A stretch of DNA of 46,210 nt, taken from positions 1-46,210 of the forward strand of contig NZ_MDWE01000026.1 in the NCBI RefSeq assembly GCF_001715195.1, in the 5' to 3' direction. Shown piece after piece: positions 1 to 46,210 of the stretch. Below the pieces are notes generated by a model. It did not search any database. It was not told the origin of the DNA and saw only the letters and a list, made by a program, of their open reading frames with translations. Numbering within the stretch: position 1 is the stretch's first letter; every line of letters starts with the position of its first letter. The DNA comes from Rhodohalobacter halophilus. GTDB taxonomy: Bacteria > Bacteroidota > Rhodothermia > Balneolales > Balneolaceae. The translations under genes and the position numbers were made by a program.

Positions 1-443
1 AATTTTAAGCCAATTTTGGTAGCAAAATGATGTGATATTTACAGTTTTGTACGTAGGTAGATGTCTTTTCACATTTCCGTTTGTTAAAATGTAAATACTC
101 TAAAAAACCTTCATTACAAACGGATGCGGTTGTACCGTTATGTATATCAGGGTTAAATTTGTCAAGAGCAATTCTGTTGGGAGATTTAAAGCTTTTTATG
201 ACACTGCGCTCTAATATTAAGTCACATCCAATTAAAACAAACGAATCTTTGATATAAGGAGATGCCTTCCAAAGAGAGTAAATGTTGTTAGTAGAAGAGT
301 AGTCGGGGTTATGAACTCTCCGGATATTCAAATCGATATCATTTGATTGAATAAAGCTGTCTATCTGATTCGAAAGATACCCCGTAACCAAAATCAGATT
401 TTCAAATTTGTGCTCCTCAAGACATTTAATCATATGACGAAGC
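1..443 (-). pseudogene. 3' part of a disrupted nucleotidyltransferase gene
   Basis: This is the downstream half of a sugar-phosphate nucleotidyltransferase (NTP_transferase fold, LicC/choline-phosphate cytidylyltransferase-like). The readable frame (431 down to 5) begins HMIKCLEEHKFENLILVTGY and contains NPDYSSTNNIYSLWKA, a typical stretch of this family. An IS5-type element cuts off the N-terminal part, which lies at 1729-1855. A second lesion lies near positions 45-60: the open frame ends after about 142 residues in unrelated sequence, while another frame reads YKTVNITSF, the expected family motif (YKTVNIYSF-like), and stays open to the window edge. The intact protein would be about 240 residues. 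The gene is therefore non-functional here. Family assignment is confident; the exact substrate is unknown. Confidence 0.8.
439..443. repeat. Target-site duplication GAAGC, left copy
   Basis: GAAGC lies directly outside the left inverted repeat and matches 1729-1733 outside the right end. Only one copy is needed to restore the interrupted gene. Confidence 0.85.
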
Positions 444-1728
444 GGGGACTACTAAAAACTACCCGTTTTTGTTCGTGTTAATATTTTGAAGCTTTTTTCT
501 GAACATATCGAAAATTTTGATCCATATCGTACTCATCGTACTCAAAATGAGCTTTGCAAGCCCCATGTAAGGGGCGATTTTGTCCGATTTGTGGCGTTTT
601 CGCCACTCCCGGACATACCTCACCCATCAAGGGTCCCTGGCAAGCAGCACCCCGGCCTGCTTCAGGTTCCAGCACATACAGCTAAAGTCGAAGATCAGGG
701 CGTTCTTGATCTGGCTGCGGGCACTGGCTTTCAACGCCTTTGACTGCGTCTTCATCCAGGCAAAGGGATGTTCCACGGCAGCACGAACACGAGAAAATTT
801 ACGATTGCGTTTCTTCTGAGATCCGCTCAACGGGTTGTTGCGATACGCCTTATCCTGAATTCCATAAAACCACCCAAACTCCCGTGCCATCTTCTTAATG
901 CGATCATCGGCGTAGCCTTTATCCCCGAACAGCGCCTTCGCTTTCAAATCTGCCAGCTGCTCGGTATACCGGCTGTCGTGGTGATTGGCCGGGCTAAAAA
1001 TCCGTTTGTTGATCAGCTTGCTTTCCGCATCCATCCCGATATGGCCTTTGTAGCCAAAATAGTACCGATTGCCTTTTTTGGTCGAGCGGGCATCGCTGTC
1101 GTACTGCGGATTTTGTTGAACCGACTGCGATTGTTGCTTTTTCTTTTTGATGGTTCGATTGGTCGATTCCACCATAGTGGCATCGATGATGCTGCCCTTT
1201 CGCACAAAAAAGCCTTTGCCGCTGAGCTGGCGGTTTACTTCTTCGAACAACCGATCGGTCAGCCCGGCTTTGGCCAGCTCATCCTTGAACTTCCAGAAGC
1301 TGGTGAAGTCCGGAGCTTTGTTGCCAAGGGAGAGCCCAACAAAGTGCTGAAAGCTCAGGCGGTCGTTGAGCTGCTCTTCAAGCTGTGGGGCACTCAATCC
1401 ATAAAAATGTTGCAGAAACAGCGATTTGACCATCAGCATAGGATGATGGCGAGGCCGCCCGCCCTTTTTGGTTCCAGTTTGATCCAGTCCGGCAATAATC
1501 TTCACCAGAGGCCCCCAGTCAATCACCGATTCCATCCTGGTCAGGAAAGCGGCTGTTTTGGTATTCTGTTTTTCGGGATGGAAGAGCTGGTCGGCCAGGG
1601 TGCGTTGATTGTCTTTTTGGATCATAATCTGGTATTATATCGTTGGTATTTATACCCTTACAAGATACAAAAACACGAAATGAGATAACCATTAAAACAT
1701 CACTAAATCAGGGTTTTTCAAAGGCCCC
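444..1728 (-). mobile_element. IS5-family insertion sequence, complete (1285 bp)
   Basis: The element is bounded by imperfect inverted repeats. The left end reads GGGGACTACTAAAAACTACC (444 on); the right end, read on the other strand from 1728, is GGGGCCTTTGAAAAACCC. The sequence GAAGC occurs immediately outside both ends (439-443 and 1729-1733), a 5-bp target-site duplication. Removing the element and one GAAGC copy restores a continuous nucleotidyltransferase reading frame (GKPLLR joined to HMIKC), which fixes the ends independently. The element carries one transposase gene and about 180 bp of noncoding DNA between the transposase stop and the left end. Confidence 0.9.
627..1625 (-). CDS. 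IS5-family DDE transposase
   Basis: This 332-residue transposase catalyses cut-and-paste movement of the surrounding element. It has the layout of IS5 transposase (about 326 residues): an N-terminal DUF772-type region (FLTRMESVIDW, then RPRHHPMLMVKSLFLQHFYG) and a C-terminal DDE RNase-H-like domain. The catalytic triad reads as D148 (IIDATMV), D235 (GDKGYAD) and E285 (AAVEHPF), all in their usual family contexts. The frame is intact, so the element may still be active. Transcription runs in the same direction as the gene it interrupts. Long open frames on the opposite strand are shadows of this gene. Confidence 0.95.
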   Translation of the reverse strand: MIQKDNQRTLADQLFHPEKQNTKTAAFLTRMESVIDWGPLVKIIAGLDQTGTKKGGRPRHHPMLMVKSLFLQHFYGLSAPQLEEQLNDRLSFQHFVGLSLGNKAPDFTSFWKFKDELAKAGLTDRLFEEVNRQLSGKGFFVRKGSIIDATMVESTNRTIKKKKQQSQSVQQNPQYDSDARSTKKGNRYYFGYKGHIGMDAESKLINKRIFSPANHHDSRYTEQLADLKAKALFGDKGYADDRIKKMAREFGWFYGIQDKAYRNNPLSGSQKKRNRKFSRVRAAVEHPFAWMKTQSKALKASARSQIKNALIFDFSCMCWNLKQAGVLLARDP

Positions 1729-1733
1729 GAAGC
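1729..1733. repeat. Target-site duplication GAAGC, right copy
   Basis: This is the second copy of the 5-bp duplication flanking the IS5-family element. Five base pairs is slightly unusual, since many IS5-family members duplicate 2 to 4 bp. Confidence 0.85.
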
Positions 1734-1855
1734 AGTGGTTTTCCGTTGATCTCTACCAGGCATTTAGGTTTCGCCTTTGTATAGGGGTACAGCCTGTTAC
1801 CTTTTCCTGCTGCAAGTATTACCGCTGTTTTAACGTCCTAATTATTGGTAATCAT
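1729..1855 (-). pseudogene. 5' part of the disrupted nucleotidyltransferase gene
   Basis: Read on the minus strand from 1855, this gives MITNN, a TAG stop at codon 6 (1840-1838), then [20 protein letters not shown] and [15 protein letters not shown], after which the IS begins. LAAGKGNRL plus the downstream KPK is the nucleotide-binding signature of sugar nucleotidyltransferases. Joining it to the fragment at 433-5 gives a continuous family alignment. There is no alternative ATG between the TAG and the signature, so the stop looks like an inactivating mutation, unless a GTT or non-ATG start is used. With the IS insertion and the distal frameshift, the gene carries three independent lesions. 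Confidence 0.82.
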
Positions 1856-1921
1856 AATCGAACAGTATCAATATTACATTCAGTGTGTTTGTAGTTAAAT
1901 TTGATATTTATTCTTTCTATA

Positions 1922-4171
1922 TCAGAAATAGAGTCTGTATAGCAGTGACACATTGTGGCCCGGTTCAGGAAAAACCTCTTTAAGTCGTGAAAGGTGATTT
2001 CTGTAGGTGGTATCAAACAGATTATTTCCCTGAAGTGAAATTGTGTGCAGAAGTCCGCTGCTGGATGTCAGGCGGTATTCGGCCGTGGCTCCAACCAGAG
2101 TGTAGGCATCCGTTACCGTCTCGAACTCAGCAAGGCGATCTTGTTTAAAAGAGTGCCTTACGTTCATACCCAGTCTGAGCGCATCTTTTGAGTAGTTTAA
2201 CCCTGTTTTGAAGGAGAACGGAGGGATCATCGGGAGGGGAGTTGTATCAGATTCAAAATTGCCGCTCTCTTGCTCCTCCTCAGAAACATCGCGTCGGCCA
2301 ATCGTCATACTTGCTGAACCGTTGAATGTAATATTTGAAGTGAGTTGAAATTCGGTTTGAGCTTCCAGTCCGTAAATTTCAGCACTCACCGATTCATATT
2401 GATAGTCGTTGAGGCGAGGGAAGAAGATATTTTGCCGGCCGGTATCTCTCGGGTAGATGTAGTTCTGAAAACCGTTGTGGTAGGCTGTTAACTCAAATGT
2501 TGCATTAGATCGGCGGTATCGAACAAATAGCTCCTTGGCAAGCCCGCGTTCAGGGTCTAAATCGGGATTTCCAATCTCAAAAGAGTAGGCTGCCAAATGG
2601 GGGCCCTGAGAATATAACTCTTCAATGGATGGAGCACGGAAGGAGTGCAGAAGCGTGGATCCCACAGAGAATCCGGCGCCGAGATTATAGATAACTGAAG
2701 CAGAGGATGCCAATGAATAAAATTCCCGCTGACGGATATGCCCGATTCTAGAATCCGGATTTTCACGGTCAGGCTTGGCAATTACGGCATCAAAACGGGT
2801 ACCGAGTTCCAGGTGGAGTGGCCCAAAATCTGCCTCCTGTATGGTGTAGGCTGAACCGCTAAAACTGTTTGCAAAAATATTGAACCGATCCAGTACCTGG
2901 TAATCCTGGTACTCACCCCAGATTCCAATCACACCGTCATTAAAAACCGAAAAATTCCTGTGTGTTGCTTTCAGATTAACATTCGACGTATTGGTTGTGT
3001 ACTCTGTGCCAACGGTTTCGTCTGACTCAAACTCTTTGTGGTGGTAGTAGCGATAGGAGAGTCCGCTCTCAACCATTTTGAAGAAGTGATCTTCAATTAA
3101 AAATTCACTTCTTGATTCAACCTGATACTTCTCCATCTCTACTTCAACACCATTTGGGTGGCCGCCTTCCGGGTCGGGCGGAATACCGTAACCGGAGATA
3201 AACGTTGAGGCAGCGATACCGCTATATCCCCAGGGGCGGATGTAGCTCACTCCAACTGCATTGTTGGTTGTGAGATAATTTGAGTTCTCGATGGTGCCAA
3301 GTGGCGATCGATAGTTAGCTCCGTATCGACCGCTTACATCTACATTAATAACAAAATCATTTTTGGGTACGGCTACTCTTCCGGCTGCCGAAAGGCCGCT
3401 GTTAACGGTTGCGCCCTGCAGTGTTGCCATGCCATTGATGGAGGATGGTTTATTGTTTGCGATCTGATTGCGGACAACATTTATCACTCCGCCGATGGCG
3501 TTTGATCCGTAGGCAAGTGCTGCGGGACCGCGGGCAATTTCAATCTCGTCGGCGCCCATTGGGTCTACAGTTACAGAGTGATCGGGGGAAGCCCCGGAAA
3601 CATCTCCGGTTCGTTCGCCATCCTGCAGGATGAGTACACGTTCATCCCCAAGCCCTCTTATAACAGGACGTGCCGGTGCGGCGCCCATCGTGCGCTGGTC
3701 AAAACCAGGCTGATTTGAAAGGGTCTCGGATAGGGTGGTGCCAAGGCTTTCGCGCAGCTGTGCTCCGGTGACTTTCAGGGAGGCATGCTCCAGATTTGAA
3801 CCTCTCATATCCCCGGCTTCAGCTACTACTTCAAGACTTTGACCGGAGAGAACCGTAGGGTTCAGTTCAATGGTGATGTTGGTCTCTTCACCATGAGTAA
3901 TTTCAATTCGTTGAGTTTTACTTGAGTAGCCGATTCGGTGTACATACAGGCTGTATTCTCCTTCCGGAACATTGTGAATTTTGAAATAGCCGTGCCGATC
4001 GGTAGTTCCGGTTCGGTTAATCTCTTCGAGGTGGAGATAGGCAAAGGGTACCGGCTCTTCTGTTTCTGAATCTATAACAAATCCTGCAACCGACCCTGTG
4101 GATTTGGGATGGCCGGTTGCATTCATTGCCATAAAAAGTGAGAGAAGAACTGCAGTTAACAGATTTCTCAT
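1922..4171 (-). CDS. TonB-dependent outer-membrane receptor, ZnuD-like, probable zinc uptake
   Basis: A 749-residue outer-membrane active transporter driven by TonB. In order: signal peptide (1 to about 20), carboxypeptidase-regulatory-like beta-sandwich (about 26-105), plug domain (about 125-235, with VIRGLGDERVLILQDGERTG and IEIARGPAALAYGSNAIGG), then a beta-barrel ending in the aromatic strand LLYRLYF suited to BAM recognition. The plug carries SPDHSV with D197-H198. An Asp-His pair in the same plug context supplies zinc ligands in neisserial ZnuD, which is the main evidence for zinc. It is the last gene of a minus-strand operon behind a His/Asp-rich lipoprotein and a small CxxC protein, both consistent with metal handling. 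The substrate is inferred; nickel or cobalt is possible. Confidence 0.85.
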   Translation of the reverse strand: MRNLLTAVLLSLFMAMNATGHPKSTGSVAGFVIDSETEEPVPFAYLHLEEINRTGTTDRHGYFKIHNVPEGEYSLYVHRIGYSSKTQRIEITHGEETNITIELNPTVLSGQSLEVVAEAGDMRGSNLEHASLKVTGAQLRESLGTTLSETLSNQPGFDQRTMGAAPARPVIRGLGDERVLILQDGERTGDVSGASPDHSVTVDPMGADEIEIARGPAALAYGSNAIGGVINVVRNQIANNKPSSINGMATLQGATVNSGLSAAGRVAVPKNDFVINVDVSGRYGANYRSPLGTIENSNYLTTNNAVGVSYIRPWGYSGIAASTFISGYGIPPDPEGGHPNGVEVEMEKYQVESRSEFLIEDHFFKMVESGLSYRYYHHKEFESDETVGTEYTTNTSNVNLKATHRNFSVFNDGVIGIWGEYQDYQVLDRFNIFANSFSGSAYTIQEADFGPLHLELGTRFDAVIAKPDRENPDSRIGHIRQREFYSLASSASVIYNLGAGFSVGSTLLHSFRAPSIEELYSQGPHLAAYSFEIGNPDLDPERGLAKELFVRYRRSNATFELTAYHNGFQNYIYPRDTGRQNIFFPRLNDYQYESVSAEIYGLEAQTEFQLTSNITFNGSASMTIGRRDVSEEEQESGNFESDTTPLPMIPPFSFKTGLNYSKDALRLGMNVRHSFKQDRLAEFETVTDAYTLVGATAEYRLTSSSGLLHTISLQGNNLFDTTYRNHLSRLKEVFPEPGHNVSLLYRLYF

Positions 4172-4207
4172 GCGATTAAATTAATAGGAATTGCTGATGC
4201 TGTTGAA

Positions 4208-4675
4208 TTATGATTCTTGATTTTCAACCACAGTTACCGAAATTGGCAGTGATTCAAAATCTGAATGGCCTTCATGCATAAGATCAATAGTTACCTCTAC
4301 TTCACCTTCACTTTCACCGGTTACCTGAAAACTCCATTCATCACCGTTTAACGGATGTACAACAGAAATTACGTTATCTGCCGATAGTGAGTACTCCAGG
4401 CTATACTCGCTGCCTTCGGGAGTGAATCGGTCACCATCATCAGCGATAAACTCAATACTGACAACGTTTTCAGATCCCAGTGGAACAGGAATGGTGCTGC
4501 CTGCTGTGTAAGTAAGGGTTCCGCTATCCTGCATGGCTACCATATTACCATTTGCTGTAAGAACAAAACCAACGGGTACTTCTCCGTGATCGTCATGATC
4601 GTCTGAATCACAAGATACAGCAGTAAAAATTAATGAAATTACTAATGTTAAGGGGATTAAGTATGATCGAATCAT
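4208..4675 (-). CDS. His/Asp-rich lipoprotein of the putative zinc operon
   Basis: A 155-residue predicted lipoprotein. An upstream in-frame ATG at 4723 exists, but the ATG at 4675 gives a clean type II signal (MIRSYLIPLTLVISLIFTAVSC) with lipidated C22, so that start is preferred. Directly after the cysteine comes DSDDHDDHGEVPVGF, a short metal-binding-looking His/Asp cluster, followed by a beta-rich domain with no recognised family. A further HEGHSDF motif lies near the C-terminus. The gene ends 36 bp upstream of the TonB receptor. The position and the His cluster suggest a surface or periplasmic metal-capturing partner of the receptor. That role is inferred. Confidence 0.75.
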   Translation of the reverse strand: MIRSYLIPLTLVISLIFTAVSCDSDDHDDHGEVPVGFVLTANGNMVAMQDSGTLTYTAGSTIPVPLGSENVVSIEFIADDGDRFTPEGSEYSLEYSLSADNVISVVHPLNGDEWSFQVTGESEGEVEVTIDLMHEGHSDFESLPISVTVVENQES

Positions 4676-4768
4676 AGTAGTATGATTTATCTGTTTTGGG
4701 ATTGAGATAGATTTTTCCCGCATAGGCAGGAAAAGGTTTATAGAAATGGTTAAAGCGGTAATGCTCGA

Positions 4769-5071
4769 TTAGAAGGTAACGGGTGGAGCTCTGCCGTCGT
4801 AAGAAGGGTAGGTGACTGAAGTGTAAGAAATACTGTTATGAACGAATCTAACCGGTGTGGATGAAACAATAACTTCTGACTCAATACCGGTTTGCGGACT
4901 GAATTTAAACACGGATCCACAGATAACACACTGAAAATCGTCTTCGACGAGTTGATGAACTGTTTCGGAATCAGAGTAGTTGTCGATATGGAAATGAGAA
5001 GACGACAGTCCCGTTCCAATCAGAAGGATCAGTCCAAAAAATAGCGATATGAGAACTCTTTGTTTATCCAA
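4769..5071 (-). CDS. Small secreted CxxC protein, first gene of the putative zinc operon
   Basis: A 100-residue protein with an N-terminal hydrophobic segment (residues about 7-23), then SSHFHIDNY and a CVICG motif near residue 48, ending in GRAPPVTF. The His and CxxC pattern resembles small DUF2946-like secreted proteins often found near metal transport genes, but no family can be assigned with certainty. It starts 20 bp downstream of a palindromic candidate operator and is followed after about 90 bp by the His-rich lipoprotein and then the TonB receptor. Co-regulation with metal uptake is likely. A role as a metal-binding or redox accessory protein is inferred. Confidence 0.65.
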   Translation of the reverse strand: MDKQRVLISLFFGLILLIGTGLSSSHFHIDNYSDSETVHQLVEDDFQCVICGSVFKFSPQTGIESEVIVSSTPVRFVHNSISYTSVTYPSYDGRAPPVTF

Positions 5072-5090
5072 TCGTGTGTGGTAGTTAAGT

Positions 5091-5108
5091 GTGTATTCGA
5101 ATATACAC
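5091..5108. promoter_or_regulatory. Palindromic candidate operator upstream of the putative zinc operon
   Basis: GTGTATTCGAATATACAC has arms GTGTAT and ATACAC separated by six bases. It ends 20 bp before the start of the small CxxC gene, where a repressor such as Zur or another Fur-family protein would sit. The binding protein is not known. Confidence 0.45.
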
Positions 5109-5233
5109 TCTAAAAGATGAATCGATCAAATGAAATTTTAGATTTGTTGTTTCAACATGTAAACGTGTATAAAAAGCAATTATTTGAATAGCTTTTAAGG
5201 GCCCGATAATATTTAGCAGATAGAGTAAGCCGT

Positions 5234-5572
5234 ATGGAATATTTGAATGAAGTGAAGATTTGGTTTCTCATCCTGGGTGATGCCTATGGGGTGAATCCCA
5301 TTATTTTTGGGGCAATTTATGTTGGAGCCATTCCTTTTTTTACACTTTCTGTTGCCTGGATTGTGAAAAACTTTCGGCAGGATAAAAACTTAGTGATTCC
5401 GGCTCTGAGCGCGTCATTCTTTTTTGTTTCAGCCTATCTCTATCTTATGATAGCCGGTGAAAATGTGCCGTGGTGGGTGTACCTACTTGTGATTGGGATG
5501 CTTTTTTATGGCGGATGGTCAACATTGAAAAAAGTAAAAGGAAAATTAAACAGGGTTGATGATGAAATATGA
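5234..5572 (+). CDS. Small three-helix membrane protein
   Basis: A 112-residue protein with three predicted membrane segments (about 22-44, 54-72 and 80-95) and a basic cytoplasmic tail (KKVKGKLNR). No family recognised. Its 3' end overlaps the start of the downstream flavin disulfide oxidoreductase by about 11 bp in another frame, a sign of translational coupling. The two products may therefore act together at the membrane. It is divergent from the putative zinc operon across a 162-bp intergenic region. Confidence 0.7.
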   Translation: MEYLNEVKIWFLILGDAYGVNPIIFGAIYVGAIPFFTLSVAWIVKNFRQDKNLVIPALSASFFFVSAYLYLMIAGENVPWWVYLLVIGMLFYGGWSTLKKVKGKLNRVDDEI

Positions 5573-7040
5573 TTTTGATGCAGTGATTATTGGGGGAGGA
5601 GCGGCAGGGCTGACCGCATCCGGAATTGCCGCAAACTTTGGAGCCAAAACCATGATGATTGAAAAAGATCGGCTTGGCGGCGACTGTACCTGGACAGGAT
5701 GTATTCCCAGTAAAACATTGATCAAAGCGGCTTCTATAGTCCATCAAGCTAAGAAGAGCAGCCGGTTTGGTGTAGATATTTCTATAGAGGATATCAATCT
5801 GGAAACACTTTTAAAACATGTGGATGATGTTCGTACTGAGGTGTATGAGGATGCCGATCGCCCGGAGATTTATGAAGAGATGGGAATTGAGGTCGTCTTC
5901 GGGGCAGCGAGTTTTAAAAATCAGCACATCGTAGAAATTCAACTTGAGAACGGAACTGTACGAGAAGTTACATCAAAGTATTTTTTTATCTGCAGCGGTT
6001 CATCCGCTTTTGTACCGGATATTTCGGGATTGAATGATGTTGATTATCTGACCAACGACTCCCTGTTTGAAATCAATGATATTCCTGACTCAGTAGCGAT
6101 TATCGGTGCCGGGCCTATTGGCTGTGAAATGGCGCAGAGTTTTGTGAGGCTGGGGAGAGAGGTTACGGTCCTGGATATAGAGGATCGGATCATGCTGAAA
6201 GATGACCCTGAACTTGCAGCGATATTGAGAGATAGTTTGGAAGCAGAGGGGGTGAAATTCGTGTTAGGCAGTTCCATTCAAAAAGTGGATCAGAAGGGGG
6301 CAGAAATTACAGTTCATTATGAGCAAAAAGGGGTAGCCGGAGAAGTAAAATGCCGGGCACTCCTCATGGCAACCGGCCGCAGAGCCAATGTGTCCGATCT
6401 AAACTTGAAGAATGCCGGGATCAACCATTCAGCGAAGGGGATTGACGTAAATGACAGATGCCGAACAAATTTGCGCCATATATATGCAGCGGGAGATGTG
6501 ACCGGCCGTTATCAACTTACGCACATGAGTGAGCATATGGCGAAAATTGCGGTTACCAATGCACTTATAAAAGTTCCCATGAAAATTGATCATAAGCATG
6601 TTCCGTGGGCTACTTTCACCGATCCCGAACTGGCTCATATTGGCTCTTCAGAAGAAGATCTGAAGAGACAGGGGGTGGATTTTGAGACCTACCGGTTTCC
6701 ATTCAGCAAAATCGACCGGGCAATCACAGACGGTAATACAAACGGTTTGATAAAAATTTATGCCAAGAAGTGGAGCGGTAAGATTTTGGGAGCATCTGTG
6801 GTTGGAGCTCATGCAGGCGAGATCATTTCAGAATATGCACTGGCTATGAAAAATGGTGTGTCGCTCCGGGATTTTGCCGACACGATTCATCCTTATCCAA
6901 GCTATGGACTGGGCGCGCGCCGTGCAGCTGATCAGTGGTATATCAGGAATCAGTCTGAAACTTTGGTGAAATGGATTAAGCGAATTTTCAGGTACAGGGG
7001 GGAAATTCCGGATTACAGCGATCCGAACAGAATTGTATGA
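5562..7040 (+). CDS. Mercuric-reductase-like FAD-dependent pyridine nucleotide-disulfide oxidoreductase
   Basis: A 492-residue class I flavoprotein disulfide reductase. It has an N-terminal FAD-binding Rossmann motif (AVIIGGGAAGLTA), the redox-active pair C42/C47 in GGDCTWTGCIPSKT, a second NAD(P)-binding motif (AIIGAGPIGCEMAQ), the FAD phosphate-binding segment IYAAGDVTG and a C-terminal dimerisation domain. It lacks the N-terminal HMA domain and the C-terminal cysteine pair of true MerA. The dimer-interface region reads IHPYPS rather than the HAHPT type of lipoamide dehydrogenase. It is thus the widespread MerA-like reductase of unknown substrate, not a mercury-resistance enzyme. TTG, ATG and ATG codons stand at 5556, 5559 and 5562; the last has the best spacing from AGGG. 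It overlaps the upstream membrane-protein gene. Confidence 0.88.
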   Translation: MKYDFDAVIIGGGAAGLTASGIAANFGAKTMMIEKDRLGGDCTWTGCIPSKTLIKAASIVHQAKKSSRFGVDISIEDINLETLLKHVDDVRTEVYEDADRPEIYEEMGIEVVFGAASFKNQHIVEIQLENGTVREVTSKYFFICSGSSAFVPDISGLNDVDYLTNDSLFEINDIPDSVAIIGAGPIGCEMAQSFVRLGREVTVLDIEDRIMLKDDPELAAILRDSLEAEGVKFVLGSSIQKVDQKGAEITVHYEQKGVAGEVKCRALLMATGRRANVSDLNLKNAGINHSAKGIDVNDRCRTNLRHIYAAGDVTGRYQLTHMSEHMAKIAVTNALIKVPMKIDHKHVPWATFTDPELAHIGSSEEDLKRQGVDFETYRFPFSKIDRAITDGNTNGLIKIYAKKWSGKILGASVVGAHAGEIISEYALAMKNGVSLRDFADTIHPYPSYGLGARRAADQWYIRNQSETLVKWIKRIFRYRGEIPDYSDPNRIV

Positions 7041-7042
7041 AC

Positions 7043-7070
7043 CGATTTTGTTTGTAAATCGAACCTTTTA
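7043..7070 (+). terminator. Weak hairpin after the flavoprotein gene
   Basis: CGATTT and AAATCG pair around a seven-base loop just after the stop codon, followed by CCTTTT. The stem is short, so termination here is uncertain. Confidence 0.3.
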
Positions 7071-7196
7071 ACGTGATATTCCCAAAGTAAATACACCCGG
7101 CCGTTCCGCTGATTGTTGTAATTCCAAGAAATCGTGGAACGTTGACCACATGAACAGGTTATACTACACGAAAGCTCAAACCCAAACCCATTTCAA

Positions 7197-7625
7197 ATGT
7201 ATACAGGTTTTAAACATCTACACTCATATTTAGCCTATGTATTGCTGGCTGCACTTGTTTTTTCGATTATCTATGTAACGATTCAATTTGTCGGAAAGAA
7301 ATCATTCACTGAAAAGGTCCGGAAAATTGCGCTCATCGGATTTATTGCCACTCACCTTCAACTTCTGATCGGATTAGTTCTCTATGTGCTCTCACCGGTT
7401 GGGCTCTCTAATTTTTCCGGCGAAGCGATGTCAGAATCTCTTAGCAGACTCTACATTTTGGAGCATCCGCTAACCATGATTATAGCCATTGTACTGGTAT
7501 CGGTTGGATATATTAAAGCGAAAAAGCCCGGTGATGATGCCCGAAGATTTCGCACGATCATTATTTTTTACGGACTTGGTCTTATTCTGATGCTCTCCAG
7601 AATTCCCTGGTCTGTATGGCCTTAA
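7197..7625 (+). CDS. Four-helix membrane protein, cytochrome-b-like
   Basis: A 142-residue integral membrane protein with four predicted helices (about 11-31, 42-66, 90-106 and 121-137). Histidines sit at the membrane edges (KHLHSY, ATHLQ, LEHPLT). This matches a small family common in Bacteroidota and often loosely labelled cytochrome B. Haem binding is possible from the histidine placement but unproven. The gene stands alone, 156 bp after the oxidoreductase and about 200 bp before the gamma-glutamyltransferase. The nature of the protein as a membrane protein is clear; its role is not. Confidence 0.65.
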   Translation: MYTGFKHLHSYLAYVLLAALVFSIIYVTIQFVGKKSFTEKVRKIALIGFIATHLQLLIGLVLYVLSPVGLSNFSGEAMSESLSRLYILEHPLTMIIAIVLVSVGYIKAKKPGDDARRFRTIIIFYGLGLILMLSRIPWSVWP

Positions 7626-7640
7626 TATGAATATCGATTC

Positions 7641-7665
7641 GTGGCACATTCCTTATATGTGTCAC
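7641..7665. promoter_or_regulatory. Inverted repeat upstream of the gamma-glutamyltransferase gene
   Basis: GTGGCACA and TGTGTCAC (7 of 8 bases complementary) flank a nine-base spacer. A second small hairpin (ACTGCT/AGCAGT, 7679-7696) follows. Together they could be an operator plus the end signal of the preceding gene, but neither is strong. Confidence 0.25.
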
Positions 7666-7823
7666 AATTCGTATTGTCACTGCTGTCCTGAGCAGTCTTT
7701 CCGTAAAAACGTTTAAAAAAGAACAGCGGTTTTGGTTTACGGTTTGTATATAGAGTTTTGAAATGTCATATTTGAGGCTGCAATCACTTACTTACAATTT
7801 GAAAACCTATAATCTACCACCAC

Positions 7824-9644
7824 ATGCTCGATCCGTTACGCACTGCCGCTGCCACAATTTTTTTCGTTTTATTGTCTCTATTGATATTTCTCGGGTGTGA
7901 ATCAGCCGAGGAGAGCAGGGTAACCTATTCAATTCCGGAACAGCCTGAAATGAGCACTGGCTACACGGATAAACCGGGCTGGGCAACGAATGAATTTGCC
8001 GTAGCTGCTGCGAATCCGCTCGCAACAGATGCCGGGTACCAGATTATTCAAGCGGGTGGATCTGCGGTGGATGCTGCTATTGCTGTTCAGATGGTACTGA
8101 CCCTGGTTGAGCCACAATCCAGTGGAATCGGAGGCGGTGCATTTCTGCTGAACTGGGATGGTGAAAGTGTTCATGCTTATAACGGCCGGGAAACGGCGCC
8201 TTCTGCAGCAGATGAAAACCATTTTTTAGATGAGAATGGCGATCCTATGCCGTTCCGGGATGCCGTTAGAAGCGGCAAATCTGTGGGTGTTCCCGGAACC
8301 ATCGCCATGCTGAAACAAGCCCATGAACGGCACGGAGTTCTCCCGTGGAGTGAACTATTTGAACCGGCGATTACATTGGCCGAAAATGGATTTAAATTGA
8401 GTCCGCGGCTGCACGAACTTCTCGAATCGGACCAATCATTCAGGGAAGATGATATCGCATCTCAGTTCTACTATGATGAAAACGGGGATGCCCGGGAAAT
8501 CGGATATAATCTGAAAAACCCGGCATTGGCCGAAATTCTCAGAAATGTAGCAAGTGAAGGCATTCAGACATTTTATGAAGGAGCTGTTGCAGAAAATATC
8601 GTAAATCGGATTCAGGCTCATGAGCGGCCGGGCAATATGACAATAGAGGATATTGCGAACTATCCAGCCATGGATTTTGAAACCGTAGCACTCTGCAATG
8701 ACTGGAAAAACTATAACATATGTGGATTTCCGCCGCCATCGTCGGGCCATCTCGCTGTCATGCAAATTTTGGGTATCCTGGAGCATCTGGGTCCCACCGA
8801 ATCTGACTTTTCAAACGGGTTGATGACGCCGGCTTGGATGCACAACTACTTGGAAGCTGCAAAACTGGCGTTTGCCGATCGGAATAAATATATCGGCGAC
8901 TGGGATTTTGTGGAAGCTCCCGCAGGTGATTGGAATAGCCTTGTAAACTCGGACTATTTAGCATCTCGTGCGGAACTGGTTGGCGAACAGAGTATGGGTA
9001 CGGCAGAGCCTGGGAACCCCGGAGAAATGCAGGCAATGCTTGGAGTTCAGCCGTATCAGCCCGAGAGCGGTACAAGTCACATCAGTATCGTGGATCGTGA
9101 AGGGAATATGGTATCGATGACGACCACCATTGAGAGCGGTTTTGGCAGTCGAATTATGAGTGACGGCGGAACCGGCCTGCCGGGCGGTTTTATTCTTAAT
9201 AATGAACTTACCGACTTCTCTTTAAGCCCGGTGGATGAGGATGGAAACCCAATGGCCAACCGGGTTGAGCCTAATAAGCGTCCCCGTTCAAGTATGAGCC
9301 CCTCGCTTATTTTTGATAGAGAGTCAGGGGAAATTCTGGCAAGTGTGGGTTCACCCGGTGGAGCAGCAATCATCCACTATGTGGCCAAAACGATCCTTGG
9401 CATGTATGAGTGGGATCTGAATGCACAGGATGCAATTAACCTCCCAAATTTTGCCAACTACAACAGCGCGTCTGTTCTTGAACAGGAGAGGTTTTCCGAA
9501 GAGTTTATTCAGGCGCTCATAGACAGAGGGCATGAGGTAAGGGAACAGTCGCTGACAAGCGGTATTCAGGCCATTCAGGTAACGGAAGATGGTTATTTTG
9601 GTGGTGCAGATCCGCGCCGTGAAGGTGTAGTCATGGGGCAGTAA
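7824..9644 (+). CDS. ggt: Gamma-glutamyltransferase, lipid-anchored
   Basis: Cleaves the gamma-glutamyl bond of glutathione and related amides and transfers the group to water or amino acids, in the periplasm. The 606-residue precursor has a lipoprotein signal ending at C25 (LLIFLGC), so it is probably membrane-anchored. The family layout is intact: GGSAVDAAIAVQMVLTLVEP and SGIGGGAFLL in the large subunit, then the self-cleavage site before T417 (ESGTSHISIVD), whose threonine becomes the nucleophile of a small subunit of about 190 residues. NKRPRSSMSPSLIF and GSPGGAAIIHYV line the active site. The lipid anchor is less usual than the soluble periplasmic form. It appears to be monocistronic. 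Confidence 0.93.
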   Translation: MLDPLRTAAATIFFVLLSLLIFLGCESAEESRVTYSIPEQPEMSTGYTDKPGWATNEFAVAAANPLATDAGYQIIQAGGSAVDAAIAVQMVLTLVEPQSSGIGGGAFLLNWDGESVHAYNGRETAPSAADENHFLDENGDPMPFRDAVRSGKSVGVPGTIAMLKQAHERHGVLPWSELFEPAITLAENGFKLSPRLHELLESDQSFREDDIASQFYYDENGDAREIGYNLKNPALAEILRNVASEGIQTFYEGAVAENIVNRIQAHERPGNMTIEDIANYPAMDFETVALCNDWKNYNICGFPPPSSGHLAVMQILGILEHLGPTESDFSNGLMTPAWMHNYLEAAKLAFADRNKYIGDWDFVEAPAGDWNSLVNSDYLASRAELVGEQSMGTAEPGNPGEMQAMLGVQPYQPESGTSHISIVDREGNMVSMTTTIESGFGSRIMSDGGTGLPGGFILNNELTDFSLSPVDEDGNPMANRVEPNKRPRSSMSPSLIFDRESGEILASVGSPGGAAIIHYVAKTILGMYEWDLNAQDAINLPNFANYNSASVLEQERFSEEFIQALIDRGHEVREQSLTSGIQAIQVTEDGYFGGADPRREGVVMGQ

Positions 9645-9699
9645 CTCCTGCTCTTTTTGGTAGAATTCATTGTAAACATCAATTATAAAGGAGAAAACA

Positions 9700-9972
9700 A
9701 TGGGATTTTTAGAATTTTTACTGCTGCTATTAATTGCCGGTGTTTGCGGTTCAATCGGACAGGCCATTGCCGGCTACTCGCGTGGCGGGTGTGTTGTATC
9801 CATTGTCGTTGGATTTATCGGGGCACTGCTTGGCAGCTGGATGAGTGAACAGATAGGATTGCCTGAACTTTTTAATGTTAATATTGCTGGCAGCTCCTTC
9901 CCGATTATATGGTCAATCATCGGGTCTGTGGTGTTTGTGGTAATTGTCGGCCTGCTAACCAAGAAGAGATAA
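9700..9972 (+). CDS. GlsB/YeaQ/YmgE-family membrane protein
   Basis: A 90-residue protein of the transglycosylase-associated (GlsB/YeaQ/YmgE) family, small inner-membrane proteins often induced by stress. It has three hydrophobic segments, with the glycine-rich signature GFIGALLGSWMSEQIG in the middle and a KKR end. It starts at the ATG at 9700, preceded by a good AAGGAGAA ribosome site. A longer reading in another frame is spurious. It ends 3 bp before the next serine hydrolase gene, so the two are probably co-transcribed. The molecular function of the family is not well defined. Confidence 0.85.
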   Translation: MGFLEFLLLLLIAGVCGSIGQAIAGYSRGGCVVSIVVGFIGALLGSWMSEQIGLPELFNVNIAGSSFPIIWSIIGSVVFVVIVGLLTKKR

Positions 9973-9975
9973 AAC

Positions 9976-11334
9976 ATGATAAACAGTCTGCTCAAGGTAT
10001 TATTAGCAACTCTACTCTTTACTTCCTTATCTGTTAACCTTAATGCACAGAGTGTTCCTATTGATTTTAGCCGGGTCGATACGGCTGAAGTGGATTCAAT
10101 TTTTTCTGACTATACGATTGATACACCGGGATGTGCATTGGGCGTAACACATCAGGGTAGTCTGATCTATTCAAAAGGTTATGGAATGGCCAACATGGAT
10201 TATGGAATTCCAATTCAGCCCGACTCAAAATTTATGATTGCTTCCATCTCTAAACAGTTTGCAGCTGCAGCCCTGTTGATGATGGAGCAGGAGGGACTAC
10301 TTGACCTGGATGAGAACCTGCAGACATATATACCCGAACTGCCGGATTATGAAATTCCCATTACTTCCCGGCAAATGATTCATCACACCTCCGGAATGAG
10401 GGATCTGTTCAGTTTACTGGCACTCAATGATGTGGGGCTGGATAATACCACAACACCGGAGGCGACGTTTGAGTTGCTTACCCGAATTAGCCGGTTGAAC
10501 ACAGAGCCTAACACCAAGTACAACTACAGCAACAGCACCTACTTTTTAATGTCTGTCCTGGTTGAAAATTTGACGGGTAAAACACTCCGGGAATATACCA
10601 AAGAGCACTTTTTTGATCCGATTGGGATGGATGATACCCACTTCCATGATGATACCGGAATGATTGTAAAAAACAGGGCAGAGAGCTACCGGCCCACAGG
10701 AAATGGAGTCGGTCGTTTCTACCGCGATAACCTTGATCGGGTAGGTGCACGCGGTCTTTTTACAACGATTGAAGATTTTGCCAAATGGGACGCCAATTTT
10801 TTGGAGAATCGGTCGAACCTGGAGAATTTCAGAGAAAAGATGTTAAGTGTTGGAGTATTTAATGATGGTACAGAGATGGATTATGCAGCCGGCATTCGGT
10901 TAAGTGAGTACCGGAAAATCGACACGTTTGGGCATGGCGGGAACTATATGGGATTCCGGACCAACTATATGCACTTTCCTGACTATGAGCTCGGGATTAT
11001 CGTTTTTTGTAACAGAAGTAATATCAGCCCGGCAGCGCACTCTCGTGAAGTGGCTGATGTGTATCTCCGAGACGCTTATTCGGAAATTTTCAACGAGTAT
11101 GTTGGAGAGTACCACAATGACTCATTTCGCACCTCATTTGATGTGATAAGCGAGGACGGTAAACTATATTTGCTGAGAGGGTTACGCCAAAAAGAGGAGT
11201 TGAGCTGGAGCAGAAATGATGAATTCAGGGCCGGAGGATTTTCCGTCAAATTTATCAGAAACGGGAATGGAATCGAGTCGATGAAACTGAGTTCCGGTCG
11301 AACGGCCAACATAACTTTTGAACGAAAGAACTGA
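9976..11334 (+). CDS. Beta-lactamase-family (class C-like) serine hydrolase, first copy
   Basis: A 452-residue secreted hydrolase of the Beta-lactamase (PF00144) superfamily, which includes D-aminopeptidases, esterases and penicillin-binding proteins. It has a signal peptide to about residue 24, then the catalytic S90-x-x-K93 (ASISKQ), the YSN triad (YNYSNSTYFL) and the HGG triad (FGHGGNYMGF), all in the right order. A C-terminal extension of about 100 residues resembles the small beta-domain found in related peptidases. It is followed 12 bp later by a clear paralogue in the same orientation, so the pair arose by tandem duplication. Substrate unknown; resistance to beta-lactams should not be assumed. 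Confidence 0.85.
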   Translation: MINSLLKVLLATLLFTSLSVNLNAQSVPIDFSRVDTAEVDSIFSDYTIDTPGCALGVTHQGSLIYSKGYGMANMDYGIPIQPDSKFMIASISKQFAAAALLMMEQEGLLDLDENLQTYIPELPDYEIPITSRQMIHHTSGMRDLFSLLALNDVGLDNTTTPEATFELLTRISRLNTEPNTKYNYSNSTYFLMSVLVENLTGKTLREYTKEHFFDPIGMDDTHFHDDTGMIVKNRAESYRPTGNGVGRFYRDNLDRVGARGLFTTIEDFAKWDANFLENRSNLENFREKMLSVGVFNDGTEMDYAAGIRLSEYRKIDTFGHGGNYMGFRTNYMHFPDYELGIIVFCNRSNISPAAHSREVADVYLRDAYSEIFNEYVGEYHNDSFRTSFDVISEDGKLYLLRGLRQKEELSWSRNDEFRAGGFSVKFIRNGNGIESMKLSSGRTANITFERKN

Positions 11335-11346
11335 CAGATCAAACCT

Positions 11347-12720
11347 ATGAAACGATATTTACAACTCTCACTGATAGCGGTACTGCTCGCTTCAATCCAT
11401 ACGGATATTCTCTGCGCTCAAACGGTTTCTAATGGACTGAATGATAGAGTGGATGAAATTTTTTCGCAGTACGACGGAGATGAAATTCCCGGCTGTGCGG
11501 TTTCCATATTTCAAGACGGTCAGTCAATTTTTAACAAAGGATATGGTATTGCAAATCTCGACTACGGAATAGAAATCAGTGATTCCACCCGGTTTTATAT
11601 GGCGTCTGTATCGAAGCATGTTACCGCATCTGCGGCTCAGCTGTTGATTATTCGCGGCGAGCTCGACGAACATGCTCCGGTTGGCGAATATGTTGAGGAG
11701 TGGCCGGAATGGGCATCGGAAGTTCGCGTACATCACTTGTTTAATCACACCTCTGGTCTGCCTGATATTTACGGTTTGATGCGAATTGGCGGGATGGATA
11801 TTAACGACGTGATGGATCTTGAGGATTACATTGAAGTGATCAAAAAAGGGGAGGAGTTAATGTTTGAGCCGGGATCGGACTACTCCTACACCAATAGCGG
11901 GTACTCTCTGCTGGCTTATCTGGTTGAGGAGATAAGCGGATTGAGTTTTCCCGAATTTGTACATGAAGAGTTCTTTGAACCGTTTGGCATGAATGCTTCT
12001 CATTTTCACAACGACCGGACTTTAATTATTCCAAACCGTGCGATCAGCTACCAGGTATCCGGTGGAAACATCCGGCGATCATACCCCGGTAATTTTCAGG
12101 GTGTAGGTGGCGGCGGACTCTACACTACCCTTCAGGATTGGGAGAAGTGGGAGCAGTTTTGGAATGGAAGTTTGAGCTGGGAAGGCGGTATTTCACAAGA
12201 TGAAGCTAATCAACTGAAGGAGAGTTTATTGGCCCCTTCATTTGCCGGTGGTGAGGAGATTCCGTACCGAAGGGGGCTGCGTATGGAGGATCGAAAAGGG
12301 GTCAGAAATGTTAATCACGGCGGATCTTTTCAAGGATTCAAAACACACTATTCCCGATATCCTGATGCGGGATATTCGATGGTTACGGTTTGCAATCGCG
12401 GTGATGCAGACCCCGGCTCACTGAATGGCGATATCGCAGATTTTATTCTTCAGGAACAGTTTGAAAACTACCTCAGTGAATATACAGGTCGATTTGTGAA
12501 TGATGAGCTTCCTGCTGAGTATCTGTTGAAGGTAGAAGATGGTAATCTGCATTTAGAAAGAAGGCTGAGCCCAAATGGTAGAATGAACGAGGTTGAAAGA
12601 GATGTTTGGGAAGCAGGATCGTGGGATTTTGAGTTTTTTAGGGATGAGAACGGTGAAATCGCGGGCTTTTTAGTGACAACCGGACGGGCTGAAAATGTGG
12701 AGTTTTTGAAGGCTGATTGA
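11347..12720 (+). CDS. Beta-lactamase-family (class C-like) serine hydrolase, second copy
   Basis: A 457-residue paralogue of the preceding gene with the same architecture: signal peptide, S87-x-x-K90 (ASVSKHV), the second-triad tyrosine in YSYTNSGYSLL, and HGG in VNHGGSFQGF. The two differ through much of their length but share landmarks such as FNKGYGIANLDYGI versus YSKGYGMANMDYGI, LYTTLQDWEKW versus LFTTIEDFAKW, and the FHNDR/FHDDT segment. This suggests an old duplication with divergent specificity. The gene is followed by a strong hairpin terminator. It probably belongs to one unit with the GlsB-like gene and the first copy. Confidence 0.85.
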   Translation: MKRYLQLSLIAVLLASIHTDILCAQTVSNGLNDRVDEIFSQYDGDEIPGCAVSIFQDGQSIFNKGYGIANLDYGIEISDSTRFYMASVSKHVTASAAQLLIIRGELDEHAPVGEYVEEWPEWASEVRVHHLFNHTSGLPDIYGLMRIGGMDINDVMDLEDYIEVIKKGEELMFEPGSDYSYTNSGYSLLAYLVEEISGLSFPEFVHEEFFEPFGMNASHFHNDRTLIIPNRAISYQVSGGNIRRSYPGNFQGVGGGGLYTTLQDWEKWEQFWNGSLSWEGGISQDEANQLKESLLAPSFAGGEEIPYRRGLRMEDRKGVRNVNHGGSFQGFKTHYSRYPDAGYSMVTVCNRGDADPGSLNGDIADFILQEQFENYLSEYTGRFVNDELPAEYLLKVEDGNLHLERRLSPNGRMNEVERDVWEAGSWDFEFFRDENGEIAGFLVTTGRAENVEFLKAD

Positions 12721-12753
12721 AAGTATTTTTTTAAAGATTTTGTGACAAAATGG

Positions 12754-12790
12754 AACCCCGCACCGAACTGTTTCGATGCGGGGTTTTGAT
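12754..12790. terminator. Bidirectional terminator between convergent genes
   Basis: AACCCCGCA (12754-12762) pairs perfectly with TGCGGGGTT (12777-12785) around a 14-base loop, and TTTTGATTTT follows. It separates the serine hydrolase (plus) from the copper receptor (minus). Confidence 0.85.
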
Positions 12791-12809
12791 TTTATAATAA
12801 TGCGAAAGC

Positions 12810-15119
12810 TTAGAACCGAATGCTAACCTCTGCAAAGAACCGTTGTCCGGGTTCCGGCAAGTAGCCGCCGGATGGATTCTCCATGGTGTTAAACTGACGA
12901 TTCAGGTGTTCGTAGTAATTTTCATCGAACAGGTTGCGAACACCGCCCGAGAGCGTAACTCCGTTAATCAGTGGAGAGGCAAAGGTGATGTCTGTTAACC
13001 AGAATCCCGGTGACCGGTTTTCCCCAAACTCTTCATTATAGCGTGTTTGCGGGAATACTCTTCGAATGTTCAGTACCGGGAATATCTTTCCTGACAACAT
13101 AGAGCCATTTAACTGTAGTGTGGTTTCAAGTGGTGGAATTTCCGCTACAGCCTCACCTGAATCTGTGTATTCGGCATACGTGTAGGAGCTGTTGAAACCG
13201 GCTGACCAGCTTTCAGAGAATTGATATTGAAAGCCCAGTTCAAATCCTGTAAAAAGAGCATCTCCCCGGTTATCAAACTCACGAACTCCAGGGGCGCCCA
13301 TTCCTACAGGAGTCAGGTCGGGGTTGATGACTGCAGATATGTAGTTTGTCATATAGGATGCAAACAGTGTCGATTCAACGTTAAAACGTCCCAGGTTTGA
13401 TTTGATGACCAGGTCGGCCTGATTGTTGGCTTCGGGGTCCAAATCCGGGTTGCCGGCATACTCATAACTGTCTCGGCCAATGGTTAGGTAGTTGATGAAG
13501 CGCTCGGTTACGTCAGGACTGCGAACACCCCGGCCCAGATAGAGTCCCATACTGGTCGATGAACTGATTTGACGTGTAACCCCCAGGCTCAAACTAAGAT
13601 TGAGATGTTCTGAACGGTTATCAAGTCCTGCAAAACGTGGAGCAGGATCATTTGAGTCCGCCCGGTTCAGGTCCAATCGTGATCCGGCAGATAGCGTCCA
13701 CTGGTCGATAAAATGTTCAATACCTGCATACAGACCCGCGTTAAAGACCTCGGCATCCTGCCATAGGTTATAGGTCATGCTACTTCCGGCCTGTGGCCCC
13801 ATTTTAATGTCTACATAGCGGGTTCCGGTCACATCGAGCTGATCGAACCCACCCGCAATGGTGTACGAACCGGACTCGTAAAGACCTTTGAAGGATCCGT
13901 GTACACCGTATGTTTCTGTTTCGGCAAGAGCAACAGCATCCCTCATCTCGAAAGAAGAGCGGTCATGGTTATTCATTTCATGATCCACCAGACTCCAGTA
14001 TCCGTTTAGTTCAAGCGAAGAGACAGACTCATTCTGAGCCGGTTTCCACTCGTACCCGCTTTTGAACTTGTAGGTGTCATCTACAGCCATATCCATCATT
14101 AGAGCAGGGAAATCGGCGTCTCTGATAAAGGATTGAGACCAACCTGCTGTGATTCGATGTGAAGGTGCGATACGTAACCCGCCTTCAATACCGTAATCAT
14201 ACGATTCAAACCCGGAGGCGACTTCCTGTCCGTTACCCCCGGTGTAGTTACCGGTTGAGGAGAGTCCACCACTCAGCAGAAAGTTCCATATATCGGTTCC
14301 ACCCTGAAGCCGGGCATCGGTTTTTCTGTGATTGGTGTTACTTTCAAACCCGGCTCTAACGTCTCCGTTCATTCCAAAATCGATGTAATCAGGTGTCGGG
14401 TGACTCACAAAATTGACGGTTCCGCCAAACGAAGGACCATACTTTAAGGCGTGTGGCCCGCGATGAATTTCAACCCTCTCTATATCACTCAGGCGAATGT
14501 GAGAGGTTGGCGGGTCCATACGGTTTGGACATGCCGCAGCCGTTGCAGTCAATCCGTCCAAGCGTACATTCAGTCGACTCCCGCTCAACCCTCGGAGAAC
14601 AGGATCGATACCAAAACCGCCTTTTCGGATTCCCGATGCGTTGCCCGCATCTCGTAGAAACTGTCCCGAATCGATGGGTAAAGATGCTGCTTGATCTGTT
14701 CCCATACGGTTTGAGGGTGAGTTCATCACCCGGTGTGAGAGAACGGTGATCGGACTCATCATTTCAGAGGCCGGTGAGAGCTTAAAATGAAGTGGATCTC
14801 CGGAGTAGAGTTCACTTTGGGAGAGTGATCTTGTTAACGGACGAAAACCGATATGAGTGATCCGCACGGTTGCTTCAGTAAGATTTTCGCTTACGGTTAA
14901 CGAAAATTGACCATGTTCATCAGAAACTGCAGAAAGCTGTTCACTCTCTATTTGAACATGAGCGCCCGCTACCGGCTGAAGGTCATCAGCCGAGAGGATT
15001 AATCCGGATATGATTCTGTTGTTTTGTTGATTGATAGCATCAGATAATGGGGTTGTCGCAGCTTCAACTCCAAACATGGGGAGCAGAAACAGGACAATAA
15101 AGAATTTTAATAAAGACAT
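12810..15119 (-). CDS. TonB-dependent copper receptor, OprC-like
   Basis: A 769-residue outer-membrane TonB receptor: signal peptide (to about residue 20), carboxypeptidase-regulatory-like domain (about 35-115), plug (about 130-260), and a beta-barrel ending in FFAEVSIRF. The plug contains TAAACPNRMDPPTSHI, giving C197-x-x-x-M201, and the barrel contains VDHEMNNH, giving H380-x-M382. In Pseudomonas OprC the copper site is CxxxM plus HxM (C143, M147, H323, M325) with nearly the same separation: 183 residues between C and H here, 180 there. This is strong evidence for copper import. The gene upstream encodes a Cys/His/Met-rich small protein in the same direction, supporting a copper operon. Confidence 0.9.
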   Translation of the reverse strand: MSLLKFFIVLFLLPMFGVEAATTPLSDAINQQNNRIISGLILSADDLQPVAGAHVQIESEQLSAVSDEHGQFSLTVSENLTEATVRITHIGFRPLTRSLSQSELYSGDPLHFKLSPASEMMSPITVLSHRVMNSPSNRMGTDQAASLPIDSGQFLRDAGNASGIRKGGFGIDPVLRGLSGSRLNVRLDGLTATAAACPNRMDPPTSHIRLSDIERVEIHRGPHALKYGPSFGGTVNFVSHPTPDYIDFGMNGDVRAGFESNTNHRKTDARLQGGTDIWNFLLSGGLSSTGNYTGGNGQEVASGFESYDYGIEGGLRIAPSHRITAGWSQSFIRDADFPALMMDMAVDDTYKFKSGYEWKPAQNESVSSLELNGYWSLVDHEMNNHDRSSFEMRDAVALAETETYGVHGSFKGLYESGSYTIAGGFDQLDVTGTRYVDIKMGPQAGSSMTYNLWQDAEVFNAGLYAGIEHFIDQWTLSAGSRLDLNRADSNDPAPRFAGLDNRSEHLNLSLSLGVTRQISSSTSMGLYLGRGVRSPDVTERFINYLTIGRDSYEYAGNPDLDPEANNQADLVIKSNLGRFNVESTLFASYMTNYISAVINPDLTPVGMGAPGVREFDNRGDALFTGFELGFQYQFSESWSAGFNSSYTYAEYTDSGEAVAEIPPLETTLQLNGSMLSGKIFPVLNIRRVFPQTRYNEEFGENRSPGFWLTDITFASPLINGVTLSGGVRNLFDENYYEHLNRQFNTMENPSGGYLPEPGQRFFAEVSIRF

Positions 15120-15240
15120 AATTCATTCTTGAATATGTTAGTGAATGGCTTCCAGTTTTGACGGAAAGATCCACCGATCCCAACTGCGGAATGATGAGCC
15201 CGTCAAAAATTAAAAGCTGTTAAATAGTTGTTTGATATTA

Positions 15241-15265
15241 CTTCAGCCCTTTTTTTTTGCTGAAG
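15241..15265. other. Hairpin between the two copper-operon genes
   Basis: CTTCAGC and GCTGAAG form a perfect 7-bp stem around an 11-base loop that is a T run on the plus strand (A run in the operon transcript). It lies 18 bp past the stop of the Cys-rich gene. No U-tract follows in the transcript, so it may stabilise or attenuate mRNA rather than terminate. Confidence 0.35.
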
Positions 15266-15282
15266 TTTTGAGGATGGATGAA

Positions 15283-15756
15283 TTAGCTTTGTGGAGGATG
15301 AAAAATATCTTTTTGAAAGAAGGAGAGGTTTGACTGATGAAGTTGTTTAAAAAATCGTTTGTCAAAAATCAGTTTAGCATTGCCGGATTCGGCAAGTAAA
15401 GCAGTCTTGTCCAGCGTATTGAACAGGATGTGCATTTGGCCGGGCGCGCCTTTCTGGCACCCGCAGACAGATTCACCGCTGGCGGTTTGAGTCATATCAC
15501 AATGAGCCGGCTTTTCTTCGCTGCCGTGCTTCTCCGCGCTGTGTGATGAATCATGACTCTTGTCCATCTCCATATCGATGGCGCAGTGTTCCGTTCCGCT
15601 ATTCGTATCGTGAGAACATCCGATACAGGTACAAAAATGTGCGACTTTTTCTCCATCGGTAAACAGCGAATACCCCACAATAGCAACCTTGCTGATCTCC
15701 GTCATGGAGAAGAGCAGGGTGAGCGTGAGGAATATGGAACCAATGGACTGCTTCAT
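15283..15756 (-). CDS. Cys/His/Met-rich small protein of the copper operon
   Basis: A 157-residue protein with an N-terminal hydrophobic segment (about 5-19, possibly a signal or anchor). The central region is crowded with soft-metal ligands: HFCTCIGCSHD, EHCAIDMEMDKSHDSSHS, HGSEEKPAHCDM and SVCGCQKG. The C-terminal third is low in cysteine. No established family was recognised. Ligand density and position directly upstream of an OprC-like copper receptor point to copper binding, storage or sensing in the periplasm. It is the first gene of the minus-strand operon, with a promoter-like element 20-50 bp upstream. The function is inferred from composition and context. Confidence 0.7.
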   Translation of the reverse strand: MKQSIGSIFLTLTLLFSMTEISKVAIVGYSLFTDGEKVAHFCTCIGCSHDTNSGTEHCAIDMEMDKSHDSSHSAEKHGSEEKPAHCDMTQTASGESVCGCQKGAPGQMHILFNTLDKTALLAESGNAKLIFDKRFFKQLHQSNLSFFQKDIFHPPQS

Positions 15757-15774
15757 AAAATCTTGAAGTTTTAT

Positions 15775-15805
15775 TAAAGATAATGTTGTCCGAAATAAAG
15801 GTCAA
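15775..15805 (-). promoter_or_regulatory. Promoter of the copper operon
   Basis: On the minus strand TTGACC (15805-15800) and TATCTTTA (15782-15775) are separated by 17 bases. The second element fits the Bacteroidota TANNTTTG -7 box in 7 of 8 positions. The start codon at 15756 is about 19 bases farther on. Confidence 0.5.
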
Positions 15806-15916
15806 TCCAAATTGGATAAATATATCTGAATAAGGAGTGAAATTACAGAATTGATACGATCAGATGATAAGTTTTATCAAGAGTGAAGGTTTCGTATTAT
15901 CTAATGGAGAGATGGG

Positions 15917-17395
15917 ATGGAATTAAAAGTAGATATGAGAACAAATCGATATACTCTATTTGCGATATTTTTATTGATGTTATTTGTAAACAGCAGGGAC
16001 TCGCTACATGCACAACAGAGTAGCGGGTTTGCCACACTGATAGAGTGGGAGCAGAGAACCCTCAATTTTATGCTCGATCGCAGCCACAATTTCGGAGCCA
16101 CGCATTACAACCGCGGACTTTTCAGGAGAACCATCAATCCAATGAGTCCGGAACACGAAATTGACCTCCTCACGTACCGATATACCTACTTGGATGATTA
16201 CCGATGGCACACGGCTGATCAAGCCTACCGGCTTTCTGTTGGCAGCCTGAATGCGACCAATTTTGCCATTGAGAACAAGATAAAGATGAACTACCGTCCC
16301 GGGGATCGCCATCTTGTTAAGGTTGATGGTTTTCATGAAGAGAATTTGCGTACAGACCGGTTTCTGTTTCGTTTGGGATATGAATATCAGCTAAAAAACC
16401 GTCATCAAATAGGTGCAGAACACACGCTTAGCCGGGATAAAAGTGATCTCGACATAACGCTATATTACAAATATGGCGACATCGAAAATGGAATGATCTA
16501 TGCCGGGTTTACATGGATGGATTGGGGTGCAGGCGTTGTGCAGGACTTGGCTGAAGGAAGCGACAACGAGTGGAATGACCGTTACGAACTCGTTTATGAA
16601 TACGGCAAACATCCTTTTCTTTATAACATCAAAATTGTTTCGCCTGAAATTGGAAATTTCAAAGCAGAAATTCTGGCCGGCATCCAGACAAAATTAGAGA
16701 AAGAGGTGCGCTCTACATCCGATCCGGGTCAAATATTTTCTGATGAAGAGTGGGCTCACTATCTGGGAGCACTCGCTCAATACAGCCATCCGTTCGGTTT
16801 GATTGGTGTCACCTATCAGCGAAGGTTTTCAAAACTGATTCGTCAGCCGGTTCCGGGTTCAGATTTTATTGAGGATTTTAGCAATCGGCAGTACAGCGAT
16901 CGGGGAGGTTTTTTTGTGACGGGAACGTACAGAAACTTCAGTGCAGAACAGTGGATGTGGCTCGAACGGAATGTGGACAGTCTGCAAGGGGAGACCGTAC
17001 CCGGTGATCTGGCTCCAAACTACAGTAATGTAGGCAGACAACCCTTCCATTTTGTTGAACAGAGATTGAAAATGAAGAGCAGAATTCTGTATGGCTCCGA
17101 TCGAAAGGGGATTCAGCTCGGTCTGGAGTTTCATGCGGATTATCGCTATCCCGAAGGGGATCCCCATCCCGATAATGGAGTCAGAAATCTCGATTTTCGA
17201 AGAGTGTATCCTACCGTCAGAAACAGAAATGATCGGTTAACCTTTACAATCGGATATCGGGTGAATGAAAAATTTCATTTCTTAGCCGGTGTCTCTTACG
17301 ATATAGATCAGGATAAGCAGTCCGGCATTGGGTATCCAAGAGAACCGGGCAGCCGCTTTGATGGAGGATTTGGAAGACTATCCGTAGAGTGGTGA
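15917..17395 (+). CDS. Outer-membrane beta-barrel protein of unknown function
   Basis: A 492-residue protein with an N-terminal signal peptide (cleavage probably after LHAQ, near residue 33). A long run of alternating amphipathic strands rich in Tyr, Arg and Asp follows, ending in GGFGRLSVEW, a terminal aromatic strand typical of outer-membrane barrels. No plug or TonB box and no recognised family. The ATG at 15917 has GGAGAG five bases upstream; an internal Met at residue 7 is an alternative. It is divergent from the copper operon and followed by a convergent gene, so it is transcribed alone. It could be a porin-like or alginate-export-like protein; the sequence does not decide. Confidence 0.6.
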   Translation: MELKVDMRTNRYTLFAIFLLMLFVNSRDSLHAQQSSGFATLIEWEQRTLNFMLDRSHNFGATHYNRGLFRRTINPMSPEHEIDLLTYRYTYLDDYRWHTADQAYRLSVGSLNATNFAIENKIKMNYRPGDRHLVKVDGFHEENLRTDRFLFRLGYEYQLKNRHQIGAEHTLSRDKSDLDITLYYKYGDIENGMIYAGFTWMDWGAGVVQDLAEGSDNEWNDRYELVYEYGKHPFLYNIKIVSPEIGNFKAEILAGIQTKLEKEVRSTSDPGQIFSDEEWAHYLGALAQYSHPFGLIGVTYQRRFSKLIRQPVPGSDFIEDFSNRQYSDRGGFFVTGTYRNFSAEQWMWLERNVDSLQGETVPGDLAPNYSNVGRQPFHFVEQRLKMKSRILYGSDRKGIQLGLEFHADYRYPEGDPHPDNGVRNLDFRRVYPTVRNRNDRLTFTIGYRVNEKFHFLAGVSYDIDQDKQSGIGYPREPGSRFDGGFGRLSVEW

Positions 17396-17415
17396 GGATG
17401 TAAATTTGTCCGATG

Positions 17416-18123
17416 TCAGCCGGTCTGAATCTCTTTCAGTTTACTGAGTGCACGTTCGTTCAGGTTGGTAAACTGTTCTTCAGGAATGTCACCCACTGTG
17501 TATTTCATCCGTAACCAGACGATGTAGGTAGCCATGACATCTTCGTAGCAGTAGTGCTCGATTTCGGCCAGCTTCTTTTCACGATACATTGCCAGTACTT
17601 CATTTCCCTCCGCTGTTTGCTTGAAGGGTACATCAATCAGATACCCAAGATGTTTCAGTTTAGGATAGGAGCTGGCTCCGTAATTACTGAACTCATCCAT
17701 CAGATCCACATTTTCCTTGCTGAAACGGTATCGGATGTCGTAGTGGTTTAGGCGGACCGGTATCTGCATGTTGTGTTTCATAGCCCGATAGGTGAGAAGG
17801 GGCAGATCGAAACCGCGGCCATTATGGTGTACCAAACCGAAATCTTTGTACGTCAGCAGAGTGTTGAAAATAGCCTGCAGACCTGCCTTTTCATCTTCTC
17901 CATTCCAAGCAGCTTTTTGAACCGGGTTACCGCCGTTATCGACCCAAAGTCCGGCCCAGGATACCATTCTGTGGTACATCGGTGGCAGAAATCCGCTATT
18001 GTTTCGTGTGAGTTCCTCGCTTGCTTGTTGAAGCAGTTCCTCGTCTTCAAGATCGGGCTGATTTAACACCCTGCGAAGAAATTCAAAATCCGGAATGGTT
18101 TCGACATCAAAAATAAAGATCAT
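17416..18123 (-). CDS. Predicted 3'-5' exonuclease, PolB-like
   Basis: A 235-residue DEDD-superfamily nuclease resembling the predicted PolB-like 3'-5' exonuclease family (PF10108). An upstream in-frame Met exists at 18285, but the preferred start is the ATG at 18123, which places MIFIFDVETIPDF at the N-terminus as in homologues; the extra 54 residues look noncoding. The motifs read D6-V-E8 (exo I), HNGRGFDLPLL (exo II) and YCYEDVMATYIVW (exo III). It would degrade single-stranded DNA or RNA ends with two metal ions. It is convergent with the preceding barrel gene, and about 200 bp separate it from the upstream asparaginase gene. Confidence 0.8.
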   Translation of the reverse strand: MIFIFDVETIPDFEFLRRVLNQPDLEDEELLQQASEELTRNNSGFLPPMYHRMVSWAGLWVDNGGNPVQKAAWNGEDEKAGLQAIFNTLLTYKDFGLVHHNGRGFDLPLLTYRAMKHNMQIPVRLNHYDIRYRFSKENVDLMDEFSNYGASSYPKLKHLGYLIDVPFKQTAEGNEVLAMYREKKLAEIEHYCYEDVMATYIVWLRMKYTVGDIPEEQFTNLNERALSKLKEIQTG

Positions 18124-18339
18124 ACGATAGATTCGATTTTTTAAAGGTATCTGCTCAATTCCAATTAACGTTAATGTATAAAAATGAGAAGATAGAAGTG
18201 TGAGGAATTCCACCCCGACTGTCGATTGCATTTTTCGACGGTCGGGTTGAAGGGAAAAGGTGTTGGGTTCATATTCGCCGGTCAACTGAAAGTGATGAGC
18301 TGAAACTTCATGTTTTGAGGAAGTCGACAGGCGAGGTTG

Positions 18340-19329
18340 TTACCTTTCCCCGGATAGGCTTGCCTCGAATTTGGTTCGGAATTCCTGCTCATTAAAACCA
18401 AGGCCAAGCAGAAACATAGCTTTGGTTACGGTGGCCTCCATGGTCATGGGGCCGGCGCTGAGTGCTCCGCGTCTTTTTGCTTCTCGCCCGCTGGAGTATT
18501 GATCGAGAGTAACCGAATCATATGCCGCCTGAGACGTAATGATTACATGTACGCCGTGGTCTCTGCATTTATCAAGAAAAGGCAGCAAATTGTAATCTCC
18601 TTTTATCGGCATATTCCCGCTCCCAAACGCTTCCAGAACCAAAACTTTAATGTGATCCAGATCAAGACAATCTAAAAAGGAAGGTTTCAGATTAGGGTGT
18701 AGCTTCAGAACAAAAAGATCATCTCTGAATATGGGTGAACAGATCAGATTATTTTCCTTTTTTAGAATGTGCTGTGAAAGTTTTATTTCCAGTCCAACTT
18801 CAGCAAGCGGTTCAAAATTTGGGGATGCAAATGCGTCAAAATCACCGATACTCATTTTGGTACTCCGATTTCCCCTGAAAAGGTGATCATTAAAACAGAT
18901 CGCTACTTCGGGTATAGGAAAGGTGGAGAGTTCTACGGCATTTACCAGATTTCGGCGGGCATCACTTCGCAGATTACTCATTGGAACCTGACTTCCGGTA
19001 AAAATGACCGGCTTCCCTAAATTTTGCAAAGCAAAAGAGAGTGCCGATGTGGTATAAGCCATTGTGTCTGTTCCATGCAGGACAACAAACCCATCAAAAT
19101 TCTGATAATTTTTTTGGATGGTTTCAGCGAGGAGTTTCCAGTGGGTATGATTGACGTCCGAACTGTCTTCAAAAAAGACATTTTCTGTAGTCAGATGGGC
19201 AATCTGTGATAGTTCAGGGATTTCATTGTGCAGGAGTTCATTCCAGCTCTCCGAATCCAGTTCGGGGCCTCCGCTCTCCAATTGCATGGCAATCGTACCG
19301 CCGGTCTGCAGTAAAAGAATTTTTTTCAT
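18340..19329 (-). CDS. ansA: L-asparaginase, type I (cytoplasmic)
   Basis: Hydrolyses L-asparagine to aspartate and ammonia. The 329-residue protein has no signal peptide, as expected for the type I enzyme. The two catalytic threonine motifs are present: LLLQTGGTIAMQ near the N-terminus (T12) and VVLHGTDTMAYT. GKPVIFTGSQVPM and the C-terminal GAFGSGNMP-like segment (EAFGSGNMP) fit the family. It is divergent from the EF-G-like gene. Family identification is confident. Confidence 0.93.
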   Translation of the reverse strand: MKKILLLQTGGTIAMQLESGGPELDSESWNELLHNEIPELSQIAHLTTENVFFEDSSDVNHTHWKLLAETIQKNYQNFDGFVVLHGTDTMAYTTSALSFALQNLGKPVIFTGSQVPMSNLRSDARRNLVNAVELSTFPIPEVAICFNDHLFRGNRSTKMSIGDFDAFASPNFEPLAEVGLEIKLSQHILKKENNLICSPIFRDDLFVLKLHPNLKPSFLDCLDLDHIKVLVLEAFGSGNMPIKGDYNLLPFLDKCRDHGVHVIITSQAAYDSVTLDQYSSGREAKRRGALSAGPMTMEATVTKAMFLLGLGFNEQEFRTKFEASLSGER

Positions 19330-19464
19330 ATTGATTTCAAACTGAAGCCTTATAAATTAAGAGGAGAAAGATAGCGAAGAGAAGTTTGGAAAACATAATC
19401 GGTAAAGCCGACGAGAGAACAAACAAGCCGGCTGTCCGGATTAATCACAAAAAGAGGAGTTTAT

Positions 19465-21588
19465 ATGAAGAACTATCCTACCGGTAAGATTCGAAATGTT
19501 GCTCTGATGGGGCATGCGGGATCCGGTAAAACCACACTCGCCGAAACCATGATTTTCGAATCGGGTTCATCACATAAAAGAGGTTCAATTGAAAAGAAAT
19601 CAACTCTGTCTGATTACCACTCACTGGAAAAGGAGAAACAGAAATCAATCTTTGGATCAGTTCTCAATCTCGACTGGCGGGGGACCAAAATCAATTTGCT
19701 TGATACACCCGGTACCCCGGACTATTGGGGACACGTGTCGGATTCGCTGCATGTAGCTGATTCTGCCATGATTGTGCTAAACAGTGAATATGGTGTTGAG
19801 GTGGGTACGGAAGCGTTCTGGAAAGCCGCTGAACGCAGAAAGCTCCCAACGATCCTTGTGGCCAACAAACTGGATAGCGAGCAGTCTGATTTTCAGAAAA
19901 CCGTGGACATGGCCAAAGAGCGATTTGGGCGAGGAGTGGTTATTGTTCAGTTTCCTTACAGTGAAGGCGATGACTTTCACGCCATTGTAGATGTACTGAA
20001 AATGACCATGTATGAATTCCCTGAAGCGGGAGGAAAGCCCGACAAACTGCCCATTCCCGAGTCGCTGAAATCTCAGGCCGAACTTCTGCACAACGAACTT
20101 GTGGAAACCATTGCCGAAAATGATGAGAGCCTGCTCGATCTCTATTTTGAACATGGCGAACTGGATGAGTATCAGATGCGGGACGGGCTGAAAATTGGAA
20201 TGCTGAACCGGGATATTTTTCCACTATTCTGCACAGTAGCAGATCGAAATATGGGATCCGGGCGATTAATGGGGTTTATCAGCAATGTATCTCCGGACCC
20301 AACCGAGAGGGAACTCCCTCTGAAATCCGGTGACGTTCATCGTGTTCATTCGGATGGAGACCCGGCAATGTTTGTTTTCCGGTCCACTTCAGAGAATCAT
20401 GTCGGGGACCTTACCTATTTTAAGGTGATGGATGGATCCATTGAGCACGGAATGGATCTTGTTAATAAACGAACCGGGGATTCTCTTCGGCTGGGCTCAC
20501 TTTTCGTTCCACAGGGAGAAAAACGAACCGAAGTCTCTACCCTGGAGGCCGGTGACATTGGTGTTACCGTAAAGCTGAAAGGGGTTATGTCTGGCGACAC
20601 GATTGCCGGAAAATCCTCTGATGTAGAATTTGAACCGATTAAATATCCGGAACCAACAATACGGGTTGCCCTTCAGCTTCTCAATGAGGGGGAAGAGGAT
20701 AAGCTCAGCAATGCGCTTCATCAAATAGAGAAGGAGGATCCGTCAATACGGGTAGAACATAGCCAGGAGCTACAGCAAACAATATTACACGGGCTGGGTG
20801 AAGAGCATCTTAATGTGATTCTTCACGAGCTTCAAAACAGGTTTAACCTCAATGTTCAATTCATCACTCCGCGAATTCCATATCGCGAGACAATTACAAA
20901 GAGGTCAGATGCTCATTATAAGCACAAAAAACAGAGTGGTGGAGCCGGGCAATTTGCTGAAGTTTATCTATCTATTGAGCCCTGGTACGAAGGAATTCCG
21001 GACCGAAAAGATCTGAATGTTCGGGATGTGCAGGAGATTACCCTCGATTGGGGTGGAAAGCTTGTGTTTCAAAACTGCATTGTTGGCGGTGTGATTGATA
21101 ACCGTTTTATGCCTGCTATTTTGAAAGGGATCATGGAAAAAATGGAGAACGGACCGATGAGCGGTTGCCGGGTTCGGGATGTAAGGGTTTCGGTTTATGA
21201 TGGATCGATGCACTCGGTGGATTCGAATGAGGCAGCATTTAAAACGGCGTCGCTGATGGCTTTTAAAGATGGGTTTCTCCAGGCATCGCCACAGCTACTG
21301 GAACCGCTCTATGAAATTGAAGTGACGCTTCCGGCTGATTATATGGGAGATGTGATGAGTGATTTGAGCTCACGCCGCGGCCAGATTCTGGGAATGGATT
21401 CAGAAGGATCAATTCAGAAAATAAAGGCGATTGTGCCGCTGCAGGAGCTGGATAAATACACAACACGGCTCAAATCGATGACGCAGGGAAGTGCCACCTA
21501 TACGCGTCAATTTCACGAGTATGGACCTGTTCCGCACGATATCCAGAAACGGGTAATGGAAGAGACACTGAGTGCAGAAACCGCTTAA
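19465..21588 (+). CDS. Elongation factor G-like GTPase (EF-G paralogue)
   Basis: A 707-residue translational GTPase with the five-domain EF-G layout: GTPase domain with G1 GHAGSGKTTL, G3 DTPGTPDYWG and G4 NKLD, then domain II, domain III (LGEEHLNVILHEL) and domains IV-V (GGAGQFAEVYLSIEP, later SRRGQILGMDSEG). The switch I region reads KEKQKSIFGSV where canonical EF-G has an RGIT(I)-type sequence, so it belongs to the divergent EF-G-like/EF-G2 group rather than the main fusA product. Such paralogues bind GTP and ribosomes, but their role is unsettled. It has a good AGAGGAG ribosome site and a strong terminator. It appears to be monocistronic. Confidence 0.88.
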   Translation: MKNYPTGKIRNVALMGHAGSGKTTLAETMIFESGSSHKRGSIEKKSTLSDYHSLEKEKQKSIFGSVLNLDWRGTKINLLDTPGTPDYWGHVSDSLHVADSAMIVLNSEYGVEVGTEAFWKAAERRKLPTILVANKLDSEQSDFQKTVDMAKERFGRGVVIVQFPYSEGDDFHAIVDVLKMTMYEFPEAGGKPDKLPIPESLKSQAELLHNELVETIAENDESLLDLYFEHGELDEYQMRDGLKIGMLNRDIFPLFCTVADRNMGSGRLMGFISNVSPDPTERELPLKSGDVHRVHSDGDPAMFVFRSTSENHVGDLTYFKVMDGSIEHGMDLVNKRTGDSLRLGSLFVPQGEKRTEVSTLEAGDIGVTVKLKGVMSGDTIAGKSSDVEFEPIKYPEPTIRVALQLLNEGEEDKLSNALHQIEKEDPSIRVEHSQELQQTILHGLGEEHLNVILHELQNRFNLNVQFITPRIPYRETITKRSDAHYKHKKQSGGAGQFAEVYLSIEPWYEGIPDRKDLNVRDVQEITLDWGGKLVFQNCIVGGVIDNRFMPAILKGIMEKMENGPMSGCRVRDVRVSVYDGSMHSVDSNEAAFKTASLMAFKDGFLQASPQLLEPLYEIEVTLPADYMGDVMSDLSSRRGQILGMDSEGSIQKIKAIVPLQELDKYTTRLKSMTQGSATYTRQFHEYGPVPHDIQKRVMEETLSAETA

Positions 21589-21613
21589 CGGCAATATCAC
21601 TCTATCCAATTCT

Positions 21614-21642
21614 ATAAAGGCCGGTATCATCGGCCTTTATTG
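21614..21642 (+). terminator. Terminator after the EF-G-like gene
   Basis: AAAGGCCG (21616-21623) pairs perfectly with CGGCCTTT (21631-21638) around a seven-base loop, followed by ATTGGTT. Confidence 0.8.
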
Positions 21643-21763
21643 GTTATAGCATTTGAATTCATATCCTTACAACTTTTATCAAAATCCGGGGTTGCTTCTG
21701 AGTGATTATCTATTTAGAATTGATCTAAATTAATTTTTAACACAAAAAGACAGCAATTACGTC

Positions 21764-22774
21764 ATGAAACAGCTCATGGTACTTATCGTCTCTGCACTGC
21801 TATTTTTTTCTTGCAGTGATCAGGATGAAGTGAACATCTACTCTTCTCGCCATTATGATACAGATCTTGAACTCTACAGTCAGTTTACGGAAGAGACAGG
21901 TATAGAAATAAATCTCATTGAAGGCTCAAGTGATGAACTTATTGAGCGGATGCGCAATGAAGGGATAAATAGTCCCGCAGATGTAGTAATAACCGTTGAT
22001 GCTGGCAGACTTTGGAGAGCCAAGGAAGCCGGAGTTCTTCAGCCTCTCAATTCGGAATATCTGAATGAAGTAATTCCTGCTCAGTTTCGCGATGTAGATG
22101 ATATGTGGGTTGGATTATCAGAAAGAGTTCGTGGAATTATTTACAACAAAGAGAGTGTAGATCCCGCCGATTTACGCGGATATCTTGATCTTGCAGAGGA
22201 AAAGTGGAACGGCAGGGTTTGTGTTCGTTCGTCCAACAATATTTATAACCAATCGCTGGTAGCGTCTTTGATTGAAAGCCATGGAGAGGAGCGTGTGGAA
22301 GAGTGGGCCGAAGGTTTGGTCAACAATTTTGCTCGTGACCCGCAAGGCGGCGACACAGATCAGATCAGAGCCGTTGCTGCCGGACTCTGTGACGTTGCTT
22401 TAGCCAACCATTACTATCTCGCGCGATTGATGCAATCGGATGATGCTCAAGATCTTGAAGTGGCCGGAAAAGTTGGCATCTACTTCCCGGATGCGGAATA
22501 TGGAGGAGCACATGTTAATATCAGCGGTGCCGGAATTGCAGCAAATTCACCAAACCGGGAGAATGCTCTTCGATTTATCGAGTATCTGGCTACCGATGAT
22601 GCCCAACAGCTCTATTCGATTGGCAACAATGAGTTTCCGATTCTTGAGTCGATGGAGGTTCCCGGAGTACTCGGCGACTTTGGTTCTTTCGACAGTGATG
22701 CCGTGAATGTTACTTCCTACGGGGAGAACAACCCGCTGGCCATTCGGTTAATGGACAGAGTGGGTTGGAGATAA
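21764..22774 (+). CDS. Iron(III)-binding ABC-transporter substrate-binding lipoprotein
   Basis: A 336-residue periplasmic binding protein of the FbpA/FutA type, lipid-anchored through C17 (ALLFFSC). The start of the mature domain (NIYSSRHYDTD) is typical of ferric-binding FutA-like proteins. The adjacent tyrosines Y217-Y218 (ANHYYLARL) correspond to the YY iron ligands of the family, and Y26 and Y31 may also contribute. It would deliver Fe3+ to an inner-membrane permease. No permease or ATPase gene lies next to it: the next gene is a convergent adenosine deaminase. The transporter partners must therefore be encoded elsewhere. Family is confident; metal inferred from the tyrosines. Confidence 0.85.
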   Translation: MKQLMVLIVSALLFFSCSDQDEVNIYSSRHYDTDLELYSQFTEETGIEINLIEGSSDELIERMRNEGINSPADVVITVDAGRLWRAKEAGVLQPLNSEYLNEVIPAQFRDVDDMWVGLSERVRGIIYNKESVDPADLRGYLDLAEEKWNGRVCVRSSNNIYNQSLVASLIESHGEERVEEWAEGLVNNFARDPQGGDTDQIRAVAAGLCDVALANHYYLARLMQSDDAQDLEVAGKVGIYFPDAEYGGAHVNISGAGIAANSPNRENALRFIEYLATDDAQQLYSIGNNEFPILESMEVPGVLGDFGSFDSDAVNVTSYGENNPLAIRLMDRVGWR

Positions 22775-22818
22775 TATTGACTTCTATCTTTCAGAAGATT
22801 TCAGATAAGGAAATGAAT

Positions 22819-22851
22819 ATCCGTTTGACCGCTTTTAGCGGTCTGACGGAT
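22819..22851. terminator. Hairpin between convergent genes
   Basis: ATCCG..GACCGC and GCGGTC..CGGAT form a long, slightly mismatched stem around TTTTA. It stands 5 bp from the adenosine deaminase stop and likely serves both directions, although the U-tract is poor. Confidence 0.6.
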
Positions 22852-22855
22852 ACTT

Positions 22856-23845
22856 CTATTCCCAGCCCGTCAAGATTTTCTGTTTTAGCCTTTTCTTCCT
22901 CTTTCTATCTATAAAAGCGTGTTCTATTGCTTCGAGGTTACACTTTAAAAGGTAGGCTTTTTCCCAGCTAAACGTTTTTTCGAGCATCTCATACTCATCT
23001 TTTAGAGTCACATTCGAGATCGTGCGTCCGTCAGTATTAATACTCATCGATACCCCGGAGTTGTAAATCTGATCAACCGGGTGATCTTCAATTTTCGATA
23101 CGACTTTAGTCAGTACATTACTGGTGGGGCATATCTCAAGGTGAATTTGATCTTCTATCAAGCGCTTCATCAATTCAGAATCTTCAATGCTCCGTACTCC
23201 GTGTCCGATGCGCGCCGGTTTGAAATAATCCAGTGTTTCGCGAACACTTTCGGGTCCGGCCGCTTCACCGGCATGTGCCGTTGTTGAGATACCGTGGCTT
23301 CGTGCATATTCAAATGCGTTTTTATGATTGTCGATCGGGAAGCCCGCTTCATCCGCCGCAATATCAAACCCGACAACTCTGCTGCCTTTAAATTTTTCAC
23401 ACAGCTTCACCGTTTCCATCGACTCCTCTTCAGAGTAATGCCGCAGGGTACAGAGAATGATGCCGGTTTCAATTCCCGTACGTTGAATACCCTCCTCAGC
23501 AGCTTTCTCAACGGCCTCAACCACTTGATTGGCAGTTAGACCCTGCTTGATATGTTCAAGGGGAGCAAACCGGATTTCTGCATAGATAACATGATCCTGC
23601 TGAAGCTGATCAAACAGGTCCAGCGTAACCAAACGTAGGGCTTCCTTACTCTGCATGAGATCGATAGCGCGCCCGGCTTTTTCAATATACTCGTTCAAAT
23701 TCCGGCAGTTGACGGTAGCCTGAAATTCATTTTGATACTGTTTTTCAGTAATGGTCGGATCAAGCGATTTTACCACAGAATAGCTTAGGGAGCAGTCGAG
23801 GTGGAGGTGCAGTTCGATTTTAGGAAGCTTCGAGTAGTTTGTCAT
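22856..23845 (-). CDS. add: Adenosine deaminase
   Basis: Converts adenosine or deoxyadenosine to inosine for purine salvage. The preferred start at 23845 gives 329 residues beginning MTNYSKLPKIELHLHLDCS, with zinc ligands H13 and H15; an in-frame Met eight codons earlier adds only FFLLP-type sequence. TAHAGEAAG and RIGHGVRS carry further active-site residues, and SINTDGRTIS carries the metal-binding Asp. The usual NTDDP is NTDGR here, so the second Asp, which contacts the purine base in classical enzymes, is replaced. Some bacterial ADA-like enzymes show a similar NTDNR. Activity on modified adenosines is therefore possible. It is transcribed alone. Confidence 0.85.
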   Translation of the reverse strand: MTNYSKLPKIELHLHLDCSLSYSVVKSLDPTITEKQYQNEFQATVNCRNLNEYIEKAGRAIDLMQSKEALRLVTLDLFDQLQQDHVIYAEIRFAPLEHIKQGLTANQVVEAVEKAAEEGIQRTGIETGIILCTLRHYSEEESMETVKLCEKFKGSRVVGFDIAADEAGFPIDNHKNAFEYARSHGISTTAHAGEAAGPESVRETLDYFKPARIGHGVRSIEDSELMKRLIEDQIHLEICPTSNVLTKVVSKIEDHPVDQIYNSGVSMSINTDGRTISNVTLKDEYEMLEKTFSWEKAYLLKCNLEAIEHAFIDRKRKKRLKQKILTGWE

Positions 23846-24035
23846 AGGGAGAAGAAAAAATTGGGTCAACAGGAATCAAAGTTAGACATTTGTTTCTATC
23901 AAATCAGATTTAATTCGGTGTAACATATATCAAGTGGAAATGGATTCATGAATCGGAACAAATCAGGAATCGACATTTTCCCAAAAAAAGGGTACTGTTT
24001 ATACTGAAAAGTGAAAAGATGATACAGACACTCTC

Positions 24036-25178
24036 ATGAAGAAACGGGCAAATAACGTAGCAAAAAAAATTCAGAGCTTATTTCCGGCTAATCACCGGCA
24101 TCGCCATGTAAGAAAGAAGCCGGGTGAGGTTCCCGGAACAGCTATTTACACCGGGATTCAGCGCATGGATGAAGTGCTGATGACTGTTCACGATTTTGAC
24201 GAAACACATTACGATGTGATACCGATCAAAAAAATTGAGAAATCTGAACCTTACATTCAAAATAAATCGAAAACCTGGATTCAGGTACGAGGGTTGCACG
24301 ATATTGAGAAACTGAGAAGTGTTTGGGAATATTTTGACCTTCACCCGCTCATTCAGGAAGATATTGTAAGCACCACACAACGGCCAAAAGTAGAGATCTA
24401 TCCAAATGCGGTTTTTATTGTTCTTAGAATGATCAAGCAGCAGGAAAATGAGAAGGGAGATCTAAAGGTTCACACCGAACAGGTGAGCATCGTGCTGGGT
24501 GAGAACTACGTACTCTCTTTCCAGGAGAGCGATGAGCCGTTATTTGATCCGGTTTTAAAACGCCTGGAGCTGACAACCACCCGCCTGCGAAAGTTTGGAC
24601 CGGACTATCTTGCTTATGCACTAGCTGATAATATAGTCGATCACTACTTTTTTGCACTGGATGTAATTAGTGAAAACATTGAGAAGATTGAAGAGGATAT
24701 ACTGGATAACCCTCGAAGTGATCAGCTTCATAAAATCCACGCTCTGCGTCGGGATATCATCTACTTCAGAAAATCGGTTTGGTCGCTGCGCGATGGGATC
24801 AATTCACTAATTCGTGATGAGGTGCCGCTCATATCAACAGAAGTTCGGGTATTTTTACGAGATGTGTACGACCATATGGTTCAGGTACTGGACAGCCTTG
24901 AAACCAGTCGTGAAATGGTTTTCGGACTCTACGATATGTATATGTCGGGCCTCAGCAACAGAATGAACGAGGTAATGAAGGTTTTGACCATCATCGCTAC
25001 AATATTTATTCCCCTTACTTTCATAGCCGGAATTTACGGGATGAATTTTGATCCCGAGGTGAGTCCGTTCAATATGCCTGAACTGAATTGGTATTTTGGT
25101 TACCCTTTTTCTCTCGGGCTGATGTTTCTGATGAGCCTTGCAATGATTATCTACTTTAAACGAAAAGGGTGGTATTAA
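24036..25178 (+). CDS. corA: CorA-family magnesium/cobalt channel
   Basis: A 380-residue divalent-cation channel. A large N-terminal cytoplasmic domain (about 1-315; helices such as HALRRDIIYFRKSVWSLRDG) is followed by two membrane helices. The first ends in the signature YGMNF, which forms the selectivity filter of the pentamer, and the second is followed by the basic tail KRKGWY. The family is clear and the length is normal. It is flanked by a divergent adenosine deaminase and a co-directional SDR gene about 60 bp downstream. Mg2+ uptake is the usual role. Confidence 0.93.
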   Translation: MKKRANNVAKKIQSLFPANHRHRHVRKKPGEVPGTAIYTGIQRMDEVLMTVHDFDETHYDVIPIKKIEKSEPYIQNKSKTWIQVRGLHDIEKLRSVWEYFDLHPLIQEDIVSTTQRPKVEIYPNAVFIVLRMIKQQENEKGDLKVHTEQVSIVLGENYVLSFQESDEPLFDPVLKRLELTTTRLRKFGPDYLAYALADNIVDHYFFALDVISENIEKIEEDILDNPRSDQLHKIHALRRDIIYFRKSVWSLRDGINSLIRDEVPLISTEVRVFLRDVYDHMVQVLDSLETSREMVFGLYDMYMSGLSNRMNEVMKVLTIIATIFIPLTFIAGIYGMNFDPEVSPFNMPELNWYFGYPFSLGLMFLMSLAMIIYFKRKGWY

Positions 25179-25240
25179 ACATTGAATGGTAATTTCTATA
25201 CCGGAATTCAGTCAAAATTATTACAAATAAACAGTTTACA

Positions 25241-25978
25241 ATGAAACACGCAGTCGTTACGGGGGCCAGCCGAGGAATTGGCAAAGCAATTACCGATAAG
25301 TTATTGAAGGAGAAGTTTAGGGTCACCGGTACACGGAGAGGCTCAGAGTTTCCGGTTGATTTTCAAACTTCAGACCATTTTCACGGTGTGCAGGTTGATC
25401 TGGGGGATTTTGAACAAATAGAGTCGAAACTCAAACCATTATTTTTTGCAAACAAATACTTTCCGGATGTTTTGATAAACAATGCGGGTATTTTTCAGGA
25501 TGCAGATTTTAAGGTCAGTGACACAGACTGGCTGGCAGTTTGGGATCGTACGATGAACGTCAACCTTCGGTCTTCAGCCCTGCTTACCAAATGGTTTATC
25601 AATGCTCATTCAGAGAACAAAAGCGAAGGAATTGTGATCAACATCTCTTCCCGAGCGGCATACCGGGGCGATACCCAGGAATATGCCGCATATGCTGCAT
25701 CTAAAGCGGGGATGGCCGCTTTTACCAAAAGCATTGCCAGAGATTTCAGCAGAAAAGGAATTGTAGCTTATACAGTTGCACCGGGTTTCATCGAAACGGA
25801 TATGGCGAAGGAATCGGTTGAGATACTGGGCGCCGAAGCTTTGACTAAACGATCAGCTTTTGATGAAATCACGCAGCCCGAAGAAGTTGCGAATCTGGTA
25901 GCTTTTCTGGCTAAAGGTGAGGTAAAACACATGTCGGGATCGACGTTGCACATCAATGGCGGTTCGTATATGGTATAG
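25241..25978 (+). CDS. SDR-family oxidoreductase
   Basis: A 245-residue classical short-chain dehydrogenase/reductase. It shows TGASRGIG (cofactor loop, residues 7-14), NNAG near residue 80, the catalytic Ser in NISSRAAYRG, the YAAYAASKAG Tyr-Lys pair, and APGFIETDM after the active site. The end (MSGSTLHINGGSYMV) is like that of 3-oxoacyl-ACP reductases (FabG). Substrate not determined. It precedes IDI-2 by about 50 bp and may share its transcript. Confidence 0.87.
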   Translation: MKHAVVTGASRGIGKAITDKLLKEKFRVTGTRRGSEFPVDFQTSDHFHGVQVDLGDFEQIESKLKPLFFANKYFPDVLINNAGIFQDADFKVSDTDWLAVWDRTMNVNLRSSALLTKWFINAHSENKSEGIVINISSRAAYRGDTQEYAAYAASKAGMAAFTKSIARDFSRKGIVAYTVAPGFIETDMAKESVEILGAEALTKRSAFDEITQPEEVANLVAFLAKGEVKHMSGSTLHINGGSYMV

Positions 25979-26026
25979 ATCATAATCAGAACAGGGAATC
26001 AGAATTTTTACTAAACTAATAACACT

Positions 26027-27046
26027 ATGTCGATACAGGAGCGAAAAAAAGATCATGTAGATCTGACCGCTTACAGTGACGTTTTTTACCGAAAAACTAC
26101 CGGTTTTGAAGCATACGATTTTATGCACAATGCTCTGCCCGAAGTGAATCCGGCTGAGGTGGATGTAACGGCATCACTCTTGGGGCGTACATTTTCGCTG
26201 CCTCTGTTCATATCCTCGATGACGGGTGGGTATACTGAAGCGGGATCAGTTAATTCCATCATCGCGAAATGTTGCCAGGAGAATAATCTGCCGTTTGGGG
26301 TTGGCAGCCAGCGGGCCATGCTCGAAGATGAAAGGCAGATCGAGTCATTTTCTGTAGTACGGGAGCATGCGCCCGATGCATTTATATCGGCAAATATTGG
26401 CGGCGCACAGTTGATCGGTGGTTTGAACAGTGATAAACTGAACCTTTTGGTTAACTCCATTCAGGCCGATGCTATCATTGTGCATCTTAACCCTCTTCAG
26501 GAATTAATGCAGCCTGAGGGAGATCACGATTTTGCAGGTATTGAGAAAGGAATTGAGTATTTGATTGCAAATAGCCCTGTTCCTGTTATGATTAAGGAGA
26601 CCGGAGCGGGAATATCGGGTTCGGTGGCACGCCGGTTGCTGGCAATGGGTGCCGACTGTATCGATGTGGCCGGAGCCGGTGGAACCAGCTGGGCCAAGGT
26701 TGAGAATCTTCGTGAAAGGCAAAAAAACCCGATGCATCAGTTTGATGACTGGGGAATCCCAACCGTGGAGTGTTTGAATCAAATTGCCCCGCTGAAAGAT
26801 GAATTTCGTTTTGATCTGATTGCATCCGGAGGGATCCGTTCTTCCTTTGATGTAGTAAAAGCGATTGCGCTGGGGGCTGATTTTGCCGCTACTGCTCAGC
26901 CAGTTATACACGCCATCAAAGAGAAAGGGGAAGAGGGTGTACAAGAGTTGATTAGCAACTGGAGTCGGGATTTAAAATATATCCTGGCCCTGTTGGGGTG
27001 TAAATCTTTGAATGAAGTACACTCAGGACTGTTGAGAACGGTTTAG
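26027..27046 (+). CDS. fni: Isopentenyl-diphosphate delta-isomerase, type 2
   Basis: Interconverts isopentenyl and dimethylallyl diphosphate using reduced FMN, supplying both isoprenoid building blocks. The 339-residue TIM-barrel protein begins with the family signature ERKKDHVDL. It also has SSMTGGYTEAG (FMN and diphosphate binding), VGSQRAML, SANIGGAQL, HLNPLQELMQPEGD, and IASGGIRSSFDVVKAIALGA near the end. Length is normal. It appears to be co-transcribed with the SDR upstream and perhaps the ABM and OsmC genes downstream (48- and 12-bp gaps). Confidence 0.94.
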   Translation: MSIQERKKDHVDLTAYSDVFYRKTTGFEAYDFMHNALPEVNPAEVDVTASLLGRTFSLPLFISSMTGGYTEAGSVNSIIAKCCQENNLPFGVGSQRAMLEDERQIESFSVVREHAPDAFISANIGGAQLIGGLNSDKLNLLVNSIQADAIIVHLNPLQELMQPEGDHDFAGIEKGIEYLIANSPVPVMIKETGAGISGSVARRLLAMGADCIDVAGAGGTSWAKVENLRERQKNPMHQFDDWGIPTVECLNQIAPLKDEFRFDLIASGGIRSSFDVVKAIALGADFAATAQPVIHAIKEKGEEGVQELISNWSRDLKYILALLGCKSLNEVHSGLLRTV

Positions 27047-27093
27047 TTTTATACAATCATGCAGGATAACGTTAACTTAGTTGGAGGGAATAG

Positions 27094-27390
27094 ATGTACG
27101 GATTGATCGGGCAGATGAAAGCCAAAAGCGGATCACGGGATGAACTGATAGAAATTTTGCTGGCCGGTACTCAAAATATGCCGGGCTGCATCCAGTATGT
27201 GATTTCAAAAGATGTGGACGATGAGAACGGAATCTGGATTACAGAGATCTGGGAGACGAAAAATGATCATGAAAACTCACTTCAGCTTCCTGAGGTGCAA
27301 TCTGCCATTGCAAAAGGCCGTGAGTTTATTGCCGGCTTTGGTGCCCGGCATGAGCTGGATCCTGTTGGTGGGTTCGGGTTGAGTGACTGA
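27094..27390 (+). CDS. Antibiotic biosynthesis monooxygenase (ABM) domain protein
   Basis: A 98-residue dimeric alpha-beta-barrel protein. It shows the ABM pattern: MYGLIGQMKAKSGSRDELIEIL, then MPGCIQYVISKD, then WITEIWETKNDHENS. Most members are small quinol or haem-type monooxygenases or detoxification proteins; no catalytic residue decides the substrate here. It is followed by an OsmC gene after 12 bp, so the two are one transcriptional unit. Confidence 0.85.
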   Translation: MYGLIGQMKAKSGSRDELIEILLAGTQNMPGCIQYVISKDVDDENGIWITEIWETKNDHENSLQLPEVQSAIAKGREFIAGFGARHELDPVGGFGLSD

Positions 27391-27401
27391 TCGGATAAAT
27401 C

Positions 27402-27875
27402 ATGGCAACATATTGTGCGGAAATTAAATGGGAGAGAAACGGAGCGCCGTTTCAACAGTCGGATTACAGCCGGGTTCACAGATGGTTGTTCGACGGCGGA
27501 GATGTGATAAAAGCAACTGCTTCGCTACATATCGTTCCGGAACCACATGCTATCCCAAACGCCGTAGACCCTGAGGAGGCATTCATTGCATCCATTTCAA
27601 GTTGTCACATGCTTTGGTTTCTGGCCATTGCTTCAAGAAAAGGTTTTGTGGTAGACAGCTACTCCGACTGTGCAGAGGGCGTAATGGAGAAAAATGAAAA
27701 GGGAGAGCTGGCTATTACGAATGTGGACCTTCATCCGGTTGTTTCATACTCACCAGAGAAGGTTCCCGATACGGAGTCAGATCAAAAAATGCATCAAGAA
27801 GCACACCAAAAATGTTTTATTGCCAACTCGGTAAAATCGGAAATTCGTATTTATTCAAAAATAGAGGTGTCGTAA
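27402..27875 (+). CDS. OsmC-family peroxiredoxin
   Basis: A 157-residue OsmC/Ohr-fold protein that would reduce organic hydroperoxides with two cysteines. The peroxidatic cysteine is C68 (IASISSCHMLWFL) and the partner is C138 (EAHQKCFIANSVK), both in the positions expected for OsmC. DPEEAFIASISSC is the family signature. It is paired with the ABM protein upstream, which fits oxidative or electrophile stress defence. No MarR-like OhrR regulator lies nearby. Confidence 0.88.
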   Translation: MATYCAEIKWERNGAPFQQSDYSRVHRWLFDGGDVIKATASLHIVPEPHAIPNAVDPEEAFIASISSCHMLWFLAIASRKGFVVDSYSDCAEGVMEKNEKGELAITNVDLHPVVSYSPEKVPDTESDQKMHQEAHQKCFIANSVKSEIRIYSKIEVS

Positions 27876-28026
27876 CTCCTGTTGTTGAAAATTTCCTGCT
27901 CGCTACTCTCTTCCTCAAAATAGATTGATCTTTTTTGACAGTCTTTATTGACAGGCTGCGCTTATATATCTGGAATATCGTCTCAAGTGGCGTATCAATA
28001 CAACAGATTAACGATTACAACCAGAT

Positions 28027-29694
28027 ATGAAAAAGCTATTACTACTAATTACAGCTCTATTACTTTTAGGGTGCAGCGCAACAACTGAAAATTCAGAAAT
28101 TTACACACTTAACACAAATGTGAATCCCGAGGATGCAGGTTCTGTTTCACCGGCTCAGGGGGAGTTTGATGAAGGTACCGAGGTGACAGTTAATGCATCT
28201 GCCAACGAAGGATGGGTGTTTTCCGGTTGGCAGGGAGATCATAACGGATCCTCCAACCCGGCCACAATTGTGATGAACAGCGATAAAAGCGTAACGGCGA
28301 TGTTTGAGGTGCGCGAATATGATCTGACACTGAATACCGAAGGAAGCGGATCCATTCAGGAGCAGATTGTCACTTCCAAGACAGAAAGTTACCAGGAGGG
28401 CACTGCAGTTCAATTGACAGCCGTTCCTGATGATGGGTGGGAATTTGTGGAATGGACAGGGGATCTGACCGGATCCTCAAACCCGGAAACCATTACCATC
28501 GACAGTGAGAAAAATGTGACTGCAGTTTTTGCAATGTCCACCTATGAAATTACAACAGAGACAGTGGGTGAGGGTGAAATTGTTGAGCAGATCATCTCAT
28601 CAGAATCTGAAGAGGTTGAATACGGAACAGTGATCGAATATACGGCTGTTCCTGCAGAAGGGTGGGTGTTTGTCGAGTGGTCCGGAGATATTTCAGGAGA
28701 GGAAAATCCAATAGAGGTTACGGTAGAAGGGAATATGAATATCGTTGCCAATTTTGAGGAGGAGCCGGCTCCTGCTAATGCCACGACCTGGTACGATACC
28801 GGCAGCAGTGCCCGACTGAATATTGTGGACTTTTTATCAGATGATATCGGATGGGTTGGCGGTGAGGGCCTGATTGCCAAAACGACTGACGGCGGGGTCA
28901 CCTGGACCTTTCAGATGGAAGATGATTTTGTTGTTACCGATCTACAGATGATTGACGAAAATGTTGGTTTTGTAACCGGTACCGTATACGGTGATTTTAC
29001 AGGAGATGAGGGAATTTATCGCACAACAGATGGCGGTGATAACTGGGATCTGGTTTTTGCAACAAGCGAAGAGCCACGAACTCTGTTTTTCATAGATGAA
29101 AATACCGGGTGGGTTGCCGGTGTAAATGATCTGATTCTAAAAACAGAAGATGGCGGCGATACCTGGACAGTTCAGGATCAGTTTGTTGGAGCCTTTGGCG
29201 GTGCCGAATCGTTCTGGATCAATGATCTCTTCTTTATGGATGAAAATATGGGCTGGGGTGCAGGTCACTACTCACCGGCTGATAATCGCCTGATTATTTA
29301 TACAGAAGATGGCGGTGATACCTGGGAAGTTGTGTACGATTATCAGGGCGGTCCGTTCAATTTTATCTATATGACGAACGAAGAGGAGGGAGTAACAGGT
29401 TCGGGGCGATCCGTTTTTAAAATTTGGAACAACGCTGAGAGTACAAGCTTACGGTTGACTCATCCTGTTTTTTCTTCTGCACAAGACGTTACATTCAAGA
29501 CATTCCGACACGGTTACGTGATTGGAAGAAATTTTGAGAATATCTCTGAAAGCTTTTTATATGAAACCACGGACGCCGGCGGTACATGGACTCAGGTAGA
29601 AACGGAAGACCTTATGGGAGGTTCATCGATCGATATCGGGACCGACTATCTCTGGGTTGCCACCGGACCGTTTGTGGTGAAAGTTGAAATGTAA
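28027..29694 (+). CDS. Lipoprotein with three B-repeats and a Ycf48-like propeller
   Basis: A 555-residue surface-type lipoprotein, anchored at C16 (LLLLGCSA). Residues about 22-240 hold three divergent InlB B-type repeats of about 70-75 residues each, recognisable by GWVFSGWQGDHNGSSNP, GWEFVEWTGDLTGSSNP and GWVFVEWSGDISGEENP. Residues about 255-555 form a beta-propeller of the Ycf48/BNR type, with repeated TTDGG-x-TW motifs (KTTDGGVTW, RTTDGGDNW, KTEDGGDTW, YTEDGGDTW, ETTDAGGTW). The B-repeats probably act as a stalk or spacer and the propeller as a binding head. Ligand unknown. It is monocistronic with a strong terminator. Confidence 0.82.
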   Translation: MKKLLLLITALLLLGCSATTENSEIYTLNTNVNPEDAGSVSPAQGEFDEGTEVTVNASANEGWVFSGWQGDHNGSSNPATIVMNSDKSVTAMFEVREYDLTLNTEGSGSIQEQIVTSKTESYQEGTAVQLTAVPDDGWEFVEWTGDLTGSSNPETITIDSEKNVTAVFAMSTYEITTETVGEGEIVEQIISSESEEVEYGTVIEYTAVPAEGWVFVEWSGDISGEENPIEVTVEGNMNIVANFEEEPAPANATTWYDTGSSARLNIVDFLSDDIGWVGGEGLIAKTTDGGVTWTFQMEDDFVVTDLQMIDENVGFVTGTVYGDFTGDEGIYRTTDGGDNWDLVFATSEEPRTLFFIDENTGWVAGVNDLILKTEDGGDTWTVQDQFVGAFGGAESFWINDLFFMDENMGWGAGHYSPADNRLIIYTEDGGDTWEVVYDYQGGPFNFIYMTNEEEGVTGSGRSVFKIWNNAESTSLRLTHPVFSSAQDVTFKTFRHGYVIGRNFENISESFLYETTDAGGTWTQVETEDLMGGSSIDIGTDYLWVATGPFVVKVEM

Positions 29695-29717
29695 TCAGAT
29701 ATAGAATATGATTAAAT

Positions 29718-29755
29718 CAAAGGTCAGGCCGGTAAATCGGTCTGATCTTTTTTTG
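29718..29755 (+). terminator. Terminator after the B-repeat lipoprotein gene
   Basis: AAAGGTCAGGCCG pairs with CGGTCTGATCTTT (two wobble or mismatch positions) around a short loop, followed by a run of T. Confidence 0.8.
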
Positions 29756-29812
29756 TTTGAACTGAATCGAAATCAATTGCTGAGTTTTACGGTATCAGAA
29801 AGAAGCGATTGA

Positions 29813-30481
29813 TCAAAAGAGATCACGGATTGCATCCCGTATTTGTTCAGCTCCACTTTGGGCAGCAGCGCGCAGCGAGTTTTCTACAATTCTGTCTGCA
29901 ATGGTTTGAATGACATCTTCAACTGATTGACGAGCTCCACCCCGACCAAGATCTTGGAGTTCTATTTCTGAGATCTCTACCTGGGCCGAACGCTCCCCAC
30001 CTATTTCGGTATAGAGATCAGCAGTGCCGTCGGTCATGCGAAACTGTTCAATGACCAGCATCGACTCGGAAGCTGAGTCTGAAGAGCTTTGGTTGATGGA
30101 ATTCATAATCTTCCGGAGATTATTATCAGGCATCTGCTGCTCAACAATCACAGAGGGTGAGATGACTTCAAGCTGTTTAACCACCATTTCATCAGAGAAG
30201 AGTGAGCGAATGTCTACCTCGATAGAGATTTCATCTGCAGTAAAGGCGTTCTCCTTATCGAACCCGTCTGGATTTGCAACCTTCAGTCCGGTAATGGAAC
30301 CTTTACCTGAAAAGAGTGAGATGGAGACACCATCTACTGAAACTTTGGTTTGAGTCATTTCGGATCCGATATTTTCAATACCTGATTTAACGATGGAATC
30401 GACCGATAAAGTGAGTATAACGGCTGCAGCAACGAAGACGAAGATGAACCCTGTAAGACCGAGCTTGATGGATCTATTCAT
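29813..30481 (-). CDS. AsmA-like membrane-anchored protein
   Basis: A 222-residue protein with one N-terminal membrane helix (about 9-28) and a periplasmic beta-rich part. SGKGSITGLKVANPDGFDKENAFTADEI is split by the usual AsmA-like turn, followed by SVFSDEM-like and VIEQ segments; this pattern is typical of short AsmA-like or DUF748-like proteins. The C-terminus is an amphipathic helix (SLRAAAQSGAEQIRDAIRDLF). Large AsmA proteins move phospholipids across the envelope; whether this short form does so is unknown. It converges with the preceding lipoprotein and diverges from the acetyltransferase. Confidence 0.65.
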   Translation of the reverse strand: MNRSIKLGLTGFIFVFVAAAVILTLSVDSIVKSGIENIGSEMTQTKVSVDGVSISLFSGKGSITGLKVANPDGFDKENAFTADEISIEVDIRSLFSDEMVVKQLEVISPSVIVEQQMPDNNLRKIMNSINQSSSDSASESMLVIEQFRMTDGTADLYTEIGGERSAQVEISEIELQDLGRGGARQSVEDVIQTIADRIVENSLRAAAQSGAEQIRDAIRDLF

Positions 30482-30638
30482 GAAAGTGGGAGTTGATTTA
30501 AAATTTTACTGTGAAGGCTTTTACCTGAATTCCCGAAAACATGTTTCCAATGCGTTATGAGGACTTATAACGATAAAATTCTTATCCAATATGTATTAAA
30601 TTCAGATGAAATCGAAAACATGATCTTTTAAATTAATT

Positions 30639-31128
30639 ATGAACATCCGTACAGCCATTGCAGCTGATCTGCCTGCGATTGATATAATTTACAACGAAGC
30701 GATTGAAGAGGGCTTTAGAACTGCACACACAGAGCCAATGGGTAAAGATGCTCGGTTAAACTGGTTCAAAAATTTTAATGAGAAGTATCCGCTTTACGTG
30801 TCTGAGGAAGAGAGTGAAGTGACGGGATGGCTATCCATATCACCTTATCGTAAAGGACGTCAGGCACTGTCAGAAACCGCTGAGGTTAGCTTTTATGTGT
30901 CTCGTAATGCAAGGGGGGCAGGGGGTAGGTTCTGCACTTTTAAGCCACGCAATCATTCTGGCAGATCAGCTGAACTTTCATGTATATATTGCCATACTGA
31001 TAGAAACCAACCGGGCGAGCATAGCACTCTTAGAGAAACATCGATTTGAAAAGTGGGGATATCTTCCGGAAGTTATCAGTATGGTTGGGGAGAGGAGAGG
31101 GCAGGATATATATGGGAGGATTTTATAG
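30639..31128 (+). pseudogene. GNAT acetyltransferase (Pat-like), frameshifted
   Basis: Two overlapping frames encode one GNAT-family N-acetyltransferase of about 162 residues. The first (from 30639) gives MNIRTAIAADLPAIDIIYNE and runs to SETAEVSFYVSRNARGAG. The second (to 31128) continues GVGSALLSHAIILADQL, NRASIALLEKHRFEKWGYLP and ends RRGQDIYGRIL. Together they make the acetyl-CoA-binding motif (RNARGAGVGSALL) of the phosphinothricin-acetyltransferase type. The break falls in a GGGGG run near 30917-30922: with four G the frame is restored. It is a true frameshift, a phase-variable tract or a sequencing error; a six-G run lies just upstream. The residues of both halves look well conserved, so the lesion is recent or artefactual. 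Confidence 0.85.
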
Positions 31129-31323
31129 TTTTTGGTCGTAATAAAGTAGTAGTAGGTATTATTATTTCATAGAATTGGTAAAGATTGGGTAAAAAACTTC
31201 ATTATCTGCATTAAAATGCGAAAAAAACGATTTTTTATTTGCCCATTTATAAACCGTTCAATAGTTTAGATGCGAATTCCAGCAATAAATTTGCGTAAAC
31301 GTTAACTAACTAAAGGAGTTATA

Positions 31324-31506
31324 ATGAGCAGAATCGATCAGATTAAAAATATGGTTGCTGAACTGGAAGACGATATGAACAAATTTTACGAGAAGGGAAA
31401 TAAGGCAGCCGGAACAAGAGCTCGTAAGCAGTTACAAGAACTGAAAAAAGTATCTCAGGAAATTCGTCTTGAAATTCAGGATATGAAGAATTCAGGAAAG
31501 GTTTAA
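31324..31506 (+). CDS. Short histone H1-like (Hc1-type) protein
   Basis: A 60-residue, lysine-rich helical protein matching the small Bacteroidota histone H1-like Hc1 family. The sequence MSRIDQIKNMVAELEDDMNK, followed by FYEKGNKAAGTRARKQLQEL and further Lys-rich helix, is close to known members. It probably binds DNA as a nucleoid protein. It has a strong AAAGGAG ribosome site six bases before the ATG and a rho-independent terminator directly after, as expected for an abundant small protein. Confidence 0.88.
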   Translation: MSRIDQIKNMVAELEDDMNKFYEKGNKAAGTRARKQLQELKKVSQEIRLEIQDMKNSGKV

Positions 31507-31526
31507 AAACCCGCTCAAATGAATTT

Positions 31527-31556
31527 AAAAGCCGCTTTTCTGAAGCGGCTTTTTTT
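31527..31556 (+). terminator. Terminator after the histone H1-like gene
   Basis: AAAAGCCGCTT pairs with AAGCGGCTTTT around TTCTG, followed by a T run. Confidence 0.92.
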
Positions 31557-31591
31557 GTTTTAAAAAAGATTAAAAAAGTTCATTGATCGGC

Positions 31592-31623
31592 TTGACATAG
31601 GTAACTGCAACCTCTTATATTTG
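31592..31623 (+). promoter_or_regulatory. Promoter of the tRNA-Asn gene
   Basis: TTGACA (31592-31597) and TATATTTG (31616-31623, a perfect TANNTTTG box) are separated by 18 bases. The tRNA begins 28 bases farther on. This is the clearest Bacteroidota-type promoter in the window. Confidence 0.8.
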
Positions 31624-31651
31624 TGCCCGTTCGATAAGAACAAACACTGAT

Positions 31652-31723
31652 TCCTCGGTAGCTCAGTGGCAGAGCAGTTGACTGTTAATCAATTGGTCGT
31701 AGGTTCGAATCCTACCCGGGGAG
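31652..31723 (+). tRNA. tRNA-Asn (GTT anticodon)
   Basis: A full cloverleaf can be drawn. The acceptor stem TCCTCGG pairs with CCGGGGA (one G-T), with G as discriminator. The D-arm contains AGCTCAGTGGCAGAGC. The anticodon stem GTTGA/TCAAT has the loop CTGTTAA (anticodon GTT), and the T-arm is GTAGG-TTCGAAT-CCTAC. CCA is not encoded. Confidence 0.95.
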
Positions 31724-31729
31724 CTGATC

Positions 31730-31766
31730 AAAGCCTGATTCACATATGTGGGTCAGGCTTTATTTG
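31730..31766 (+). terminator. Terminator after tRNA-Asn
   Basis: AAAGCCTGA pairs with TCAGGCTTT; the loop itself holds the small palindrome CACATATGTG. ATTTG follows. Confidence 0.8.
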
Positions 31767-31952
31767 TTAGTAGGACTTCTCAGCCAATCTATATTCTGAA
31801 CGCTTTTGGATAGATCAAACTCAAATGAATGAAACGATAATATTCTATCCGGATTTGATGGAGTAGATGACCGTATTCTCCAAACGGTCTCAGATTCGTT
31901 CTAATGATTACCATATTTTGAACTAACCGGAATGTAAAATTTCGAATTTAAC

Positions 31953-31983
31953 TTTGAATTTCTATAGTTAGATCTTACATTCA
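31953..31983 (+). promoter_or_regulatory. Promoter of the arsenic operon
   Basis: TTTG (31953-31956) and TACATTCA (31976-31983) are separated by 19 bases, fitting the TTTG/TANNTTTG pattern in most positions. The -7 box touches the operator-like palindrome, so a bound repressor would block it. Confidence 0.45.
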
Positions 31984-31998
31984 TCGTAAAATTACGAT
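31983..31998. promoter_or_regulatory. ArsR operator
   Basis: ATCGTAAAATTACGAT is a near-perfect inverted repeat (arms ATCGTAA and TTACGAT) ending nine bases before the arsR start codon. A further half-site ACGAT follows at 32001-32005. Position and form fit autoregulation by ArsR. Confidence 0.7.
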
Positions 31999-32006
31999 AT
32001 ACGATT

Positions 32007-32339
32007 ATGGCCATTACAAAAGCAGATCTATTTAATAAAAAACAGGTGAGGCTGGCAGAGCTGGCGAAAGCGCTGGGCCATCCCGCACGCATTGCGATTC
32101 TGGAGATTTTGTCTAGACAGAACACGTGTATCTGTGGGGATATCACGGATGAGCTGCCACTGGCACAATCTACAGTATCCCAACACCTGAAAGCGCTCAA
32201 AACGGCCGGAATCATCAAGGGGGAGGTCGAGGGAGTGCGCACCTGCTACTGCCTGGATGAGGGAAATCTGGCTGAAATGAAAAGCTTATTTGAAGAATTA
32301 ATCGAAAAACTATCACCCCAAAATTCAAACTGCTGTTAA
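32007..32339 (+). CDS. arsR: ArsR/SmtB-family arsenite-responsive repressor
   Basis: A 110-residue winged-helix repressor that would leave the operator when arsenite binds. It shows [15 protein letters not shown], the recognition helix [16 protein letters not shown] and the wing [13 protein letters not shown]. Putative As(III) thiolates are C41 and C43 (NTCICGD), equivalent in position to the ELCVCDL-type cysteines of ArsR. C80 and C82 in the wing, and a terminal NCC (109-110), are further candidates. It is the first gene of arsR-arsM-arsC-acr3, and its own operator overlaps the promoter. Confidence 0.9.
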
Positions 32340-32344
32340 TATTT

Positions 32345-33253
32345 ATGAAAACACGTATGAAGACACCTGAAGAGCTCAAAGAAACTGTTCGAAGAAAGTA
32401 TTCCGAAATCAGTGAACAGGACAAAAATTACAATGCCCGAAGTTGTTGCGGGGCAGGGGGCGATTCCACCAAGGTGTATAACATCATGACGGATGACTAC
32501 AGTGAACTGGAAGGCTACAACTCCGATGCTGATCTTGGACTGGGGTGCGGGCTTCCCACTCAATTTGCACATATCCAAAAAGGAGATTATGTCATCGATC
32601 TGGGATCGGGAGCCGGAAATGACTGCTTTGTGGCTCGGCATGAAACTGGTCCGGAGGGAAAGGTATTGGGTATTGATTTTACAGAGTCCATGATCCGCAA
32701 GGCCAGGGAGAATGCCGATAAGCTCGGATACAACAACGTGGAGTTTCGATTTGGCGACATCGAACAGATGCCGGTTTCTGATAATGTGGCCGATGTAGTT
32801 GTGAGTAACTGTGTCCTGAATCTGGTTCCAAATAAGCCAAACGTTTTTTCTGAAATTTTTCGGGTTCTGAAGCCGGGCGGACATTTCAGTATATCTGATA
32901 TTGTTCTGGAGGGTGATCTGCCGGATGCACTAAGAGAGGATGCTGAAATGTACGCAGGATGTGTTGCCGGTGCCATTCAGAAAGATGAGTACCTAAGCTA
33001 CATTCGGGAGTCCGGATTTGAGAATATCACCATCCAAAAAGAGAAACCGATTACCCTGCCTGAGGATATTCTGTCTCAATACCTGAATGAGGCTGAGATT
33101 GCAGAGTTCAATGAAGGCGGTGCGGGCATCTTCAGTATTACGGTTTTTGCTCAGAAAAAATCGGAGCGTCTGGAAAAAGATAAAAAGAAGCCGTTTACGG
33201 TGATTGCCGGTAACGATTCAGCGTCTTGTGATCCGGAATCGGGGTGTTGCTGA
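32345..33253 (+). CDS. arsM: Arsenite S-adenosylmethionine methyltransferase
   Basis: Methylates As(III) stepwise using SAM, giving methylated, partly volatile arsenicals. The 302-residue class I methyltransferase has the SAM motif VIDLGSGAGNDCFVA, DFTESMIRKA, and FRFGDIEQMPV. The ArsM cysteines are visible: C34/C35 (ARSCCGAGGD), VSNCVLNLVP and MYAGCVAGA, corresponding to the conserved Cys set that binds As(III). A C-terminal tail ends CDPESGCC, adding extra thiols. It starts 5 bp after arsR and its stop overlaps the arsC start codon (TGATG), so the genes are translationally coupled. Confidence 0.93.
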   Translation: MKTRMKTPEELKETVRRKYSEISEQDKNYNARSCCGAGGDSTKVYNIMTDDYSELEGYNSDADLGLGCGLPTQFAHIQKGDYVIDLGSGAGNDCFVARHETGPEGKVLGIDFTESMIRKARENADKLGYNNVEFRFGDIEQMPVSDNVADVVVSNCVLNLVPNKPNVFSEIFRVLKPGGHFSISDIVLEGDLPDALREDAEMYAGCVAGAIQKDEYLSYIRESGFENITIQKEKPITLPEDILSQYLNEAEIAEFNEGGAGIFSITVFAQKKSERLEKDKKKPFTVIAGNDSASCDPESGCC

Positions 33254-33867
33254 TGCGTTTTTACGAACCCTTGGAATCAACCATCAACTCACTGAAGAAG
33301 GATATTGAATCCATACCGAATGATCGAAAAAAGGTACTGGAAGAAGTATCTGACTACGTTCGGAATCAGAGAGACTCCGGTAACCGTGTGAAGCTCAATT
33401 TTATTTGTACCCACAACAGCCGAAGGAGCCATCTCGCGCAAATATGGACGTCAGTAGCAGCTCATCATTTTGGCATGGATAACATCGAAACCTATTCAGG
33501 TGGGACTGAAGCGACGGCCTTCAACCCGAGAGCGGTGGCAGCTCTTGATCGGGCAGGATTCAGGATTGAAAATCCGGGGGGAGACAATCCGCGCTACAAG
33601 GTACACTTTTCCGATGAAGCAGAACCGATAACCTGCTTTTCGAAAACGTTTGATGATGGGTTCAACCCCTCTGAAAACTTTGCTGCGATTATGACCTGTT
33701 CCGATGCCGACGAAAACTGTCCGTTCATTCCCGGTGCTGAAAAACGAATCTCGGTACCCTATCGAGACCCCAAAGAGTCGGACGGAACACCTGACGAATC
33801 AAAAACTTATGCTGAACGCAGCCGGCAGATCGCCGCGGAGTGGTTCTACATGATGAGTCAGGTATAA
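33253..33867 (+). CDS. arsC: Arsenate reductase, thioredoxin-coupled LMW-phosphatase type
   Basis: Reduces As(V) to As(III). The protein has 204 residues when started at the ATG at 33253, which overlaps the arsM stop; a GTG at 33244 lies three codons upstream. The P-loop is FICTHNSRRSHLA (C52-x5-R), as in low-molecular-weight tyrosine phosphatases. MTCSDADENCPF gives C149 and C156, matching the C82/C89 pair of Staphylococcus ArsC and supporting a thioredoxin-linked triple-cysteine mechanism. An N-terminal helical extension of about 45 residues precedes the core. The ars context makes arsenate the likely substrate. Confidence 0.88.
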   Translation: MRFYEPLESTINSLKKDIESIPNDRKKVLEEVSDYVRNQRDSGNRVKLNFICTHNSRRSHLAQIWTSVAAHHFGMDNIETYSGGTEATAFNPRAVAALDRAGFRIENPGGDNPRYKVHFSDEAEPITCFSKTFDDGFNPSENFAAIMTCSDADENCPFIPGAEKRISVPYRDPKESDGTPDESKTYAERSRQIAAEWFYMMSQV

Positions 33868-33935
33868 ACTCTCAATTAAAATCTGAATTGAATATTTAAT
33901 GTAGGGGAGGGGATACCTCTTCGAACAACAGAATT

Positions 33936-34979
33936 ATGACAAAATCATCTGAAAAACGTATGGACTTTTTTGAGCGATACCTTACACTTTGGGTCGCTTT
34001 GTGTATAGCCGTTGGAATTGGGCTTGGATATCTGGCCGGAGACTCCATTCAGATTATCAGTAAATGGGAAATCTATAATGTGAATATTCCGGTTGCAATT
34101 CTGGTGTGGCTGATGATCTACCCGATGATGCTTCAGGTTGATTTTGCATCATTAAAAGAGATCGGGAAATCCCCGAAAGGTGTCGTCTGGACCGTCATCA
34201 TCAATTGGGCTATCAAACCGTTTTCGATGGCCTTTTTTGCCTGGATCTTTTTCAGTCAAATCTATTCTGCCTGGATTACCCCGGAGCTGGCTGATCAGTA
34301 TATCGCAGGTGCTATTTTGCTCGGAGCGGCTCCATGTACGGCCATGGTTTTTGTGTGGTCTTACTTGTCTGATGGTGACCCGAACTATACTCTTGTTCAA
34401 GTTTCGGTGAACGACCTGCTGATTTTGGTTTTGTTTATCCCGATTGTGGGGCTGTTGCTCGGAATTACCGATATTACCATTCCGTGGAATACACTGGCTG
34501 CCTCCATTATTGTGTTTGTGGTGATTCCACTGGTAGCCGGATATTTGACGCATAAGATCGCGATTAACCGAAAAGGGCAAGAGTGGTACACGGCTACATT
34601 TCTGCCCATGTTTAAACCGGTATCGATCTCTGCATTACTTATTACATTGATTCTTCTTTTTGCCTACCAGGGTGAACGAATCGTAGCTCAGCCGCTGGAT
34701 ATTCTGTTGATCGCCATTCCGTTGATCATTCAAACCTACTTTATTTTTGCGCTTGCATGGATTGGCGGAAAAAAGATTGGACTTCCGTATCAGGTCTGCG
34801 CCCCGGGCTCAATGATCGGTGCGAGCAACTTCTTTGAACTGGCGGTAGCCGTTGCCATTGCACTGTTTGGACTTCAATCCGGAGCAGCACTGGTAACCGT
34901 AGTCGGGGTTCTGATCGAAGTGCCAATCATGCTGTCACTGGTTCGGTATGCGAACCGAAATCGGAAGAGTTTTGCTTGA
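33936..34979 (+). CDS. acr3: ACR3-family arsenite efflux permease
   Basis: Exports arsenite across the inner membrane. The 347-residue, roughly ten-helix protein carries the ACR3 signature GAAPCTAMVFVWSYLSDGDP, whose cysteine is essential in characterised Acr3, and PGSMIGASNFFELAVAVAIAL near the C-terminus. It follows arsC after about 70 bp and ends the operon. With arsR, arsM and arsC it completes a reduce, methylate and export set. Confidence 0.95.
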   Translation: MTKSSEKRMDFFERYLTLWVALCIAVGIGLGYLAGDSIQIISKWEIYNVNIPVAILVWLMIYPMMLQVDFASLKEIGKSPKGVVWTVIINWAIKPFSMAFFAWIFFSQIYSAWITPELADQYIAGAILLGAAPCTAMVFVWSYLSDGDPNYTLVQVSVNDLLILVLFIPIVGLLLGITDITIPWNTLAASIIVFVVIPLVAGYLTHKIAINRKGQEWYTATFLPMFKPVSISALLITLILLFAYQGERIVAQPLDILLIAIPLIIQTYFIFALAWIGGKKIGLPYQVCAPGSMIGASNFFELAVAVAIALFGLQSGAALVTVVGVLIEVPIMLSLVRYANRNRKSFA

Positions 34980-35030
34980 TGATTCGCAAACCGACACATC
35001 ATCGGTACGCTGTGAGCTTTGCTAAAATTT

Positions 35031-35651
35031 TTACTTCAGCAGGTCCACTTTTTTAAGCATCACCATATCGTACACGGCATGCGCGGCCATGGCAGAAATC
35101 AAACCGGATGTTTCATAAAGAAAACCGAGCATCATACTGAGCCCGAACATCATAAACCCAAACAGCAAGTGTCCTTTCGATTTGAACTTGAAATAGCCGT
35201 GTATGGCAATGAAAAATGCGGATGTAATCCATATACCCACTACCGGCTGAAGAGCACCCCTGAATAGAATCTCCTCGCCAATACCGGCAAAGAGGGAGAC
35301 TTGAACCTTGTCGAAGTTGGAGAAGTTTGCTTTGGAAATGACCTTGAAGATGGCAAAATCGTTCAAGACTTCTTTAATTGGCGGCCGGGTGGAGAGAAAC
35401 AGTACAACTGTAGCGGATCCCAATCCCGCTGCTATTCCAACCACCAGCTGTGTTGTAAATCCAAACCCATGGCTGAAGAGGTCTGAGAACGAGCCCTCGT
35501 GAAAGAAATAGATGATAACAAGAGCAACCGTACTGTAGAAACCCAGTGACAGGAGAGACATCCCCAGCAGATTTTTCGTATTCAATTTATCAGCCGTGAT
35601 TTCTTCCGGATCTGAATGGTGATCTTCAGTTTTTGGCTCATCAATATTCAT
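35031..35651 (-). CDS. CPBP-family intramembrane metalloprotease
   Basis: A 206-residue membrane protein of the CPBP (Abi, CAAX-protease-like) family. It shows the EE-x-x-x-R motif (AGIGEEILFRGALQP), the second-motif region with His (FIAIHGYFKFKSKG), and the last-motif His in AMAAHAVYDMVML. About six helices can be drawn. Members process prenylated or other membrane proteins or peptides; some are bacteriocin-immunity proteins. It is the last gene of a five-gene minus-strand operon, 9 bp after the kinase-like gene. Substrate unknown. Confidence 0.85.
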   Translation of the reverse strand: MNIDEPKTEDHHSDPEEITADKLNTKNLLGMSLLSLGFYSTVALVIIYFFHEGSFSDLFSHGFGFTTQLVVGIAAGLGSATVVLFLSTRPPIKEVLNDFAIFKVISKANFSNFDKVQVSLFAGIGEEILFRGALQPVVGIWITSAFFIAIHGYFKFKSKGHLLFGFMMFGLSMMLGFLYETSGLISAMAAHAVYDMVMLKKVDLLK

Positions 35652-35660
35652 TCCTATGGC

Positions 35661-36278
35661 CTACTCATCCCCGCTGCCAAAAGCATCAGGTGTGGTGATG
35701 ACCACTTTTTGTGAAAAATGATGAAAACTTCCGGGTACATGTTTTTCCAAAAAGTCAGCTTCTGTTTCGTTTGGAATGATCTCTTTGGGAAAATCACCTT
35801 TTATGACTGTTGAACTCTCATCCATACTGAACAGATGAATGTTTTCGATATTGAACTGCTGTTGAAAAGTATAAGCCATCTCCGGAAGGGGGAGAGGAGC
35901 CGGCTGATCAGACTCTTCAGAAACGGCTAAACCGGATATGAGTAGCATAGGCTGGGATGGAAATCGTTGAACCTGCTCCCGGTTGATTTCAATTTTACCT
36001 TCATTGAGTTTTATCAACGATTTTTGATGCCCGTTTACGCCAATAGTTGAAACTCCTTGATCGGCAAAAAGGGCGATGAGTCTGTGGTTCAGGTCTTTGA
36101 TGGCACGGAGTCGGGCATCCTCCCGCATCATACCGGTCTGGATTAGGCGGTCGGTGTATTCACTGTCGCTGTGAATAATGATTCCGCTTTTCTTTCGCCG
36201 TGAAAGGGAACGGGCAAAAGCGGTCAGGAACATTCCGTTATCGAGATGATCGTAATCAAGTACTGCTATAAAATTCAT
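35661..36278 (-). CDS. Truncated amino-acid-kinase-like protein (acetylglutamate kinase-related)
   Basis: A 205-residue protein resembling the N-terminal half of amino-acid kinases such as N-acetylglutamate kinase. SGIIIHSDSEYTDRLIQTGM corresponds to the substrate-loop region, and LNHRLIALFADQGVSTIGVNGHQKSLI aligns with the NAGK stretch (N-K-x-x-VALL...GLSG...LI). The glycine-rich HGGG-type loop reads HSDS here. The part downstream of QPMLLISGLAV, where the ATP-binding subdomain should lie, is short and different. It may be a pseudokinase or a regulatory protein. The start overlaps the stop of the upstream cytidine deaminase gene (ATGA), showing translational coupling. Family call is tentative. 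Confidence 0.55.
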   Translation of the reverse strand: MNFIAVLDYDHLDNGMFLTAFARSLSRRKKSGIIIHSDSEYTDRLIQTGMMREDARLRAIKDLNHRLIALFADQGVSTIGVNGHQKSLIKLNEGKIEINREQVQRFPSQPMLLISGLAVSEESDQPAPLPLPEMAYTFQQQFNIENIHLFSMDESSTVIKGDFPKEIIPNETEADFLEKHVPGSFHHFSQKVVITTPDAFGSGDE

Positions 36279-36958
36279 GATCGTTTTCTTAGTGAGCTGC
36301 CGGTAAAACCGTAGGGCAGCATATCTTTTACAAAATGGGTTGATGTAGTTTGATTGGCGTGATGCAGAACAATCTGATTCCGCGGCATAAACTCTGCCAA
36401 AACCTGTCTGCAGGCACCGCAGGGGCTGCTAAACTCTCCCTTCGGAGCATAGACATGAAGTTTGCGTAGACGGGTTTCATATCCGGCAGCAACCGCCCGG
36501 CTGATGGCTGTTCGCTCAGCACACAATCCCAGACTCCATGCGCTCACCTCAATATTCACTCCCGGAATGTAACCGTCTTCCGTTTCGAGCAGAGCCGTGA
36601 CCGGGAAGCCGGAGTGGGGGATGACGCAGTTATCCGATAGTTTCTGAAGAGCAGGAAGTATCTCGGTTTCCGGGGGGAGGAGCGGATTAAAAATATTTGG
36701 GGAAGCGGGCAGCGTTTTGAGCTCCTGAAGATCAAACTCATCTTTCCAGTAGTTCATGAGCTCCGACTCCGGTTGTTCCTGATAGAATGAAACCGGCCGG
36801 TCACCGTTGGCCAGGCAGCTGCAGATCGCCCCGTGGATGGCTGAAATAGTCAGTGGAAAAGAGATATTCTCGACCCGTACTCCGGGATAGAAAACCCCCG
36901 ACTCACCTTGAATCAGGCAGTATTCATCTTGTTCGGAATAGGGAGCGTAGCTGTTCAT
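36275..36958 (-). CDS. cdd: Two-domain cytidine deaminase with degenerate N-terminal domain
   Basis: A 227-residue protein with two cytidine-deaminase folds. Residues about 1-60 match the start of a Cdd fold (YAPYS...GVFYPGVRVENISFPLT), but the zinc motif is lost (ISAIHGAICS in place of CAE). Residues about 108-215 carry an intact site: C146-A-E148 (LCAERTAIS) and P-C180-G-A-C183 (SSPCGACRQVL). It should deaminate cytidine and deoxycytidine to uridine. In E. coli Cdd the order is the reverse: catalytic domain first, broken copy second. It is part of the acylase-GH3 operon, 15 bp after the GH3 fusion gene. Confidence 0.85.
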   Translation of the reverse strand: MNSYAPYSEQDEYCLIQGESGVFYPGVRVENISFPLTISAIHGAICSCLANGDRPVSFYQEQPESELMNYWKDEFDLQELKTLPASPNIFNPLLPPETEILPALQKLSDNCVIPHSGFPVTALLETEDGYIPGVNIEVSAWSLGLCAERTAISRAVAAGYETRLRKLHVYAPKGEFSSPCGACRQVLAEFMPRNQIVLHHANQTTSTHFVKDMLPYGFTGSSLRKRS

Positions 36959-36973
36959 ACTTCACTTTTGTGG

Positions 36974-39913
36974 TTATTCTTTGTTGATTGCTCTCATCAC
37001 GGTGTCGGCAATAGTTGCCCGAACCCGGCTGATAGTGCTTCCGTATGACCGGTTGGGATACGTTCGGTTTGTCAGCAGTATAATAGCAATTTCCTCGTCC
37101 GGATCGATCCACAGACTAGTCCCGGTAAACCCTGTATGGCCAAATGAGTTGGGACCTGTCAACTCTCCGGCTGTGCTGAAGCCTTCGCTTTTCCGGTCGA
37201 ACCCAAAAGCCCGCTGGTTGATGGGAGAGCGTTTTTCGGTAAAATAGTGAATGGTCTCTGACCTGAGATATTCGCGACCGCCATACACACCGCCGTTCAG
37301 CATCATATAAGCATATTTCCCGATATCTGCGGCAGAGGAGAAGAGTCCGGCGTGGCCTGCTACACCATCCATAAACCAGGCGCGCTCGTCGTGTGCCTCG
37401 GCCCGTACGGCACCGTTGCGGTAGGTTGTGTCAATCTCTGTAGGTGGAATCCGGTTGCTCAACCAGCCGCCAATCTTCTTAGGGTTGTAAACGGTGGTCT
37501 TCATTCCCATCGGGTAGAAGAGCTGACTTCTCACAAATTGATCAATCCGCATACCGGAAACCTCCTCCACAATTTCTGCCAGAAGGATAAACCCAAGATC
37601 ACTGTAGACGTACTCTTCACCCGGCTTGTTGATCAATGGTTCATTCCGAACGGCATGGATGATCTCTTCGCGGGTTTTCAGCTCATCAACATAAACCTGA
37701 AATGCGGGGAGGCCGGAGGTGTGAATCAACAGCTGTTCAATGGTAATCTCCCGTTTTTCATCCGTATCAAATTCTGATATGTATTTTGAGACCGGATCGT
37801 CGACATCGATTCGGCCCTCATCCACAAGCTTCATGACAGCCGTGGTTGTGGCAACTACTTTGGTGAGCGAAGCCAGATCATAGATATCACCCGGTTGTAC
37901 GCTGCGGGTCTTTTCATAGTCGTGGTAGCCGTATCCCTGATTCCAGACCATCACTCCGTTTTTCATCACGCCAACCACACCGCCCGGAAAAACGGAGTCA
38001 TTGATCGCCTCCTGCATCACCCTGTCGATGTCGAGCAGTTTTTCGGTACTCATTCCAACAGATTCCGGAGAGTCCTGCCGTACAATCGACTGTGTTTTTT
38101 GAATTCCATCCCCGATATCGTACATGCCGGGTATCCGAATTGGGAGAGTGCCGGTTATATCTGAGGCGCCAAAGAGTGCGGGAACTGTTTGGCGTACCTG
38201 ATTTGTATTCGCTGACCACGCCATTACATGGGCATCCGCATTTGGCAGATCCCGAACCACATAAGGATTTCCGAAAGCGACCAATACAGACGGACTCGGA
38301 CGACTGATAATCTGCCTTAATAGCTGAAGCTGTTCAGGCTGAACCTGGATGGGTTGATGGGACCGAACGTAGATAAATGACCCGATGATGATCAGATCGG
38401 CTTCATCCGCTGCCTGTAGAATGTCTGCGATCTCTTCTTGTCCTGTTCGTCTGTCGAGCACATGAAAAGCTACATTGTCGTGGTATTTACGAAGCTCCCG
38501 TGCAAATGTGGATCCGGTTGATCCCGACTCATCATCCGCCAGCGCAACGGCCAGAACTTTTTGGTGGGTTGTTTCGCGAATGGGAAGCAGATCCTTGAAT
38601 TCTTTGAGCAATGTAACAGATTGGCGGGCAATCCGGTTTGCAATATTCTGATATTCGGGCGTATTGATTTCATGAGCGAGCCGATCCAGATCGACAGAGG
38701 GGGTGTCGAACGCACCGTGCTCTTTTTTGAGCTCCAGAATTTTTCGTACGGAGTGATCAATTCTCTCCGGGGAGAGTTCACCGCGGTCTACCGCTTTATG
38801 GATTTCGTCAATGGCCCCCATAGCGTCTGGGCTGATCAGCATCATGTCTGCACCTGCCTGAAGAGCCTTGATGACCGCTTCGCCGGGGGAGTAGTGATCG
38901 GAAATTCCCTTCATCTCCAATCCATCAGTGACAATCAGACCATCAAAGTTCAGCGAGTCGCGAAGTATATCATTCAGAATGAACGGGTCCATTGTGCCGG
39001 GAAGATCTCCATTCGGGCTCATGTTGGGGTAGGCGATGTGGGCGCTCATCACGCTTCGAAGTCCGTTGTTGATGTTAACTCGAAACGGATAGAGCTCCAG
39101 GGAATCGATGCGGGCAAAATCGTGGTTGATGATCGGAAGTGCAAGGTGAGAATCGGTGTCTGTATCACCATGGCCGGGAAAGTGTTTTGCGGTTGCCAGC
39201 AGTCCTTCGCTTTGAATGCCCTGAATCATGTAGTGTCCATACTCTGCAACCATCTTCGGGTCAGCAGAAAATGATCGTACATTAATTACAGGATTTTCCG
39301 GATTGTTGTTCACATCCAGCACCGGCGCAAAGATTTGATGAACACCCAGCGCCTTTGCTTCGCGTGCGGTGATCTTTCCTTTTAGATAGGAGTTTTCGGG
39401 ATTGCCTGTTGCTGCAATACCCATTGCCGGTGTGATGCGTGTGGTGCCGCTGACCCGCATTGCCGCTCCGAATTCCATATCCTGCGAGATCCACAGCGGT
39501 ATATCAGAAATGGACTGCAGCGTATTAGTTAACATTGCCTGTCCGTACACATCACCCTGCATAAAGATGATTCCGCCAATGTGGTAGTTCTCAATCAGAC
39601 GTTTCAGACGCAGAAATCCGGGGTCTTTGTCGTTTGTAAATCGACCATAAGCGGGTACGACGAACAGCTGCCCGATCTTCTCATCCAGGCTCATGGTTTG
39701 AATCAGTGAATCAACATCGACATCCGTATAAGTCATGACGCTCTCCCGGTCGATCGGTTCCGGAGACTTTAGCTCGGGCAGTGTTACCGGCCGGGTCTCC
39801 TGCAGTTCGGTTGATTTACAGGATGAAAAGAGTGCTACTGAGGATAGTAATATCAGAAAAGAATAAAACGAACGGCTGTATTGAATACGGTTGAACGGTA
39901 ATTTCTTGTGCAT
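36974..39913 (-). CDS. GH3 beta-N-acetylhexosaminidase (NagZ-like) fused to beta-lactamase-fold serine hydrolase, lipoprotein
   Basis: A 979-residue lipoprotein (C32, VALFSSC) with two enzymes in one chain. The GH3 part (about 60-590) has KHFPGHGDTDTDSHLALP and the nucleophile D330 (IVTDGLEMKG), as in NagZ, which removes N-acetylglucosamine from cell-wall fragments. The C-terminal part (about 610-979) is a PF00144 serine hydrolase with S682-x-x-K685 (ASLTKVV), YSDLGF and HTGFTGT. Such fusions are known in Bacteroidota and are thought to act in murein recycling at the cell surface or periplasm. It sits in an operon with a penicillin-acylase-like hydrolase upstream and cdd downstream. Substrate inferred from family. 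Confidence 0.92.
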   Translation of the reverse strand: MHKKLPFNRIQYSRSFYSFLILLSSVALFSSCKSTELQETRPVTLPELKSPEPIDRESVMTYTDVDVDSLIQTMSLDEKIGQLFVVPAYGRFTNDKDPGFLRLKRLIENYHIGGIIFMQGDVYGQAMLTNTLQSISDIPLWISQDMEFGAAMRVSGTTRITPAMGIAATGNPENSYLKGKITAREAKALGVHQIFAPVLDVNNNPENPVINVRSFSADPKMVAEYGHYMIQGIQSEGLLATAKHFPGHGDTDTDSHLALPIINHDFARIDSLELYPFRVNINNGLRSVMSAHIAYPNMSPNGDLPGTMDPFILNDILRDSLNFDGLIVTDGLEMKGISDHYSPGEAVIKALQAGADMMLISPDAMGAIDEIHKAVDRGELSPERIDHSVRKILELKKEHGAFDTPSVDLDRLAHEINTPEYQNIANRIARQSVTLLKEFKDLLPIRETTHQKVLAVALADDESGSTGSTFARELRKYHDNVAFHVLDRRTGQEEIADILQAADEADLIIIGSFIYVRSHQPIQVQPEQLQLLRQIISRPSPSVLVAFGNPYVVRDLPNADAHVMAWSANTNQVRQTVPALFGASDITGTLPIRIPGMYDIGDGIQKTQSIVRQDSPESVGMSTEKLLDIDRVMQEAINDSVFPGGVVGVMKNGVMVWNQGYGYHDYEKTRSVQPGDIYDLASLTKVVATTTAVMKLVDEGRIDVDDPVSKYISEFDTDEKREITIEQLLIHTSGLPAFQVYVDELKTREEIIHAVRNEPLINKPGEEYVYSDLGFILLAEIVEEVSGMRIDQFVRSQLFYPMGMKTTVYNPKKIGGWLSNRIPPTEIDTTYRNGAVRAEAHDERAWFMDGVAGHAGLFSSAADIGKYAYMMLNGGVYGGREYLRSETIHYFTEKRSPINQRAFGFDRKSEGFSTAGELTGPNSFGHTGFTGTSLWIDPDEEIAIILLTNRTYPNRSYGSTISRVRATIADTVMRAINKE

Positions 39914-39946
39914 CTGTAAAATGGGTGAATTCTTTTAATTGAATGA

Positions 39947-42385
39947 TTAACGCGTTGGCTCCAATCGCATTGTCTGATAGCTGGTTTGCTGAAAAAAGGT
40001 GCTGTCCTGATAAATATAGCGGTAGCGCCCCTCAAGCCACATCTCAGTTTGATCTCCAAAGTGTGTGGAGAGCGGGTTGCCCGATTGTCCGGTTGGAAGT
40101 ATTGAGAGGCCGCGACCCGGATTTGAAAAGTCGATGATTCGCCTGATGGACGGACCGAGATTGACCTGAAACGGATCGCTCCAGTCGTACTGAGCCTTGT
40201 TAACCGTAAGAGCATTTCCACGAACAGGGTAGGGACCTTTGCTAAGCAGATTGTTGACAATCATTTTAAGAGCAGTCGAAGCCTCTGGATTTTCAGCAGC
40301 TTCTGCAAAAAGAGGAGGTTTCAGCGTTAACTGGTTTACATTTTCCCAGCGCCAGCTAATTGGCTCATCACCATACTCGTTTTGAAGCTGCTCAATGGTT
40401 TGCAGCATGCTTTGTCGAATGATCGTCTCACGATTTTCCGGCTCGCCCGATCCTGAGATATTGAAAAATCCACTGTCTGTAGTGATCAGCCGGCTCATAA
40501 CCTGAATCGGGAGGTAGTTCAGTGAAATAAATGCCTCGTACGCCTCTTCTCCAACTTCATCAGCGAGTGTGTTTCGGCTCACATTTAGGAAGAAGAGATC
40601 AAAAATGGTAGCTGCTGTGGAAGTGGGGGTGTAATTAAAATCCCAGTTTTGCAGGTAAGTAAGGGCAATGGAAAAATCGTTAACCGGATCGGACCGGAGG
40701 ATGGGCAGAATTTCTTCCGTAATCTCACGTGCGTGATCGGAAAAGGTATCGTATTGAAGCTCCTGCATATTTGTTACCGTGATGGAGTCGGCCTGCTCAA
40801 GATAGCGACTTATTCGCGTAATCCTTGACGGAGGAGCCCAGAAAGAACCGATGTAGTGTCCGTATCTGTCGGTGTGAATTTTGTTGTTGGCGTGGGCTAC
40901 AAATCCGGTTTCAGGATTTTTAAGCTGAGGCAGTTCGTTATGCGGAATCCACCCGTTCCATCTATCGGAAGGGTTTGAACCGTCACGAAAAAGAAGTGGA
41001 TTACCGGTGCGAACAGGGATGTTACCGGCACTGAATATGGCGATATTTCCTTCAACATCTGCATAGGTAAAGTTCATTGCCGGTGATTTGAACTCTTGAA
41101 CGGCTTCCTCAAACTGTTCCATCGTTTCTGCACGATTCATCCGGTAGATGGCACTCGCTTCCCGGCTGAGCTCACGCCCGGTCCAGCGCATCGAAACCAC
41201 CCTGTCTCCCAGCAGTTCGTTATTTTCAAACAGATCACTGATGACAGGGCCGTTTTGGGTTTGGCGAACTCTGTGAAGTACATCATCACCGTCTTTGACT
41301 TTGATGAGCTCATTTCTGAACTGAAACTCTTCTGTCTGAGACGAACCGCTGTTTACTACATACTTTCGGCTGTCTGACGAGTCGGGTGTTTCGACGTAAA
41401 AATCGAGGACATCGGCCATCATATTGGTGATGGACCAGCCATGTCTGCCGTTGTTGCCCAGAATGACGAATGGAGCGCCGGGTATGGTTGCCCCGGTGAT
41501 GGACCGATCCGGAGTGGATTGATTCATTTCAAACCAGAAGCCGGGCATGCCGAGTCCCATATGAGGATCTCCGGCCAGAATTGGAAAACCCGACTCTGTT
41601 TTATTTCCGCTCACGGCCCAGGCGTTACTTCCCCATTGAGAGCCTTCCATACTCAATAAAGATCTTCGCTTTTTCTCCAGATCGAGTGCGGGCAGAACTG
41701 ATTCAGCAATTGACCGGCTTTGAGTATCGTTGAGTAGTGTTGGGTAACGATCGCTGTACTCCGGGAAAAGCTCCAGCAGGCGATTGGTGCTCAATTTTCC
41801 TTCCAGATAGGCATAGGCCAGTTCACTCCACCAGTAAATATTCTGATCCCACGCCATGAGCCGGGTAACCGCAAAGGAGTGAGTTGGTGTCCACTCCATG
41901 GGCTCCATGTCCAGCAGGGTGAATTCAATCGGCAGGTCTTTTTTGTTGGCTTGAATATACTCGTTTACACCGTCGGCGTAGGATTGCAGACGGTTCAGGA
42001 TTTCCGGTGAAGCTTGTTCGTTAAGCTTTTGAGCCGTTTCCCAAAATCCGAGTGTGCGCTGGTATTTGTCAATCTCCACGAGCTCTTGTCCCAGGAACTC
42101 TGCAAAACGACCCTCTGCGGCAAGTTGCTGTAGTGTCATTTGCCACAAACGCTCCTGAGCATGAACATAGCCGACGGCAAAGTAGAGATCCTCCTCTGAG
42201 CCGGCATGGATATAGGGAACCCCATATGGATCCCAATGAATATCGACGGGCTCATTGATTCCCTCAATGGAAATCGTGGCACTGTAGTCTGGGAGGGGTT
42301 TAATAATGGTCCAGTACACCCCAATCACGGCAAACCCAATGATCAGAACAAGCAGCAGAAGCAATATCCGTAAGATTGATCTCAT
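39947..42385 (-). CDS. Penicillin-acylase-family Ntn hydrolase
   Basis: An 812-residue precursor (preferred start at 42385, MRSILRILLLLLVLIIGFAV, giving an N-terminal membrane anchor; an in-frame Met 11 codons earlier lacks this form). The Ntn autoprocessing site is GSQWGSNAWAVSGNKT: S253 would become the N-terminal nucleophile of the large beta chain. PILAGDPHMGLGMPGFWFEM follows, as is usual. The N-terminal alpha part has HAQERLWQM. Members hydrolyse amides such as penicillins, acyl-homoserine lactones or other N-acyl compounds. It is first in the five-gene minus operon and ends 33 bp before the GH3 fusion. Actual substrate unknown; a cell-wall or acyl-amide compound is plausible. Confidence 0.9.
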   Translation of the reverse strand: MRSILRILLLLLVLIIGFAVIGVYWTIIKPLPDYSATISIEGINEPVDIHWDPYGVPYIHAGSEEDLYFAVGYVHAQERLWQMTLQQLAAEGRFAEFLGQELVEIDKYQRTLGFWETAQKLNEQASPEILNRLQSYADGVNEYIQANKKDLPIEFTLLDMEPMEWTPTHSFAVTRLMAWDQNIYWWSELAYAYLEGKLSTNRLLELFPEYSDRYPTLLNDTQSRSIAESVLPALDLEKKRRSLLSMEGSQWGSNAWAVSGNKTESGFPILAGDPHMGLGMPGFWFEMNQSTPDRSITGATIPGAPFVILGNNGRHGWSITNMMADVLDFYVETPDSSDSRKYVVNSGSSQTEEFQFRNELIKVKDGDDVLHRVRQTQNGPVISDLFENNELLGDRVVSMRWTGRELSREASAIYRMNRAETMEQFEEAVQEFKSPAMNFTYADVEGNIAIFSAGNIPVRTGNPLLFRDGSNPSDRWNGWIPHNELPQLKNPETGFVAHANNKIHTDRYGHYIGSFWAPPSRITRISRYLEQADSITVTNMQELQYDTFSDHAREITEEILPILRSDPVNDFSIALTYLQNWDFNYTPTSTAATIFDLFFLNVSRNTLADEVGEEAYEAFISLNYLPIQVMSRLITTDSGFFNISGSGEPENRETIIRQSMLQTIEQLQNEYGDEPISWRWENVNQLTLKPPLFAEAAENPEASTALKMIVNNLLSKGPYPVRGNALTVNKAQYDWSDPFQVNLGPSIRRIIDFSNPGRGLSILPTGQSGNPLSTHFGDQTEMWLEGRYRYIYQDSTFFQQTSYQTMRLEPTR

Positions 42386-42505
42386 GTCAGCTGGTAAAGA
42401 ATTGGAAAGTTTTCCCAATTTGATTGAAAATTCCGTTCAAAATACATACTCTCAAAGCCATATGAAACGAGTTTCAATCAATAAAAAAGATGAAGGAGCT
42501 ATACC

Positions 42506-43363
42506 ATGAGTGAGATTAAAAAAGTAGCAGTTATCGGTGGCGGAACCATGGGTAACGGAATTGTGCACGTATTTGCCATGAACGGATATGAAGTTCATTT
42601 AATAGAGACGAAAAAGGAGTTTGCCGAGCGTGCTCTGAACACCATAGACAAGAATTTGAGCCGAATGGTGAATAAGGAGAAGATTTCTGAAAATGATAAA
42701 GCCGCAACGCTGGATAGAATTCAAACGTTTCTGGATGTAAATGAGGGCGTTTCGGATGTTGACTTGGTAGTAGAGGCCGTGCCTGAAGTATTTGACCTGA
42801 AGAAGAAAATTTTTGAGGCAGTGGATGAGAGTGCACCGGACCACGCTATTCTGGCAAGTAATACCTCTTCGATTTCTATAACCAAGCTGGCCGCTGTCAC
42901 CGGCCGGCCTGAGCGGTTCATCGGAATGCACTTTTTTAATCCCGTACCGGTAATGAAACTGGTTGAGGTGATCAACGGTCTTGAGACGTCAGAAGAGGTA
43001 ACCAAAACCATTATGGAGATCTCAAAAAAACTGAACAAAGTGCCGGTTCCCGCCAACGATTTTCCCGGATTTGTATCTAACCGCGTGCTGATGCCGATGA
43101 TCAACGAGGCGATCTTCTGCGTTCATGAGGGTGTGGCTGAGCCTGAACACGTGGATGAGGTGATGAAGCTCGGAATGGCTCACCCGATGGGACCGCTTCG
43201 CCTTGCTGACTTCATTGGGCTGGATGTTTGCCTAGACATTTTAAACGTGCTATACGAAGGGTTTAAAGATCCGAAATATCGTCCTGCACCGCTGCTGGTA
43301 AAAATGGTGGATGCCGGTAAACTGGGGGATAAAACCGATGAAGGGTTTTTTAAATACGATTAA
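42506..43363 (+). CDS. 3-hydroxybutyryl-CoA / 3-hydroxyacyl-CoA dehydrogenase
   Basis: A 285-residue NAD-dependent dehydrogenase. It shows the Rossmann motif VAVIGGGTMGNGIVHVFA, DLVVEAVPEVFDLKKKIF, the catalytic His region GMHFFNPVPVMKLVEVI, and DFPGFVSNRVLMPMINEA, ending in GDKTDEGFFKYD. This is the stand-alone PaaH/Hbd/MmgB type acting in fatty-acid or aromatic degradation and butanoate metabolism. It has AAGGAG upstream and diverges from the acylase operon. The exact chain length cannot be told. Confidence 0.93.
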   Translation: MSEIKKVAVIGGGTMGNGIVHVFAMNGYEVHLIETKKEFAERALNTIDKNLSRMVNKEKISENDKAATLDRIQTFLDVNEGVSDVDLVVEAVPEVFDLKKKIFEAVDESAPDHAILASNTSSISITKLAAVTGRPERFIGMHFFNPVPVMKLVEVINGLETSEEVTKTIMEISKKLNKVPVPANDFPGFVSNRVLMPMINEAIFCVHEGVAEPEHVDEVMKLGMAHPMGPLRLADFIGLDVCLDILNVLYEGFKDPKYRPAPLLVKMVDAGKLGDKTDEGFFKYD

Positions 43364-43381
43364 GTTTTAATCAAACGAACA

Positions 43382-43518
43382 CTCCAAGGGTTCCAAACCT
43401 TTGGAGGGTTGAGTTTAAAAAATCTCCTCTCGAGGGGGGTGGCTGCAAAAGCAGTCGTGGGGTGTAATCCCCTCTCGAGAGGGGATAAGTGAAAACAGAG
43501 TGGCGAAGCCGTCTCTGT
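43382..43518. repeat. Palindromic intergenic repeat (three or four hairpins)
   Basis: The gap 43364-43691 holds no convincing gene but a cluster of palindromes. CTCCAAGGGTT pairs with AACCTTTGGAG (43382-43406). CTCTCGAGG-type symmetry is centred at 43431. CCCCTCTCGAGAGGGG is perfect over 16 bp (43469-43484). ACAGAGTGGC/GCCGTCTCTGT forms a hairpin at 43495-43518. The CCTCTCGAGAGG core occurs twice and resembles the multi-copy intergenic repeats common in Bacteroidota. A short minus-strand frame across it is not a gene. The first hairpin could also terminate the dehydrogenase transcript. Confidence 0.7.
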
Positions 43519-43691
43519 TGAGCAAGGGGTGTGTTGATTTAGACAATGAACTTGAAGATTGTTTAAAATCATCAGCCAAGCTCAGGATTATCGTGAACAC
43601 ACCTCTGAAGTTATCGCTGAACGCTCAAACTTCTGTTTCCTCTCAAGAGGAGAATTTCAACATATAATATGCACAATTCAATTATCAAATA

Positions 43692-44708
43692 ATGATCGAC
43701 CTTCGAAGCGATACCGTGACCAAGCCGACTCCCGAAATGCTCAAATTTATGACAGAGGCAGAGGTGGGAGATGATGTCTTTGCATCTGATCCGACTGTCA
43801 ATGCTTTTGAGAAGAGAATGGCTGAGATGTTTGGAATGGAGGCGGGACTGTTTGTGCCCAGTGGCACGATGAGCAATCAGCTTTGTGTTTCGGTTCTTAC
43901 GCAGCCGGGGGATGAGATCATTATTGATGAGCTTGGGCATATTTTTAACTACGAATCGGGAGCAGCAGCTCACCTCTCATCCGTTCAGATTCGTCCGGTG
44001 AAAGGTAATCGGGGGAAAATCAATCGTGAACAGACCGAAGCTGCCATTCGGACCTATAACGACTGGGATCCGCATACGCGAGTCATTGCCGTGGAGAATA
44101 CCACAAACAAGGGCGGAGGTGCCTGCTACAGCAAGGAGGAATTGATTGAGTTGAGTAACCTGGCCGATGAGCACGATCTCTATTTTCACCTGGATGGCGC
44201 CCGGATCTGGAACGCGATGACGGCTACAGGAATTGAGCCCGAATTTTATGGGTCCGTGGCCGATACCATCTCCATCTGCTTCAGCAAGGGATTGGGCGCA
44301 CCGGTCGGGTCGATGATGCTGGCATCAAAAGAGCATATCAAAAAAGCGAGAAGGTTACGGAAAATGTGGGGAGGCGGAATGCGACAGGTCGGGTTGCTTG
44401 CGGCAGCTGCCGATTACGCCGTGGAGAATCACCTGCCGCTGATGGAAGAGGATCATAAACGGGCGATGCAGCTTGCCGAAGCTGTTTCAGGAAATCCGGC
44501 ATTTGAGATCAATATCGATACTGTGGAGACAAATATCGTGATTTTCGATACAGCGGACGAAGCAGCTGTGGATGTGTTGAAAAAGTTTGAAGAGCAGGGA
44601 ATTGCCATGATTCCGTTCGGCCCCAAAACCATCCGTGCTACATTCCATTTCCAGGTGGGGGATGAGGATTTGGAGAAAGTTCTGGACGTGGTGAGGAGTT
44701 ACGGATAG
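43692..44708 (+). CDS. ltaE: Low-specificity L-threonine aldolase
   Basis: A 338-residue PLP enzyme that splits L-threonine or allo-threonine to glycine and acetaldehyde. It begins MIDLRSDTVTKPTPEM, the family signature. It has GDDVFASDPTVNAFEKRMAE, then VAVENTTNKGGGACYS-type substrate loop, HLDGARIWNA, and the PLP lysine K199 in SICFSKGLGAPVGSM. Length is normal. The gene is transcribed after the palindromic repeat, with no neighbour in a clear operon. Confidence 0.94.
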   Translation: MIDLRSDTVTKPTPEMLKFMTEAEVGDDVFASDPTVNAFEKRMAEMFGMEAGLFVPSGTMSNQLCVSVLTQPGDEIIIDELGHIFNYESGAAAHLSSVQIRPVKGNRGKINREQTEAAIRTYNDWDPHTRVIAVENTTNKGGGACYSKEELIELSNLADEHDLYFHLDGARIWNAMTATGIEPEFYGSVADTISICFSKGLGAPVGSMMLASKEHIKKARRLRKMWGGGMRQVGLLAAAADYAVENHLPLMEEDHKRAMQLAEAVSGNPAFEINIDTVETNIVIFDTADEAAVDVLKKFEEQGIAMIPFGPKTIRATFHFQVGDEDLEKVLDVVRSYG

Positions 44709-45150
44709 ACGGGTTAAAATAGGTGACGGTTTGGCCCGGCATTTAAGACGCGCACGCAACGTTTTGGCTTAAATATCAGATCTAGCAACCGGTGAGTTCG
44801 GAAAACAATACCTCAAAACCTACTTTAATAAGCTTTTAAAAACGATTCACAAACTTTCTTCTCTCTTCCGATCATACAATCCGAAATCCGTATGTACACT
44901 TAACTCTGGAATTGGAACTTTTAGGTGTTTGATGTTGGGGATGATAATCCAATGATGTTTTACGGCCGTAGCATACTAGATTCTTCTTCTTGAGGATTGA
45001 CTGAACAACTTTGTTAATAAATAAGGAACGATAGGCAGGCCTGTGACCAATCTCTTCTCCGCCTGAAGGAAGAATCAAACATCTTTGCAATAAATGATGA
45101 AATCTTAGATATATTTTATAAAACAAACATGCAGTTATTATCCTGTAACC
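44709..45150. other. Intergenic region without a recognisable gene
   Basis: This 442-bp AT-rich stretch between threonine aldolase and the small open frame at 45151 shows no gene that can be supported. A 98-codon minus-strand frame (45168-44872) has no recognisable motif and low-complexity usage. No clear terminator or tRNA was seen. Confidence 0.5.
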
Positions 45151-45249
45151 ATGGAATCGTTTTCTCATAACAGACTACTGGGTATCACCCTTTGGATTAT
45201 CATCATCTTTATGACCGGGTACGTACTGGCCATTGTCTTAGCCCCCTAA
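45151..45249 (+). pseudogene. Possible 5' remnant of a membrane-protein gene cut by the IS3-family element
   Basis: A 32-codon frame with one hydrophobic helix (LLGITLWIIIIFMTGYVLAI) runs directly into the presumed left end of the IS3-type element and stops at TAA (45247-45249) just inside it. It looks like the N-terminus of a larger membrane protein whose remainder would lie beyond the element. No Shine-Dalgarno sequence is evident, and it could also be a genuine tiny membrane protein. Confidence 0.35.
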
Positions 45250-45293
45250 ACAACTGGAGGAAAATTCTACTTTAAGAATAATTATCTTAACGT

Positions 45294-45605
45294 ATGAAAA
45301 AACGAAGAACCTGGACAGCGGAGCAGAAGCTGTCCATCCTTAAAGAAGCCGAGCAGCACGGGGTAACAGCGACGATTCGCAAGCATAGTCTGTACGCTAA
45401 CACCTATTACCAATGGAAGCAGAATTATGAGTGTGAGGGGATCGGTGGATTAAAGAACCATCGAAGGCGCATTGAACCTGAACTGCGAAAGCTTCAGAAA
45501 GAAAACCAGCGATTGAAGCAGCTGTTGGCTGATAAAGAGCTTGCCATCAGTATTCAGGCGGACCTTTTAAAAAAAACAACCCGAAACCGGAACACAAACG
45601 GATGA
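45294..45605 (+). CDS. IS3-family transposase OrfA (helix-turn-helix protein)
   Basis: A 103-residue protein. The N-terminal HTH (KKRRTWTAEQKLSILKEAEQ, then TATIRKHSLYANTYYQWK) binds the element ends. The C-terminal coiled coil (RKLQKENQRLKQLLADKELA) is a leucine-zipper-like multimerisation region typical of OrfA. Near the end an A8 run (45569-45576, TTA AAA AAA) provides a slippery site for -1 frameshifting into orfB. The stop overlaps the orfB ATG (ATGA). Confidence 0.93.
   Translation: MKKRRTWTAEQKLSILKEAEQHGVTATIRKHSLYANTYYQWKQNYECEGIGGLKNHRRRIEPELRKLQKENQRLKQLLADKELAISIQADLLKKTTRNRNTNG
45569..45576 (+). promoter_or_regulatory. Programmed -1 frameshift site in the IS3-family element
   Basis: Eight consecutive A follow TT in orfA (codons TTA AAA AAA). 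A -1 slip continues KKNNPKPEHKRMIAAHY without a stop and joins orfB. Such A-run signals are standard in IS3 elements. Confidence 0.75.
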
Positions 45606-46210
45606 TTGCCGCTCACTATATCGCTCAGGGATACCCGGTGGGCAAGGTACTGGCCTGTTGCAGCCTTTCCCATAGCAGTTATTATTATACCAAACGCCGT
45701 GGGAAACCGGGACGAAAGCCCAGCCGTTATACGCAGTGCATCGATGGCAGGTGGGTAACCAATGAGCAGGTTGTAGCAGAGATTAAGGCTTTGTTAAAAC
45801 AGCCATTTGTTGATTACGGCTACATCAAAGTAACCTGGTGGCTTCGCTATAACAAAGGATATATCATCAACTTTAAGAAGGTATACCGGTTGATGAGGGA
45901 GCATCATCTGTTGAATCCGGTTCGGTACAAATCCCGCTTTCCGCGCAACTGGGCCAGCTGGGACGGGCCAGATCTGCAAGGCCCGCTGTGCTATTGGCAG
46001 TTTGACATCAAGTATGTGTATGTGGGCGGTCAGGGCAAAAATGCCCTGCTATTATCGGTCCTGGATGTGGATTCACGGCTGGTGCTGGGAACCACCCTGC
46101 GCTGGAGCATTTGCAAAGAGCAGGTCAAAGAACTGTTTGCCGATATTTTGAGCCGTTACAGCCTTTCGCTGCCGAAATTAGTTACGGTTCGCAGCGATAA
46201 TGGCAGCCAT
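45602..46210 (+). CDS. IS3-family transposase OrfB, 3' end outside the window
   Basis: At least 203 residues of the DDE integrase-type transposase (rve). It begins MIAAHYIAQGYPVGKVLACC, with an HTH_21-like segment (YGYIKVTWWLR). The catalytic domain then starts: D in CYWQFDIKYVYVG, and the second D in TVRSDNGSH at the window edge. The third acid (E) is beyond 46210. The -1 frame is open upstream back to the A8 run (NNPKPEHKRMIAAHY), so an OrfAB fusion is expected as the active transposase. Confidence 0.92.
   Translation, partial: MIAAHYIAQGYPVGKVLACCSLSHSSYYYTKRRGKPGRKPSRYTQCIDGRWVTNEQVVAEIKALLKQPFVDYGYIKVTWWLRYNKGYIINFKKVYRLMREHHLLNPVRYKSRFPRNWASWDGPDLQGPLCYWQFDIKYVYVGGQGKNALLLSVLDVDSRLVLGTTLRWSICKEQVKELFADILSRYSLSLPKLVTVRSDNGSH

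Follow-up and report, generated by a model that had tools for sequence, protein, structure and literature searches.

A Cys-rich upstream ORF ending in FHPP, a candidate copper-sensing arrest peptide, precedes OprC-like receptor genes in Balneolota and Bacteroidota

In Bordetella pertussis the operon of a copper TonB-dependent receptor is headed by a copper-responsive upstream ORF (uORF) encoding the DUF2946 protein CruR, and a cruR homologue likewise precedes oprC in Pseudomonas aeruginosa (PMC9426467). CruR carries a CxxC motif followed by 45 intervening residues and a C-terminal RAPP motif. Arrest at RAPP has been demonstrated in vitro, and no RAPP/RGPP uORFs ahead of copper-related genes were reported in Bacteroidota (PMC12992588). 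In E. coli, H, R, Q and K belong to the residues X that promote stalling at XPPP, and an earlier E. coli study, as cited in the same paper, saw no stall at plain RPP (PMC4176338). A second system is CutF, a sensor of extracytoplasmic copper with a signal peptide, a CxxxC motif and a proline-rich C terminus; the CutF-like set includes many Bacteroidota and TonB-receptor neighbors (PMC9973294). Among receptors, an OprC-like protein with the CxxxM/HxM site has already been described in the Bacteroidota, in Bizionia (PMC11213822), and the receptor reported below thus belongs to a known kind.

The window analyzed here, 46,210 nucleotides of Rhodohalobacter halophilus DNA, holds a small ORF as first gene and a receptor gene as second, separated by 163 nt. 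The neighboring genes are divergent (15917-17395) on one side and convergent (serine-hydrolase-like genes, 9976-12720) on the other, so the operon appears to consist of these two genes. A few kb from it, a plus-strand gene at 21764-22774 resembles, as judged by eye from its translation, an iron(III) ABC-transporter substrate-binding protein. The features to which we refer are:

12810..15119, minus strand: OprC-like TonB-dependent copper receptor, 769 aa, with an N-terminal CarboxypepD_reg_2 domain
13974..13982, minus strand: HEM codons (residues 380-382), barrel half of the predicted copper site, from motif position, conservation and OprC alignment
14517..14531, minus strand: CPNRM codons (residues 197-201), plug half of the predicted copper site, from the same three kinds of evidence
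15120..15282, minus strand: leader of 163 nt separating the small ORF from the receptor, considered by sequence and fold
15222..15382, minus strand: C-over-G bubble running from the small ORF's 3' end into the leader, from base composition; candidate Rho loading region
15283..15756, minus strand: Cys/His/Met-rich upstream ORF, 157 aa, whose homologues precede the receptor in Balneolota; proposed copper-sensing arrest-peptide uORF
15292..15303, minus strand: FHPP codons (residues 152-155), two residues before the C terminus, from conservation; proposed arrest motif
15457..15465, minus strand: CGC codons (C98, C100), Cys motif 54 residues from PP, invariant in 16 homologues with a spacing of 53-55
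15773..15794, minus strand: promoter-region element TTCGGACAACATTATCTTTAAT, which some relatives carry as a full TTAAGATAAnnTTATCTTAA-like palindrome; possible operator

The best NCBIfam match of the receptor is TIGR01778 (TonB-copper; E=1.5e-59), with a score of 202 bits that lies below the curated cut-off of 472 bits, and we therefore call the protein OprC-like and not a TIGR01778 equivalog. In a profile search OprC chains were by far its closest PDB relatives (E=5.6e-59), and the profile alignment with OprC (6fok) places ACPNRMD of the receptor on ACPNRMD and H-E-M on H-I-M. The preliminary description of this DNA had proposed C197/M201 and H380/M382 as equivalents of the OprC copper ligands, and this holds well: the four residues align with those of OprC and are invariant both in 19 Balneolota receptors and in a set of 82, drawn from Balneolota, Bacteroidota and neighboring groups, whose identity to the window receptor is about 30-72%. 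C197 is the sole Cys of the protein, and in 2000 shuffles of its sequence CxxxM and HxM co-occurred in 0.7% of cases and at about the observed spacing in 0.05%. A structure model built from 19 sequences has a confident, OprC-like barrel, and the top 28 Foldseek matches of the model were all OprC chains (TM about 0.8 by target length); the plug around residues 159-208 has pLDDT below 50, so that the geometry of the copper site is backed by homology and conservation and not by the model.

Taken together, assignment as an OprC-type copper-import receptor is strongly supported, with copper binding and TonB-dependent import predicted from sequence. The window receptor shares with OprC/NosA (TIGR01778, the Pseudomonas copper TonB-dependent transporters) the fold, the CxxxM of the plug, the HxM of the barrel wall and a small regulatory-type ORF directly upstream. 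It differs from them in its N-terminal CarboxypepD_reg_2 domain, in the lack of an adjacent PA3789-like reductase gene and in sequence, with about 20% identity to OprC in the structural alignment.

The first gene of the operon had been described as encoding a 157-residue protein with Cys/His/Met clusters and no recognized family, and our searches bear this out. The protein contains seven Cys, ten His and six Met, in part within the clusters CTCIGC, HCAIDMEM, HCDM and CGC, and it matched no Pfam or NCBIfam family; single homologues and the members of its alignment gave no meaningful match either. Membership in DUF2946 was rejected on profile, motif and spacing, all of which disagree, and DUF2946 (PF11162) had no match above its cut-off in any of 59 genomes. 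HYC_CC_PP, a family of Bacteroidota proteins with PP at the C terminus, was also considered as a relative and gave no match, nor did we find a paper on it. The N terminus is hydrophobic (17-residue mean 1.68) and is predicted to form a helix; the remainder is predicted with low confidence (mean pLDDT 52.5) and is probably disordered. A pairwise comparison of the small ORF gave 33, 27 and 83 differences at codon positions 1, 2 and 3, and the FHPP codons vary synonymously among homologues, which indicates that the peptide is the conserved entity. No other small Cys-rich ORF ending in [IV]FHPP was found in the genome; four other matches to the FHPP coding pattern are not the C-terminal ends of such ORFs.

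Homologues of the small protein occur in 15 of the 59 genomes searched (that of the window included), directly before the receptor; several are 144-150 aa long and others reach 192 aa. The co-occurrence of the pair, which had been suggested as something to look for in other Balneolota, was thus confirmed there, and it extends well beyond that phylum: a scan of species genomes returned 80 receptor loci, most of them in Bacteroidota and Balneolota. For a pairing count we used 86 non-redundant receptor loci, each with at least 500 nt of upstream sequence, and scored as a uORF any ORF on the same strand that has three or more Cys and a PP among its last 20 residues. A Cys-rich uORF with a hydrophobic N terminus and PP near its C terminus lies directly upstream in 81 of the 86 loci, a count that, like the p-values, overstates independence because the loci are related by descent, and that is to be read as strong conservation and not as independent trials. 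The last motif of these 81 uORFs is FHPP in 54, FRPP in 10 and FKPP in three, and F[H/R]PP, near-invariant, usually stands 2-5 residues before the stop. Nearly all have H, R, Q or K before PP, residues that promote stalling at XPPP in E. coli (PMC4176338), and among control ORFs of 90-260 aa from the same loci only 7 of 593 end in a hydrophobic residue followed by [HRKQ]PP.

Two types of uORF can be told apart by their Cys motif. In the 16 homologues of the window type, C98 and C100 of the CxC motif are invariant, as are F152, P154 and P155 (H153 nearly so), and the last Cys stands 53-55 residues before PP. This distance is tightly held (54.2 +/- 0.66 residues, n=16), and the standard deviation from the initial Met to the Cys is 21.8. 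The wider type, from Bacteroidota, has C-x9-C-x3-C, as in 'NKDKPELKCNGKCHL', at 64-71 residues from PP, with a mean of 67.5 +/- 1.82 (n=65) against a standard deviation of 12.8 for Met to Cys. Within the gapless spacer, identity is 0.28 in the window type and 0.19 in the wider type; over the five residues ending in PP it is 0.85 and 0.72, respectively. A profile comparison of the two types found only the IFHPP end in common. Nothing in the small ORF is better conserved than the IFHPP terminus and its fixed distance from CGC, and the preliminary description missed both.

These features bear on what the small protein does. Two plasmid-borne OprC-type genes of Proteobacteria each have a DUF2946 ORF upstream that contains CGYC and RAPP, the last Cys lying 49 residues before PP, and the FHPP proteins of Balneolota and Bacteroidota fill the same slot as DUF2946/CruR before proteobacterial OprC-type genes. 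Like CruR, the window protein is the product of the first gene of a copper TonB-receptor operon, has an export-type N terminus and bears a Cys motif at a fixed distance from a proline motif 2-3 residues from its C-terminal end; it is predicted to be unfolded past its N-terminal helix, as CruR reportedly is, and in both systems a C-over-G bubble is combined with a long leader. The differences are also plain. The window protein has no DUF2946 match, ends in FHPP and not RAPP, is richer in Cys, His and Met, and has its CxC at 54 residues (the wider type its CxxxC at 67) from PP, compared with 48-49 for the CxxC of CruR, a spacing that is equally rigid and of another value.

The preliminary description had read the operon as copper import with a chaperone partner, and its receptor half stands on the evidence above. 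Its other half, a stable periplasmic or membrane-anchored protein that would take copper from the receptor, draws on the seven Cys, ten His and hydrophobic N terminus, on the Cys/Met clusters that are additional to the fixed CxC, and on protein-level constraint across the whole ORF. Such a protein would have no need of the strongest constraints we see, namely a C-terminal FxPP at a fixed distance across a variable spacer, and both the low predicted order and the position in the CruR/DUF2946 slot argue against it, so that we consider this role unlikely. The FHPP end and the fixed Cys spacing favor a regulatory uORF. Because the terminal FHPP and the fixed internal spacing resemble those of a ribosome-stalling copper sensor, we read the small gene as a probable switch for the level of copper uptake and not as a chaperone gene.

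A further comparison is with CutF and CutF-like proteins (Rhodobacter capsulatus, with clusters in Pseudomonadota and Bacteroidota). The CutF-like criteria are a length under 150 aa, PP in the last 15 residues, a same-strand neighbor within 1 kb and a cleavable Sec signal peptide (PMC9973294). The window protein has the hydrophobic export-type N terminus and the Cys motif of this group, its PP lies two residues from the end, and a copper-related gene follows on the same strand after 163 nt. It differs in its length of 157 aa, which exceeds the filter, in that its downstream gene encodes an importer where that of CutF encodes a multicopper oxidase, and in having no clear start-masking stem-loop. 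The shorter Bacteroidota uORF type may well be included in the CutF-like clusters of PMC9973294.

By analogy with CutF (PMC9973294), the nascent chain could stall during export, sense periplasmic copper and open mRNA structure at the receptor start, with no CruR/Rho route. With its CxxxC about 67 residues before PP, the wider type could expose this motif beyond the membrane while export is still cotranslational, and the longer spacing makes periplasmic sensing more possible there. In 79% of the 81 loci the strongest hairpin past the uORF stop also exceeds that of shuffled sequences. In several lineages (loci L032, L071, L087, L091 and L099) strong hairpins of unrelated sequence begin about 7-30 nt past the stop, and in the window an inverted repeat, ACTTCAGC-N11-GCTGAAGT, lies just 3' of the small ORF within the leader. 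Against this mode, neither hairpin position nor masking of the start codon is consistent between loci, the fold of the window leader has a z-score of only -1.7, and the distance from uORF to receptor ranges from 16 to over 600 nt. Moreover, copper should shut down an importer and not induce it, and we regard a CutF-like mode as improbable, though somewhat less so than a chaperone role.

No intrinsic terminator and no consistent masking of the receptor start turned up in the leader, and neither a consensus terminator nor a start-masking hairpin recurs consistently between loci. At the 81 uORF ends C exceeds G by a mean of +0.11 (window +0.20), compared with -0.02 at other gene ends used as controls; the bubble in the window peaks with C at 0.31 and G at 0.04. 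The genome encodes Rho. Two Rho-like matches were seen (G000:C40:38493-39986 and G000:C13:582-1673), of which one exceeds the family cut-off and the other falls short of it.

The position as first gene of the operon, the Cys motif at a fixed spacing from FHPP, the lack of a predicted fold and the 3' C-over-G bubble fit a CruR-like arrest-peptide uORF. We thus favor, with reasonable confidence and by analogy, the reading that the small gene encodes a CruR/CutF-like nascent-peptide copper sensor that switches receptor expression and belongs to a class with another arrest motif (FHPP) and another spacing. In the mechanism that we infer, ribosomes would translate the small exported Cys-rich peptide and, when copper is scarce, would stall at FHPP near the C terminus. 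While paused there, the ribosome would keep the message open, probably by shielding the C-rich stretch at the uORF end on which Rho might otherwise load, and the OprC-like receptor would be made and would import copper through its C197/M201-H380/M382 site. Copper would then bind the Cys motif about 54 residues from the peptidyl-transferase center, the stall would be released and receptor expression would stop. Arrest at FHPP, copper binding, the part of Rho and the direction of the response are all inferred. Several points count against a sensor: the Arg and Ala that are important in RAPP arrest peptides are absent from FHPP, plain RPP gave no stall in E. coli (cited in PMC4176338), the CTCIGC, HCAIDMEM and HCDM clusters surpass what a minimal sensor needs, the Cys-to-PP spacing is unlike that of CruR, the leader shows neither an intrinsic terminator nor consistent start masking, and not every receptor locus (81 of 86) has a uORF. 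We found no paper on an FHPP arrest motif among the open-licence literature.

More broadly, and with less assurance, the balance of evidence tips toward the view that Bacteroidota and Balneolota use distinct copper-sensing arrest peptides, with FHPP in place of RAPP and two lineage-specific Cys-to-stall spacings, in the control of OprC-type import. If so, a distinct FHPP class would fill, and help explain, the Bacteroidota gap reported for RAPP/RGPP copper uORFs (PMC12992588), would bring copper-sensing translation arrest into a phylum from which RAPP-type copper uORFs had been reported absent, and would suggest repeated invention of nascent-chain copper sensing before the same receptor. What looked like a copper chaperone becomes a testable gene switch, and the FHPP motif and spacing rule can be used to find similar switches and to study copper reading by a nascent chain at varying distance from the ribosome active site.

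Control of the operon could also be mainly transcriptional, with the small protein in some other role. An TTAAGATAAnnTTATCTTAA-like element stands upstream of the uORF in several Balneolota, and in some of them (L026-L028) the palindrome overlaps the likely promoter -7 element; possibly it is an operator for some regulator. The full palindrome was, however, seen solely within part of one clade, and the window copy is imperfect and single in the genome at up to 3 mismatches, a search that found no genome-wide regulon for the element. Mainly transcriptional control would leave the uORF C terminus unexplained, and we hold it to be very improbable.

Under the criteria used here, five of the 86 receptor loci have no uORF. 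Where receptors lack an FHPP uORF (L035/L050 and L041), the gene directly upstream encodes a small exported protein that looks DsrE-like and has a CPMCMQAYGM motif; L041 also carries a His-rich ORF farther upstream of the receptor.
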